This document shows positions 1 through 52,731 of a stretch of 52,731 bases of DNA, piece by piece. The notes beneath the pieces are model-generated. The model searched no databases. It saw only the letters and a program-made list of their open reading frames with translations, and was not told the DNA's origin. Each line of letters begins with the position of its first letter. Positions within the stretch are counted from its first letter, which is position 1. A program made the translations under genes and the position numbers. Source of the stretch: Acidobacteriota bacterium. GTDB lineage: Bacteria > Acidobacteriota > Vicinamibacteria > Vicinamibacterales > CAVVIG01. The stretch lies in NCBI GenBank assembly GCA_017883165.1, contig JADGOC010000008.1:1-52731 (forward strand), read 5' to 3'.

Positions 1-22
1 TACCGCTTTGCACACTGACCGG

Positions 23-226
23 CTATGAATCTGACGTCGGGTCCGACGGGCCAGGAGACTGAAGGGAGCGGCGGCCTTCCGCAGGTGATGAGTTGCCGAA
101 ATTCGAGAATTGTCCGCAACGGTCGCATTCGAACGCGGCAAGCCCGTTGCCAGCCGTCGATTTGAGCGGCTGGGCGCAAATTGGACAGGCGACGGGTTCT
201 GACCGGGCGGGCCTGTCATGCTGCAT
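23..226 (-). CDS. Small zinc-ribbon protein, function unknown
   Basis: A 67-residue protein from an ATG at 226. A GGGAAG Shine-Dalgarno lies 8 nt upstream; the frame remains open to 481, but nothing supports a longer start. The only recognisable feature is a CPIC...CDRC pair, two CxxC knuckles about 17 residues apart, typical of a rubredoxin-like or zinc-ribbon fold. The C-terminal third is Ser/Pro/Gly rich and probably disordered. It lies downstream of the large secreted protein on the same strand, separated by about 190 bp. I do not recognise the family, and the call rests on the Cys pattern plus the ribosome-binding site. Confidence 0.5.
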   Translation of the reverse strand: MQHDRPARSEPVACPICAQPLKSTAGNGLAAFECDRCGQFSNFGNSSPAEGRRSLQSPGPSDPTSDS

Positions 227-324
227 CGAACAAACTTCCCATCTCCCACACTTTAGAACGGTTGGACTGCCGCCGACTGTCTCATTTGGAACATCCCCCG
301 GAGAGGGCCCCAAGCGGTGCTTCC

Positions 325-352
325 ACCGTGCGATCGGCACCGTGCGATCGGC
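325..352. repeat. 14-bp perfect tandem duplication
   Basis: Two exact head-to-tail copies of ACCGTGCGATCGGC (325-338 and 339-352) lie in the 193-bp gap between the secreted-protein gene and the zinc-ribbon gene. The period of 14 is twice the 7-bp period of the other repeat tracts in this window. I see no coding function for it. Confidence 0.8.
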
Positions 353-408
353 ATAGAGTTGTTTCGATTTTGGTCGTAGGCAAGTAGTTCGCGCGAGAGG
401 GCTACGGG

Positions 409-433
409 GCCGCGGCCGTTCAGCGGCCGCGGC
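409..433 (-). terminator. Perfect 10-bp GC hairpin spanning a stop codon
   Basis: Positions 409-418 and 424-433 are perfect inverted repeats around a 5-nt loop (TTCAG). The TGA stop of the upstream minus-strand gene (420-422) lies in the loop. There is no T-tract after it, so it would act as an mRNA-end stabiliser or weak terminator rather than a classic intrinsic terminator. Confidence 0.45.
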
Positions 434-2057
434 ATCCCGGTACGCGGAACGCCCCGATGCGGCTCGAATAGCTCGCCGCATCCTTCTTCACGTAGTCGCC
501 GGCGTACCAGAACGTGCAGTCATCGCTCGGGTCCATCGCCGTCGTCGCGTAGTCCTCCCAGCGGAGCGTGTTGGTCTGCGCCGCCTCGCCCTGGACGAGC
601 ACCGTCTCGTGGAGGGTGAGCCGGCCCGGCGGATCGCCGGCGAGCCGCGCCGCGAATCGCTGACCCGCGAAGTTCGGCGTTCCGCCGAACGAATAGCCGA
701 TGCCGATGTTGCCCCGGCGATCGATGCCGATGCTGCCCATCCACCGGTAGAAGCCGTCGGGCGCGTACGTGCCCTGCTGATACAGCACCGGATTCCGCTG
801 CGTGTCGAGCCGGAACTCGTACCAGCGGACCCCGCCGCCTCCTGCCGTCGTCGCGATCGAGTGCAACGCCACGATCGACTCATGACCGCCGACCTTGCGG
901 TACACAAGCCGCTGCATCAGTTTGTCGCCCTGCGCGTCGAGCCGCCGGTCCGTTCCCGGCTGCGGCACGCAGTTGGTCAACTGTCCGCCGCAAAGATAGT
1001 GATAGGGCGCGACCGCGATCTTCACGGGGCCGCTCACTTTGGTATTCGCCGGCGTGCGCCAGTCCACGTGAAACGTCCACGCGTAGACGCCATCGTCTTC
1101 GAGCACGTTCTTCAACTGCGTGCCACCGGCGGCCATCATGATGTTCGGCGCGCCCGCCGGCGGCAGCTCACGGCCGTCGATATCCGCGTTGTTCAGAAAG
1201 TTGACGCCATCGATGACGAGGCACTGCTCGGTCGCCGGACGGCCGACGAGCATGCTCGTCCGATCGGCGACGCAGGCATGTTTCTGCACCACGTTGTCGC
1301 CGGTGCTCGTCGGCACGTAGTAGCCGTCGGGCCAGATCGCGGGCCGTGGATAGTCGGGGAAGAGCGGCCGATCGAAGGCGTAGCGGTAATAGGGTCCGAG
1401 CGGATCGGCGGTGGTGCTCACCGCGTAGCACATCGCGTAGGTTCCCGGCGGCGGCGGCGTCGGAGACTGGCTCGGCGCCGGCGGCTGACCGCGGCCTCGT
1501 CCCTGCGGCGGGTTGGCGGGCGGCGCGGCGGCCGGACCCGGATCCGACGCTTGACCGGCGACCGCGAGCTGACCCGGCGCGGCGGGCTGACCGGGCAATG
1601 CGCGGCGCGGCCCCTCGCTCGGCGGGATCCGGCCGAAGATCGGGATCACGATGAGCCAGCGGTTCGCGAGTTGATCGTAGCGGACGACCGCGTCGCCGTT
1701 GTTCCTGGTCTCGCAGACGCCGCCCAGGCCGGCGAAGATCACATTGGTCGCGACGGCGCCGTACAGGACTTTGCCGGTGGCGCTGAAGCGCGCGCCCTTC
1801 TTGGTGTAGACGGCCAGCCGCGAGTTGACGGTCTGCACGATGTGATCGGGTCCGATCGCGAGGCTGCTGTCGGACGGGCTCCGCACGGCGGAGGGACCTT
1901 GCGGCCCGTCGAATCCGACGCCAAGCCCATCAAAGCTCTCGACGAGCGATGCGGCCGGCCGCGTGCCCTGTGAAGTCTGTTCGACGTCGTTCGGCGCGAG
2001 TGGCCGCCAGACCGTGGTGCCGATGACGGCGATCGCCAGGAGCATGAGGTGTCGCAC
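420..2057 (-). CDS. Secreted protein of unknown function with proline-rich insert
   Basis: About 545 residues. I place the start at the GTG at 2057 because a TATGAT hexamer ends 6 nt upstream and the product then begins with a short positive segment and a hydrophobic stretch (MRHLMLLAIAVIG), a plausible signal peptide or anchor. An upstream ATG at 2093 is possible. Residues about 40-150 and 230-540 contain short aromatic/acidic strands (WRVIVIPIFG-like, WYAGDYVKKDA) that suggest a beta-propeller or lectin-like secreted fold. Between them lies a 50-residue Pro/Ala/Gln/Gly low-complexity linker. Several Cys residues could form disulfides. I do not recognise a catalytic motif. It diverges from holB. 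Confidence 0.75.
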   Translation of the reverse strand: MRHLMLLAIAVIGTTVWRPLAPNDVEQTSQGTRPAASLVESFDGLGVGFDGPQGPSAVRSPSDSSLAIGPDHIVQTVNSRLAVYTKKGARFSATGKVLYGAVATNVIFAGLGGVCETRNNGDAVVRYDQLANRWLIVIPIFGRIPPSEGPRRALPGQPAAPGQLAVAGQASDPGPAAAPPANPPQGRGRGQPPAPSQSPTPPPPGTYAMCYAVSTTADPLGPYYRYAFDRPLFPDYPRPAIWPDGYYVPTSTGDNVVQKHACVADRTSMLVGRPATEQCLVIDGVNFLNNADIDGRELPPAGAPNIMMAAGGTQLKNVLEDDGVYAWTFHVDWRTPANTKVSGPVKIAVAPYHYLCGGQLTNCVPQPGTDRRLDAQGDKLMQRLVYRKVGGHESIVALHSIATTAGGGGVRWYEFRLDTQRNPVLYQQGTYAPDGFYRWMGSIGIDRRGNIGIGYSFGGTPNFAGQRFAARLAGDPPGRLTLHETVLVQGEAAQTNTLRWEDYATTAMDPSDDCTFWYAGDYVKKDAASYSSRIGAFRVPGCRGR

Positions 2058-2063
2058 GCCGCG

Positions 2064-2069
2064 ATCATA
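2064..2069 (-). promoter_or_regulatory. -10 element, predicted leaderless
   Basis: TATGAT on the minus strand, 6 nt before the GTG at 2057. Transcription would start at or next to the start codon, and no Shine-Dalgarno is present. It is one of several such sites in the window. Confidence 0.45.
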
Positions 2070-2108
2070 GCGGCGAACGGTGATACGATTCATCTTGAAC
2101 GCTCAGCC

Positions 2109-3131
2109 ATGCCTTTTCGAGATGTCGTCGGCCACCGCCGTCTGGTCGGATTGCTCTCGCGGTCGGTACGCCGCGAGTCGCTTCCGCCGAGCCTGATTTT
2201 CGCGGGCCCGGACGGCGTCGGCAAGCGCCTCGCTGCTCTTGCCACTGCGCAGGCGCTCAATTGCATCGCGCCGCTCGTCTCGGACGTGCCCGAGCAGATG
2301 GAGATCGACGCATGCGGTGTGTGCGCTGCGTGCACGCGCATCGCGCGCAACGTTCACCCCGACATTCTCATCGTCGAGCCGGGCGACAACGGATCAATAA
2401 AGATTGACCAGGTGCGCGAGATCGTCGAGCGCGCCGCGTATCGGCCGTTCGAGGGGCGCAGGCGCGTCGTCATCGTCGACCAGGCGGATGCGCTCGTGCC
2501 CGCCGCGCAAAACGCCCTGCTCAAGACGCTCGAGGAGCCGCCGTCCGCGTCTGTGTTCATTCTGATCACGTCGCGACCCGACGTGCTGCTGCCGACGGTG
2601 CGATCGCGGTGTCCGCGTCTCAGTTTCCGGCCGCTCGGTCCGGCCGACATCGCGGCGGCGCTCGAGGCGCGGGGACACAGCGAAGCGGAAGCGCGCGCGG
2701 TCGCGGCGACCGCCGACGGCAGCCTGGGTCGCGCGCTCGAAGCGCATGCGGGCGAGCTCGTCGAGGCGCGAGAAGTGGCGCAGCAAGCGCTCGCCGACGC
2801 GGCGGCGTCCGACGACCCGCGGCGGCGGATCGAAGGCGCAAAAAACCTGCTGGCAAAAACTGGCGCCGGGGGCGCCAGCGACCGCGAGCAGCTCGCGTCA
2901 CATTTGAGAGCGATGGAGTCGCTGCTGCGTGACGTCGAACTCCTGTCAACCCGCGCGGATGTCCGCGCGCTCGCCAATCCCGATGTGCAGCCGGCGCTCG
3001 AGCGCCTGGTGCGCACCTATGAAGGCGAGCGCGGCATGCGCGCGTTTACGGCGGTCGATCGGGCTCTGATGGCGCTGGACCGGAACGCCGGCGTCAAGAT
3101 TGTGGCCGACTGGCTGGTCTTGCAGCTCTGA
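2109..3131 (+). CDS. holB: DNA polymerase III subunit delta' (clamp loader)
   Basis: A 340-residue protein and subunit of the clamp-loader complex that places the sliding clamp on DNA. A Walker A motif GPDGVGKR sits at residues 33-40. Four zinc-module cysteines are visible (C52, C69, C72, C75), as in bacterial tau/delta'. The central LLKTLEEPP motif followed by SRC is typical of clamp loaders. The start at 2109 gives the family N-terminus (PFRDVVGH), and upstream in-frame codons add only noise. A -10-like TACGAT lies at 2084-2089. ricT follows after a 102-bp gap; holB-ricT adjacency is also known from Firmicutes, but tmk is not present here. Confidence 0.93.
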   Translation: MPFRDVVGHRRLVGLLSRSVRRESLPPSLIFAGPDGVGKRLAALATAQALNCIAPLVSDVPEQMEIDACGVCAACTRIARNVHPDILIVEPGDNGSIKIDQVREIVERAAYRPFEGRRRVVIVDQADALVPAAQNALLKTLEEPPSASVFILITSRPDVLLPTVRSRCPRLSFRPLGPADIAAALEARGHSEAEARAVAATADGSLGRALEAHAGELVEAREVAQQALADAAASDDPRRRIEGAKNLLAKTGAGGASDREQLASHLRAMESLLRDVELLSTRADVRALANPDVQPALERLVRTYEGERGMRAFTAVDRALMALDRNAGVKIVADWLVLQL

Positions 3132-3141
3132 GCGCTCGGAA

Positions 3142-3202
3142 AGCACCCGGCACCGAGCACTCGGCACCGCACCCAGCACCCGGCACGATGCACCCAGCAC
3201 GA
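3142..3202. repeat. Heptanucleotide tandem repeat tract (RGCACCC type)
   Basis: Eight full heptads plus one 5-nt partial between holB and ricT. Examples are AGCACCC, GGCACCG, AGCACTC, GGCACCG, a CACCC partial, AGCACCC, GGCACGA, TGCACCC and AGCACGA. The core GCAC recurs every 7 bp except across the partial unit. It ends about 18 nt before the ricT ribosome-binding site. Confidence 0.8.
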
Positions 3203-3233
3203 GTCGATTCGCCTTTATATAGAAGGTGCAGCC

Positions 3234-4013
3234 GTGAGCGCTTCGCAACCTGGCCGGCTCGTGTCGGTCAAGCTGACGCCCGTCGGTCGCGCGCAGACGT
3301 TTCTCGCCGCCGATCCGCCCATCGACCCGCCGCCGATTCCCGGACACCAGGTCGTCGTGCACGCCGAGAACGGCCAAGCCGTCGGCACGGTCGTGCGCGC
3401 CAATTCGGCGCTCGCCGACAAGCGTCGGCCGCCCGCCGACTCGCCGCAGCGGGTGGTGCGCCTGGCGACGCGCGACGACCTCGTCGCGCGGCTGAAGCAT
3501 CAGCACCGCGAGAGCGAGGCGCAGCGCGTCGCGATGCTCAAGATCCGCGAGCGCGGGCTCGGCATGAAACTGACGCGTGTTGAGCAGGTGTTCGACGGCT
3601 CGAAGCTAATCTTCTATTTCACCGCCGAAGGGCGCGTCGACTTCCGGGATCTGGTGCGCGAGCTCGCCTCCGAATTCCGCGCCCGCATCGAGATGCGCCA
3701 GATCGGCGTCCGCGACGAAGCGAAGATGATCGGCGGCTACGGCTCGTGCGGACGGCCGCTCTGCTGCACGACGTTCCTCACCTCGTTCGAGCCGATCTCG
3801 ATCAAGATGGCGAAGCAGCAGGATCTCAGCCTGAATCCCTCCAAGCTCTCGGGGCTGTGCGGCCGGCTGAAATGCTGCCTGCGCTACGAACTGCCGAACG
3901 CGAAGGGCGCGGTGCACGGCGGCTGCGGCAGCGAAGGCTGCGACAATCCAAGCGGCTGCGGGTCATGTTCGACAGGCGGATCGGGCGGCTGCGGCACGTG
4001 CGGCACGAGATGA
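3234..4013 (+). CDS. ricT: PSP1-domain protein, RicT/YaaT family
   Basis: 259 residues from a GTG with AGAAGG 7 nt upstream. The PSP1 C-terminal domain is clear: GGYGSCGRPLCC (C172, C177, C178) and GLCGRLKCC (C209, C214, C215). These Cys pairs are the family signature; in Bacillus RicT joins RicA and RicF in an iron-sulfur complex affecting RNase Y and development. No RicA or RicF homologue is visible here, so the partner is unknown. Unusually, the last 30 residues are a Gly/Ser tail carrying six more cysteines, which could add a metal site. It overlaps pdxA by ATGA. Confidence 0.9.
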   Translation: MSASQPGRLVSVKLTPVGRAQTFLAADPPIDPPPIPGHQVVVHAENGQAVGTVVRANSALADKRRPPADSPQRVVRLATRDDLVARLKHQHRESEAQRVAMLKIRERGLGMKLTRVEQVFDGSKLIFYFTAEGRVDFRDLVRELASEFRARIEMRQIGVRDEAKMIGGYGSCGRPLCCTTFLTSFEPISIKMAKQQDLSLNPSKLSGLCGRLKCCLRYELPNAKGAVHGGCGSEGCDNPSGCGSCSTGGSGGCGTCGTR

Positions 4014-4876
4014 GCAAGCCGCGCGTCGCGATCACGGTCGGCGATCCAGCGGGGATCGGTCCAGAAATCGCCGCGCGCGCGGCGGCGGACCCGCGCGTCC
4101 TCGAGGTGTGCGAGCCGCGGCTGTATGGCCCCCCGGCCGGCGCCCGCTTTGCGCCGGGGGTGCTGAGCGGCGATGCGGGACGCGCCGCGTACGATACGAT
4201 CGTCCGCGCGGTCGAAGACGCGCGCCACGGCGTCGTCGATGCGATGGCCACGGCGCCGGTCAACAAGGAAGCGTTCCGTCTGGCCGGGCTGCCGTGGAGC
4301 GGGCACACCGATCTGCTCGCGCACCTCACCAACGCGCCGCACGTCGCGATGATGTTCTACTCCGAAGCGCTGACGGTCGTGCTCGCGACGGTGCACATCG
4401 CGCTCGCGGAGGTGCCGCGCGCGCTGACGCGCGAGTCGCTCGAAGCGACGATCGCGCTGACGGCGCGGGAGCTGCCGCGGTTCGGCGTCGCGGCGCCGCG
4501 CATCGCAGTGGCGGGACTGAATCCGCACGCCGGCGAGCACGGTCTCTTCGGCCGCGAGGAGGAAACCGTCATCGCCCCGGCGATCGCCGCCCTCCGGCGG
4601 CACGGGGTCGACGTCGCGGGGCCGTTTCCGGGCGACACGGTGTTTGTCCGCGCCCGCCGCGGCGAGTTCGACGCGGTCGTCGCCTGCTATCACGATCAGG
4701 GACTGATTCCGGTGAAGCTCGTCGCGTTCGGCGAGGCGGTGAACGTCACGCTGGGGCTGCCCATCGTCCGCACGTCGGTCGATCACGGGACGGCATTCGA
4801 CATCGCGGGCACGGGCGTCGCGAATCCGGACAGCATGATTGCGGCGGTGCGGCTCGCCGCGCGGTTGGCGCGATGA
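4010..4876 (+). CDS. pdxA: 4-hydroxythreonine-4-phosphate dehydrogenase
   Basis: A 288-residue NAD-dependent enzyme of the DXP-dependent pyridoxal phosphate pathway, oxidising 4-phosphohydroxy-L-threonine. Family motifs are AITVGDPAGIGPEI at the N-terminus, SGHTDLL (metal His), HDQGLIPVKL and TSVDHGTAFDIAGTG near the C-terminus. It is about 40 residues shorter than the E. coli enzyme but retains the metal-binding histidines. The start ATG overlaps the ricT stop as ATGA, and its own stop overlaps the smpB start as ATGA, so the three genes are probably translationally coupled. Confidence 0.93.
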   Translation: MSKPRVAITVGDPAGIGPEIAARAAADPRVLEVCEPRLYGPPAGARFAPGVLSGDAGRAAYDTIVRAVEDARHGVVDAMATAPVNKEAFRLAGLPWSGHTDLLAHLTNAPHVAMMFYSEALTVVLATVHIALAEVPRALTRESLEATIALTARELPRFGVAAPRIAVAGLNPHAGEHGLFGREEETVIAPAIAALRRHGVDVAGPFPGDTVFVRARRGEFDAVVACYHDQGLIPVKLVAFGEAVNVTLGLPIVRTSVDHGTAFDIAGTGVANPDSMIAAVRLAARLAR

Positions 4877-5349
4877 AAGAGAAAACCGAGCGCGAGCTCG
4901 CGCAATCCTATATCGCCGAGAACCGGAAGGCGTACCACGACTTCCATCTGCTCGAGACGTTCGAGGCGGGCGTGGCGCTGCTGGGCACCGAGGTGAAGGC
5001 GATCCGCGAGGGACGCGTCAACCTGCGCGACAGCTACGCGCGCGTCGAGAACGGCGAGGTGTTTCTGTTCAACGTGAACATCAGCCCGTACAGCCACCGC
5101 GGGTACGCCGACCACGAGCCGCTGCGCCGGCGCAAGCTGCTGCTGCACCGAGACGAAATCCGCAAGCTGATCGGCAAGACCGTCGAAAAGGGCATGACGC
5201 TCGTGCCGGTGCGCATGTACTTCAAGAAAGGCCGCGTGAAAGTGGCGATCAGCCTCGCGAAGGGCAAGAAGGAGTTCGACAAGCGCGAGACGATCAAGCG
5301 CCGCGAGACCGACCGCGAAACCCGCGCGGCGATCAAAGCGCACCGGTAG
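4873..5349 (+). CDS. smpB: SsrA-binding protein SmpB
   Basis: 158 residues, the normal length. SmpB binds tmRNA and mimics the tRNA anticodon arm during rescue of stalled ribosomes. Diagnostic segments are [58 protein letters not shown] and the basic C-terminal tail ([16 protein letters not shown]), which becomes helical in the ribosomal mRNA channel. The ATG overlaps the pdxA stop. No ssrA (tmRNA) gene was recognised in this window. Confidence 0.95.
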
Positions 5350-5383
5350 CTGTAGAATAACCGCCGAATGTCGAGTGAGGATG

Positions 5384-6526
5384 ATGTCCATTAAAGTGCC
5401 GCTGCTCGACCTGCAGGCGCAGTATGCGCCGCTGCGCGACGCGCTCATCGCCGCGGTCACGCGCGTCTGCGACAGCCAGCGCTTCATCATGGGCCCCGAG
5501 ATCACGGCTCTCGAGGAGGAGCTCGCCGCCTTCCTCGGCATTCGACACGCGGTGGCCGTGTCGTCGGGCACCGACGCGCTGCTCCTGGCCTTGATGGCGC
5601 TCGACATCCGCGCCGGCGACGAGGTGGTGACGACGACCTATTCGTTTTTCGCGACGGCGGGCGCGATCGTCCGCGTCGGCGCGCGTCCCGTTCTGGTGGA
5701 CATCGATCCGGCGACGTTCAACATCGATCCGGCCGCGGCGGCGGCCGCGATCACTCCGCGCACGAAGGCGATTCTTCCGGTGCACCTGTTCGGCCTGAGC
5801 GCCGACCTCGATCCACTGGTCGCCGCGGCCTCGCGCGCGGGCGTCCCGATCATCGAAGACGCGGCGCAGGCCATCGGCGCGACCTACAAGTCGCGACCGC
5901 TCGGCGGCATCGGCGCCTTCGGCTGCTTCTCGTTCTTTCCCAGCAAGAACCTCGGCGCCTTCGGCGACGCGGGGCTGATCACCACGAACGACGACGCCCT
6001 GGCCAAGCGCGCGCGCCTGCTGCGCACGCACGGCATGGAGCCGAAGTATTATCATCATCTGGTCGGCGGGAATTTCCGGATGGATGCGCTGCAGGCGGCG
6101 GTCCTGCGCGTGAAGGCGCCGCACCTGGCCGCGTGGACCGACGCCCGGCGGGCCAACGCGCACCGCTACCTCACGCGGTTCCGCGACGAAGGGCTCGGCG
6201 ATCGCCTGACGCTGCCGGTCGAGCCGCCCGGGCGGCGTCACATCTACAATCAGTTCGTCATCCGCACGGCCGAGCGCGACGCGCTCAAGCGCCATCTCGA
6301 TGACCGCGGCATCGGCAATGAGATCTACTACCCGGTGCCGTTCCATCTCCAGCCGTGCTTCAGCGATCTCGGATATCGCCGCGGCGCGTTCCCGCACGCC
6401 GAACGCGCGGCCGAGACGAGCCTCGCGCTGCCGATTTACGGCGAGATGACCGCCGAGCAGCAGGACGCCGTCGTCGACGCCGTCGCGCAGTTCGTGAGCC
6501 GGCGCGCGGGAGTGCCCGCGTCGTGA
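5384..6526 (+). CDS. DegT/DnrJ/EryC1/StrS-family sugar aminotransferase
   Basis: A 380-residue PLP enzyme that transaminates keto-sugar nucleotides for surface glycans or amino sugars. It opens with the family signature [26 protein letters not shown] lies in the PLP-phosphate region; the PLP lysine is K188 in [22 protein letters not shown] and [12 protein letters not shown] follow. I chose the ATG at 5384 because GAGG lies 4 nt upstream; GTG 5375 and ATG 5381 are alternatives. A TAGAAT hexamer at 5353-5358 may be its promoter. The stop overlaps the next gene's GTG. The exact sugar substrate cannot be read from sequence. Confidence 0.88.
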
Positions 6527-7824
6527 CGAAGACCCCCGTGGCGGACGTCCACGCGCACCGCCCGCCGGCGCGCCGCAGCCGGCTGCCCGGGCTCACCACG
6601 CAGATCTTCATCGGCCTCATCCTCGGCATCATCGTCGGCTACGTGTGGCCGGCGTTCGGCGTCGCGATCAAGCCGGTGGCTGACGCCTTCCTGCGCATGA
6701 TCAAAATGATCATCGCGCCGCTGCTCTTCTCGACGCTCGTCGTCGGCATCGCCGGCACGGGCGATCTGAAATCGATGGGCCGAATCGGGCTGAAGGCGAT
6801 CTTCTACTTCGAAGCGGCGACGACGGTCGCGCTCTTTCTCGGGCTGGGCCTGGTGAATTTCTTCAAGCCGGGCGCCGGCCTCGCGCTGCCGATCGGCGCC
6901 GACACGCGGGCGGCTGCCGCGATGGTGCAGAACCAGCAGCACGGCTGGGATATTTTCCTCCATCTCTTCCCGACCTCGGTGGTGGACGCGATGGCCCGCG
7001 GCGACATCCTGCAGCTCGTCGTCTTCTCGACGTTCTTCGGGATTGCGCTCGCCGCGATCGGCGCCAAGGGACAACCGGTCCTCGATGTGCTGGACAGCAC
7101 GGCGCGGGCGATGTTCAAGTTCACCGGCTACGTGATGGCGTTCGCACCGATCGGCGTCTTCGCCGCGATCGCCGCGACCGTCGGCGGCAAGGGGCTGGGA
7201 ATCCTCTTCACGCTCGGCAAGCTCGTCGCGCTCATGTATCTCGGCCTGGGCATCTTCGTGCTCATCGTCGTCGGCGGCGTGTCCTACCTGATCCGCGTCC
7301 CGTTCCTGACCTTCGTGAAGGCGATTCGCGAACCGTTCCTGATCGCATTCACCACGGCGAGCTCCGAGGCCGCGCTGCCGAAAGCGCTCGTGGTGATGGA
7401 GCAGTTCGGCGTGCCGAAGAACATCGTCGGCTTCGTGCTGCCGACCGGCTACAGCTTCAACCTGGACGGGACGACGCTGTATCTGTCGCTCGCGAGCGTG
7501 TTCGTCGCGCAGCTGGCCGGCGTGCGGATGACCTTCGGGCAGCAGCTCGTGATGATGCTCACGCTGATGCTGACGAGCAAGGGCGTCGCCGGCGTGCCGC
7601 GCGCCGCGCTCGTCGTCCTCACCGCGACGCTGACGCAGTTCGGCCTGCCGCTCGAAGGCGCGGCCATCCTCCTCGGCATCGATCAGGTGATGGACATGGG
7701 ACGCACCGCCGTGAACGTGATGGGCAACTGCATCGCCACCGCCGTCGTCGCGCGCTGGGAAGGCGTGTTCGACGATGCGCAGATGAGGGCGTTCGCGGCG
7801 GACCGGCCGTACAAGGCAGCCTGA
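6523..7824 (+). CDS. Dicarboxylate/amino acid:cation symporter (DAACS family)
   Basis: 433 residues from a GTG overlapping the aminotransferase stop (GTGA). The N-terminal tail is basic and Pro/Arg rich. Then come about eight hydrophobic helices with the family core: [13 protein letters not shown] (serine-rich hairpin HP1) and [17 protein letters not shown] (the TM7 substrate and sodium site). GltP, GltT and DctA share this architecture; the substrate is probably glutamate/aspartate or a C4-dicarboxylate. It is an inner-membrane transporter driven by sodium or protons. Its insertion between sugar genes looks incidental. Confidence 0.9.
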
Positions 7825-8679
7825 ATGCGGATTGCGGTGGTGGGTGCGCGCGGTCAGCTCGGCGCCGCGATCGTACAGGAGTTTCGGGTGGCGCACGAGG
7901 TGACGCCGTTCGGCCGGACCGAGCTCGACATCACTGACGCGGCGGCCGTTCGCGACACGATCGCGCGCGCGCGGCCGGACGCGATCGTCAATTGCGCGGC
8001 ATACAACGACGTCGACGGCGCGGAAGATCATCCGGTGGACGCGCTGAACGTGAATGCGTGTGGCGTCCGCGCGCTGGCGCATGCCGCGGAGGCCGTGGGT
8101 GCGACGCTCGTTCACTACAGTACCGACTTCGTGTTCGACGGCACGGCGTCGGCTCCCTACACCGAAGGAGACCGGCCGAATCCCCGCAGTGTGTACGCGG
8201 TATCGAAGCTCCTCGGCGAATGGTTTGCGATGGACGCGCCGCGTGCCTTCGTTCTGCGCGTGGAGAGCCTCTTCGGCCGTGCGGCGGGCGCCGCTCCCGC
8301 GAAGGGCAGCGTGGAAGCGATCAGAAAAGCGCTCACGTCTGGGGGGCAGGCCCGCGTCTTCGAGGATCGGACCGTCTCGCCGACCTCCGTCGTCGATGCG
8401 GCACGGGCGACGCGGCAGGTCATTGAAAGCGCCCGCGGCGGTGGTCGCGATGTCGGGGTGGCGCCGGGCCTGTATCACTGCGTCAATTCGGGCCGGTGCA
8501 CGTGGCTGGAGTTCGCGCGCGAGCTCGCGCGACAGCTCGGCGTGCGCGAGGTTGATTCGCGGCTCGTGCCGGTGCGCACGGCGGATGTGCCGCTGCGCGC
8601 GGCGCGGCCGCTCTACTGCGCGCTGTCGAATGAGAAGCTGCGGGCTGCAGGTGTGGCGATGCCCGCGTGGCAGGACGCG

Positions 8680-9780
<1,101 letters not shown>

Positions 9781-9791
9781 GCGACCCCGGT

Positions 9792-9801
9792 AGTGTACAA
9801 T
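9792..9801. promoter_or_regulatory. Overlapping divergent -10 elements (lhgO / gmd)
   Basis: On the minus strand TACACT occupies 9797-9792, 11 nt before lhgO. On the plus strand TACAAT occupies 9796-9801, giving a gmd leader of about 40 nt. The two hexamers share the central TA, so both genes may be read from one open complex region. Confidence 0.4.
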
Positions 9802-9847
9802 GGGCGAAATTCCGCGTGGGGAACTCCGAGAGAACTCCGACATTAGC

Positions 9848-10849
9848 ATGGCCAAACGAGCGCTCATCACCGGAATTACCGGGCAGGACGGGTCGTATCT
9901 CGCCGAGCTGCTGCTCGAGAAGGGCTACGAGGTCGTCGGCATGATGCGGCGCTCGAGCGCCCCCAATCTCTGGCGAATCCAGCACATCGTCGATCGCATC
10001 ACGCTGAAGCCGGCGGATCTGCTCGATCAGCTCTCGCTGTTGCGGCTCATCGACGAGGTGCGCCCGCACGAGTTGTACAATCTCGCGGCGATGTCGTTCG
10101 TGCCGGCGTCGTGGGATCAGCCGATGCTGACCGGCGAGTTCAACGCGCAGGGGGTCACGCGGGTGCTCGACGCGGTCCGCCGCGTCGATCCCAGCATCAA
10201 GTTCTATCAGGCCTCGTCGAGTGAGATGTTCGGGAAGGTGCGCGAGGTGCCGCAGACCGAGCTCACGCCGTTCTACCCGCGCAGCCCGTATGGCGTGTCG
10301 AAGGTGTTCGCGCACTACATCACGGTGAACTACCGCGAGAGCTACAATCTCTTCGCCGTGTCCGGAATGCTGTTCAACCACGAGTCGCCGCGGCGCGGGC
10401 TCGAGTTCGTGACGCGCAAGGTCACCGACGGCGTGGCGCGCATCAAGTATGGTCTCGCCGACACGCTGTCGGTCGGCAACCTCGATGCGCACCGCGACTG
10501 GGGATTCGCCGGCGACTACGTGCGCGCGATGTGGTTGATGCTTCAGCAGGACCGTCCGGACGACTACGTGATCGCCACCGGCGTCAGCCATTCGGTCCGC
10601 GAGCTGATCGAGATCGCGTTCGGGCACGCGGGCCTCGACTGGGAGAAATACGTCCGGGTCGATTCCGCGCTCCTGCGTCCGGCGGAAGTCGAGCATCTGC
10701 TCGGCGACGCGTCGAAGGCGAAGGCGGAGCTCGGGTGGACGCCGGACGTGGACTTCGAACGGCTCGTGCAGATGATGGTCGATGCCGACTTGGAGCGGCT
10801 GGCCCCCATGAAGAGGACGGCGGCGACCGCGCGCGCCGGCGCTCAATAA
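9848..10849 (+). CDS. gmd: GDP-mannose 4,6-dehydratase
   Basis: A 333-residue extended SDR enzyme making GDP-4-keto-6-deoxy-D-mannose, the precursor of GDP-fucose, GDP-rhamnose and GDP-perosamine. Signatures are [54 protein letters not shown] (catalytic YxxxK), [12 protein letters not shown], and [15 protein letters not shown]. The C-terminal [11 protein letters not shown] completes the family. The ATG at 9848 gives the normal N-terminus. With the DegT aminotransferase 3 kb upstream, a GDP-perosamine-type amino sugar is possible but unproven. Confidence 0.95.
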
Positions 10850-10852
10850 CCC

Positions 10853-12157
10853 GTGTCTGCACAGGCCCTCCTCCTCGATCGCATTCGCAGCGGCAAGGCG
10901 CGCGTCGGCGTCATCGGGCTGGGCTACGTCGGATTGCCGCTCGCCGTCGAGTTCGCCAATCACGGCTTCGACGTTACCGGCTTCGACGTCGACGCGGGCA
11001 AGATCGCGCAGATCAATGCCGGCAAGAGCTACATCCCGGACGTGCCGCAGGCGGAGCTCGCGGCCGGCGTCAAGGCCGACACGCTGCGCGCGACCGCCGA
11101 CATGAGTGCGCTCGGCGCGATGGACGTCATCGACATCTGCGTGCCGACGCCGCTCCGCAAGACCAAGGATCCCGATCTCTCGTATGTCGTGCGCGCGGTC
11201 GAAGCGGTAGCGGCGACGCTCAAGCGCGGGCAGCTCATCATCCTCGAGTCAACGACCTATCCGGGCACGACCGACGAAGTGGTCCAGCCGATGCTCGAGG
11301 CCAAGGGGCTGAAGGCGGACGTCGATTTCTTCCTCGCGTTTTCGCCGGAGCGGGTCGATCCGGGCAATCAGACCTACACGACGAAGAACATTCCGAAGAT
11401 CGTTGGCGGCGTCGGGCCGGCGAGCACCGAGGCCGCGGCCGCGCTGTACGGGACGATCGTCGGCACCGTGGTGCCCGTCAGCTCCACGCGCGTCGCGGAG
11501 ATGGTGAAGCTGCTCGAGAATACGTTCCGCGCCGTGAACATCGGCCTGGTGAACGAGATCGCGCTGATGTGCCACAAGATGGACATCGGCGTCTGGGAAG
11601 TGATCGACGCGGCGAAGACCAAGCCGTTCGGCTTCATGCCGTTTTATCCGGGGCCCGGGCTCGGCGGGCACTGCATTCCGATCGATCCGTTCTATCTGTC
11701 GTGGAAAGCGCGGCAGAACGGGTTCGAGTGCCGGTTCATCGAGCTGGCCGGGCAGGTGAACGGCGCGATGCCCGAGTATGTCGTGCAGCGGATTGCCGAT
11801 GCCCTGAACTCGGTGAAGAAGTCGATCAACGGATCGCGGGTGCACCTGTTCGGCGTGGCGTACAAGCGCGATGTCAGCGACATGCGCGAGTCGCCGGCGC
11901 TCGACATCATGGAGTTGCTGACCAAGCGCGGCGCCTCGGTCACCTACACGGATCCGTACGTGCCGACGCTGTCGCATGCCGGCCAGCGGCTCGCGTCAGT
12001 GCCGTTCGACGCGGCGCTGGCTTCGCAGTTCGACTGCGCCGTGGTGGCGACCGACCACACCGGCTTCGACTACCGCCGCATCGCCAAGCTGCCGCTCGTG
12101 GTCGACACGCGGAACGCGCTGAAGTCGTTCGCGGGTCCGGCGATCTTCACGTTGTAA
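10853..12157 (+). CDS. UDP-N-acetylglucosamine 6-dehydrogenase-type enzyme (WbpA/TviB-like)
   Basis: 434 residues from a GTG 3 bp after gmd. The NAD domain opens with VGVIGLGYVGLPLAVEFA. The catalytic Cys is C274 in GPGLGGHCIPIDPFYLSWK, a segment shared with UDP-GlcNAc 6-dehydrogenases rather than UDP-glucose dehydrogenases. ESTTYPGTTDEV and FAFSPERVDPGN are further markers, and the C-terminal UDP-binding domain carries GVAYKRDVSDMRESPALDIM. It oxidises the C6 hydroxyl of a UDP-HexNAc in two NAD-dependent steps, feeding polysaccharide or O-antigen synthesis. Probably co-transcribed with gmd. Confidence 0.88.
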   Translation: MSAQALLLDRIRSGKARVGVIGLGYVGLPLAVEFANHGFDVTGFDVDAGKIAQINAGKSYIPDVPQAELAAGVKADTLRATADMSALGAMDVIDICVPTPLRKTKDPDLSYVVRAVEAVAATLKRGQLIILESTTYPGTTDEVVQPMLEAKGLKADVDFFLAFSPERVDPGNQTYTTKNIPKIVGGVGPASTEAAAALYGTIVGTVVPVSSTRVAEMVKLLENTFRAVNIGLVNEIALMCHKMDIGVWEVIDAAKTKPFGFMPFYPGPGLGGHCIPIDPFYLSWKARQNGFECRFIELAGQVNGAMPEYVVQRIADALNSVKKSINGSRVHLFGVAYKRDVSDMRESPALDIMELLTKRGASVTYTDPYVPTLSHAGQRLASVPFDAALASQFDCAVVATDHTGFDYRRIAKLPLVVDTRNALKSFAGPAIFTL

Positions 12158-12269
12158 GCGCGGGCCCCGCCCCAACCCCTCCACGTCACACGAGTCGAGA
12201 ACGGCCGCGAAGAGGCCGGAGGCGCGCGCGCTTCGGCTGCTGAAGGCCTGATACACTCGCGCATCGACC

Positions 12270-13049
12270 ATGCACGCACTGACGACATTCCTCAAGGAGA
12301 ACTGCCGCCTGTCGTCGCCGCTGCCGATGCTCGCCGTCTTCGGCGTCGGCGTCGCGCTGCTGTTCTGGCGCCGTTCGTCCCGCATCGGACGGTCGTGGCT
12401 GACGGTCGCGCTCCTCGGGTTCTGGTTCGTGTCGACGCCGGCCGGCGCGTGGCTGCTGTCGGCACCGCTCGTCCCGGCGGCGCAGCGCCTCGAGTCGCCG
12501 GACCAGGCGGCGGGGGCGCAAGCGGTGGTCGTGCTGGGGGGCGGGATCGTCAGCCATGTCGCCGACGGATTCGCGCTCGACGACTTGGGCGACAGCGCCG
12601 CGCGCGTCATGGAAGGCGCGCGCGTGTACCGGCTCCTCGGCGATCCGCTCGTCATCGTCTCCGGCGGGAACACCGAGCACCTCGATCCGCCGCGACCCGA
12701 AGCGGCGGCGTTCCGAGACGCGATCGTCAGGCTTGGCGTCCCGGTGAGCCGTGTCGTGGTCGAAGATCAGGGGCTGACGACGCGGGAGGAAGCGGTGATC
12801 CTCAGGTCGATGCTCGCCGCCCGCCACATCGACCGGATCGTGCTCGTAACGGCGCCGACACACATGACACGCTCGCTGGCCACGTTTCGCGCGCTCGGCG
12901 TGAACGCCGTGCCGTCCGCGTCACGCGCGCGCACGGACCCCGGCGCGCAATGGTCGCTCTGGCCCGAACGGCAATCGCTCGTGGCCTCCGACCTGGCGGT
13001 CTACGAGTATGTGAGCCGGTTCTACTATCGGCTGCACGGCTGGAACTAG
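12270..13049 (+). CDS. YdcF/ElyC/SanA-type DUF218 membrane protein
   Basis: 259 residues. Two N-terminal hydrophobic segments (about residues 17-32 and 42-62) precede a DUF218 domain: AQAVVVLGGGI, VYRLLGDPLVIVSGGN, EDQGLTTREEAVIL, LVTAPTHMTRSLATFRALGV. The conserved acidic and glycine residues are present. ElyC and SanA members affect envelope carbon-lipid metabolism and vancomycin sensitivity in E. coli; the biochemical activity is poorly known. A TACACT hexamer at 12252-12257 ends 12 nt before the ATG, so the leader would be very short. The 112 bp upstream of the ATG contain GC-rich inverted repeats but no gene I can support. Confidence 0.85.
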   Translation: MHALTTFLKENCRLSSPLPMLAVFGVGVALLFWRRSSRIGRSWLTVALLGFWFVSTPAGAWLLSAPLVPAAQRLESPDQAAGAQAVVVLGGGIVSHVADGFALDDLGDSAARVMEGARVYRLLGDPLVIVSGGNTEHLDPPRPEAAAFRDAIVRLGVPVSRVVVEDQGLTTREEAVILRSMLAARHIDRIVLVTAPTHMTRSLATFRALGVNAVPSASRARTDPGAQWSLWPERQSLVASDLAVYEYVSRFYYRLHGWN

Positions 13050-13100
13050 CGCCGCCGATGCTCGAGCTCGATCCGAAGGAGTGCGGCGAGCGGCTCGCGC

Positions 13101-14027
13101 CTATCCTGGGCGGCCGGACCGAGGTGGTGTGCCGGCTGATGAGGTGAACGCGGCCAGCCCCAGCACGATCCAGAACGGAGATGCCGAGTCGTGAACGAGC
13201 AGAGGTTGTCCGGCTGCGCCAGCGATGAGACACGCCAGCACACCCGCGAGTAGACCCGCGTTCACATAATCGCGCGGCCGATCGCGCTGGGCCGCGACGG
13301 CGACGGCGCCTCCGAGGGCGAGTCCGACGAACGCCGTGCGTGAGCCGGTGAACGTCAGTCCCACGACGATCAGGACGATCGCGGCCAGCCACCCCCACCG
13401 ATGCCGTCCGCGCGCGCTCACGGCCATGCCGCACGACACGCCGAGGACAAGCGCAAGATACGATCCCACGGCCGCGGGGTCGGCCATCGGCGCCACCCTG
13501 GCGCTCAGCATCGCCATCGCCGCTCCTGATATCGCCAGGACGCGCATCAGCGAAAACGCGAATGCTGATTTGACGCTGGTGAGCTCGAGCACGGCAGCCA
13601 GCAGCGCGGCGCCTTCGATCAGATGGCGGGCCTGCACGACGCCGGCTGCGAGGCCGGCTCGCTGCCCCTCCAGCGCGGCCATCGCGATCAAGAAGAAGAC
13701 GATTCCGAACCACCACCAGATGGCGCGCGTCACGCGGCCGATGCCGGACGTCTGCGGCGGTGTGCTCACCAGCCATCCCGCCAGGAATGCGACGACGAGC
13801 GTTTCACCGTCGCGAATGGACGTCGAGGCCGGTGTCGTGAGCCACAGGCTGAAGAACGGACCGACCGCCGCGACGAGCAGCAGCGCATCGCGTGGCCTGG
13901 CCGCGGCGAGGAGTGCGACGGCGGCGACTGCCGCGCGGAAGACGAGGGGCACGTGGCCGTCGCGGACGAAGCCGACGATCGCGAGCAGCGGCGCAACCGC
14001 CAGCACGAAGCGGATCGTTCGCCGCAC
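13101..14027 (-). CDS. O-antigen ligase/polymerase-like membrane protein, short
   Basis: A 308-residue polytopic protein of about 9-10 hydrophobic helices. I place the start at the GTG at 14027 because a TACACT hexamer ends exactly 6 nt upstream. The segment VVGLTFTGSRTAFVGLALGG matches the Wzy_C/O-antigen ligase region, including the conserved GSR. In typical ligases a large periplasmic loop carrying a catalytic His follows this point; here only about 60 residues remain, ending with a helix and a short GTPPRSGRPG tail. It may therefore be a degenerate or divergent member. It diverges from the GT39-type gene, together forming a surface-glycan pair. Confidence 0.7.
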   Translation of the reverse strand: MRRTIRFVLAVAPLLAIVGFVRDGHVPLVFRAAVAAVALLAAARPRDALLLVAAVGPFFSLWLTTPASTSIRDGETLVVAFLAGWLVSTPPQTSGIGRVTRAIWWWFGIVFFLIAMAALEGQRAGLAAGVVQARHLIEGAALLAAVLELTSVKSAFAFSLMRVLAISGAAMAMLSARVAPMADPAAVGSYLALVLGVSCGMAVSARGRHRWGWLAAIVLIVVGLTFTGSRTAFVGLALGGAVAVAAQRDRPRDYVNAGLLAGVLACLIAGAAGQPLLVHDSASPFWIVLGLAAFTSSAGTPPRSGRPG

Positions 14028-14033
14028 GACCGC

Positions 14034-14039
14034 AGTGTA
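14034..14039 (-). promoter_or_regulatory. -10 element, predicted leaderless
   Basis: TACACT on the minus strand, separated by 6 nt from the GTG at 14027. No Shine-Dalgarno is present. Confidence 0.45.
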
Positions 14040-14053
14040 GCGCAAAGGGCTGA

Positions 14054-14059
14054 TAGACT
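14054..14059 (+). promoter_or_regulatory. -10 element, predicted leaderless
   Basis: TAGACT on the plus strand, separated by 7 nt from the ATG at 14067. It is divergent from the site at 14034-14039, with 14 bp between the two hexamers. Confidence 0.45.
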
Positions 14060-14066
14060 TCCGGCG

Positions 14067-15740
14067 ATGAAACACCGCGCGCTTCTGCTTGCCGGCCTGA
14101 CGCTCATCCTCTGGGCGGCGCTCGTGTATGTGACCGGCGGCGTCAGCGGCACGCTCGCCGGCGTCAGGATGTCCTCGCGCGGCGTCGTTCGGCCGCTCGT
14201 CCTCGCCGCGCTCCTGTTTGGCAGCGGCGTGCTCGCATGTGGATGGCGGGCCCTCGACGCCGACGTCGAATGGATCTTCGGTGTGCTTCGTCGGGCGGCG
14301 CCGCCGATTGCGGCGGCGGTGGCGGTCGCGGTGTTGTGTCTCGGCCTGGCACGCGGCACGGTGACCGCGGGCGGCTCCGATCCGTACGGCTACGTGAGCC
14401 AGGCCGATTTGTGGCTGCGCCACCAATTGCGCATCGCGCAGCCGTTCGTGGAGCAGCTGCCGATTCCGTACGCGGATCGCGCCTTCGCGCCGCTTGGGTA
14501 CCGTCCGGCCGGCCGCGATCACGTCATCGTCCCCACGTATCCACCGGGCCTGCCGCTGTTGATGGCGCTCGGAACCCTGATTGCAGGTCCGCTCGCGCCG
14601 TACTACGTGGTGCCGATTTTCGGCGCACTCACCATTTGGCTGTGTTACCTGCTGGGGGCGCGCGCGACATCGCCCACCGTGGGCGCCGGGGCCGCGATCG
14701 CGCTCGCGGTGAGTCCGGTGTTCCTGTACCAGTTGATGTGGCCGATGAGCGACATCCCGGCAGCCGCCTTCTGGACGGCGGCGATCTTCTTCGCGCTCGG
14801 CGCGAAAGAATATTCTTCGGTGGTTGCCGGCGCATGCTGCGGCATGGCCATTGCGGTTCGTCCGAATCTGGCGCCGCTCACCGCGCTACCGTGCGCCTAT
14901 CTGATGTGGACGCGCGGCGGCTGGCGCGCATTCGTGCTCGGCGCGCTGCCGGGCATCGTACTGATCGCGGTCGTCAATACGTATCTGTATGGGTCGCCGC
15001 TTGCGTCCGGCTACGGCGATCTCGGCGTCCTGTATGCGTGGCGCAATGCACCGATCAATCTGCGGCGCTACAGCGGCTGGCTGCTCGACACGCAGACGCC
15101 GCTCGTGCTCTTTGCGATTGTGGCCTTCGCGAGGCGACCGCGCGGCGTCAATGGACTGCTCGCGCTGTTTGCGGCGGGCGTGTGTGCCGCGTATCTCCTG
15201 TACTCGCCGTTCGACGCCTGGTGGTTTCTCCGCTTTCTGCTGCCTGCATGGCCCATGCTGCTGATTTTGATGATGAGCGGTGTCGCCTGGGTCCTCGCGA
15301 AAACACCACGGCTGCTCCAGGCGGTCGTGGTGGCGTGTGCGTCGGTGCTATTGGTCGGTCACGAGGTCGGATATGCCGTCTCGCACCGTACCTTCTCGCT
15401 GCGCGAGGGCGAGCGCCGGTACGCGGTGGTCGGCGACTATGTCGCGGCATTCACGCCGGCGAACGCCGTCGTGATCTGCATGCAGCACAGCGGCAGCCTG
15501 CGCTACTACGGGCATCGCGTGACGTTGCGGTACGACTGGATGCCGTCCGAATCGCTCGATCGGACGATCGCGCTGCTTCGCGAACGGGGATACCGGCCGT
15601 TCATCGTGCTCGAAGAATGGGAAGAGCCGTTATTCAAGAAACAATTCGCGGCCAGCGCGATTGGACGGCTCGAGTGGAGACCGCTGGCCGAATTCGCCGG
15701 CGGCGTGGTGAGTCTCTACGAGCCGCCGGCGGTGCGCTGA
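14067..15740 (+). CDS. GT39/ArnT-like membrane glycosyltransferase
   Basis: 557 residues with about 11-12 hydrophobic segments and a C-terminal soluble domain. D105 in GGSDPYGYVSQA occupies the place of the catalytic aspartate in the first periplasmic loop of GT-C enzymes (PMT, ArnT, GT39/GT83). VPTYPPGLPLLMAL and MWPMSDIPAAAFWT are further family markers. Such enzymes transfer sugars from polyprenyl-phosphate donors to lipids, proteins or glycans in the periplasm. The start at 14067 follows a -10 element by 7 nt. Acceptor and donor are unknown. Its stop is 1 bp from the end of thiG. Confidence 0.82.
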   Translation: MKHRALLLAGLTLILWAALVYVTGGVSGTLAGVRMSSRGVVRPLVLAALLFGSGVLACGWRALDADVEWIFGVLRRAAPPIAAAVAVAVLCLGLARGTVTAGGSDPYGYVSQADLWLRHQLRIAQPFVEQLPIPYADRAFAPLGYRPAGRDHVIVPTYPPGLPLLMALGTLIAGPLAPYYVVPIFGALTIWLCYLLGARATSPTVGAGAAIALAVSPVFLYQLMWPMSDIPAAAFWTAAIFFALGAKEYSSVVAGACCGMAIAVRPNLAPLTALPCAYLMWTRGGWRAFVLGALPGIVLIAVVNTYLYGSPLASGYGDLGVLYAWRNAPINLRRYSGWLLDTQTPLVLFAIVAFARRPRGVNGLLALFAAGVCAAYLLYSPFDAWWFLRFLLPAWPMLLILMMSGVAWVLAKTPRLLQAVVVACASVLLVGHEVGYAVSHRTFSLREGERRYAVVGDYVAAFTPANAVVICMQHSGSLRYYGHRVTLRYDWMPSESLDRTIALLRERGYRPFIVLEEWEEPLFKKQFAASAIGRLEWRPLAEFAGGVVSLYEPPAVR

Positions 15741-15741
15741 T

Positions 15742-16521
15742 CTATCGTCCGACGAGACCCTCGACGGGGCTGCTGGCGTTCGCGTACATCTTGCGGGGAA
15801 TCCGCCCGGCCAGATACGCGAGGCGCCCCGCCTGGACGGCGAGCTTCATCGCCTCGGCCATGGCGATCGGATCCTGCGCGCCGGCGATCGCCGTATTCAT
15901 CAGCACGGCGTCGGCGCCGAGCTCCATCGCCAGCGCCGCGTCCGACGCCGTGCCGACGCCGGCGTCGACGATGACCGGCACGCGCGAGAACTCGCGGATG
16001 ATCCGGATGTTGTTCGCATTTTGGATGCCGAGCCCCGAGCCGATCGGCGCGCCGAGCGGCATCACGGCGGCCGCGCCGGCTTCCTCGAGCTTCCGGCAGA
16101 CGACCGGGTCGTCGGTCGTGTACGGCAGCACGACGAAGCCCTCGCGCACGAGCACGCGCGTCGCCTCGAGCAGCGCTTCGTTGTCGGGGAAGAGCGTCCG
16201 CTCGTCGCCGATCACTTCGAGCTTGACCCAGTTGGACAGCCCCGCCTCGCGCCCGAGCCGCGCCGTGCGAATCGCCTCGTCGGCGGTGTAGCAGCCGGCG
16301 GTGTTTGGCAGCAGCGTGTATTTCGACGTGTCGATGTAGTCGAGGAGCGATTCTTTCGAGCGGTCGGAGATGTTCACGCGCCTGACGGCGACCGTGATCA
16401 TCTCGGCGCCCGACGCCTCGTGCGCCTTCACCATCACGGCGGGCGAACTGTATTTTCCGGTGCCGACCAGCAGCCGGGACGTGAACGTCTTGCCGGCGAT
16501 CGTGAAAGAATCTGGTGTCAT
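15742..16521 (-). CDS. thiG: Thiazole synthase
   Basis: A 259-residue TIM barrel that makes the thiazole phosphate of thiamine from DXP, the ThiS thiocarboxylate and an iminoglycine donor. Diagnostic segments are [44 protein letters not shown] (Schiff-base lysine), [11 protein letters not shown], and [14 protein letters not shown]. Full length. It lies 3 bp after thiS on the same strand, so the two are an operon. No TPP riboswitch (THI box) is visible upstream, and other thi genes are absent from the window. Confidence 0.95.
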
Positions 16522-16524
16522 ACG

Positions 16525-16737
16525 TTATCCGCCGCCCACGAAGTTCACGATTTCCACTTGATCCCCGTCGCGGACGAGCGTGTCGCCGAACGTGGCACGT
16601 TTGAGCACGACCAGGTTATGCTCGACCGCCACCCGGCGGGCATCGATCTCGAGCCGGTCGAGCAATTCGCTCACCGTGAGGGGGCCGGCGACCTCCAATC
16701 GATCGCCGTTCAGCGTAATCTGCAATCCGCGATTCAT
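16525..16737 (-). CDS. thiS: Sulfur carrier protein ThiS
   Basis: About 70 residues, a ubiquitin-like beta-grasp protein. It starts ITLNGDRLEVAGPLTV, has the central VAVEHNLVVLKR segment, and ends in Gly-Gly-Gly; the terminal GG is thiocarboxylated and passes sulfur to ThiG. I use the ATG at 16737; an in-frame ATG at 16749 would add MCDK. It diverges from egtB with 58 bp between start codons, too little room for a TPP riboswitch. Confidence 0.92.
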   Translation of the reverse strand: MNRGLQITLNGDRLEVAGPLTVSELLDRLEIDARRVAVEHNLVVLKRATFGDTLVRDGDQVEIVNFVGGG

Positions 16738-16795
16738 TTTATCGCACATCCCGCGCGGATTGTTTTCTTCACGCGTTTCGTATCAACATGGGCCC

Positions 16796-18124
16796 ATGCC
16801 GTCCGCGGTGTCCGTCCTCGACCGTGAGCGCGCGCTCGCCTGGTATCGTCTCAACCGCGAGCGGTCGCGCGGGCTCTTCGATCTCCTGGCCGATGAGGCG
16901 TATTACAGCCGCCCGATCGCGCTGCGCCATCCGATCGTGTTCTACGAAGGGCACCTCCCGGCCTTCAGCTTCAACACGCTCATCAAGAAGGGGCTGGGAC
17001 GTCCGAGCATCGATCCGGCGCTCGAAGCGCTGTTTGCACGCGGGATCGATCCCAACGAGACGCGTGACACGCTCGGCGACCAGCCGCAGCAGGCAAGCGA
17101 CCGCGCGCGCTGGCCCTCGCGCGACATCGTTCACCAGTTCGCCGCCGAAGCCGATCGGCAGATCCTCGACGCGCTCGCGCGTGGGGAGGTCGAGCAGGCC
17201 GGACATCCGCTGCTCGATCGCGCCGAAGCCGTCTTCGCCATTCTCGAACACGAGGCGATGCACCAGGAAACGCTGCTCTACATGTGGCATCGGCTTCCCG
17301 TCGAGCAGAAGCGGCGGCCCGCGGCGTACGCGCCGCGCGTCGAGGGACGCGTGCCTGCGCCTGAATGGATCGAAGTTCCCTCTGGCGTGGCGACGCTCGG
17401 CGTCGATCGCGCGTCGATTCCCTTCGGGTGGGACAACGAGTTTCCCGCGTACCACGCCGACGTTGGGCGGTTCCACATCGAGCGGGATGATGTGACGAAC
17501 GCGCGGTTTCTGGAGTTTGTCGACGCCGGCGGATACGACAACCCGCGATGGTGGCGGCCGGCAGATTGGTCGTGGATCCGGAGCGAAGGCGTCACGCACC
17601 CACTGTTCTGGGAACGGCGGGACGATCGCTGGCACTGGCGCGGCATGTTCGAACTGATTCCGCTTCCGCCTGCGTGGCCGGTGTACGTGAGCCAAGCGGA
17701 GGCGGCCGCGTTCGCCAGATGGCGCGACGCGCGACTGCCGACTGAAGCCGAGTTCCAGCGTGCGGCGTACGGCGACGGCGGCGCGGTCCTTTCAGAGCCG
17801 CGACCGGGCGTGTTCGATTTCACGAGTTGGGATCCGGAGCCGGCGGGCAGCCACCCCGAGGGAGCGAGCGCGTGGGGCATTCAGGACCTGGTCGGCAACG
17901 GCTGGGAATGGACGAGCACGCCGTTCGCGCCGTTCCCCGGCTTCGAAGCGTCGGCGTCGTACCCGGAGTATTCAGCCGATTTTTTCGACGGCGAGCACTT
18001 CGTAATGAAGGGTGCGTCGCCGGCCACCGCTCGCCAGCTCCTGCGGCCGACTTTTCGCAACTGGTTCCGCGCGCGCTATCCGTACGTCTACGCCACGTTC
18101 CGCTGTGCGAGGGATCTGGCGTGA
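16796..18124 (+). CDS. egtB: EgtB-type sulfoxide synthase (ergothioneine biosynthesis)
   Basis: 442 residues: an N-terminal DinB-like helical domain followed by a formylglycine-generating-enzyme/C-type-lectin domain. H53, H152 and H156 (EHEAMHQE) fit the three-histidine iron site of EgtB. The C-terminal half has FHIERDDVTNARFLEF, ARLPTEAEFQRAAYG and the family ending FRNWFRARYPYVYATFRCARD. EgtB couples trimethylhistidine (hercynine) to a thiol with O2. Whether it uses cysteine or gamma-glutamylcysteine cannot be told here, but no egtA or egtC is adjacent. SenA-type selenium relatives share the fold, yet the linked egtD favours ergothioneine. The stop overlaps the egtD start (GTGA). Confidence 0.9.
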   Translation: MPSAVSVLDRERALAWYRLNRERSRGLFDLLADEAYYSRPIALRHPIVFYEGHLPAFSFNTLIKKGLGRPSIDPALEALFARGIDPNETRDTLGDQPQQASDRARWPSRDIVHQFAAEADRQILDALARGEVEQAGHPLLDRAEAVFAILEHEAMHQETLLYMWHRLPVEQKRRPAAYAPRVEGRVPAPEWIEVPSGVATLGVDRASIPFGWDNEFPAYHADVGRFHIERDDVTNARFLEFVDAGGYDNPRWWRPADWSWIRSEGVTHPLFWERRDDRWHWRGMFELIPLPPAWPVYVSQAEAAAFARWRDARLPTEAEFQRAAYGDGGAVLSEPRPGVFDFTSWDPEPAGSHPEGASAWGIQDLVGNGWEWTSTPFAPFPGFEASASYPEYSADFFDGEHFVMKGASPATARQLLRPTFRNWFRARYPYVYATFRCARDLA

Positions 18125-19113
18125 GCGAGCCGAAACCCATCTTGAGTCGAACGCCTACGGACTCGTCGGCCGATCAGTTTGCCGCCGACGTGCAGTACTA
18201 CCTGGCACTGCAGCCGCGGCAGTTACCCTCGCGGTATTTCTACGACGCGCTCGGGTCGGCGCTCTTCGACGCCATCTGCCGCTTGCCGTGGTATCGCATC
18301 ACGCGCGCCGAGACGCGGCTGCTCGCCAAACACGGCCGGGAGATCTTCGACGCCTTTGGACGCGGGGTCGACACCGTCGTCGAGCTCGGCTGCGGCAGCG
18401 GGCAGAAGCTGATGACGCTCGTGCAGGCGGGACGCCGCGCCCCCGCCCGGCGGCTGGAGCTGCGCCTGATCGACGTGTCGGCGAGCGCGCTCGCCTCGTC
18501 CGCCGGCGCGCTGAGCGCGCTCGACGACGTCCATATCGTCACCTACGAAGCGTCGTATGAAGCGGGCCTCGCCGAAGCGCGGGCCGCCCGCCCCGGATCC
18601 GGCCGGACGCTCGCGCTCTTTCTGGGATCGAACATCGGCAATTTCGATCCACCTGGCGCCGACGCGTTTCTTCGCGGGATCCGCGCGGCGCTCGCGCGCG
18701 GCGACGGATTCCTGATCGGCGCCGACCTCGTGAAGCCGGAGCGGGCGCTCCTTCTCGCGTACGACGATCCCCTCGGCGTCACCGCGGCGTTCAACCTCAA
18801 TCTGCTGGTACGGATCAATCGTGAGCTCAGCGGCGACTTCGATGTCAGCGCGTTCACGCATCGCGCGGTATGGAACGCGCGCGCCTCCCGCGTCGAGATG
18901 CACCTCGTCAGCCGGGGCCGCCAGCACGTGCGCGTGCCGGCGGCGCAGCTCGAGTTCGACATCGAGGATGGCGAGTCGATTTGGACGGAAAGCTCCTACA
19001 AATATGACCCGGACGGTCTCCGCCTCATGCTGGAGCGCGCCGGCTTCCGCACCATCCACCAGTGGATCGACGGCGACGATACCTTTGCGCTGACGCTCGT
19101 CGCCGCCGCGTGA
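18121..19113 (+). CDS. egtD: L-histidine N(alpha)-methyltransferase
   Basis: A 330-residue SAM enzyme that trimethylates histidine to hercynine, the substrate of EgtB. Motifs are LPSRYFYDALGSALFDAI (family N-terminus), TVVELGCGSGQKL (SAM motif I), LALFLGSNIGNFDP, FLIGADLVKP, AFNLNLLVRINREL, and the C-terminal ESSYKYDPDGLRLMLERAGF. The GTG start overlaps the egtB stop by 4 bp. Together the two genes form a minimal ergothioneine pathway; the final C-S lyase would have to come from elsewhere in the genome. Confidence 0.93.
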   Translation: MSEPKPILSRTPTDSSADQFAADVQYYLALQPRQLPSRYFYDALGSALFDAICRLPWYRITRAETRLLAKHGREIFDAFGRGVDTVVELGCGSGQKLMTLVQAGRRAPARRLELRLIDVSASALASSAGALSALDDVHIVTYEASYEAGLAEARAARPGSGRTLALFLGSNIGNFDPPGADAFLRGIRAALARGDGFLIGADLVKPERALLLAYDDPLGVTAAFNLNLLVRINRELSGDFDVSAFTHRAVWNARASRVEMHLVSRGRQHVRVPAAQLEFDIEDGESIWTESSYKYDPDGLRLMLERAGFRTIHQWIDGDDTFALTLVAAA

Positions 19114-19138
19114 GACGGACTGCACGAGCTCGGCCGGT

Positions 19139-19167
19139 TTGACTCCCTCAGGAAATCCTCGTACCTT
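19139..19167 (+). promoter_or_regulatory. Sigma-70-like promoter before the large oxidoreductase
   Basis: TTGACT (19139-19144), a 17-bp spacer and TACCTT (19162-19167). Start of transcription near 19174 would give a leader of about 43 nt. It lies in the 103-bp gap after egtD. Confidence 0.4.
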
Positions 19168-19216
19168 TCATGTAACCCGCTGAACTTTCACGTCATGCGA
19201 TCCAGCATTCATCTAT

Positions 19217-22200
19217 ATGGACCTCAGCTCGACTCTGCACACGGCCACGCCAGACACATCGCTTGGTGTGTCCGGCTACAGTTTTAGCGACCTTCACAAT
19301 CCGGAGCGGCTTGCGTCGTTGTACGAGCGCTTCTGCGAGGAAGTGCAAGCGCAGGACGCGGCGCTCTGGCGTCAGTGGGACGGCTACCGGCAGGCGCCGG
19401 ACGCGCCGCGGCCGCCGATCGAGCTGTCGAACCTGCTCGTGGCGATGGCGCCGCACGTCAGCCGATTCATCGCGCGTCTGTTTCAGACCGACCCGCAAAC
19501 CTCCGCGATTGGCGTCTCGACGCGCGCGCAGGACGATCTGTTCCGGTTCAAGATCGATTTCGTGAGGCGCCGCGCGCTGCCGCTCATTAAAGGCGGCGCC
19601 CACGTCGACCGAACCACCGAGGACGACGCGGTTGTCGAGCGGTTGACCGCGGGCAGTTCGTCAGACGATGCCGAGCTGGCGCTGGCGCGCGCCGGTTGCG
19701 CGCTGATGGATCGCGAGAAGGGCGACAAGGCGGGCGTCGCGGCCGACATGGACGCGCTCAAGCGCTGGTGCGCCGCGCGCCTGCACGATCCGGCGTATCG
19801 CGGTTGGGTGATCTTTCGCTTCCCCGAAAACCTCGACTACTTTCACCTCGTCTCCGTGCAGCATGCGGCGCCGTCGCTGCCGGAAGCGATGATTGGACCG
19901 GACGGCCGCTTGCGCCGCCGCGACGGATTCAAGCTGACCGACACGCGGATGCACCAGCGCGAGGTGCTGAGCGAGATTCACTACTGCGTGCTCTGCCACG
20001 AGCGCGACAAGGACTCGTGCTCGAAGGGGCTGTACGAGGCCAAGACCGGCGATGCCGCGGCCGACAAGCTCGCCAGGGTCGCCAAGGTCGCCGTGAATCC
20101 GCTCGGCATCGAGCTGAACGGGTGCCCGCTCGACGAGAAGATTTCCGAGATGCACATGCTGCGCAAGGCCGGCGATGCCGTCGGTGCGCTGGCGCTCGTC
20201 GCGATCGACAACCCGATGTGCCCGGGCACCGGCCACCGGATCTGCAACGACTGCATGAAGTCGTGCATCTACCAGAAACAGGAGCCGGTCAACATCCCGC
20301 AGATTGAAACCGGCGTGCTGACCGACGTGCTGGGGCTCCCGTGGGGCGTCGAGATTTTCGGGCTCCTCACGCGGTGGAATCCGCTCAACGTCCGCCGGCC
20401 GTACGCGCTCCCATACAACGGCAAGAACATTCTCGTCGTCGGCCTCGGTCCCGCCGGATACACGCTCGCGCACTACCTGGTGAACGAGGGGTTCGGCGTC
20501 GTCGGCATCGACGGGCTGAAGATCGAGCCGCTGCCGGAGGATCTCGTCGGCACCGATCGACAGCCGCCGCGTCCCATTCGCGACTGGAGTGAGATCTACC
20601 GGCCGCTTGACGATCGCGTGCTCGAAGGTTTCGGCGGCGTGTCCGAGTACGGGATCACCGTGCGCTGGGACAAGAACTTTCTGACGCTCGTCCACCTGAC
20701 GCTGGCGCGCCGCCGCCTCCTGCGGATGTACGGCGGCGTCCGATTCGGCGGCACGATGCCGATCGAGGACGCGTGGACGTCAGGCTTCGACCACGTGGCG
20801 ATCGCGGCGGGCGCGGGACGTCCGACGATCATCGACATGAAGAACAACCTGATGCGCGGCATCAGGAAGGCCAGCGATTTTCTGATGGCGCTGCAGCTGA
20901 CGGGCGCCTTCAAGCGCGAGGCGCTGCCGAACCTCCAGGCGCGCGTGCCGGCGATTGTGATCGGCGGCGGGCTGACGGCCATCGACACGGCGACCGAGCT
21001 GATGGCGTATTACCCGCTGCGGGTCGAGAAGACGCTGCGCCAGTACGAAGCGCTGGCGACCGAGATGGGCGAGGATCGCGTGCGTGCGGCGTACGACGCG
21101 GAGGAGCTCGCGCTGCTCGACGAGTACCTCGTGCACGGGCGCGCGGTGGCCGCCGAGCGCGACCGCGCCGAGGAGGCAGGCGAGCGGCCAGATTTCGTTC
21201 CGCTCGTGCGGGCCTGGGGAGGCGTCACCATCGCGTATCGCAAGCGCATGGTCGACGCGCCGGCGTACCGGTTGAACCACGAGGAGATCATCAAGGCGCT
21301 CGAGGAGGGCATCGTCTTCGCCGAGCTGCTCAATCCCATCGAGGCGGTGGCCGATGAGTTCGGCCATGTGAAAGAAATGATCTTCAGGCGGGAAGGGCTA
21401 CCGGAATTGCAGGACGGCAGGAAGGCAGAACCGCACGAAGTGACACTTCCCGCGAGGACCGTGCTGGTGGCGGCGGGGACGTCCCCGAACGTGACATGCG
21501 AGAAGGAAGCGCGTGGCACGTTTCAGATGGACGCGAAGAAGAAGTTCTTTCAGCCTTACGCCACGTCGCGGAGCAGCGACGGGCGGTTTCACCTCACGCC
21601 CGATGCCGGCGGCTTCTTCACGTCCTACGACGCCGGCGGCCGGTTCGTCTCCTACTATGGCGACAATCATCCGCGCTACGCCGGGAACGTGGTGAAGGCG
21701 ATGGCGTCGGCGAAGGACGGTTTTCCGCACGTCGTGAAGCTGTTTGCGCAGGAGATCGCGGCGCTGGATCCGGCGGCGCAGCCGAACCGCGACGCCGCGT
21801 GGACCGCACTTGCGAGCCGGCTCGACGCGGATCTCAACGCGTACGTCGAAGACGTCATTCGCCTCACGCCGACCATCGTCGAGGTCGTCGTGAAGGCGCC
21901 GGCCGCCGCGAGACACTTCCGTCCCGGGCAGTTCTACCGCCTCCAGAACTACGAGTCGGTCGCCCGCCGCGTGGGGACGACGCCGCTCCTGATGGAAGGG
22001 ATTGCGCTGACCGGCGCGTGGGTGGACAAGGAGAAGGGACTCCTGTCGCTGATCGCGCTCGAGCTCGGCGTGTCCAGCCGTCTGGTCGCGTACCTGAAGA
22101 AGGGCGAGCCCGTCGTCGTGATGGGCCCCACCGGTGCGCCGACCGAGATTCCCGAGCATCAGAACGTCCTGCTGCTCGGCGGCGGACTCGGGAACGCCGT

Positions 22201-22807
22201 GCTGTTCTCCATCGCGAAGGCGATGCGCGACGCCGGCAACAAGGTGATCTACTTCGCCGGCTACAAGAAAGGCGAGGACCTCTTCAAGCGCGAGGACATC
22301 GAGGCGGCGACCGACCAGGTGATCTGGAGCACCGACACCGGTGCGGGGGTCGAGCCCGGACGGCCGCAGGATCGGCACTTCCGCGGGAACATCGTCCAGG
22401 CGATGCTGGCGTATCAGGCGGGCGAGCTCGGCCCGCGGCTCGTGCCACTCGACACGGTCGATCGGATCATCGCCATCGGATCCGACCGCATGATGGCCGC
22501 GGTCAAGGCGGCGCGGCACGGCGTCCTCGCGCCGCATCTGAAAGCGGGCCACGTGGGCATTGCGAGCATCAACTCGCCGATGCAATGCATGATGAAAGAA
22601 GTCTGCGCGCAGTGCCTGCAGAAACACGTCGATCCGGCGACGGGCAAGGAGACGATCATCTTCTCCTGCTTCAACCAAGATCAGGACATGGACCGCGTCG
22701 ACTTTCCGAACCTCGCAGCGCGGCTACGGCAGACCACCGTGCAGGAAAAGCTGTCGAGCCTCTGGCTCAATCACCTGCTCTCCGTGCACCCGTTCGCACA
22801 CGTGTAA
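19217..22807 (+). CDS. Giant NfnB/GltD-like plus NfnA/PyrK-like FAD/Fe-S oxidoreductase
   Basis: 1,196 residues, predicted cytoplasmic. Residues 1-250 are a helical region I do not recognise. C257, C260, C268 (HYCVLCHERDKDSC) and C335, C343, C346, C350 (CPGTGHRICNDCMKSC) look like two Fe-S sites. A GltD-like FAD/NAD(P) module starts with VVGLGPAGYTLAHYL near residue 406, and a second dinucleotide motif GGGLTAIDTATEL follows. From about residue 890 comes an FNR-like module (FRPGQFYRLQNYES, LLLGGGLGNAVLFS) ending in MQCMMKEVCAQC...FSC, a PyrK/NfnA-type [2Fe-2S] site. The order resembles NfnB fused to NfnA, but the substrate is unknown. No Shine-Dalgarno is visible before the ATG. Confidence 0.8.
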   Translation: MDLSSTLHTATPDTSLGVSGYSFSDLHNPERLASLYERFCEEVQAQDAALWRQWDGYRQAPDAPRPPIELSNLLVAMAPHVSRFIARLFQTDPQTSAIGVSTRAQDDLFRFKIDFVRRRALPLIKGGAHVDRTTEDDAVVERLTAGSSSDDAELALARAGCALMDREKGDKAGVAADMDALKRWCAARLHDPAYRGWVIFRFPENLDYFHLVSVQHAAPSLPEAMIGPDGRLRRRDGFKLTDTRMHQREVLSEIHYCVLCHERDKDSCSKGLYEAKTGDAAADKLARVAKVAVNPLGIELNGCPLDEKISEMHMLRKAGDAVGALALVAIDNPMCPGTGHRICNDCMKSCIYQKQEPVNIPQIETGVLTDVLGLPWGVEIFGLLTRWNPLNVRRPYALPYNGKNILVVGLGPAGYTLAHYLVNEGFGVVGIDGLKIEPLPEDLVGTDRQPPRPIRDWSEIYRPLDDRVLEGFGGVSEYGITVRWDKNFLTLVHLTLARRRLLRMYGGVRFGGTMPIEDAWTSGFDHVAIAAGAGRPTIIDMKNNLMRGIRKASDFLMALQLTGAFKREALPNLQARVPAIVIGGGLTAIDTATELMAYYPLRVEKTLRQYEALATEMGEDRVRAAYDAEELALLDEYLVHGRAVAAERDRAEEAGERPDFVPLVRAWGGVTIAYRKRMVDAPAYRLNHEEIIKALEEGIVFAELLNPIEAVADEFGHVKEMIFRREGLPELQDGRKAEPHEVTLPARTVLVAAGTSPNVTCEKEARGTFQMDAKKKFFQPYATSRSSDGRFHLTPDAGGFFTSYDAGGRFVSYYGDNHPRYAGNVVKAMASAKDGFPHVVKLFAQEIAALDPAAQPNRDAAWTALASRLDADLNAYVEDVIRLTPTIVEVVVKAPAAARHFRPGQFYRLQNYESVARRVGTTPLLMEGIALTGAWVDKEKGLLSLIALELGVSSRLVAYLKKGEPVVVMGPTGAPTEIPEHQNVLLLGGGLGNAVLFSIAKAMRDAGNKVIYFAGYKKGEDLFKREDIEAATDQVIWSTDTGAGVEPGRPQDRHFRGNIVQAMLAYQAGELGPRLVPLDTVDRIIAIGSDRMMAAVKAARHGVLAPHLKAGHVGIASINSPMQCMMKEVCAQCLQKHVDPATGKETIIFSCFNQDQDMDRVDFPNLAARLRQTTVQEKLSSLWLNHLLSVHPFAHV

Positions 22808-22808
22808 A

Positions 22809-23009
22809 TCAGGCGACGCGCCATCCGTCGCCGCGCAGCGAGTTCATCAGCCGTACCGAGCGCTCGATGAGCTCGGTTGGTTCGTCGACTTCTTCGACAG
22901 ATTCGGAGCCGTCCGGGCGGGTGATCACCACGCGGTAGCGTCCGACGGAGCGGTCGCGGCTGATTTCGTACCGCAGCTTCTCGCCGTCGCGATCGAAGAA
23001 CCAAATCAT
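22809..23009 (-). CDS. Small conserved-looking protein, function unknown
   Basis: A 66-residue acidic/basic protein (MIWFFDRDGEKLRYEISRD...) predicted to form a small beta-sheet with a C-terminal helix. Its last codon is 1 bp from the end of the large oxidoreductase on the opposite strand. A TATTCT hexamer ends 9 nt before the ATG and there is no Shine-Dalgarno. Strong codon bias and a compact, sensible sequence make it a likely gene. No catalytic motif is seen. Confidence 0.65.
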   Translation of the reverse strand: MIWFFDRDGEKLRYEISRDRSVGRYRVVITRPDGSESVEEVDEPTELIERSVRLMNSLRGDGWRVA

Positions 23010-23059
23010 CGGGAAATGAGAATACCTCGAAGCGGGCCAGGCTGAGAACGGTCAAATTC

Positions 23060-25183
23060 TCACTCGCGTCGTTGTTGTTCGTTCGCTGTCGTTCGTGTCA
23101 GGTAATGAAACAGAAATTCATAGATATCGGCCTGCTCTTCGATCTGCTTTGAGATCGGCTTGCCAGCGCCGTGCCCGGCGCGCGTCTCGACGCGGAGCAG
23201 GATCGGGCCGCCGGTGTCGGCGACGGCCTCCTGCAGGCGCGCGGCGAATTTCTTCGCCATGCCGGGCGCGACGCGGTCGTCGGTGTCCGCCGTCATCACG
23301 AGCGTCGGCGGATACGCTACACCGTCGCGGACGTTGTGATACGGCGAATACCGCAGCAGGTACGCGCACTGGTCGGCAGCGTCTGCGCAGCCGTACTCTG
23401 GAATCCAGAAGCGACCGACGGTGAACAAGTGATACCGCAGCATGTCGGCGACCGGCACGCGGCAGACGACGGCGCCGAACAGTTCGGGCCGCTGGGTCAT
23501 GGACGCGCCGACGAGCAGGCCGCCGTTGCTGCCGCCTTCGATCGCGATCGCGCCAGGCGCCGCGTGTCCGTTCGCGAGCAGCCACTCGGCGGCCGCGATG
23601 AAATCGTCGAAAACGTTTTGTTTGCGGTCGAGCATGCCCGCGCGGTGCCAGGCTTCACCGTACTCGCCGCCGCCGCGCAGGTTGGCCACCGCGATTAACC
23701 CGCCCGCATCGAGCCAGAGAAAGTCGGACGGATCGAACGCCGGCGTCATGCTGATGTTGAAGCCGCCGTAGCCGGTGAGCAGCACCGGCACTGGACGCGT
23801 CGTGTCGACGTGTCGAACGAGAAACATCGACACCTGCGTGCCATCCTTCGAGGGATACCAGACCTGCTCGACCACGTAGCGCGTCGGATCGACGGAGCGG
23901 GCGCCCCCGTCGGCGTCCGGGGTGTCGAATGGCCGCACGCGGCGGCTCTCGAGATCGCACGCCAGTATCCGCGGCGGCGTCGTGAACGAAGTGAACGCGA
24001 TGTACGAGCGCTCGTCACGCCAGCGGGCGGCGATGCCGAGGATGGATCCGAGCCCCGGCAGGGCCATGTCTCCAGGGTCACCGGCGTGGCGTCCGTCGAG
24101 CTCGAAGATCCGCAGCCGATCGCTCGCGCGCTCCAGATACGACACGATGAGCCGGCCGCCGCCGATCGCCGCGAGCGAGAGCTTGTCGCCCGACTCGCCG
24201 ATCACTTCACGCGGTGCCGGATCCGCGTCGCGCAGGTCGAAGACGACGATACGGCCGCGGGGCGCGTCCAGGTCGGTCCAGAAATAGAGCCTGTCGTCGG
24301 CGCCATCGATGAAGTGCCATCCGCTCGAAAAACCGCTGACGACGGTCCGCCTGAAGGCGGACACGACTTCAGAAGTCGCGTCCGGCTTCAACCGGACGAC
24401 GTTTACTTCCGCGTTGTCGTTCGCGCCACGCCGGCTTGTGATCACGAGCTGTCCGCCGTCGCTCGTCACGTCGACCTCGAAAACGACCTCTGGCGCGTCG
24501 GGTCGTTCGTGGATCAGGTGATCCTGATCCTGCGAGTCGCCGAGCCGGTGGAACCACACCTGGCAGAAGTATTGTTCGTGTTCGGGCGGAACCGTGCCAG
24601 GCTTCGGAAATCGCGTGTAGAAGAAGCCGTCGTCGGCCCATGCGATCGAGGCGAACTTCACCCACCGGACGGAGTCGCCCAGATCCGCGCCCGCCACGAC
24701 ATCGTGCACGCGCAACTCCTGCACGTCGCTCCCGTGGCGCGACAGCGCGTACACCACGCGAGCGCCCTCATCGTCTGGCTCGAATGCCGTGACGGCGGTG
24801 GTACCGTCCGCGTCCATGCCGTTCGGATCGACCAGCACCCGCCGAGCCCCCAGCCCCGAGCCCCTAGCCGCGAGTCCCATTTCTTGCAGGTACAGCACCG
24901 CCTGATTCTTCGTCCCGTCGTTTTCCGTGAAGAACAGCCGCGCACCGCGGACCGCGGGCACCGACGTGCGCGGATACCGGTGCAGTGCGCGGAGCCGCTC
25001 GACCAGGCGCGCGCGATTGGGTGTGTCGAGCAGCCGACGCGTCAACGCGTTCTCGGCGGCGACCCAGGCGGTGGTTTCCGAAGCGTCGGTGGTCTCGAGC
25101 GTGCGAAACGGATCGGCGACCGGCGTGCCGTGGAGGATCTCCACGACGTCGATGCGAGGGGCGGGAGGATAGGTGCGTGGCAC
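23060..25183 (-). CDS. Prolyl oligopeptidase family serine peptidase (S9A)
   Basis: 707 residues, no signal peptide, so cytoplasmic. The N-terminal half is the beta-propeller beginning YPPAPRIDVVEILHGTPVADPF; the C-terminal alpha/beta-hydrolase holds the triad Ser in EGGSNGGLL (about 551), Asp in DTDDRVAPG (about 634) and His in RAGHGAGKP (about 670). LTGYGGFNISM and NLRGGGEYGEAWH are typical S9A motifs. Start is the GTG at 25183, 14 bp after the glk stop. Two repeat-derived inserts sit in the propeller: a 35-bp heptad tract (24843-24877) encoding GLAARGSGLGARR-like sequence, and a BIME-like element (24345-24398) encoding VRLKPDATSEVVSAFRRT. Both keep the frame. Confidence 0.92.
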   Translation of the reverse strand: MPRTYPPAPRIDVVEILHGTPVADPFRTLETTDASETTAWVAAENALTRRLLDTPNRARLVERLRALHRYPRTSVPAVRGARLFFTENDGTKNQAVLYLQEMGLAARGSGLGARRVLVDPNGMDADGTTAVTAFEPDDEGARVVYALSRHGSDVQELRVHDVVAGADLGDSVRWVKFASIAWADDGFFYTRFPKPGTVPPEHEQYFCQVWFHRLGDSQDQDHLIHERPDAPEVVFEVDVTSDGGQLVITSRRGANDNAEVNVVRLKPDATSEVVSAFRRTVVSGFSSGWHFIDGADDRLYFWTDLDAPRGRIVVFDLRDADPAPREVIGESGDKLSLAAIGGGRLIVSYLERASDRLRIFELDGRHAGDPGDMALPGLGSILGIAARWRDERSYIAFTSFTTPPRILACDLESRRVRPFDTPDADGGARSVDPTRYVVEQVWYPSKDGTQVSMFLVRHVDTTRPVPVLLTGYGGFNISMTPAFDPSDFLWLDAGGLIAVANLRGGGEYGEAWHRAGMLDRKQNVFDDFIAAAEWLLANGHAAPGAIAIEGGSNGGLLVGASMTQRPELFGAVVCRVPVADMLRYHLFTVGRFWIPEYGCADAADQCAYLLRYSPYHNVRDGVAYPPTLVMTADTDDRVAPGMAKKFAARLQEAVADTGGPILLRVETRAGHGAGKPISKQIEEQADIYEFLFHYLTRTTANEQQRRE
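24345..24398. repeat. BIME-like palindromic element inside a coding sequence
   Basis: Three adjacent inverted repeats: 24345-24362 (7-bp arms, loop TGAA), 24364-24378 (7-bp arms around one A), 24379-24398 (7-bp arms, 6-nt loop). The outer two are inverted copies of one 18-bp unit, GTCCG..TGAAG.CGGAC, matching at 15 of 18 positions. Two REP units in opposite orientation around a palindromic linker is the layout of a bacterial interspersed mosaic element. Confidence 0.75.
24843..24877. repeat. Heptanucleotide tandem repeat tract (CGAGCCC type), intragenic
   Basis: Five heptads in exact 7-bp register: CGAGCCC, CCAGCCC, CGAGCCC, CTAGCCG, CGAGTCC. It lies within the propeller domain of the prolyl oligopeptidase and adds a Gly/Ala/Arg-rich loop. 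Confidence 0.8.
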
Positions 25184-25197
25184 AACCGGGCGCGGCT

Positions 25198-26196
25198 TTA
25201 TGGAGCGCTCGCGGCGAAGACCGCAGCGCCGAGGAGTCCGGAGTCTGGATTGAGGATCACCTTGACCGGCATCGCCGTGAGCATCGCGTCGAGCGGCGGC
25301 TTGGCGCGGAACGCGCGGATAAACGACCCGTTGGCGAGCGCCGGCAGAATCTTCGGCGCGATGCCGCCGCCGACGAACACGCCGCCCGTCGCGACGGTCC
25401 GCAGCGCGAGGTTGCCCGCCTCGGCCCCGTAGGCCTCGACAAACATGTCGAGGGTCGCCACGCAGCCGTCGCAGCGGCGCTCGAGCGCCGCCGTCGAGAT
25501 GGCCGCCGGCGCGTCGGCATGCGAGACGTCGATGTGCGCCGCGCACGCGCCGGCGTGAGTGATGCTGAACAGGTTCACCAGGCCAGGCCCGGAGAGCACG
25601 CGCTCGACGTCGGCGCGGCCGTGGCGCCTGGTCACGTCGCGCAGGAGTGCCATCTCGCGTTCGGTGCGCGCCGAAAAATCGGCGTGCCCGCCTTCGGACG
25701 CGACAGGGATGAACCGCCCGTTCACGTTGAGCAGCATCGCTTCGCCCAGGCCGGTCCCTGCGGCGATGAGCGCGATGTTGCCGATATTGTTGCCCGGGAG
25801 CGGCTCGCCGTCCTGCAGGACGTGGACTTCGGACGCCTCGAGCACCGGCACGGCGCACGCCAGCGCCTGGAGATCGTTCAGCAACATCACGCGCGCGAAC
25901 GTGAAGCGCGCCGCCACGTGCCGTGCGTCGACTTTCCAGGGCACGTTGGTCAGCTCGGCCGCTTCGTCTATCACTGGACCGGCGACGCCGAAGCACGCCG
26001 TCGCGATCGCCACGCCCTTCACGGCGTCGTCTTGGAGGAACTCGGCGATCATCGACGGCAGATCGCTGTAGTCGAGCGTCCCGAAGACGCGCACCGCGAC
26101 GGGGCGCGGACGCGGCGCGGCTGGTTCAAACAATCCGAGGAGCGTCTTGGTGCCGCCGATGTCGCCGGCGAGCAGCATGCGCGTCATCCTTGACAT
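25198..26196 (-). CDS. glk: Glucokinase
   Basis: 332 residues of the E. coli-type Glk family. LLAGDIGGTKTLLGLFEP is the ATP-phosphate motif, AIATACFGVAGPV and NIALIAAGTGLGEAML are the sugar-binding and adenosine regions, and SEGGHADFSAR and VFVGGGIAPKI are further signatures. It phosphorylates glucose to glucose-6-phosphate. I chose the ATG at 26196 since AAGGAG lies about 10 nt upstream; the ATG at 26205 is too close to that site. It heads a minus-strand run with the prolyl oligopeptidase, and diverges from the BRCT/TPR gene by 30 bp. Confidence 0.93.
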   Translation of the reverse strand: MSRMTRMLLAGDIGGTKTLLGLFEPAAPRPRPVAVRVFGTLDYSDLPSMIAEFLQDDAVKGVAIATACFGVAGPVIDEAAELTNVPWKVDARHVAARFTFARVMLLNDLQALACAVPVLEASEVHVLQDGEPLPGNNIGNIALIAAGTGLGEAMLLNVNGRFIPVASEGGHADFSARTEREMALLRDVTRRHGRADVERVLSGPGLVNLFSITHAGACAAHIDVSHADAPAAISTAALERRCDGCVATLDMFVEAYGAEAGNLALRTVATGGVFVGGGIAPKILPALANGSFIRAFRAKPPLDAMLTAMPVKVILNPDSGLLGAAVFAASAP

Positions 26197-26226
26197 CAGA
26201 TGCATTCTCCTTCATCTTGAACGCCG

Positions 26227-27405
26227 TTGAGCTCAGCCTCGCCTGATCTGCCGGGTCGTCCGCCCCTCGAGGGTCAGGTCGTCGTATTCACCGGAAAACT
26301 CAGCTCGCTCGGCCGCAAGGACGCGCGCGCGCTCGTCGCGCGCCTGGGCGGCGCCACCGCCGACGACGTCAACGCGAAGACGACGATGCTGGTGATCGGC
26401 GCCGAAGGCTTTGGCCCGTCTCCTCAATCCGACTCGCCCGACGTCGATCCCGCGGCCGCGTCCGGCGTCAGCCGGATGAGCAACAAACTCAAGCGCGCCG
26501 AGGAGATCAACGCGCAGCAGCAACCCTCCCAAATCCGCATCCTCACCGAAGAGGAATTCTGCGGGATCGCCGGCGTGCCGACGCCCGAGGCGCTGAAGCG
26601 GCAGTATCACGCGATGCGCGATCTGCTGGCGCGGTACCGGGCGCTTCGCGAAGATCATCTGCGCTATCTGGTGAAGTGCGGCGTCATCCGGCCCGTGCTC
26701 CGCACCAACGCCGACACATTTTTCGCGTTTCCGGAGCTGGCGGCCATCAGGCAGGCGAACGAAGGGTTGAGCGACGGGGCGTCGTTCCGAAGCGTCGTCA
26801 GGGCGCTGATCGCGTCGCGTCAGGGGCAGCTCGCGTTCGATTTTCGACTGGATGCGGCGCCCGCCAAGATCTTCACGCTGCGACCTCGGACGGAGACCCG
26901 CGCCGTACCGGCGGCGAACGACGTCGCGCCGCGCGCGCCGCGCGATACGGCGCTCGCCGAAAACTACTTCCGCGCCGGCTCCGCGCTCGACGATGGAGAC
27001 GAATCGAAGCGGGAGGAGGCCGCGGCGGCGTACCGCAAAGCTTTGGAGTGCGATCCGTACCTGGTCGCCGCGCTGATCAATCTCGCGAACGTGCACTACA
27101 GCCGCGACGAGCTCGCTGAAGCGCAGGCGCTCTACGAGCGGGCGATCGGCCTCGAATCGGATTTCTTCGAGGCGCACTTCAACCTCGGCAACATCTATCA
27201 CGATCTCGGCCGCTTCGCCGAGGCGCTGGGCTGCTACAGCGAAGCGCTGAAGCTCAATCCGTTCTACGCCGACGCGCATTTCTATCTGGCGGTGACGTTC
27301 GAGAAGATGGGGCAGCCGCAGGAGGCGCGTCCGCACTGGCGCGCGTATCAGGAGCTCGCGCCGCAAGGCGAGTGGGTCGAGCTGGCGAAAGAATTTTCAG
27401 AGTAG
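26227..27405 (+). CDS. BRCT - HTH - TPR protein
   Basis: 392 residues from a TTG; no better in-frame start exists. Residues about 12-110 are a BRCT domain (VVVFTGKLSSLGRKDARALV, LVIGAEG), similar to the one in DNA ligase LigA. Residues about 120-215 hold a MerR-like helix-turn-helix (LRYLVKCGVIRPVLRTNADTFF). After a Pro/Ala linker, residues 240-390 are three to four TPR units (AYRKALECDPYLVAALINLA, AQALYERAIGLESDFFEAHF, YSEALKLNPFYADAHFYLAV). DNA or protein scaffolding is implied; no enzymatic motif is seen. The function is unknown. Its stop directly abuts the end of the 89-residue gene on the other strand. Confidence 0.82.
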   Translation: MSSASPDLPGRPPLEGQVVVFTGKLSSLGRKDARALVARLGGATADDVNAKTTMLVIGAEGFGPSPQSDSPDVDPAAASGVSRMSNKLKRAEEINAQQQPSQIRILTEEEFCGIAGVPTPEALKRQYHAMRDLLARYRALREDHLRYLVKCGVIRPVLRTNADTFFAFPELAAIRQANEGLSDGASFRSVVRALIASRQGQLAFDFRLDAAPAKIFTLRPRTETRAVPAANDVAPRAPRDTALAENYFRAGSALDDGDESKREEAAAAYRKALECDPYLVAALINLANVHYSRDELAEAQALYERAIGLESDFFEAHFNLGNIYHDLGRFAEALGCYSEALKLNPFYADAHFYLAVTFEKMGQPQEARPHWRAYQELAPQGEWVELAKEFSE

Positions 27406-27675
27406 CTAATAGCGGTAGTCTTCGGGGCTGCGCTTCTTCGGCGTGCGGCGGAGCTTGTAGAACGTGCAGTCCGGGCACCACGCCTGCGGATCGAAACCGG
27501 TGGCGCCGGCCATCGGCAGGACGTCGCGGTGGCCGCAACACTCCGGGCCGTCTTCTGGCGGACGCCGCCAGCGGCACGACTTGAACTTCATCACGGCCGC
27601 CGAGGCCGCGGGAGCGTCGGGCTGCGCGGCCGGCGCGTCGGGAACGATCGAGCGCGCGATCAACGGATCAGTCAT
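27406..27675 (-). CDS. Cys-rich small protein downstream of the DEAD-box helicase
   Basis: 89 residues. An Ala/Pro-rich N-terminus of about 28 residues precedes a conserved-looking core with five cysteines: SCRWRRPPEDGPECCGHRD and WCPDCTFYK, probably a zinc ribbon. The tail RRTPKKRSPEDYRY is basic. The ATG overlaps the helicase stop by 8 bp (ATGACTGA), so it is likely translated by coupling and may work with the helicase or RNA. A shorter start at 27591 (MKFKSCRWRR) is possible. Confidence 0.72.
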   Translation of the reverse strand: MTDPLIARSIVPDAPAAQPDAPAASAAVMKFKSCRWRRPPEDGPECCGHRDVLPMAGATGFDPQAWCPDCTFYKLRRTPKKRSPEDYRY

Positions 27676-28957
27676 GCCGCTCGTCCCATTCTAAGCGAAC
27701 GCCAACCGACTTCTCCAAAAGAGCCAGCGCCGAGCGCTCCTCGGGCGCGACGAGCGTGAGCGCCTGACCCACTTCATCGGCGCGGCCCGTTCGGCCGACC
27801 CGGTGCACGTAGGCGTCAGGTGAATCGGGCATCTCGTAATTGATCACAGTGTGGATGCCGTCGATGTCGAGTCCGCGCGCGGCGATGTCGGTCGCGACGA
27901 GCACAGTGTATTTGCCGCCACGAAATCCCTCGACGGCCTGACGCCGCTGATCCATCGTCCGGTCGGCGTGCAGCGCGATGCAGCGGACGCCGGCCGCGGA
28001 CAGCCTGCGCGCCAGGCGATCGGCGCCGATCTTGGTGCGGGAGAAAATCAGCACGGGCCCTTCGGGCTTGCGCAGGTGATCAATCAGCCAGTCGATCTTC
28101 TTCCCCGCGGGCATGACCGCCGCCCGGTGCGTGATCGCCTTGGCCGGCGCGCTGCGCTGGCCGACCTGCACGTATTTCGCGTCGCGCACGATCTCGAGCG
28201 CAAACCGCACGACATCGTCTGGCATCGTCGCCGAGAAGAGCAGCGTCTGGCGGACAGCCGCCATCGCCGAGATGATGCGGCGGACGTCGGGCCAGAAGCC
28301 CATGTCCATCATGCGATCGGCTTCGTCGAGCACCAGCAGCTGGATCGCGCTGAGGTCGGCGTTCTGCTGCCGCATGTGATCGATCAATCGGCCGGGCGTG
28401 GCGACGATGATGTCGACGCCGGCGCGCAGCGCGCGCTCCTGCATGCCCATCTCGACGCCGCCGTACACCGCGGCGCTCGTGATCGGGGTGTGGTACGAGA
28501 GGCCGTGGATTTCGTCTTCGATCTGCACGGCGAGCTCCCGCGTCGGTGCGAGCACGAGCACGCGGCTCTGCACGGCCGCGGCCTCGCCGTCGACGAGCGC
28601 GCGCGGCGTCGTCAGCAGCCACTGCACCATCGGCACGACGAACGCGACCGTCTTGCCGGTGCCCGTTTGGGCGCACGCGATGAGATCGTGGCCGGCGAGC
28701 GCGAGCGGAATCACCGCCGACTGAACCGGACGGGTGTCGCTGAATCCCAGGTCGCGGATGCCCTCGAGCAGCCGCGGATCGAGATTGAGCGAGGCGAAGG
28801 AGACCGGCTCCGTGTCGCACGGGGTCGGCTCGAGCGCCGGCGATTGGGATGCCGCCGGACGGGACGCGTGTGTCTTGGGGCCGCCGTGCGAGCGCCCGCG
28901 GGGCGGACGGCGGCTGTGGCGCTGGGGATGTCGGCTGTTCGTGGTATTGGAATTCAA
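27668..28957 (-). CDS. DEAD-box RNA helicase (RhlE-like)
   Basis: 429 residues from a TTG. The first 45 residues are a basic, disordered tail (RHPQRHSRRPPRGRSHGG). All core motifs are present: Q motif (FSDTRPVQSAVIP), motif I AQTGTGKT, Ia PTRELAVQ, Ib ATPGR, II VLDEADRMMDMGF, III SATMP, IV ILIFSRTK-like, V ATDIAARGLDIDG, VI HRVGRTGR. The compact size fits RhlE/RhlB, active in RNA remodelling and ribosome or degradosome work. It sits between infA and the Cys-rich gene in one operon, consistent with a translation or cold-response role. Confidence 0.9.
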   Translation of the reverse strand: MNSNTTNSRHPQRHSRRPPRGRSHGGPKTHASRPAASQSPALEPTPCDTEPVSFASLNLDPRLLEGIRDLGFSDTRPVQSAVIPLALAGHDLIACAQTGTGKTVAFVVPMVQWLLTTPRALVDGEAAAVQSRVLVLAPTRELAVQIEDEIHGLSYHTPITSAAVYGGVEMGMQERALRAGVDIIVATPGRLIDHMRQQNADLSAIQLLVLDEADRMMDMGFWPDVRRIISAMAAVRQTLLFSATMPDDVVRFALEIVRDAKYVQVGQRSAPAKAITHRAAVMPAGKKIDWLIDHLRKPEGPVLIFSRTKIGADRLARRLSAAGVRCIALHADRTMDQRRQAVEGFRGGKYTVLVATDIAARGLDIDGIHTVINYEMPDSPDAYVHRVGRTGRADEVGQALTLVAPEERSALALLEKSVGVRLEWDERHD

Positions 28958-28968
28958 ACCGTCTCTGG

Positions 28969-29187
28969 CTAGCGTGCGCGGAAGGTGATGATGCCCCGGA
29001 CCGGATCATACGGCGAGACGCCGACGGTCACGCGATCTCCTGGAACCACCTTGATGCGGAAGCGGCGCATGCGGCCGCTGAGCTGGGCGAGCACTTCGTG
29101 GCCGGCGTCGCACTGCACGCGGTAAAGACCGCCGCTGTGAACGGCGACCACGGTGCCTTGCATGTCAATCAGATCGTCCTTGCTCAA
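28969..29187 (-). CDS. infA: Translation initiation factor IF-1
   Basis: 72 residues, the exact family length, with the S1/OB fold (MQGTVVAVHSGGLYRVQCDAGHEVLAQLSGRMRRFRIKVVPGDRV, ending in VRGIITFRAR). It blocks the ribosomal A site during initiation. The start is a TTG at 29187 matching the usual SKxDxIxMxGTV N-terminus, with AAAGGA about 13 nt upstream and a TGTAAT hexamer just before that. It leads the infA-helicase-Cys-rich operon rather than lying in a ribosomal protein cluster. Confidence 0.95.
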   Translation of the reverse strand: MSKDDLIDMQGTVVAVHSGGLYRVQCDAGHEVLAQLSGRMRRFRIKVVPGDRVTVGVSPYDPVRGIITFRAR

Positions 29188-29260
29188 ACTGCTAGCGGTC
29201 CTTTCATTACAAACAAGTATTGTGCCACATCTGACACATTACCGCCAGTCAGCTCACCGC

Positions 29261-29581
29261 TTACCGCCAGTGGCCTTCGACGAGGTACCAGCCGCGGCGC
29301 TCTCGCACCCAGCGGGCGGGCACCCAGACTGCGCGTGCCCGAGGCGGGAGCATCCAGCGGCCGGGGGCCCACACGTATGCGCCGCCGTTCCACATGTGAT
29401 AGCCGGGCACCCAGATGTAGCCCGGTCCTGGCGCGCCGATGCGCATTTCGACGATGGGCGCCGGCGGGCCGACGCGAACGTACAGCCGGCCGCGAGGCGC
29501 CGCGCATGCGGGCGTCACCAGAATGGAGCCGGCAAGCAGGAGTATTCCCAGGGCGGTGTGACAGAACTGTCGTGGTGTCAT
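29261..29581 (-). CDS. YXWGXW-repeat secreted protein
   Basis: 106 residues with a signal peptide (residues 1-27, LLLAGSILVTPACAA). A Cys just before the cleavage region could alternatively be a lipobox. The mature part contains about three Trp-rich repeats of the form W-x-P-G/A-x-W: GYIWVPGYHMWNGG, AYVWAPGRWMLPP, AVWVPARWV and YLVEGHWR. This YXWGXW/BcpO-related family is periplasmic or surface-attached and of unknown function. GGAGG lies 7-8 nt before the ATG. The 98 bp upstream, to the stop of the next gene, contain no other gene. Confidence 0.82.
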   Translation of the reverse strand: MTPRQFCHTALGILLLAGSILVTPACAAPRGRLYVRVGPPAPIVEMRIGAPGPGYIWVPGYHMWNGGAYVWAPGRWMLPPRARAVWVPARWVRERRGWYLVEGHWR

Positions 29582-29679
29582 GTTCGAACCTCCATATTGC
29601 GCTGGCGGTCATCTTCGACATCCGCCACATATGCATAGACCGTCCCATCGGCCGCCAGGTTGAATGTCCTTGTTCCCTT

Positions 29680-32193
29680 TTACAATTTCCGTACGGCGGC
29701 TTCAACCTGCTTCGCCAGCGCGTCGTAATCGTCGCCGCTCAGCCGAAGCGGCGCACCGAAGATCACGCGGACGCGGCCGGCCCGGGCCATGTGCCACCCG
29801 ACGCCGAGCACGTTGTTCAACCCGGTGAGCCGCACCGGTACGACCGTCGCCCCGAGCCGTGACGCGATCATCCCGATGCCCGGCCGAAAGGTGCCGATGT
29901 CACCGGTTTCCGATCGCTGTCCTTCCGGAAAGATCAGCACCGACGTGCCGTCGCCGAGCACCTCGCCGATGTAGCGCAGCGTCTGTCGCGCGCCGGCTTC
30001 GCGCTGCGGCAGCGGGAACGCATTGAAGAAGAGCACCGCGAGGTAGTACTCGAGGCTGCTCCTGAACCATGCGCCGCGCGAGTGCTCGGCCGGAAAGAAA
30101 TGCGCGGCGAACATCTCCTTGCCCATCGCCGGCGCCAGCCGGTAGCGCCAGCGCGCCGGCAGCGCCGCCATGATGACGGGGCCGTCCATGAAGCTCTGAT
30201 GGTTGGCGGCGAAGATCACCGGCCCTTCGAGATCGCGGAGGTGTTCGCGCCCTTCGACGCGCAGCCATGCGAACAGGCGCGCGATCGGTAGAATCCACGT
30301 CGGCAGGCTGACGCGGCGGATCGCGCGCGCCGGCCAGGCGCGCGTCCACGAGGGAAAGTCCACCGGTTCGGCTGGCGCCAGGTCGCTCGTCGTCGCGCGC
30401 GTCACGAGCGCGCGCAGCTGGCCGATGTCGCGCGCGCCGGCGAACGCGCTCTCGTCGATCCGCGTCTGGAACGTGTCTTCGAGCGCCACCATCAGCTCTA
30501 CGCGTTCGAGCGAGCTCAAGCCGAGCTCGTCGATCGTCGTCGCCGCCGAGAGATCGCCGCGGCCCGCGTATTTGGCGACGAGCGCCGCCAGCGCATCGCC
30601 GGAAGGCCCCGCCGGCCGCGGCGCCGCGCCGGTCCGTACCCATTCGCCGATCGCCGCGCGCTTCAGCTTGCGTGTGCCGTCGGTGCGCGGAAGCTCGCCG
30701 TCGGGCCAGACGAGCGCGCGCCGAATCTTCTGATGATTCTCGAGCTCCGCGTTCGCCTGCCGTGCGACATCGTCCGGATCGACGCCCGGATCGACGACGA
30801 GCACGGCGTGGACACGCTCTTCACCGCCCGTGGAGACGCCCACCACCGCCGAATCGCGGACGCCCGGAATGTGATTGATGATGCGCTCGACGTCCTCGGG
30901 GAACACGTTCAGCCCCTCGGGCGTCACGATCATTTCTTTCTTGCGCCCGCGGATGAAGAGCTGCCCGTCGGGCGCGATCTCACCGATGTCGCCCGTGTGG
31001 AACCAGCCGCCTTCGAACGCGCTCGCGGTCTCGGCGGGGGCGTTGAAATAGCCGGTCGTCACGTTCTCGCCGCGCACCAGAATCTCGCCGTCCTCCGCGA
31101 TCTTGACCTCGACGCCCGCAATCGCCTTGCCGACCGAGCCCCTCTTCGTCCCGAATGGATTATTGAGCGTGACAATCGGCGCCGTTTCCGTGAGCCCATA
31201 CCCTTGCACGACGACAAAGCCGAGCTCGCCCCAGAACGATTCCAGCTCGCCTTCGAGCGGCGCGGCGCCGACGACGAAGCTCCAGAATTTCCAGCCGAAG
31301 AGGCGATGGATGTGCCGGTAATGCCACCATCGCCGCACCCAGTGTCTTTTCGGCGGCTTCGCGCCAGGCAGCGCCTCGGCGGCGTCCTGAGGGGTGGCAC
31401 GCTCCACGTACTCCTTCAGCACGTCGAGAATCTTCGGCACCGACACCAGCACCGACACGCGCCGGCTCTTGATCTGCGTCACGATGTCGACCGGGTTGAA
31501 CCCGCGCATGAAGACCACCGTCCCCGCCAGCATCGGGGGAACGAAGGTAGCCATCGCCTGCCCGAACATGTGGCTGAGCGGCAGGAGGTTCAGAAAGCGG
31601 AGGGGCAGAAAGGGCTTCGCCCACTTGCGATATTTGATCACCTCGCGTTCGACCGGAACGATGTTCGCGAGGATGTTGCGGTGCGTGATGAGGACGCCCT
31701 TGGGCTCGGCGGTGGCGCCCGAGGTGAAGATGATTTCCGCGACGTCGTCGCGGCTGATCGCGACCTCCGGCGGCGTCGCGCCGCGCCCGTCGAGCTGCCA
31801 GTCGAGCTGATCGAGCGGCCACACCGGCGTCGACACGCCGGGTGCCATCCGCGGCACGTCCTGCCCGATGAGCATCAGCTTGGCGGCGACGATGCGGCTG
31901 ACGCGCGCGAGAAAATCGGGCGACGCGCGGTAGTCGATCGGCACGACGACGATGCCGCCGAGGAGACATCCCCAGAAGGCGCCGATCCATTCCGGGCGGT
32001 TCTCGCTCCAGAAGATGACCTTGTCGCCCTTCCGCAGCCCTGCCTCGTGGAGGCGTGCCGCGAATCCGGCGGCGGCGCGCCCGACCTGATCGTAGGAATA
32101 GCTGCGGCTGCGGAACCCATCGTCGTACACGAGGAACTGGCCCCGCGTGCGGGCGAGGTCGCGGAAGAAGTCGATGAGCGTGTCGCGGGCCAC
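29680..32193 (-). CDS. Three-module acyl-ACP synthetase / ACP / PlsC acyltransferase (Aas-like)
   Basis: 837 residues from a GTG whose only upstream signal is a CATAAT hexamer 6 nt away. Residues 1-540 are an ANL adenylation domain (IIFTSGATAEPKGVLITHRN, QGYGLTETAP, WFHTGDIGEI, FIRGRKKEMIVT). Residues about 545-620 are an acyl-carrier-like domain with the phosphopantetheine serine in LGLSSLERVEL. Residues about 640-837 are a PlsC acyltransferase with NHQSFMDG (HX4D) and FPEGQRSETG. It would activate a fatty acid, hold it on the internal carrier, and pass it to a lysophospholipid. E. coli Aas joins the same activities in the other order. Confidence 0.88.
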   Translation of the reverse strand: MARDTLIDFFRDLARTRGQFLVYDDGFRSRSYSYDQVGRAAAGFAARLHEAGLRKGDKVIFWSENRPEWIGAFWGCLLGGIVVVPIDYRASPDFLARVSRIVAAKLMLIGQDVPRMAPGVSTPVWPLDQLDWQLDGRGATPPEVAISRDDVAEIIFTSGATAEPKGVLITHRNILANIVPVEREVIKYRKWAKPFLPLRFLNLLPLSHMFGQAMATFVPPMLAGTVVFMRGFNPVDIVTQIKSRRVSVLVSVPKILDVLKEYVERATPQDAAEALPGAKPPKRHWVRRWWHYRHIHRLFGWKFWSFVVGAAPLEGELESFWGELGFVVVQGYGLTETAPIVTLNNPFGTKRGSVGKAIAGVEVKIAEDGEILVRGENVTTGYFNAPAETASAFEGGWFHTGDIGEIAPDGQLFIRGRKKEMIVTPEGLNVFPEDVERIINHIPGVRDSAVVGVSTGGEERVHAVLVVDPGVDPDDVARQANAELENHQKIRRALVWPDGELPRTDGTRKLKRAAIGEWVRTGAAPRPAGPSGDALAALVAKYAGRGDLSAATTIDELGLSSLERVELMVALEDTFQTRIDESAFAGARDIGQLRALVTRATTSDLAPAEPVDFPSWTRAWPARAIRRVSLPTWILPIARLFAWLRVEGREHLRDLEGPVIFAANHQSFMDGPVIMAALPARWRYRLAPAMGKEMFAAHFFPAEHSRGAWFRSSLEYYLAVLFFNAFPLPQREAGARQTLRYIGEVLGDGTSVLIFPEGQRSETGDIGTFRPGIGMIASRLGATVVPVRLTGLNNVLGVGWHMARAGRVRVIFGAPLRLSGDDYDALAKQVEAAVRKL

Positions 32194-32199
32194 GAGTGA

Positions 32200-32205
32200 A
32201 TTATG
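32200..32205 (-). promoter_or_regulatory. -10 element, predicted leaderless
   Basis: CATAAT on the minus strand, 6 nt from the GTG at 32193. Overlapping it on the plus strand, TATGAT (32202-32207) could serve the divergent epimerase gene with a leader of about 12 nt. Confidence 0.42.
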
Positions 32206-32226
32206 ATGTAAGCTGTTACGCTTCGC

Positions 32227-33150
32227 ATGCGCATCTTTCTCACCGGCGCGACCGGTTACATCGGCGGCCCCGTGCTCGACGCGCTCGTCCGCGGCGGGCA
32301 CGATGTGACGGCGCTCGTCCGCGACAACGAAAAGGCGCGGCGCGTCAAGGCGCGCGGCGGGCATCCGGTGATCGGCAACCTGGCCGACCCGGAATCGTTT
32401 CGCGGCAGCGCCGACGCGCAGGACGGGTACGTGCACGCCGCGTTCGATTTCGCCTCGGGCAAGGGCCCCGCGATCGAGCGCGCGGCGCTCGAGACGATCA
32501 TCGCGGCGGCGAAGCGGCCGCGGACGGCCGGGTCGACGGCGCCCGCCAAGCGGTTCGTGATCTATACCTCCGGGGTCTGGATTCTCGGCAGGACGCCGGA
32601 ACCGGCCGGCGAGGACGCGCCGATCAACCCCATCGCGATGGCGTCGTTCCGCCCGGCACACGAGCAGCTCGTGCTCGAAGCCGCGGACGATCACCTGCGG
32701 ACGATCGTCGTGCGCCCCGGCGTCGTGTACGGCGGCGGCGGTGGGATGGTCGGCGACATGTTCAAGTCGGCGACCAACGGCTTGGTCCGCGTCGTGGGAG
32801 ACGGCAACAATCACTGGCCGCTCGTCTACGATCGCGACCTGGCGGACCTCTACGCGAAGCTGGCCGTAAACATCGACGCATCAGGCATTTACCACGCCAA
32901 CGACGAGGGCGACGAGCGGGTCAACGACCTCGTGTCGGCGATTGCGCCCTACGTGCCGGTGCGGCCCGATGTCCGAAACGTGCCGATCGACGAAGCACGG
33001 ACGAAGATGGGGCCGTTCGCCGACGCGCTCGCGCTCGATCAGCTCGTGCGAAGCCCGCGCGCGCATGCGCTCGGGTGGGCGCCGACGCTGCATTCGGTGG
33101 CCGGCAACGCCGCGCGGCTGCTCGAAGAGTGGCGCGCCGCAAGGAATTAG
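32227..33150 (+). CDS. NAD-dependent epimerase/dehydratase-family protein
   Basis: A 307-residue extended-SDR-like protein. IFLTGATGYIGGPVLDALV is the NAD(P)-binding motif. FVIYTSGVWILG takes the place of the usual S/T strand, and there is no clear YxxxK, which resembles the NAD-dependent epimerase or NmrA-type atypical SDRs. VRPGVVYGGGGGMVGDMF and NHWPLVYDRDLADLYAKL are standard extended-SDR segments. The substrate is unknown. The TAG stop lies inside the first unit of a heptad repeat tract. Confidence 0.83.
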   Translation: MRIFLTGATGYIGGPVLDALVRGGHDVTALVRDNEKARRVKARGGHPVIGNLADPESFRGSADAQDGYVHAAFDFASGKGPAIERAALETIIAAAKRPRTAGSTAPAKRFVIYTSGVWILGRTPEPAGEDAPINPIAMASFRPAHEQLVLEAADDHLRTIVVRPGVVYGGGGGMVGDMFKSATNGLVRVVGDGNNHWPLVYDRDLADLYAKLAVNIDASGIYHANDEGDERVNDLVSAIAPYVPVRPDVRNVPIDEARTKMGPFADALALDQLVRSPRAHALGWAPTLHSVAGNAARLLEEWRAARN

Positions 33151-33184
33151 GAAGTCAGAATTAGGAATTAGGAATTAGGAATTC
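33143..33184. repeat. Heptanucleotide tandem repeat tract (GGAATTA type)
   Basis: Six heptads in exact register: GGAATTA, GGAAGTC, AGAATTA, GGAATTA, GGAATTA, GGAATTC. It begins within the last codons of the epimerase gene and ends 4 nt before the ATG of the dienelactone hydrolase. It is a sharp AT-rich island in a GC-rich region. Confidence 0.85.
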
Positions 33185-33188
33185 AATT

Positions 33189-34121
33189 ATGCGTCTCAAC
33201 GTTACCGTGATCGCGCTCGTTGCTCTCTCGGCGCTGTCCGCGCCGCGCGTGTTCGCGCAGGCAGATCCCCACGCCGGCCACATGATGGAGAAGCCGCAAG
33301 CGGCGGTGCCGTCGCCGAACAACATGAAGCTGCCCGCGGATGAAGAAGGCGCGAAAGCGCGCCTGAGTGCATCCCCGCGGCACAGCGAGTGGGTGAAGGT
33401 CGAGGTCAGCGGTGGCACGCCGGTGAACACGTTCGTCGTGTATCCGGAGCGCCGCGACAAGGCGCCGGTCGTCGTCGTGATTCAGGAGATCTTCGGCCTC
33501 AGCGACTGGATTCGCGGCGTGGCCGATCAGCTTGCGGCCGAAGGGTTCATCGCGGTCGCGCCCGACCTGCTGTCGGGGCACGGGGCGAATGGCGGGGGGA
33601 CAGAAGCGTACCCGACGCGCGACGACGTCACGAAGGCGGTGATGAGCCTGCCGCAGCCGGAGATGACGGCGCGGCTGAACGCGGTGCGCGAGTACGGTCT
33701 GAGGCTGCCCGCCGCGAACGGCAAGAGCGCGACCGTCGGCTTCTGTTTCGGCGGATCACAGAGCTTTGCGTACGCCGTGTCGCAGCCGGGTTTGAACGCC
33801 GCCGTCGTCTATTACGGCACGGCGCCGAGCGAGCCGGGCGGCGCGCAAGGGTCGTTTACACCTGCGGCGTCGCTCTCGCAGATCAAAGCGCCGGTGCTCG
33901 GGCTCTACGGCGGCGCCGACGCGCGCATCGGCGCGACGATTCCGGCGACGGAAGCGAAGATGAAGGAGCTCGGAAAACCATACGCGCCGCACACGTTCGA
34001 GAACGCCGGGCACGGATTCCTCCGCGCGCAGACGGGGCAGAACGGCGCGAACATGAAGGCCAGCGAGCAGGCGTGGCCGATGACGATCGGCTTCCTGCGT
34101 CAGCACACCGACGGAAAGTAA
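33189..34121 (+). CDS. Secreted dienelactone hydrolase family protein
   Basis: 310 residues with a signal peptide (residues 1-24, cleavage after VFAQA). The mature N-terminus has a His/Met-rich stretch (DPHAGHMMEK). The alpha/beta-hydrolase core has QEIFGLSDWIRG (catalytic Glu), GFCFGGSQSF (nucleophile Cys instead of Ser, as in classical dienelactone hydrolase), YGGADARIG (Asp) and AGHGFLRAQ (His). Location is the periplasm or outside. The substrate is unknown. The usual ribosome-binding region is occupied by the heptad tract. Confidence 0.88.
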   Translation: MRLNVTVIALVALSALSAPRVFAQADPHAGHMMEKPQAAVPSPNNMKLPADEEGAKARLSASPRHSEWVKVEVSGGTPVNTFVVYPERRDKAPVVVVIQEIFGLSDWIRGVADQLAAEGFIAVAPDLLSGHGANGGGTEAYPTRDDVTKAVMSLPQPEMTARLNAVREYGLRLPAANGKSATVGFCFGGSQSFAYAVSQPGLNAAVVYYGTAPSEPGGAQGSFTPAASLSQIKAPVLGLYGGADARIGATIPATEAKMKELGKPYAPHTFENAGHGFLRAQTGQNGANMKASEQAWPMTIGFLRQHTDGK

Positions 34122-34139
34122 TTCACGCCCCCCGAACGC

Positions 34140-35261
34140 TCAGCCGGACGCGGGGACCAGATAAAACGCGATCGCCAGGATGAGATAGACCGCCACCAGC
34201 TGCAGCCCTTCCACCCAGTTGCTCTCGCCGTCGATCACGACCATGAAGGTCGCGAGCACCGAAAGAGCAATCGCCACGATCTCGAACGGGTTGAAGAGCA
34301 GCGACATCGGATGGCCGATCGCGAACGAATACAGGACGATGAGCGGCGCCACGAAGAGCGCAATCTGCGCGCTGCTCCCGATCGAGATCTCGACCGCCAG
34401 CGTCATCTGATCGCGGCGCGCCGCGGCGACCGCCGACCAGTGCTCCGCCGCGTTTCCAATGATCGCGATCACGATGACGCCGACGAAGAGCTCGGTGAAG
34501 CCGAAGCGGCCGAGCGCCGGCTGCAGCGCGCCGACGAGCAGCTCCGCCTGGATCGTGGTCAGCACCGTGCCGATGCCGAGCAGCACGATGGCGGCCGAGG
34601 TGGACAAGGCCAGCTCGCCGTCGTCTTCATCGCCTGTGTCCGGGCGCGTCGACCGGAACAGATCGCGTCGCGCCGTGAACGCGTAGATGAGGCTCCCGAC
34701 GTAGGCGACAATCATGATGAGCGCGCTCGAGAAGCTCAGATGATCGATCGCCCGCGGCCGCGCCGCCAGGCTGCCGTAGACCGAGAGATCGAACACCGCC
34801 GGCATCACGAGCGCGACGACGGCGAGGAAGAGCAGCGCCGTGGCGTTGGTCGCGCCGGTGCGGTTGAACTTCTGCGATCGGCGGCCGAGTCCTCCCGCGA
34901 AGAACGACAGGCCGAGCACGAGCAGCAGGTTGCCGATGATGCTGCCGGTGATGGAGGCCTTCACGAGTTCGATGTGATGCTGCCTGAGCGCGACGACCGC
35001 GATGATGAACTCGGCGGCGTTGCCGAAGGTGGCGTTCAGCAGTCCGCCGAGCGCGGGGCCCGCGCGGTGTGCGAGTTGTTCGGTGGCAAGGCCGATCATG
35101 CCGGCCAGCGGCACGAGCGACACGGCGGCCGTGATGAATATCCACGGCGAATCGGGATGCGTCTCGCGCAGGATCCAGCTCGCCGGCGCGGCGAGGAGCA
35201 GCAGGTTCAGTTTGTGGGCGACGAGTGTGCGACCGAGGCGGTCATTCACCGAATCATTCAC
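34140..35261 (-). CDS. Calcium/proton exchanger (CaCA/CAX family)
   Basis: 373 residues, about 11 hydrophobic helices in two related halves. The two alpha-repeats are clear: LLNATFGNAAEFIIAV in the first and IGNAAEHWSAV in the second; both carry the acidic residue that binds Ca2+. A hydrophilic acidic loop (RPDTGDEDDGELA) separates the halves. It exports calcium in exchange for protons across the inner membrane. The GTG at 35261 overlaps the stop of the 76-residue gene. A 12-bp tandem duplication (35242-35265) gives a second in-frame GTG at 35249. Confidence 0.93.
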   Translation of the reverse strand: MNDSVNDRLGRTLVAHKLNLLLLAAPASWILRETHPDSPWIFITAAVSLVPLAGMIGLATEQLAHRAGPALGGLLNATFGNAAEFIIAVVALRQHHIELVKASITGSIIGNLLLVLGLSFFAGGLGRRSQKFNRTGATNATALLFLAVVALVMPAVFDLSVYGSLAARPRAIDHLSFSSALIMIVAYVGSLIYAFTARRDLFRSTRPDTGDEDDGELALSTSAAIVLLGIGTVLTTIQAELLVGALQPALGRFGFTELFVGVIVIAIIGNAAEHWSAVAAARRDQMTLAVEISIGSSAQIALFVAPLIVLYSFAIGHPMSLLFNPFEIVAIALSVLATFMVVIDGESNWVEGLQLVAVYLILAIAFYLVPASG

Positions 35262-35265
35262 CGAA
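35242..35265. repeat. 12-bp tandem duplication across a stop/start junction
   Basis: Two perfect copies of TCATTCACCGAA (plus strand), 35242-35253 and 35254-35265. On the minus strand each copy reads TTCGGTGAATGA. The first copy read supplies both the stop of the 76-residue gene and the GTG of the exchanger; the second supplies a spare in-frame GTG. Confidence 0.85.
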
Positions 35266-35484
35266 CGTTTCGACGTCGTCTTTGTCGGCGCCGGGCAGCA
35301 GATCGAAGAACGCGTCGAGGCTCCGATCGAGCGAGCGGCGCAGTTGCGGGATGGTGCCGTCGAAGGTGTGGAGCGTCAGGCCGGCGGTGGATCCATCGGC
35401 GAGATGCAGCGTCGCTTCGTCGACGCGTTTGAGTGTGCTCTCGGGAATCAGCCGAACGCCGTAGACGAGGGTGTAACGGGCCAT
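35254..35484 (-). CDS. Small protein upstream of the calcium exchanger, unknown
   Basis: A 76-residue acidic protein (MARYTLVYGVRLIPEST...), predicted mixed alpha/beta with an acidic C-terminus (GADKDDVETFGE). There is no signal peptide or membrane helix. A TACAAT hexamer ends 7 nt before the ATG, so the mRNA is probably leaderless. The stop overlaps the exchanger start, and the acidic tail suggests, but does not prove, a role linked to calcium. I do not recognise the family. Confidence 0.72.
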   Translation of the reverse strand: MARYTLVYGVRLIPESTLKRVDEATLHLADGSTAGLTLHTFDGTIPQLRRSLDRSLDAFFDLLPGADKDDVETFGE

Positions 35485-35491
35485 GGGTGCG

Positions 35492-35497
35492 ATTGTA
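35492..35497 (-). promoter_or_regulatory. -10 element, predicted leaderless
   Basis: TACAAT on the minus strand, 7 nt from the ATG at 35484, upstream of the small gene and the calcium exchanger. Confidence 0.48.
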
Positions 35498-35527
35498 CAG
35501 GGCAGGAGGGGCGGGAAGGGCGCCCGT

Positions 35528-36880
35528 TCAGGGGAGCATGAGCCGGGCCGTTTCGATGGCCTCATCCAGGGTCGTCACTTTGCCGTCGAGCTGCTGCTCG
35601 TACACGCTTTTCAGGATTTCTCCGACGCGAGGACCTGGCGCGATACCCAGCGCGAGCACGTGCCGCCCGAGGAGAATCGGCGCCGGCGGCCGGTGCTCGA
35701 CGCCGAGCAGCCGCGCGCGCTCGAGAAACCAGTCCATCGCCGAGCAGTCGAACTCGCCGGGCCGGCGGCCGGTGCAGTCGGCTTTCGCGAGGCGCGCGAG
35801 CAATTCGAGATCCACCTTCTGCGCGAGCCGGCGAAACGCGCCGTCGCCCACTTCGTCGCGGACTTTGAACCACATCCCCGGCTTCAGATGCTGCGCCACC
35901 ATGCCGACGACCTGGCGGCGGACGTCGTAGCCGTCGATCGAATGCACGTTGATCCGATCCAGAAACGCGATCGCCGGCGCGACGCCCTGCTCCTCGTGAT
36001 CGATCGACCGCATCCGCCCATCGGTAAACGCGGTCGTGGCCGGCTTGCCGAAATCGTGGCAGACGGCGCCGAGCATCACGGCAACTTGTTGAGGCCGCGG
36101 CAAGTCGTCGATCCGCAGGCGCGCCTGGTCGATCACCTGGAGGTTGTGTACCCACACATCGCCCTCCGGGTGCCACTCCGGTTCCTGCGGGCAGCCGGTG
36201 AGCGCCTGCAGCTCGGGAAACAGCTTCTCGACGACGCCGAGCTCCATCGCGAGCGCGAAGCCGATCGACGGGCGCGGCGCGAAGAGCAGCTTCTCGAGCT
36301 CGCCCCAGACGCGCTCGGCCGGCAGATCATCGAGCGGAATCGCCCGGCACAACGCGTGCGCGGCGGCGTCGAGCTCGAACTCCAGGCGCGCGGCGAATTG
36401 CACGGCGCGCAGGACGCGCAGGCTGTCGTCGCCGAACGTTGCCGGATCGACCACGCGAAGGAGCCGGCGGGCGATGTCGCCGCGGCCGTCGAACGGATCC
36501 AGGTACTCGTCGGTGAGCGGATCCCAGGCGATCGCGTTGATCGTGAAGTCGCGCCGCCGCGCCGCGTCCTCGATCGACATGCCCGGATCGCCGGCGACGT
36601 CGAAGCCGCGATGGCCGCGGCCCGACTTCGATTCCCGGCGGGGCAGCGACACGTCGATGTCGCCGAGCTTGTAAACTTGAAAACTCTCGCCGACCGTCTC
36701 CACGCGCCCGAACGGTTCCAGCAACTGGCGGAGCCGATCGGCCGGGACGCCATACACCTCGATGTCGATGTCCTTCGACGGCCGCCCCATCACGCGGTCG
36801 CGTACCCAGCCGCCGACGACGAGCGCGCGTCCGCCGTGTGCGCGTACGGCGGCGGCGATTGTACGGGCCTGTTCAAGCAC
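35528..36880 (-). CDS. cca: CCA tRNA nucleotidyltransferase / poly(A) polymerase family with HD domain
   Basis: 450 residues from a GTG. The head domain has ALVVGGWVRDRVMGRPSKDIDIEVYG, with the GGxVRD motif and catalytic DID. RRDFTINAIAWDP, DPFDGRGDI and LRVLRAVQFAARL complete the class II core. The C-terminal half contains the HD-type metal site (VMLGAVCHDFGKP), as in E. coli Cca. The enzyme adds or repairs the 3' CCA of tRNAs. There is no Shine-Dalgarno; the start overlaps the end of a 31-codon ORF, so coupling is likely. Confidence 0.92.
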   Translation of the reverse strand: MLEQARTIAAAVRAHGGRALVVGGWVRDRVMGRPSKDIDIEVYGVPADRLRQLLEPFGRVETVGESFQVYKLGDIDVSLPRRESKSGRGHRGFDVAGDPGMSIEDAARRRDFTINAIAWDPLTDEYLDPFDGRGDIARRLLRVVDPATFGDDSLRVLRAVQFAARLEFELDAAAHALCRAIPLDDLPAERVWGELEKLLFAPRPSIGFALAMELGVVEKLFPELQALTGCPQEPEWHPEGDVWVHNLQVIDQARLRIDDLPRPQQVAVMLGAVCHDFGKPATTAFTDGRMRSIDHEEQGVAPAIAFLDRINVHSIDGYDVRRQVVGMVAQHLKPGMWFKVRDEVGDGAFRRLAQKVDLELLARLAKADCTGRRPGEFDCSAMDWFLERARLLGVEHRPPAPILLGRHVLALGIAPGPRVGEILKSVYEQQLDGKVTTLDEAIETARLMLP

Positions 36881-36968
36881 GCTTGCGCCCGAACGTCTGG
36901 ACGACGCGATCGCAGTCGACGTGGATACGCGTGCCGGCCAGCATGGCGACGACGCGGTTTGAGCTCAT
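36873..36968 (-). CDS. Possible 31-residue leader ORF coupled to cca
   Basis: ATG at 36968 to a TGA overlapping the cca GTG by 8 bp (GTGCTTGA). The peptide is basic at its end (VVQTFGRKRA). A TATCCT hexamer ends 9 nt before the ATG, giving an almost leaderless mRNA. No homologue is known to me; it could be a coupling leader or chance. Confidence 0.3.
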   Translation of the reverse strand: MSSNRVVAMLAGTRIHVDCDRVVQTFGRKRA

Positions 36969-36998
36969 GTGGGTGGCAGGATAGCATTGCTGTGTCGC

Positions 36999-38144
36999 AT
37001 GGATCCCGCCATCCGCCTGCTGCGCGACCTGGTCGCGATCAACTCCGTCAACCCGACGCTCGTCCCGGGCGCGCCGGGCGAAGCCGAGGCCGCCGCCGCG
37101 GTCGCCGCGGCGATGCGCGGCTTCGGGCTTGACGTGCAAATCAATGATGCAGCGCCGGGCCGGCCGAACACCATCGGCATCCTCGAAGGGCGGCGGCAGG
37201 GCCGGACCCTGATGTTCTGCGGCCACGTCGACACGGTCGGTGTCGCCGGCATGGACGCGCCGTTCACGCCGGTCCACAAAGACGGCCGCCTCTACGGCCG
37301 CGGCGCCGAGGATATGAAGAGCGGCGTGGCCGCGATGATCGACGCCGCGCGCGTCGTGGCCGAATCGGGCGGGCTCGACTCGGGCCGCCTGATCATTGCC
37401 GCCGTCGTTGACGAAGAGCATTCGAGCATCGGCGCTGATGCGCTGGTCGCCGAATGGAGCGCCGACGCCGCCGTCGTCACCGAACCGACCGGGCTCGAGA
37501 TCGCGGTGGGCCACAAGGGCTTCGCGTGGGTGGAGGTCGAAGTGCGAGGGAGGGCGGCGCATGGAAGCCGGCCCGCCGAAGGGGAGGACGCGATTCTGCG
37601 GATGGGGCGCGTGCTGCGGCATCTCGAGGCGCTCGATCGCGATCTGCAGACGCGGCGGCCGCATCCGCTCCTCGGCAACGGCTCGCTGCACGCGTCGATC
37701 ATCGAAGGCGGACGCGAGTTGAGCAGCTATCCCGATTGCGCGCGGCTTCAGATGGAGCGGCGAACGCTGCCGCACGAGCCGGTCTCGATCGCGCTCGACG
37801 AGGTGCGCGCGATTCTCGAAGGGCTGCGGCTCGAGGATTCGACCTTCCGAGGCACCGCGCGCGGAGTATTCGGCCGTCCTGCCTACGAACTGCCAGCCGA
37901 CCACGAGCTGCCGCAGATGCTCGCCGATGTCGTGCGCCACGTCGGCGGCAGTCCGCGCATCGGCGGCGCGAGCTTCTGGACCGATGCCGCCGTGCTCGGC
38001 CATGCGGGAATTCCGTCGGTGCTCTTCGGGCCCGGCGGCGCAGGACTGCATTCGACTGAGGAGTACGTCAATCTTGACGATGTGACGATGTGCCGGAATG
38101 CGCTCGCCGAGCTGGCGCGACGATTTTGTAACTCTTCTTTGTAA
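36999..38144 (+). CDS. M20 family metallopeptidase (ArgE/DapE-like)
   Basis: 381 residues from the ATG at 36999. Motifs are LMFCGHVDTVGVAGMD (metal His and Asp), LYGRGAEDMKSGVAAM (bridging Asp), VVDEEHSSIGA (catalytic Glu pair), TEPTGLEIAVGHKGFAW, and RAAHGSRPAEGEDAI in the lid domain. The C-terminal GPGGAGLHSTEEYV supplies the last metal His. Substrates could be an N-acyl amino acid, succinyl-diaminopimelate or a small peptide; no linked arg or dap gene helps decide. It diverges from the cca leader region. Confidence 0.9.
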   Translation: MDPAIRLLRDLVAINSVNPTLVPGAPGEAEAAAAVAAAMRGFGLDVQINDAAPGRPNTIGILEGRRQGRTLMFCGHVDTVGVAGMDAPFTPVHKDGRLYGRGAEDMKSGVAAMIDAARVVAESGGLDSGRLIIAAVVDEEHSSIGADALVAEWSADAAVVTEPTGLEIAVGHKGFAWVEVEVRGRAAHGSRPAEGEDAILRMGRVLRHLEALDRDLQTRRPHPLLGNGSLHASIIEGGRELSSYPDCARLQMERRTLPHEPVSIALDEVRAILEGLRLEDSTFRGTARGVFGRPAYELPADHELPQMLADVVRHVGGSPRIGGASFWTDAAVLGHAGIPSVLFGPGGAGLHSTEEYVNLDDVTMCRNALAELARRFCNSSL

Positions 38145-38179
38145 CTGCGGCTGACGTACGCGGCCCGTGTCTGAATCCG

Positions 38180-38485
38180 CTACGCGACCCGCCTTTCGCT
38201 GACGAGACGCAGCCGATGGAGTGCGGCACGCGGCTCGGCGCGTGCGGTCACAGTCGGCCGAGGCTCAGTCAGTTCCCATCCTGGTGTCTCGTGCCCGCAC
38301 GACGCACAGAGCAGAAACATCCGATCTTCTTCAAAATGCATCAGGCTGTCGTGCCCGTGCAATCCGCAGTACGCCTGCTGGAGCCATCCCAGCATGCGCG
38401 CGCCCATTCCAGCGTCCGCCCGATGCGTGTGTCCGGCCAAGCTGAGGGTCTCGCCCGACGTCATCTGGGGGTAGTGGGTCACCAT
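38180..38485 (-). CDS. Small CxxC protein, function unknown
   Basis: 101 residues. The central part YCGLHGHDSLMHFEEDRM followed by LLCASCGHETPGWEL contains a CxxC and a CGLHGHD His/Cys cluster, probably metal binding. The basic C-terminus (LHRLRLVSERRVA) might contact nucleic acid. GGAGG lies about 11 nt before the ATG, somewhat far. The 195 bp between its start and the proline dehydrogenase end hold no gene I can support; an imperfect palindrome lies at 38557-38571. Confidence 0.62.
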   Translation of the reverse strand: MVTHYPQMTSGETLSLAGHTHRADAGMGARMLGWLQQAYCGLHGHDSLMHFEEDRMFLLCASCGHETPGWELTEPRPTVTARAEPRAALHRLRLVSERRVA

Positions 38486-38680
38486 GGTTCCTATGTCCTC
38501 CGGGCTCGTTCTGTGTCCTGTCTAGAAGGACGCTCCGAAACGGGCTCGCGGTCCAGGTGACTTCAAGTTACGTGCCGTGCTGCCCTTGTCCCCTGTAACT
38601 GTTGATGAAATGGGTCTTGCGGCTAAGCTCTGCCTTAGAATGGCTAGACGATCGTGTTCGGGTGGCGGGAAATCGCTTAC

Positions 38681-39616
38681 CTATTTTTCACGAGCGAGGC
38701 CGCGCAGGACGAACGCGATGTTGGCCGGCCGCTCGCCGAGCCGCCGCATGAAATACGGAAACCACTCACGGCCGAACGGCACGTACACGCGGACGTGGAA
38801 CCGATCGGCCATGAGGCCGGCCTGCAGATCGCGGCGGATGCCGTACAACATCTGAAATTCGAAGCGGTCCGATCCGACGCCGTGTTCGGCCGCCCACGTT
38901 TTGGCGAGATGAATCATCGCCGGGTCGTGTGTCGCGATGGCCGGATAGCGGCCTTCGACGAGCAGCACCTTCATCATGCGTTCGTACGCGGCGTCGACGT
39001 CTTCCTTCTTCTGATACGCGACGCTCTTCGGTTCTTTGTACGCGCCCTTCACCAGGCGGATGCTCGCGCCGAGCGCGTTGATCCGCGCGAGGTCCTTTTC
39101 GCTGCGGTACAGCGCTGACTGCAGCACGACGCCCATCTCGCGGTAGCCCTGCTGCCACATCGTCTCGAAGATTTCGAGCGTGACCTCGGTGTACGGCGAG
39201 TTCTCCATGTCGACGCGGACGAAGAATCCGGCCGGTTCCGCGCGATCGAGAATGCGCCGCAGGTTGTCGATCGCGCTGGCCTTGTCGACGTCGAGTCCCA
39301 GCTGCGTCAGCTTCAGCGAAATATTCCTGCCGACGCCCGCCTCGACGATCGCGTCGACGACGCGCAGGTACCCCCGGGTCGCGGCATCGGCGCCGGCCAG
39401 GTTCGCGACGCTCTCGCCGAGCAGGTCCAGCGTGTGCGTGAAGCCGCGCGTTTCGAGCGCGCGCGCGACCTCGATCGCCTCGGCGATCTCTTCGCCGGCG
39501 ATGAACCGGCGCGCGAAGCTCGTCGGCCGACGCATGCCGAAACGCGACGCCACCTTCTTGAGCGCCCCGCTGTGAGCGAGAATGGAGAAGAAAGCCTTGG
39601 ATGCGCCGTCGAGCAT
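38681..39616 (-). CDS. Proline dehydrogenase
   Basis: 311 residues, the size of the monofunctional Thermus/Deinococcus type rather than PutA. It is an FAD TIM barrel oxidising proline to pyrroline-5-carboxylate. Segments include ISLKLTQLGLDVDK, FVRVDMENSPYTEVTL, VVLQSALYRSEKDL, IRLVKGAYKEP, AIATHDPAMI, FEFQMLYGIR, and the conserved proline-binding ending VYVPFGREWFPYFMRRLGERPAN. The ATG shares one base with the stop of the upstream acyltransferase. A P5C dehydrogenase gene is not in the window. Confidence 0.93.
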   Translation of the reverse strand: MLDGASKAFFSILAHSGALKKVASRFGMRRPTSFARRFIAGEEIAEAIEVARALETRGFTHTLDLLGESVANLAGADAATRGYLRVVDAIVEAGVGRNISLKLTQLGLDVDKASAIDNLRRILDRAEPAGFFVRVDMENSPYTEVTLEIFETMWQQGYREMGVVLQSALYRSEKDLARINALGASIRLVKGAYKEPKSVAYQKKEDVDAAYERMMKVLLVEGRYPAIATHDPAMIHLAKTWAAEHGVGSDRFEFQMLYGIRRDLQAGLMADRFHVRVYVPFGREWFPYFMRRLGERPANIAFVLRGLAREK

Positions 39617-40737
39617 CAGTGCGTCCGGCCCGGCGTGACGAGCAGATGTTCGATCGTGCGGGCGTAGTAGCGGAGGACGCTGCGCTCGCGCACGCGGAAG
39701 CGTCCGCGCTCGGCGACGATGATGCCGCGCGTCTCGAGCGGTTCGGCGGCTTCGTCGACCGCCTGCTTGCCGCTCGTGACGCCAAGGTTGGCGTGGCGCG
39801 CGCAGAGCTCCTCGATCAGGCGGTCGATCCGCCCTTCGAGATCGCGGCGCGTGATGGACGGCCGCATCGCGGCCGCGAAAATCGCCGTGGGCAGCACTTT
39901 GTAGCACGCGCCGATCCGCGCGCGAATGAGCCGCGTCAGCTCGAGCAGATCGCCGCGCGACTGCACATCGCGGTGGCCGGCCGGAATCGGCGCGCCGAAG
40001 GTGACGAAGGCGCGCGACCAGTAGCCGACCGCGTAGCGCACCATTTCCGCGAGCTCGCGCGCGAACGGCCGCTGGCGCTTCTTCACTCGCTGCCGCGCCA
40101 GGATGTGGTCCTCGAGCACCAGGTCGTAAGCGATCGCCGTGGGAATGATGACGAGGTTCGGGCAGTCCGCTGACAGCGCGGCGCTGATGAGCCCGGTCTT
40201 CACCGCCTTGATCTCGCCGCTGTAGCTGCGCCCGCCTTCCGGATAGAACAGCAGATCGTGGCGCTTGAGGACCTCGGCGACGTACGCCTTGAGCGTGATG
40301 AGATACGCGGGATCCTTGGCGTTGCGCCGAATCGGAATCGCGCCGGTGACGTGCCGGTGAATCAGGCCGAGCGGCCCGCCGAAGAGATTGATCCCGGCTG
40401 CGATGACCGGCGGGCGCACGCCGTTGTCGTCGAGCACGAGCGGCTCGACGAGATAGTCGGTATGGCTCTTGTGGTTCGAGGCGTACATGATCCGGTGCGC
40501 CTTGACCGCGCCGGTCACGTGATACAGGTTCTCCTGCTTGCGTTCGATCTTGCGCAGGATCGGATACAGCGGATGCTGCAGCGCGCGGTAAATCTTGTAC
40601 CGCTGCGTCGTGCGCAGCTCGTCGAGATACCCGTTGACTCGTTCGCGCGCCTCGGCACCGCTGGTGCCGTACCCGCCTTGCAGGTACTTGGCGACCTCTT
40701 CGTGCGCGAGGACGGCTTCAGTAATGTCGTCCAGCAT
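39616..40737 (-). CDS. PlsB-like glycerol-3-phosphate acyltransferase family protein
   Basis: 373 residues, much shorter than E. coli PlsB (about 800) but with the acyltransferase core: YASNHKSHTDYLVEP (HX4D), GAIPIRRN, LLFYPEGGRSYSGEIKAVKTG and VIIPTAIAYDLVLED. The YPEGGRSxSG and IPTAIxYD blocks are closer to PlsB/GPAT than to PlsC. It probably acylates the sn-1 position of glycerol-3-phosphate at the inner membrane. A C-terminal winged-helix-like region (ERGRFRVRERSVLRYYARTIEHLL) resembles PlsB C-termini. TATAGT (minus strand, 40749-40754) ends 11 nt before the ATG. Confidence 0.85.
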   Translation of the reverse strand: MLDDITEAVLAHEEVAKYLQGGYGTSGAEARERVNGYLDELRTTQRYKIYRALQHPLYPILRKIERKQENLYHVTGAVKAHRIMYASNHKSHTDYLVEPLVLDDNGVRPPVIAAGINLFGGPLGLIHRHVTGAIPIRRNAKDPAYLITLKAYVAEVLKRHDLLFYPEGGRSYSGEIKAVKTGLISAALSADCPNLVIIPTAIAYDLVLEDHILARQRVKKRQRPFARELAEMVRYAVGYWSRAFVTFGAPIPAGHRDVQSRGDLLELTRLIRARIGACYKVLPTAIFAAAMRPSITRRDLEGRIDRLIEELCARHANLGVTSGKQAVDEAAEPLETRGIIVAERGRFRVRERSVLRYYARTIEHLLVTPGRTH

Positions 40738-40749
40738 CGGAGATTCGGA

Positions 40750-41751
40750 CTATAGCATGGCGCGGCAGAGCGCATCGGTGAACTCGGTAGTCGTCGCCGA
40801 GCCCTTGAGATCGCGCGTGCGCGTCGCGCCCGACGAAAGCACAGTCTCCAGCGCCTTCATGATGCGGTCGGCGGCCGCCACTTCGTCAATGTGGCGCAGC
40901 ATCAGTACCGCCGAGAGCAGCAGCGCCGTCGGGTTCGCGACGTTTTTCCCCGCGATGTCGGGCGCGCTGCCGTGCACCGCTTCGAATACGGCCGTCTCCG
41001 CCCCGAGATTCGCCGAGCCGACGACGCCAAGGCCGCCGACCAGCCCCGCGCACAAGTCCGACACGATGTCGCCGTAGAGATTCGGCATCACCAGCACGTC
41101 GAACTGCCCGGGGTTCATCACCAGGTGCATGCACGCGGCGTCGACGATGCGTTCGTCGTACACGATTTCGGGATATTGGGGCGCCGTCGCGCGCACGCAT
41201 GAGAGAAAGAGGCCGTCGCCGAGCTTCATGATGTTCGCCTTGTGAATCGCCGTCACGCGCTTGCGGCCATGGCGGCGCGCGTAGTCGAACGCGAACTGCG
41301 CGATTCGCGTCGACGCACGCTCCGTGATGATCTTCAGGCTCTCGACGACGCCCGGCACGACCTCGTGCTCGAGGCCCGCGTACAGATCCTCCGTGTTCTC
41401 GCGGACGATCACGAGATCCACGCCCTCGAAGCGGGCCGGCACGCCAGGAAGGTTCCACACGGGCCGCAGGTTCGCGTACAACTCGAGCGCCTTGCGCAGC
41501 CCGACGTTCACGCTCGAGAACCCTTCGCCGATCGGCGTCGACACGGGCCCCTTTAGCGCGACCGTGTTCCGGCGGATGGAGTCGATCAACTCGACCGGCA
41601 GCGCCTTCCCGGTGCGCTCAAATGCCTGCACGCCGGCGATGTGGCGTTCCCACTCGATGGACACGCCAGCCGCGGCGACGACGCGCAGGACCGCCGCCGT
41701 CACTTCGGGGCCGATGCCGTCGCCGGGAATCAGCGTAATCGTGTGGCGCAT
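40750..41751 (-). CDS. Isocitrate/isopropylmalate dehydrogenase family (NAD-IDH-like)
   Basis: About 333 residues. ITLIPGDGIGPEV opens the fold; GPVSTPIGEGFSSVNVGLRKALELYANLRPV is close to NAD-dependent isocitrate dehydrogenases and homoisocitrate dehydrogenases. VRENTEDLYAGLEHEV, KANIMKLGDGLFL, NLYGDIVSDLCAGLVGGLG and FEAVHGSAPDIAGKNVANP are further motifs. The VRENTED segment and ANLRPV favour isocitrate over isopropylmalate. I use ATG 41751; GTG 41760 overlaps the upstream stop and is an alternative. Confidence 0.88.
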   Translation of the reverse strand: MRHTITLIPGDGIGPEVTAAVLRVVAAAGVSIEWERHIAGVQAFERTGKALPVELIDSIRRNTVALKGPVSTPIGEGFSSVNVGLRKALELYANLRPVWNLPGVPARFEGVDLVIVRENTEDLYAGLEHEVVPGVVESLKIITERASTRIAQFAFDYARRHGRKRVTAIHKANIMKLGDGLFLSCVRATAPQYPEIVYDERIVDAACMHLVMNPGQFDVLVMPNLYGDIVSDLCAGLVGGLGVVGSANLGAETAVFEAVHGSAPDIAGKNVANPTALLLSAVLMLRHIDEVAAADRIMKALETVLSSGATRTRDLKGSATTTEFTDALCRAML

Positions 41752-41752
41752 G

Positions 41753-42241
41753 TCACTCACGGATGTACCAGGAAAGCAGCACCAAGCCGAGCACGATGTC
41801 GACGGTCATGAGCCTCGTCGACATCGCGTGCAGCGTATCGAATCGCATGCGGAGCGGATCGGTCTCCGGCAATGCGTTGATCGGGCCGGACACGCGCGAC
41901 TGAAGCTGGGCGATCTCGCGGGCGACCGGCACGCCGGCGTACGCCGCCACCGCCAGCATCGTCAACACGATCGCGGCGCGCGGAAGAAAGGCGCGCGGCG
42001 AAGGGCCGACGAATTTCATCATCAGCAGGCACAGAAGGATGACCGCGCCCGACCCGTACGCAAGCAGGTAGAAGCGCCGCAGGATGTCGCCGAAGAGCGC
42101 GCCGGCGAGCACGCGGCCGGTAGCCGGGTCCTGCGCCTGCAGCACCCGGAACGTCGCTGGAGCAACGACCAGGCCGAGCACAATCATCCCACCGAGCCAG
42201 ACGACGAGGGCCAGAAGCGCGACGAACCGGATGGCGGACAT
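41753..42241 (-). CDS. DUF4149 membrane protein
   Basis: 162 residues with about four hydrophobic helices (residues 6-30, 52-75, 84-102 and 142-160). LGGMIVLGLVVAPATFRVL is the typical DUF4149 N-terminus. The family is of unknown function. The ATG at 42241 has a TATAAT ending 6 nt upstream and no useful Shine-Dalgarno. It heads a minus-strand run with the IDH-like, PlsB-like and proline dehydrogenase genes. Confidence 0.8.
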   Translation of the reverse strand: MSAIRFVALLALVVWLGGMIVLGLVVAPATFRVLQAQDPATGRVLAGALFGDILRRFYLLAYGSGAVILLCLLMMKFVGPSPRAFLPRAAIVLTMLAVAAYAGVPVAREIAQLQSRVSGPINALPETDPLRMRFDTLHAMSTRLMTVDIVLGLVLLSWYIRE

Positions 42242-42247
42242 CCCTTT

Positions 42248-42255
42248 ATTATAAT
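42248..42255. promoter_or_regulatory. Shared palindromic divergent -10 (ATTATAAT)
   Basis: ATTATAAT is an exact palindrome. Read on the plus strand it gives TATAAT at 42250-42255, 7 nt before the TTG at 42263. Read on the minus strand it gives TATAAT at 42253-42248, 6 nt before the ATG at 42241. Both genes are predicted leaderless. Confidence 0.6.
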
Positions 42256-42262
42256 TGCAGGC

Positions 42263-43159
42263 TTGTTGTATTACGGCGGACCAGGATGGGAGGAGCGCGC
42301 CATCGAGTGGCTGATCGCGCGCATTCTCGACGCGCTGGCGCGCGGCGACGCGGTCGGTCCGCTCGCACTGACGCTGCTGCTGCGCCGTTACTGCACGACT
42401 GATCGCGCGGAGCTCGCTGACGCTCTCGGGCCGGCGCTTGCTGCCGCCGCCGCGCGCGAGTTTGATAACCCGGTGCCTGCCGACGCCGACTGGCTGACGC
42501 TGTTCGTCGAGAGCGCCGCGGTCTCCGACGATGCGCGATTGCGCGGCGCGGGGGAGCGGTTGATCGCGGCGCTGCGGCGGCAGTGGGCCGCAGTGGGAGT
42601 GGAGCCAGCCACTTGGTCCATTGGCGCGTGTCTGATGGCCGCGGATCTGGTCGATCCGCGAGAGCTCATCCCCGTCGCCATCGACGAGCTCGAGCGCATC
42701 GTCGGCGCCGTGTACCGGCCCGGCGTAGGCCTCGGAAACCTCGTGACTGTGCCGGAGGCCGTACGGGGTCTCCTTGGCGATCACGTCCGCGCCGCGTCGG
42801 CGCTGCTGACAGCCCACGAGCGCACGGGCCGGCTGCCGTACGCGATGCTGGCCGAAGAGCTGATGCAGTTCATGCTGCGGACGATGTCGGACACGTACGA
42901 AGGCGGTTTCGTCGATCGGTTCGGGGACTCGTGCAACAAGTCGCTCATCCTCAACTGCGAGGCGGCGCGGGTGCTGATGCGGCTAGCCGCGCTGCACGGC
43001 ACGCCGGCGTATCGCAACGCGGCCGTGCTGGCTCCCGGCGTCGACTACGCGGAGGACGCCGCTCGCGTTCTGGTGTCGTTCGAACCGGAATTTCGCGATC
43101 ACGGCGTGAATGCCGCCGTGTTCGGTATCGCGCTCACCGAGTGGGCCCGTCGCTCGTGA
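42263..43159 (+). CDS. Helical protein of unknown function, possible alpha/alpha-hairpin fold
   Basis: 298 residues from a TTG (42263, or 42266). No ATG exists near the N-terminus, and the promoter at 42250-42255 fits this start. The sequence is Ala/Leu rich and helical. The segment around residue 180-225 (LLGDHVRAASALLTAHERTG, MLRTMSDTYEGGFVD) followed by NCEAARVLMRLAALHGTPAYRNAA resembles the hairpins of the DUF255/YyaL and N-acylglucosamine-2-epimerase groups, but the thioredoxin domain of YyaL is absent. I cannot assign a reaction. It is 15 bp before transketolase on the same strand. Confidence 0.72.
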   Translation: MLYYGGPGWEERAIEWLIARILDALARGDAVGPLALTLLLRRYCTTDRAELADALGPALAAAAAREFDNPVPADADWLTLFVESAAVSDDARLRGAGERLIAALRRQWAAVGVEPATWSIGACLMAADLVDPRELIPVAIDELERIVGAVYRPGVGLGNLVTVPEAVRGLLGDHVRAASALLTAHERTGRLPYAMLAEELMQFMLRTMSDTYEGGFVDRFGDSCNKSLILNCEAARVLMRLAALHGTPAYRNAAVLAPGVDYAEDAARVLVSFEPEFRDHGVNAAVFGIALTEWARRS

Positions 43160-43174
43160 TAAACTTTGCGTCCC

Positions 43175-45049
43175 ATGCCTGTTGATCGATCGTCTCTGAT
43201 TCCTGCCCTCACCAACGTCGCCACGAGACTCCGCATCGACTCGCTCACGTCGACCTCGGAGGCCGGCAGCGGCCATCCGACGAGTTGCTGTTCCGCCGCC
43301 GATCTGGTTGCAGCGCTCTTTTTCGCCGAGATGCGCTTCGACCCGAAAGATCCGCACAACGTGGACAGCGATCGCTTCATCCTCTCCAAGGGGCACGCCG
43401 CGCCGCTGTTGTACGCCGCGTGGGCGGAGTCGGGCGCCTTCGATCGCAGCGAGCTCCTGAAGCTTCGCACGCTCGGGTCCGATCTCGAAGGCCATCCGAC
43501 GCCGCGTCTGCCGTTTGTCGACGTCGCGACCGGCTCGCTCGGGCAGGGTATTTGCGCCGGCATCGGCTGCGCGCTGAATGCGCGCCGCATCAAGTCGGAC
43601 TACCGGACGTTTGTGTTGCTCGGCGACGGCGAATCCGCCGAAGGGTCCGTCTGGGAAGCGGCTGACGTCGCGGCGATGGACGGCCTCGACAACCTGTGCG
43701 GCCTGACCGACGTCAACGCGCTCGGCCAGAGCCGCGCGACGATGTGGCAGCACGACATGGAGCAGTTCGCCCGCCGCTGGCGCGCGTTCGGCTGGCACGC
43801 GATCGTCATCGACGGCCACGATCTCAATGCGATCCTCGATGCGTACGCCGAGGCGCGGCAGACCAAAGGGCAGCCGACGATGATCCTGGCGCGCACGATC
43901 AAAGGCAAAGGCGTGTCGTGGGTCGAAGGGAAAGACGGCTGGCACGGCAAGGCGTTCAAGAAAGGTGATGAGCTCGATCGCGCGCTCGCCGAGCTCGACA
44001 AACAGTTCGTGCCGGCGGCGGGCGGCGTGGATCTCGCTCGGCAGATTCCGAAGCCGGCCGCCGTCGCGCGTCCGGCGGTGACGCCGAAGCCCATCGCGCC
44101 GCCCACCTACAAGCTCGGCGAAGAGGTCGCGACGCGCGAAGCGTACGGCGCGGCGATCGCCAAGCTCGCGACTGCCGATCCGCGCGTGGTCGCGCTCGAC
44201 GCCGACGTGAAGAACTCGACCTTCAGCGACAAGTTCGAGAAAGTCGCGCCGGAGCGATTCTTTGAGAACTTCATCGCCGAGCAGGTGATGATCGGCGCCT
44301 CGATGGGGCTCGCCGCGCGCGGCGCGATCCCGTTTCCTTCGACCTTCGCGTGCTTTCTCTCGCGCGCCTACGACTTCATCCGCATGGCGGCGATCAGCGG
44401 CGTCGGCATCAAGATGGCCGGCTCGCACGCCGGCGTGTCGATCGGCGAGGACGGACCGTCGCAGATGGCGCTCGAGGATCTCGCGATGTGCCGCGCGGAG
44501 CCGAACATCACCGTGCTGTACCCGAGCGACGGCGTCAGCGCCGAGCGGCTCGTGGCGCTCGCCGCGTACCATCCGGGCCCGGCGTACATCCGCACGAGCC
44601 GCCCCAAGACGCCCGTCATCTACTCGAATGAGGAGACATTCGCGGTCGGCGGGCTCAAAGTGCTGCGGGAGAGCGCGAACGACGTCGCCACCGTGATCGG
44701 CGCCGGCATCACGGTCTTCGAAGCGCTGAAAGCGTACGATCAGCTGAAAACGGCGGGGATGCCGATTCGGGTGATCGATCTGTATTCAGTGTCGCCCGTC
44801 GATCGCGAGGGGCTCGTCGCCGCCGGCCGCGCCACCGGCGGACGCCTCATCACCGTCGAGGATCACTATGCCGCGGGCGGCATCGGCGACGCCGTGGCGG
44901 AGGCGGTGGCGGACGCGGGGCTGACCGTGCACCGGCTCGCCGTCCGCGAGATTCCGCGGAGCGGCAAGCCGGACGAGCTGCTCGATCGCTTCGGCATTTC
45001 AGCGGCCCATATCGCTGACGCCGTGCGCGCGCTGGCGGGACGCCGCTGA
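43175..45049 (+). CDS. tkt: Transketolase, animal-type
   Basis: 624 residues, a single-chain thiamine-diphosphate enzyme of the pentose phosphate pathway. It carries AGSGHPTSCCSAADL, RFILSKGHAAPLLYAAWAE, FVDVATGSLGQG, LLGDGESAEGSVWEA (Mg/ThDP motif), TRKAYG-like and SIGEDGPSQMALEDLAMC. Length and sequence match human TKT far better than E. coli TktA (about 660 residues). TAAACT at 43160-43165 ends 9 nt before the ATG; no Shine-Dalgarno is seen. Its stop is 1 bp from the end of the Spy-like gene. Confidence 0.93.
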   Translation: MPVDRSSLIPALTNVATRLRIDSLTSTSEAGSGHPTSCCSAADLVAALFFAEMRFDPKDPHNVDSDRFILSKGHAAPLLYAAWAESGAFDRSELLKLRTLGSDLEGHPTPRLPFVDVATGSLGQGICAGIGCALNARRIKSDYRTFVLLGDGESAEGSVWEAADVAAMDGLDNLCGLTDVNALGQSRATMWQHDMEQFARRWRAFGWHAIVIDGHDLNAILDAYAEARQTKGQPTMILARTIKGKGVSWVEGKDGWHGKAFKKGDELDRALAELDKQFVPAAGGVDLARQIPKPAAVARPAVTPKPIAPPTYKLGEEVATREAYGAAIAKLATADPRVVALDADVKNSTFSDKFEKVAPERFFENFIAEQVMIGASMGLAARGAIPFPSTFACFLSRAYDFIRMAAISGVGIKMAGSHAGVSIGEDGPSQMALEDLAMCRAEPNITVLYPSDGVSAERLVALAAYHPGPAYIRTSRPKTPVIYSNEETFAVGGLKVLRESANDVATVIGAGITVFEALKAYDQLKTAGMPIRVIDLYSVSPVDREGLVAAGRATGGRLITVEDHYAAGGIGDAVAEAVADAGLTVHRLAVREIPRSGKPDELLDRFGISAAHIADAVRALAGRR

Positions 45050-45050
45050 G

Positions 45051-45587
45051 CTACTGCAGGCTCCCGCTCGATCGTTCCTGAAAGCGCTGCCGCATCATCG
45101 CGCGCCGATCCTTCATCTTCGATCGCAGGGTGCGGGCCTCGGTCTGCTGCTCCGGCGTCAGCTGTTTGAAGACCTCCGCGCGGGCCTGCGCGCGGGCGAC
45201 CGCGATGTCGGCCTGGACCGCGGCGACATCCGCGCTACGCTGGCGGATCGTGGCCTCGTTTGGCGTGTCGGCGCTGACGGCGTCGTTGAGCGCGGCGCGC
45301 GCCGCGGCGGCGCGCTGGGCGAGTGTCTGCCATTCCTGGCGGTGTGACTGCACGACACCCTTGATCTGCGCCTTTTGCGCGTCGGTCACGCCGAGTCGCG
45401 ACGCCAGCCTCCGCAGCGGCGCGAAGCGGCCTCCCGGGCCGAGCCGAGCCATCAGCGGCCGCCGGCCGCTAAACGGACCCGCTCTCATCGCCGTATTCTG
45501 TGTAGAGGCATAAACGGCCGCGCCCATGCCGAGCGCGATCGCCGCTGCCCCGAGGCCCAGGCCGAAGCGTTGGACGGTCTTTGTCAT
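45051..45587 (-). CDS. Spy/CpxP-like periplasmic protein (LTxxQ family)
   Basis: 178 residues with an N-terminal signal segment (FGLGLGAAAIALGMGAAVYAS). The helical mature part has LASRLGVTDAQKAQIKGVV and, near the end, QLTPEQQTEARTL, the LTxxQ signature of Spy, CpxP and ZraP. These are periplasmic chaperone or sensor-modulating proteins. GGAG lies 6-7 nt before the ATG. It is divergent from an OmpR-type response regulator, as cpxP is from cpxR in E. coli. Confidence 0.85.
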   Translation of the reverse strand: MTKTVQRFGLGLGAAAIALGMGAAVYASTQNTAMRAGPFSGRRPLMARLGPGGRFAPLRRLASRLGVTDAQKAQIKGVVQSHRQEWQTLAQRAAAARAALNDAVSADTPNEATIRQRSADVAAVQADIAVARAQARAEVFKQLTPEQQTEARTLRSKMKDRRAMMRQRFQERSSGSLQ

Positions 45588-45625
45588 GACGTTCTCCTTC
45601 AGATCCATTGGACGGCATGGTGATG

Positions 45626-45658
45626 GACACCGGGTGTCGGATCGGTGACAAGACGGTG
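45626..45658. promoter_or_regulatory. Operator candidate: 11-bp-spaced GGTG repeats plus palindrome
   Basis: GGTG occurs at 45633, 45644 and 45655, exactly 11 bp apart, as GGTGTCGGATC, GGTGACAAGAC and GGTGGCAGTGT. The first overlaps a perfect palindrome GACACC-G-GGTGTC (45626-45638). OmpR/PhoB-family regulators bind direct repeats with this spacing. The site ends 12 bp before the regulator's start and lies 38 bp from the Spy-like start. Confidence 0.5.
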
Positions 45659-45670
45659 GCAGTGTAATCG

Positions 45671-46384
45671 ATGACTCCATCCCCCCGCATCCTCGTCGTC
45701 GAGGACGAGCCGAATATCCGGGATCTGGTCTGCCTGCACCTGGGGCTCGAGGGCTACGCGTGCGACGGCCTGGCCGACGGCCGTGAGGCGCTGACGCGCG
45801 CCGAGGCGGAGCGGTACGATCTGTTGGTGCTCGACGTGATGATTCCGGGACTGGACGGCCTGGCGCTGTGCCGTGCCGTGCGCAACGGCCGCGTCAACCG
45901 CGACGTGCCGATTCTGATGCTGACCGCGCGGCGGGAAGAATCCGACAAGGTGATCGGCCTGGAGAGCGGCGCCGACGACTATCTGACCAAGCCGTTCGGC
46001 GTGCGCGAGCTCGTGGCGCGGGCGCGCGCGCTCCTGCGGCGTCCGCGGCAGGCGCCGGTCGAAGCGGTCAGCGACGGCGAGCAAACGGTGACGGTGCACG
46101 GCGTGGAGATCGATCCGGCGCGCCGCCGGGTCCGCGTCAACGGCCACGAGGTCGAGCTGACCGACCAGGAGTTCCGGCTGCTGCATCTGCTCGCGACGCA
46201 CGCGGGGATCGTGTTCAGCCGCGAGGCGCTGCTCGGCAAGATCTGGCGCGGCGACACATTCGTCACGGTGCGCAGCGTGGACACGCTCGTCAAGCGGCTG
46301 CGCCGCCGCGTCGAACCCGATCCGGCGAACCCGCGGTTTCTGTTGACGGTCTGGGGCGTCGGCTATAAGTTCGCGGACGTGTAA
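45671..46384 (+). CDS. OmpR/PhoB-family response regulator, orphan
   Basis: 237 residues: a receiver domain with the acidic pair DE at the start (VVEDEPNIRDL), phosphoacceptor Asp in LLVLDVMIPGLDG, conserved Thr in LMLTARREE and Lys in YLTKPF, followed by a winged-helix DNA-binding domain (VELTDQEFRLLHLLATHAG, REALLGKIWRGD, VRSVDTLVKRLRRRVEPD, TVWGVGYKF). No histidine kinase is adjacent on either side. Likely regulates the divergent Spy-like gene and itself through the repeats between them. Confidence 0.93.
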   Translation: MTPSPRILVVEDEPNIRDLVCLHLGLEGYACDGLADGREALTRAEAERYDLLVLDVMIPGLDGLALCRAVRNGRVNRDVPILMLTARREESDKVIGLESGADDYLTKPFGVRELVARARALLRRPRQAPVEAVSDGEQTVTVHGVEIDPARRRVRVNGHEVELTDQEFRLLHLLATHAGIVFSREALLGKIWRGDTFVTVRSVDTLVKRLRRRVEPDPANPRFLLTVWGVGYKFADV

Positions 46385-46402
46385 CGCTGACGGAGGAGCC
46401 GC

Positions 46403-47146
46403 ATGGAATGGCGACACGCGCTTCTGCTTCTGGGCTTCGTCGTCTACCAGGCGCAGCAAACGCCGCCGCCGCGCGGCGCACGTCACATCCCCAGGATTGA
46501 GCTGCAGGTTGACGACAAAGGCGCCGACGTCGCCCCATGGGCGAGCGAGTTCATTTTGCTGGTCGATCGCAACTGGTCGCTGCCGCCAGAGGCGGAGACG
46601 CTCAATGGGCATGTGGCGGCGAGATTCAACGTCGACCGCGACGGAAAGATCTCGGATCTGGCGATTGTCTCGACTGGCGCTCCCGAGCCGCTGACCATTG
46701 CCGTGCGCGACGCGATCGGTCAGACGTCGCTCTTCCAGACCGTGCCGTCGAACTACCCCGGCGATCGGATGCCGGTTGCCGTCACCGCGTACTACAACGA
46801 AGCTCCGCCCCGCGCAGCGCTTCGCAAGTTCGATCCACCGGCGGGAGTCTACGACGCACATCGCAGCACCGACGTGACGCTGCCGCGCCTCGTGCACGAA
46901 GAGAAGCCTCGCTACACGCCAAACGCCATGCGCGCGCAGATTCAGGGCAGCGTTGTCCTCGGGTGCGTGGTGGACGTCGACGGCTCGGTTCGCGACGTGC
47001 AGGTGTTGGGGTCGCTCGACCCGTGGCTGGGCCTCGACGCGGAGGCGATCAAAGCGGCGAAGCTGTGGAAGTTCTCACCCGGGACGCGCTCCGGCGACGC
47101 CGTGCCCGTCTGGATCACTCTCCAGATGGCCTTTACGCTGAAATAG
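46403..47146 (+). CDS. Secreted protein with two TonB C-terminal-like domains
   Basis: 247 residues. A hydrophobic N-terminus (HALLLLGFVVYQAQQ) is a signal peptide or anchor. Residues about 55-125 form a first, divergent TonB_C-like domain (VAARFNVDRDGKISDLAIVS), and residues about 150-246 a clear one (PRLVHEEKPRYTPNAMRAQIQGSVVLG, VDVDGSVRDVQVLGS, AIKAAKLWKFSPG). There is no Pro-rich TonB linker, so it is not a classical energy transducer. GGAGGA precedes the ATG. It is 18 bp downstream of the response regulator, so probably co-transcribed. Confidence 0.83.
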   Translation: MEWRHALLLLGFVVYQAQQTPPPRGARHIPRIELQVDDKGADVAPWASEFILLVDRNWSLPPEAETLNGHVAARFNVDRDGKISDLAIVSTGAPEPLTIAVRDAIGQTSLFQTVPSNYPGDRMPVAVTAYYNEAPPRAALRKFDPPAGVYDAHRSTDVTLPRLVHEEKPRYTPNAMRAQIQGSVVLGCVVDVDGSVRDVQVLGSLDPWLGLDAEAIKAAKLWKFSPGTRSGDAVPVWITLQMAFTLK

Positions 47147-47152
47147 CTCTCG

Positions 47153-47260
47153 CTATCGCGTCAGCAGCCAGCCGGCAATCAGCACGACCACCGGGCCGCC
47201 GAGGATCAGCCACATGATCCAGCGTTTGTTCATGGGGTGCAGACCTGCGTGCCTCGTCAT
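47153..47260 (-). CDS. Possible 35-residue single-helix membrane protein
   Basis: An ATG at 47260 overlaps the nadE stop as ATGA. The product ends in one clear hydrophobic helix (WIMWLILGGPVVVLIAGWLL). An internal ATG at 47233 would give 26 residues. The only support is the coupling overlap and the sharp membrane helix; it ends 6 bp from the end of the TonB-domain gene. Confidence 0.45.
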   Translation of the reverse strand: MTRHAGLHPMNKRWIMWLILGGPVVVLIAGWLLTR

Positions 47261-48021
47261 TCGGCGGGCGGCGCCGGCGGCATGCGCCGCTTGTGCTCGC
47301 TCGCGCGCACCAGACGCTCGATCTTCATCGCGAGCGCCGGCGTCACGCTTTGCGGGCCGTCGTGCAGGTAGCGCTCGAGCTCGTCGTAGGTAAAGCCCAT
47401 CTCGCTCTCGTCGGTCTGGCCGAGCCACAGCCCGGCGCTCGGCGTGCGGTTGACGATCGCGTCCGGCACGTTCAGCTCGTGCGCCAGCGCGCGGACTTCG
47501 CTCTTCACCAGATTCACGATCGGCAGGACGTCGACGCCGCCGTCGCCGTACTTCGTGAAGTACCCGATCGAGGCTTCCGACCGATTGCCCGTTCCGGCGA
47601 CGAGATAGTTGAGCGAGTTGGCGATGAAGTAGAGCGTCGTCATCCGCAGCCGCGGCTTGATGTTGGCGAGCGGCAGCCGCGCACGTGGATCGTCGTGCGG
47701 CTTCTGCCGGTGGATCGACGCGGGGAGCATGGCGAGCGCCGGCTTGACGGTCGCCGTCAGCGCGTCGTACGCGACCGCCAGATCGACGCGCAGCGTGGGC
47801 AGCGAGAAATGCTTCGCAACGGCCGCGGCATCGCGCTCGTCCTGCGGATCGCTGTGGCACGGCAGTAGGACGCCGACCACCTCGCCGGGCGTGGCGAGCT
47901 GCGCGAGGTGCGCGACGACGGCGGAGTCGATGCCGCCCGACAACCCGACGACAAACCCTGTGGCGCCGGCCTCGGCCGCGCGTTCGCGCATCCACCCGGC
48001 GAGTCGTTCAGCTTGACCCAT
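47257..48021 (-). CDS. nadE: NH3-dependent NAD+ synthetase
   Basis: 254 residues. FVVGLSGGIDSAVVAHL is the PP-loop that binds ATP; LRVDLAVAYDAL, LANIKPRLRMTTLYFIAN, LVAGTGNRSEASIGYFTKYGDGGVD and TPSAGLWLGQTDESEMGFTYDELERYL are strongly conserved family blocks. It adenylates nicotinic acid adenine dinucleotide and uses ammonia to make NAD+. No glutaminase domain is present, so free ammonia is the donor. TAAAAT ends 7 nt before the ATG, predicting a leaderless mRNA. Confidence 0.94.
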   Translation of the reverse strand: MGQAERLAGWMRERAAEAGATGFVVGLSGGIDSAVVAHLAQLATPGEVVGVLLPCHSDPQDERDAAAVAKHFSLPTLRVDLAVAYDALTATVKPALAMLPASIHRQKPHDDPRARLPLANIKPRLRMTTLYFIANSLNYLVAGTGNRSEASIGYFTKYGDGGVDVLPIVNLVKSEVRALAHELNVPDAIVNRTPSAGLWLGQTDESEMGFTYDELERYLHDGPQSVTPALAMKIERLVRASEHKRRMPPAPPAE

Positions 48022-48028
48022 GGCGGGT

Positions 48029-48034
48029 ATTTTA
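48029..48034 (-). promoter_or_regulatory. -10 element, predicted leaderless (nadE)
   Basis: TAAAAT on the minus strand, 7 nt from the nadE ATG at 48021, with no Shine-Dalgarno. Confidence 0.48.
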
Positions 48035-48069
48035 GTCCGAGAATGCGCGAGCCTGTCAGTCAGCCCGTT

Positions 48070-48075
48070 TATAAT
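48070..48075 (+). promoter_or_regulatory. -10 element for the LppY/LpqO-type gene
   Basis: TATAAT on the plus strand, 19 nt before the ATG at 48095, with GGAGG between them. This gene therefore has a short leader with a Shine-Dalgarno, unlike its divergent neighbour nadE. Confidence 0.5.
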
Positions 48076-48094
48076 CGCCCCTGGAGGATATTCC

Positions 48095-49009
48095 ATGAGG
48101 CGTGCCAGCATCGTTCTTCTGTGCGCGGTTGCTCTTCTTGCGATCGCGCGCGCGCAGACGCCCCCGCCGCCCAAAGCGCCGTCCGGTCTCGACGTCGTGG
48201 CGATCGATCGGGCGATGGGGAAATCGGGCACGATCCTCGGCGACGTCTACAAGATATCCTTCCCCCGCACCGACCTGAGCGTCACGGTCGGCGGCGTGAA
48301 AGTGAAAGCCGGCTTCGCGCTGGGCAGCTGGGCGGCGTTCAAGTCCGCCGGCGACGGCAGCGCGGCGGGAGCCATCGTCCATGGCGATCTCGTCCTGCTC
48401 GATTCCGAGCTGAACGCGGTGATCTCCAGCCTCCAGCAGCACGACTTCCAAATCACGGCGATTCACAATCATCTGATCAACGAAACTCCCGCCCTGATGT
48501 ACATGCACTACTGGGGACAGGGGAATGCGGTGACGCTCGCGCAGAGTCTGAAGGACGCGCTCGGCCATTCGAAGACGCCGATTGCCGCCGCGGTGGCGCC
48601 GGCGGCCGCGGCGACGCCGGCCGACGATCTGCCGGCCGACGTGATTCAGGCGGCGATCGGCATCAAGGGCACGGTGTCCAACGGCGTGCTGACGGTGTCG
48701 CAGGCGCGGCCGGAGACGATCCAAATGATGGGCGTGACGCTCCCGCCGAGCATGGGAATGGCCACCGCCATCAACTTTCAATCCGCGGGGTCGGGCAAGG
48801 TCGCGGCGACCGGCGACTTCGTGATGGTGGCCGACGAGGTCAATACAGTCGCGCGCACGCTGCGCCAGCACGACATCGAGATCGCCGCGCTGCACAACCA
48901 CATGCTGCACGGATCACCCGAGCTGTATTTCATGCACTTCTGGGCGGTCGGCGATGCGGGAACGATCGCGTCTGGCCTGAAAGCCGCGCTCGCCGAAGTC
49001 AAACGTTAG
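48095..49009 (+). CDS. LppY/LpqO-family (DUF1259) secreted protein, tandem domains
   Basis: 304 residues with a signal peptide (residues 1-20, VALLAIARA). Two DUF1259 copies: residues about 30-160 with AIHNHLINETPALMYMHYWG, and residues about 185-300 with ALHNHMLHGSPELYFMHFWA. Each repeat has the HNH...MHxW histidine set, which suggests metal binding. An Ala/Pro linker joins them. The family was first named from mycobacterial lipoproteins; its function is unknown. GGAGG lies 7 nt before the ATG. Confidence 0.87.
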   Translation: MRRASIVLLCAVALLAIARAQTPPPPKAPSGLDVVAIDRAMGKSGTILGDVYKISFPRTDLSVTVGGVKVKAGFALGSWAAFKSAGDGSAAGAIVHGDLVLLDSELNAVISSLQQHDFQITAIHNHLINETPALMYMHYWGQGNAVTLAQSLKDALGHSKTPIAAAVAPAAAATPADDLPADVIQAAIGIKGTVSNGVLTVSQARPETIQMMGVTLPPSMGMATAINFQSAGSGKVAATGDFVMVADEVNTVARTLRQHDIEIAALHNHMLHGSPELYFMHFWAVGDAGTIASGLKAALAEVKR

Positions 49010-50010
49010 CGAATCGCTTCGGCCGCCGGGGAGTCGGGCCACGTCGCGACCGGCGCGGCGACATATCCCGCGTGCGCGAGGCGTCCCTGGAAGAGCGCCG
49101 TTTCCGACGCCCAGAAGGTGAGCTTCACCCAGAGTCGTCCGAGAATGTACAGCTGCCCGACGGCGAGGCCGGCCCACACCGACCATCCACCTGCGCCCGC
49201 CCCTGGCGCGATGAGCGCGTAGGTGGCGAGGACCAGCAGGAAGAGCATCAGGTTGATTAGGTACAACGCCCCGGCGGCGGTCGCGTTGCGTTGAATGAAC
49301 CCGACCGCCGCGCGAATCGCGCCGATCATGCTGCGGCGGTCTTCCACGACGGCGCGCACTTTCGCGTAGTCGAAGATCACGTTGCACGCCGCGACCAGTA
49401 GCCCGAACACGACGTAGAGCGCGGCCCGCACGAGAAACGCCGTGCGCTCGACGGTGACGTCGCGTGTCAGGCGGGGGAACAGATCCCCGAACAGCCACGG
49501 GTGCAGGTGGAAGAACAGCAGTGCGTACACCCCCCACATCACGACGGCCAGTCGCAGGAACCTGAAGAAGAACACCCCCGACGCCGCGAAGAAGCCGTGC
49601 GCGCGCGTCGCGCGATCGCGTGCGTAGCGATCGATGATCCCGCCGGCGAAGAAGATCCACAGCACCACGTACGCGGTCGCGGCGCCGACGATGACGACCG
49701 GGCGATGCTCGTTGTCGACGAACGCGCTGAGGTTATCGAGTACGGCGCCGAACCCGATGATCGACGGCTTGAAGGTGACGCCGAGGCCGGTCGCCTGATC
49801 GCTGAACTCCTGCCACCAGTCGTAGTTGACGCCGGCCGCCGCGGAATCGGCCGCGAGGCTGCTGCCGAGATGCTGCTCGATCATGCCGCGCAGCCCGAGC
49901 GCGAGCGGCAGGCTCACGAGCAGCGTCAGCGCCCACACGCCGATGAGAATCGCCGGCGCGCGGCGCACGCGCCGCAGGCCGTCGCGCCATGCGGAAAATG
50001 GAGTCGTCAT
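49006..50010 (-). CDS. Polytopic membrane protein of unknown function
   Basis: 334 residues with about six hydrophobic helices, a long first periplasmic segment (residues 45-95) and the pattern VIFDYAKVRAVVEDRRS followed by an amphipathic helix (AIRAAVGFIQRN), seen in DUF4013/YciC-like integral membrane proteins. The ATG overlaps the M1 peptidase stop (ATGA), so it is coupled to the peptidase. Its last 4 bp overlap the end of the LppY/LpqO gene on the other strand. Confidence 0.78.
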   Translation of the reverse strand: MTTPFSAWRDGLRRVRRAPAILIGVWALTLLVSLPLALGLRGMIEQHLGSSLAADSAAAGVNYDWWQEFSDQATGLGVTFKPSIIGFGAVLDNLSAFVDNEHRPVVIVGAATAYVVLWIFFAGGIIDRYARDRATRAHGFFAASGVFFFRFLRLAVVMWGVYALLFFHLHPWLFGDLFPRLTRDVTVERTAFLVRAALYVVFGLLVAACNVIFDYAKVRAVVEDRRSMIGAIRAAVGFIQRNATAAGALYLINLMLFLLVLATYALIAPGAGAGGWSVWAGLAVGQLYILGRLWVKLTFWASETALFQGRLAHAGYVAAPVATWPDSPAAEAIR

Positions 50011-51950
50011 ACCAGGCACCCGTACGTCAGCAGCGCGTCCTGCAGCCACACCATCCACTTCATCGACCATTTCGTCGCCGCTTCGCCGCCTTTCGGCGCG
50101 AGCGAGCGCGAGTTGTTCGTCCGGTTGACGTCGAGCAGCAGCACCTGATTCGGATCCACTTCGGCGCTCGCCGCCGCCGCCGCGCGATCGTAGGTATACA
50201 GCTTCCAGCGATCGCGTCCGTCCCAGTGTTCGGTCACCGCGTCGCCGCCGGCGAACTTCACGAGGACGTCGACCGGAAACACCGCTTCGCCGTAGCGGCG
50301 GACGACGACCGTCGTGCGGTACCGTCCGTTCTCCAGCGCGCTCTTCAACTCCTGGACGCCGTAGTCGAACACGTTCGAGCTGCGGTACACCTGATCGAAG
50401 TACCAGCCGAGATCGCGGCCGGTCGTTTCATTCGCGATATCGAAGAAGTCCTGCGGCTTCGGGTGCTTGAACTTCCAGCGCGCGAAATGCGTCGACATCG
50501 CCCGCTGCAGCGCCGGCCAGCCGAGCCAGCGTTCCATCGTGTTCAACCACAGCCCCGTCTTGCTGTACGTGATCCCGCCGCCCGTCGACGGATAGTACCG
50601 ATAGCTCGGCGTCGACTGCGCGTCGCTTTTCGCCACCGCGCGATAGCTGCGAAGGCCGTTGCCGTCGGTTTCGCGCCTGAGCACGATGTCGGGGATCACG
50701 TAGGGCACGAAGCCGCCGAAAAAGCGCGGCGAGTAGTAATTCGGATCGTAGGCTTGCGCCACCGCGCGCGCGGTCGAGAACGTGTTGAACCCCTCGTCCA
50801 TCCACGCGTCCTCGAACTCGTTGTTGCCGACGATGCCGTACCAGAATTGATGGCCGGCCTCATGAACGGTGACGCCTTCTGGCGTCGTCACGCGCGGCGC
50901 GATCCACCAGCGCGTGCCGGCGGTGAAGAGCGTCGGATACTCCATGCCGCCGGCGCCGCTCTGATAGGCCGGATCGATGATCGTGATGTGGCCGTACGGA
51001 TAGGCGCCGTACCACTCGCCGTAGTACTTCAGCGCCGTCCGCGTCGCCTCGAAGTGGCGGTCCGCCTGATCGACGTGCTCCGGCTGCAGCAGCAGGCGCA
51101 TCTCGACCGGCGGCAGCGTCTTGTGCTCGAAGCGCGCCGTGCGCTCGATGTAGTCGGGACTCGTCGTCCAGACGAAGTCGTGGACGTCTTCCTGATAGTA
51201 GCGGTGCGTCGTCGTGTGGTCGGCGCTGTCGCGCCGGTCGCGCTGGACGCCGGTGGCGCCGACCGGCCATCCCTGCGGCACCGTCAGGGAGACGTCGTAG
51301 ATCCCGTAGTCGGAGAAGAACTCCGTGCCCGAGTGGAACTGATGGCAGTTCCAGCCTTCGTCCTGCAGGACGCCGAGCTTGGGAAACCACTGCGCGATGA
51401 AGAAGAAGTTGCCGATGGCGCCCGTCCGCGCGAAAGTGCGCGGGATGTGCGCGGTCCACTTCACTTCGACGGTGACGCCGGCGCCCGGATCGACCGGACG
51501 CGGCAGCGGCACGGCCATCACCGTTTGGTCGTCCGCGTTGCCATCGTCGGGCGCGACGAAGCGCTGCAGCTGCGTCAGATCGGCCGGCGCCGAGCCGCCG
51601 CTCGCGCGCAGTGCGATCGAGGTGACGTCGATGCGCGACCAGTCCTCGTCGCGCGGGTTGGCGAGGTTCCGCCCCGCGCCGAGGCGCGCCTCGCGCAGCC
51701 ATGTCGACCGGTTGTTCCGCCACGCGTTCCAATACAGATGAAATTGCAGGTCGGTGGCGGCCTTCGTCGTGATGTTGCGCCAGGTGATCACTTCCGAGCC
51801 GGTGATCGTCCGGCTCGCGGGATCGAGCCGTGCGTCGATGGAATAGTTGGCGTTGCGCGGCGAGAGCGGCGGTCTGATCGCGCCGTCCACCGTCTGTTGG
51901 GCTGACGCGGCCGACGCGAACAGGATCGCGCCCAGAGCAAGGAACCGCAT
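50007..51950 (-). CDS. Secreted M1 family metallopeptidase
   Basis: 647 residues with a signal peptide (residues 1-17, ALGAILFASAASA). The N-terminal beta-domain (NYSIDARLDPASRTITG) precedes the thermolysin-like domain: SGAGGMEYPTL (GxMEN-like exopeptidase motif), zinc motif VHEAGHQFWYGIVGNNEFEDAWMDEG is split as HEAGH plus the third ligand Glu 19 residues on. The C-terminal TSRSSNVFDYGV-like part follows. It is probably a periplasmic or surface aminopeptidase. GGAGG lies 9 nt before the ATG. Zinc-site position is near residue 360. Confidence 0.92.
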   Translation of the reverse strand: MRFLALGAILFASAASAQQTVDGAIRPPLSPRNANYSIDARLDPASRTITGSEVITWRNITTKAATDLQFHLYWNAWRNNRSTWLREARLGAGRNLANPRDEDWSRIDVTSIALRASGGSAPADLTQLQRFVAPDDGNADDQTVMAVPLPRPVDPGAGVTVEVKWTAHIPRTFARTGAIGNFFFIAQWFPKLGVLQDEGWNCHQFHSGTEFFSDYGIYDVSLTVPQGWPVGATGVQRDRRDSADHTTTHRYYQEDVHDFVWTTSPDYIERTARFEHKTLPPVEMRLLLQPEHVDQADRHFEATRTALKYYGEWYGAYPYGHITIIDPAYQSGAGGMEYPTLFTAGTRWWIAPRVTTPEGVTVHEAGHQFWYGIVGNNEFEDAWMDEGFNTFSTARAVAQAYDPNYYSPRFFGGFVPYVIPDIVLRRETDGNGLRSYRAVAKSDAQSTPSYRYYPSTGGGITYSKTGLWLNTMERWLGWPALQRAMSTHFARWKFKHPKPQDFFDIANETTGRDLGWYFDQVYRSSNVFDYGVQELKSALENGRYRTTVVVRRYGEAVFPVDVLVKFAGGDAVTEHWDGRDRWKLYTYDRAAAAASAEVDPNQVLLLDVNRTNNSRSLAPKGGEAATKWSMKWMVWLQDALLTYGCLV

Positions 51951-51987
51951 GGGGGATGGCCTCCGCGCAAATCCTACCTCAGGCGCG

Positions 51988-51993
51988 TATAAT
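51988..51993 (+). promoter_or_regulatory. -10 element, predicted leaderless
   Basis: TATAAT on the plus strand, 7 nt from the ATG at 52001, with no Shine-Dalgarno. Confidence 0.52.
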
Positions 51994-52000
51994 TCGCGGC

Positions 52001-52731
52001 ATGTCTACCATCCGCGTGCTCCACGTCGGTCTCGGCCCCATCGGCGTCGCCATCGCCAAACAGGTCGTCCGCCGGCCTGGATTCAAAGTCGTCGGCGGCG
52101 TCGACATCGACGCCGCGAAAACGGGTCGCGACCTGGGCGACGTGGTCGGCTTGAACAAGCGGCTCGGCGTGAAGGTATCGGGCGATCTGGCGAAGACCCT
52201 CAAGTCGGCCAAGCCTGACGTCGTGGTGCTCTGCACGAGCTCGTCGATCAAGAAGGTGATGCCGCAGATCGAGACGATTCTGAAGTCGAAGACGCCGATC
52301 GTGTCGACGACCGAGGAGCTCGCCTATCCCGGCTACACGCACATCCGACAGGCGCGGCAGATTCACGCGTGGGCGAAGAAAGCCAAGGTCGCCGTGCTCG
52401 GCACCGGCGTCAACCCCGGCTTCGCGATGGACGCGCTGCCGATTGCGCTGACCGCCGTCTGCGAGCGCGTGGACCGCGTTGTCGTGAATCGCGTACAGGA
52501 CGCGCGCATCCGCCGCCTGCCGTTTCAGCAGAAGATCGGCGCCGGGCTAACCACCGAGCAGTTTCAGAAAAAGGTGCACGATGGCAGCGTGCGGCATGTG
52601 GGGCTGACTGAATCAATCGCGATGATTGCCGACGCGCTCGGCTGGACGCTCGATCGGATCACGGACGACATCGAGCCGAAGCTCGCCACCGTGACGACCT
52701 CGAGCGAGTTCCTCGCGGTCGATCCCGGCTA
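52001..52731 (+). CDS. Dihydrodipicolinate reductase-like / 2,4-diaminopentanoate dehydrogenase-like, partial
   Basis: The 5' 243 codons of a gene that runs off the window end. VLHVGLGPIGVAIAKQVV is an NAD(P)-binding motif; VVGGVDIDAAKTGRDLGDVVG, VVVLCTSSSIKKVMPQIE, IVSTTEELAYPG and LGTGVNPGFAMDALPI closely follow the DapB-fold 2,4-diaminopentanoate dehydrogenase (Ord) family. It may act in ornithine or lysine-type amine catabolism, but related genes of other function exist. The start follows a perfect TATAAT by 7 nt. Confidence 0.82.
   Translation, partial: MSTIRVLHVGLGPIGVAIAKQVVRRPGFKVVGGVDIDAAKTGRDLGDVVGLNKRLGVKVSGDLAKTLKSAKPDVVVLCTSSSIKKVMPQIETILKSKTPIVSTTEELAYPGYTHIRQARQIHAWAKKAKVAVLGTGVNPGFAMDALPIALTAVCERVDRVVVNRVQDARIRRLPFQQKIGAGLTTEQFQKKVHDGSVRHVGLTESIAMIADALGWTLDRITDDIEPKLATVTTSSEFLAVDPG

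Follow-up and report, generated by a model that had tools for sequence, protein, structure and literature searches.

A conserved palindromic -10 element as a probable shared promoter of two divergent genes in an order of Acidobacteriota

Can a single 8-bp site serve as the -10 element of two divergent genes, and would such sharing make their expression mutually exclusive? The question is raised by a short gene junction in a contig of an Acidobacteriota bacterium of the order Vicinamibacterales (JADGOC010000008.1, positions 1 to 52,731; this whole stretch is hereafter the window). The sequence ATTATAAT at 42248-42255 is a perfect 8-bp palindrome, in which TATAAT is readable on both strands. On the minus strand TATAAT (42253-42248) is followed by AAAGGG (6 nt) and by the ATG (42241-42239) of a DUF4149 gene; on the plus strand TATAAT (42250-42255) is followed by TGCAGGC (7 nt) and by the TTG (42263) of a 298-aa ORF. 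The two -10 elements are distinct hexamers, which overlap by 4 bp (TATA). Counted from the first T of the hexamer, the distance to the start codon is 12 nt on the left and 13 nt on the right, and 21 nt lie between the two start codons. The palindrome, as placed in the earlier note, is correct to the base, and the distances of 6, 7 and 21 nt given there agree with the sequence. We suggest, with a probability of about 0.85, that a bidirectional promoter lies at this junction, its -10 being common to both directions and a -35 not discernible; it would produce the leaderless mRNA of a DUF4149 operon to the left and an almost leaderless mRNA to the right.

The leftward operon starts with the DUF4149 membrane-protein gene (41753-42241, minus strand, 162 aa), recognised from its reading frame and a PF13664 match (E=9e-8), and continues downstream with a gene of the isocitrate/isopropylmalate dehydrogenase family (40750-41751, minus strand; PF00180, E=1e-104, and synteny). 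To the right the 298-aa ORF (42263-43159, plus strand; start at TTG 42263 or 42266) is followed by a transketolase gene (43175-45049, plus strand; PF00456/PF02779/PF02780). Between the 298-aa ORF, whose stop codon it follows immediately, and the transketolase ATG, 9 nt further on, the sequence TAAACT (43160-43165, plus strand) is probably the transketolase's own -10 and thus a probable second promoter; it precedes transketolase in relatives too.

The right-hand protein, listed as unknown in the earlier note, can now be identified as a DUF255/YyaL-type protein that lacks the thioredoxin domain, i.e. as the toroid half of such a protein. The identification follows from fold and sequence together. 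The AlphaFold model is all-helical (mean pLDDT 86) and in fold most resembles (alpha/alpha) toroids of the GH76 and GH88 types as well as 7tkv, a DUF255 protein from Brucella; the sequence corresponds to the C-terminal portion of the DUF255 proteins that other families have at this locus. The DUF255/YyaL-type proteins carry an N-terminal thioredoxin domain (Thioredox_DsbH, PF03190), which is missing from the window's family: the window protein has no PF03190 match, whereas in order-level relatives the protein from this position has it. The full DUF255 protein is found there in other families of the order. A Padloc search gave no match.

The palindrome is not a chance feature. It occurs once in the window, where dinucleotide shuffles expect 0.03 copies. 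The whole 4.24 Mb genome contains 4 copies, a number similar to that of the reversed control (3), and the other three have no clear gene on both sides. Most genomes of the same family keep the gene order dehydrogenase, DUF4149, divergence, toroid protein, transketolase, and the exact ATTATAAT is present in 17 of the 18 readable same-family junctions (13 genera), while the spacers on either side of it vary freely. The leftward ATG stands 6, occasionally 7, nt after its TATAAT. The rightward start is found 5-9 nt after the -10 and its codon changes: ATG at N6 in two relatives (L011, L002), GTG at N6 in two (L021, L027) and TTG at N6-N7 in eight (L004, L006-L009, L012, L014, L015). The earlier note had proposed to check whether palindrome and spacing are conserved in relatives: the palindrome is, and the distances range over N6-N7 on the left and N5-N9 on the right. 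In the single exception, L005, the element has come apart into two -10s (ATTATA...TATAAT), and each of them is spaced from its gene as in a leaderless promoter. In six relatives (L004, L008, L012, L021, L027, L002) DUF4149 is gone and the palindrome is retained, with a dehydrogenase or acyltransferase gene as the left neighbour.

Two of these junctions have peculiarities of their own. On the leftward strand near the palindrome of L012 a short ATGATCCTCACG... resembles a remnant of the DUF4149 start, which suggests that DUF4149 may have been deleted there with its -10 and start surviving. In the junction of L013 (L057, 1437-1485) the palindrome is immediately followed by an 8-bp repeat unit, TTGCAGGA as read on the rightward strand, which is present in six identical copies, so that TTG occurs in every frame. 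Every copy contributes a TTG, and eight is not divisible by three; a gain or loss of copies could therefore shift the rightward frame.

Leaderless promoters are common in this family, so that the specificity of the palindrome has to be judged against them. With a crude ORF set that includes many false starts, a generic profile of TANNNT before ATG had no distinct peak over 221 kb of the window's genome; for this reason the family-wide count of TATAAT-N6-ATG was used. It gives 204 sites against 13 for the reversed control in 27 family genomes, hence leaderless promoters of this form are general in the family. The palindromic version, ATTATAAT-N6-ATG, has 16 sites in the family genomes, 13 of them at the DUF4149 junction and 3 elsewhere; the palindrome therefore belongs to the junction and not to leaderless promoters generally. 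These counts bear on a reading in which only the leftward TATAAT (42248-42253, minus strand) works as a one-way DUF4149 promoter, the AT in front of it being a local preference and the palindrome incidental. In its favour, junctions with an altered right half still have the leftward TATAAT-N6-ATG. However, the AT extension is present at 11/12 junction sites as against a mere 3 of the roughly 190 TATAAT-N6-ATG sites elsewhere in the family (p~1e-14, with no ancestry correction), rightward starts follow the palindrome by 5-9 nt in many genera, and L005 keeps two -10s. We consider the one-way promoter very improbable, also because across the order the presence of the extension goes with whether a rightward -10 is needed, as follows.

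Beyond the family, the palindrome is unchanged in several other families of the order, and among 70 regions upstream of DUF4149 homologues from the order, most have TATAAT-N6-ATG. The right-hand partner is either the DUF255 protein (PF03190) or transketolase directly. With family f8 set aside, the palindrome is found in 19/21 junctions with toroid/DUF255 partners versus 11/30 with transketolase partners (p=1.3e-4, no ancestry correction). Where DUF4149 faces transketolase, 10 of the 11 palindromic junctions are without another rightward -10, and 17 of the 19 non-palindromic junctions have one (p=2e-5, uncorrected for ancestry). The -10 class was chosen after inspection of the sequences; three broader definitions of it agree, with p from 2e-5 to 4e-4, and a narrower one, used before them, which excluded TAGACT, gives p=0.06. 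Longer spacers do not explain the association, because even the broad definition is estimated to match by chance about once per 2-3 kb at the given base composition. Related genomes are not independent, and the p-values therefore overstate the evidence. With this reservation on ancestry, and with family f8 departing, the comparisons of partners and of other -10s indicate that both directions are under selection. The rightward hexamer (42250-42255, plus strand) is kept where it is the only rightward -10, and the palindrome appears to become one-sided mostly where the right-hand gene owns another putative promoter.

Family f8 has its own variant. In L108, L109, L111, L116, L118, L122 and L030 the start codons are exactly 21 nt apart and ATTATACG, once GTTATACG, replaces the palindrome. 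In ATTATACG the rightward -7T is missing. Either the rightward promoter of this family is weak, or it may use some unrecognised element.

Could the palindrome be the operator of a dimeric regulator, its place at both -10s being secondary? An exact and deeply conserved palindrome would look alike, and there is weak conservation of 1-2 bases on either side (TC..T). At odds with an operator are the half-site of just 4 bp, the centre, which fits the -10 spacing on both sides, the split in L005, the loss of one side where another -10 exists, and the mere 4 genomic copies. We regard an operator as extremely unlikely. A search for a conserved activator or other operator site at the junction revealed none, and the search for a -35 or extended -10 on either side of the palindrome found no conserved signal beyond coding constraint. 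A sigma70 scan with the -35 required gave no match. A terminator-like hairpin at 42229-42243 was discarded as being at chance level (1 found, 1.0 expected).

Hence, we return to the shared promoter and propose the following course of events. The palindrome would be a sigma70-type bidirectional core, in which RNA polymerase engages TATAAT in either orientation. Recognition probably relies on the -10 alone, which matches the consensus perfectly, and upstream of either -10 the DNA belongs to the coding sequence of the opposite gene. With a distance of 7 bp assumed between the end of the -10 and both transcription starts, these would be at 42241 and 42262, 21 bp apart. The leftward start (minus strand) would then coincide, exactly or nearly, with the A of the DUF4149 ATG, at a spacing that is enriched family-wide, and the DUF4149-dehydrogenase mRNA would be leaderless. 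The rightward start (plus strand) would precede the TTG of the toroid-protein gene by some 1-2 nt, at 42261-42262: the predicted +1 (42262) is a C and the nearest purine is G42261.

The earlier note took both genes to be leaderless. In leaderless bacterial genes a TANNNT stands some 12 bp ahead of the start codon, and Acidobacteria are among the groups listed (PMC3160421). The junction shares with these genes the -10 distance (12/13 nt) and has no SD at usable spacing; it differs in that two starts share one -10 and the right one is TTG, not ATG/GTG. On the left, the claim stands: TATAAT-N6-ATG is found in the window and in most homologues, the window's AAAGGG abuts the ATG, and the spacers of DUF4149 in relatives are mostly non-SD. 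A leaderless DUF4149 is thus well supported by the arrangement of the sequence. On the right the -10 lies at a similar distance (TATAAT-N7-TTG), with TTG in the window and ATG or GTG in some relatives, and the gene is likely to be nearly leaderless, with a predicted leader of 1-2 nt. The ATG and GTG that relatives carry at the same place suggest that the rightward start site is right.

The bidirectional promoter could also be real with rightward translation beginning farther downstream, at an SD-led codon. In mycobacteria, the only group in which the rule of an ATG or GTG start at +1 was measured, TTG is a poor, inefficient leaderless start (PMC4633059). Some relatives have downstream in-frame ATGs, one of them (L013) with an AGGAAG-like SD, and in relatives with the transketolase partner the start, at 23-56 nt, is preceded by an SD (GGAGG). 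Yet in the window the only in-frame starts are TTG 42263 and 42266 until GTG 42473, which is about 70 codons inside the conserved protein; at least 6 relatives are likewise without a downstream ATG, and in others an ATG or GTG stands at precisely N6. We consider a downstream start unlikely and keep to the start at the TTG.

The preferred reading places the junction close to a described class. Bidirectional promoters with a symmetrical -10 (Warman, Grainger; PMC12825309, PMC10268837) have the -10 on both strands, a weak or no -35, starts on opposite strands within about 7-25 bp and steric exclusion of the second polymerase. Here one -10 position is readable on both strands, and the starts are predicted within this distance. 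The common start spacings in E. coli are 18, 10 and 23 bp, and we count the 21 bp predicted here against the likeness. Unlike the E. coli class, the junction has an exact 8-bp palindrome, both mRNAs are protein-coding and predicted to be leaderless or nearly so, and the arrangement is conserved order-wide.

The interpretation in the earlier note is thus supported in part. That one -10 drives two genes has strong comparative support, since the order-wide conservation, the pattern of half-loss and the split in L005 all favour a shared promoter. The proposed exclusivity has two sides. One position serves two promoters, and therefore one polymerase at a time would be accommodated there, which is physically sound; that polymerase in one orientation blocks the other is stated generally for bidirectional promoters (PMC12825309). 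Mutually exclusive expression does not follow. In E. coli, five bidirectional promoters were tested, and none had enough basal activity for competition to play a part; competition appears on activation, when stimulating one direction can repress the other (PMC12825309). Because of this low basal competition, and with no activator or -35 visible here, "mutually exclusive genes" is too strong. The likely result would be constitutive transcription in both directions, in loose balance, and not a switch.

It may still be asked whether exclusion itself is selected, so that polymerase competition toggles the two operons or locks their ratio. The sharing is kept over many genera, and the repression on one-way activation in E. 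coli would fit. We find this improbable, given that basal E. coli bidirectional promoters show no measurable competition (PMC12825309), that the -10s of L005 are separated, that transketolase partners escape to their own -10, and that no conserved activator or -35 site was seen.

Similar arrangements are found elsewhere in the phylum. The pattern CAY-N6-ATTATAAT-N7-DTG has 37 matches in 34/396 phylum genomes versus 5 for the reversed control, and many AT-rich matches are no gene pairs; the N6/N6 version is rare (7 sites in 6/396 phylum genomes). In 7 of 8 sampled genomes of family f33 the palindrome lies between a radical-SAM gene and a MutY-type glycosylase gene (PF00730 + NUDIX_4), in the layout CAT-N6-ATTATAAT-N7-GTG/ATG. 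At these loci (L189-L195, about 1501-1527) the palindromic -10 thus stands between two divergent, apparently leaderless genes. Single further gene pairs around the palindrome occur in three genomes (G086, G092, G273). Two members of the order (L219, L217) also have palindromic -10s between divergent genes, a 499-aa protein/amidohydrolase-like pair and a GHMP kinase-like/NagZ-like pair, named by eye from the sequence.

Bacterial bidirectional promoters are known mostly from start-site maps of E. coli and Salmonella; many of the divergent RNAs are non-coding, and their purpose is hard to judge. The class itself is known, and its doubly leaderless, exactly palindromic and order-wide form is new. 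The palindrome appears to be used as a two-way core promoter in many genera of a group of soil and groundwater Acidobacteria. The natural experiments, namely the half lost when another -10 exists and the split into two -10s, argue that both directions matter. Speculatively, and with rather low confidence, -10 sharing may be selected, competition at one 8-bp site fixing the ratio of DUF4149-dehydrogenase to toroid protein and doubly leaderless cores being recurrent in Acidobacteriota; if so, there would be almost no room for other regulation at the shared core. A minimal divergent promoter with 21 nt between starts and no visible -35 is a template for testing coupling by polymerase competition. 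The junction is also suited to asking whether UUG starts a nearly leaderless mRNA outside mycobacteria.
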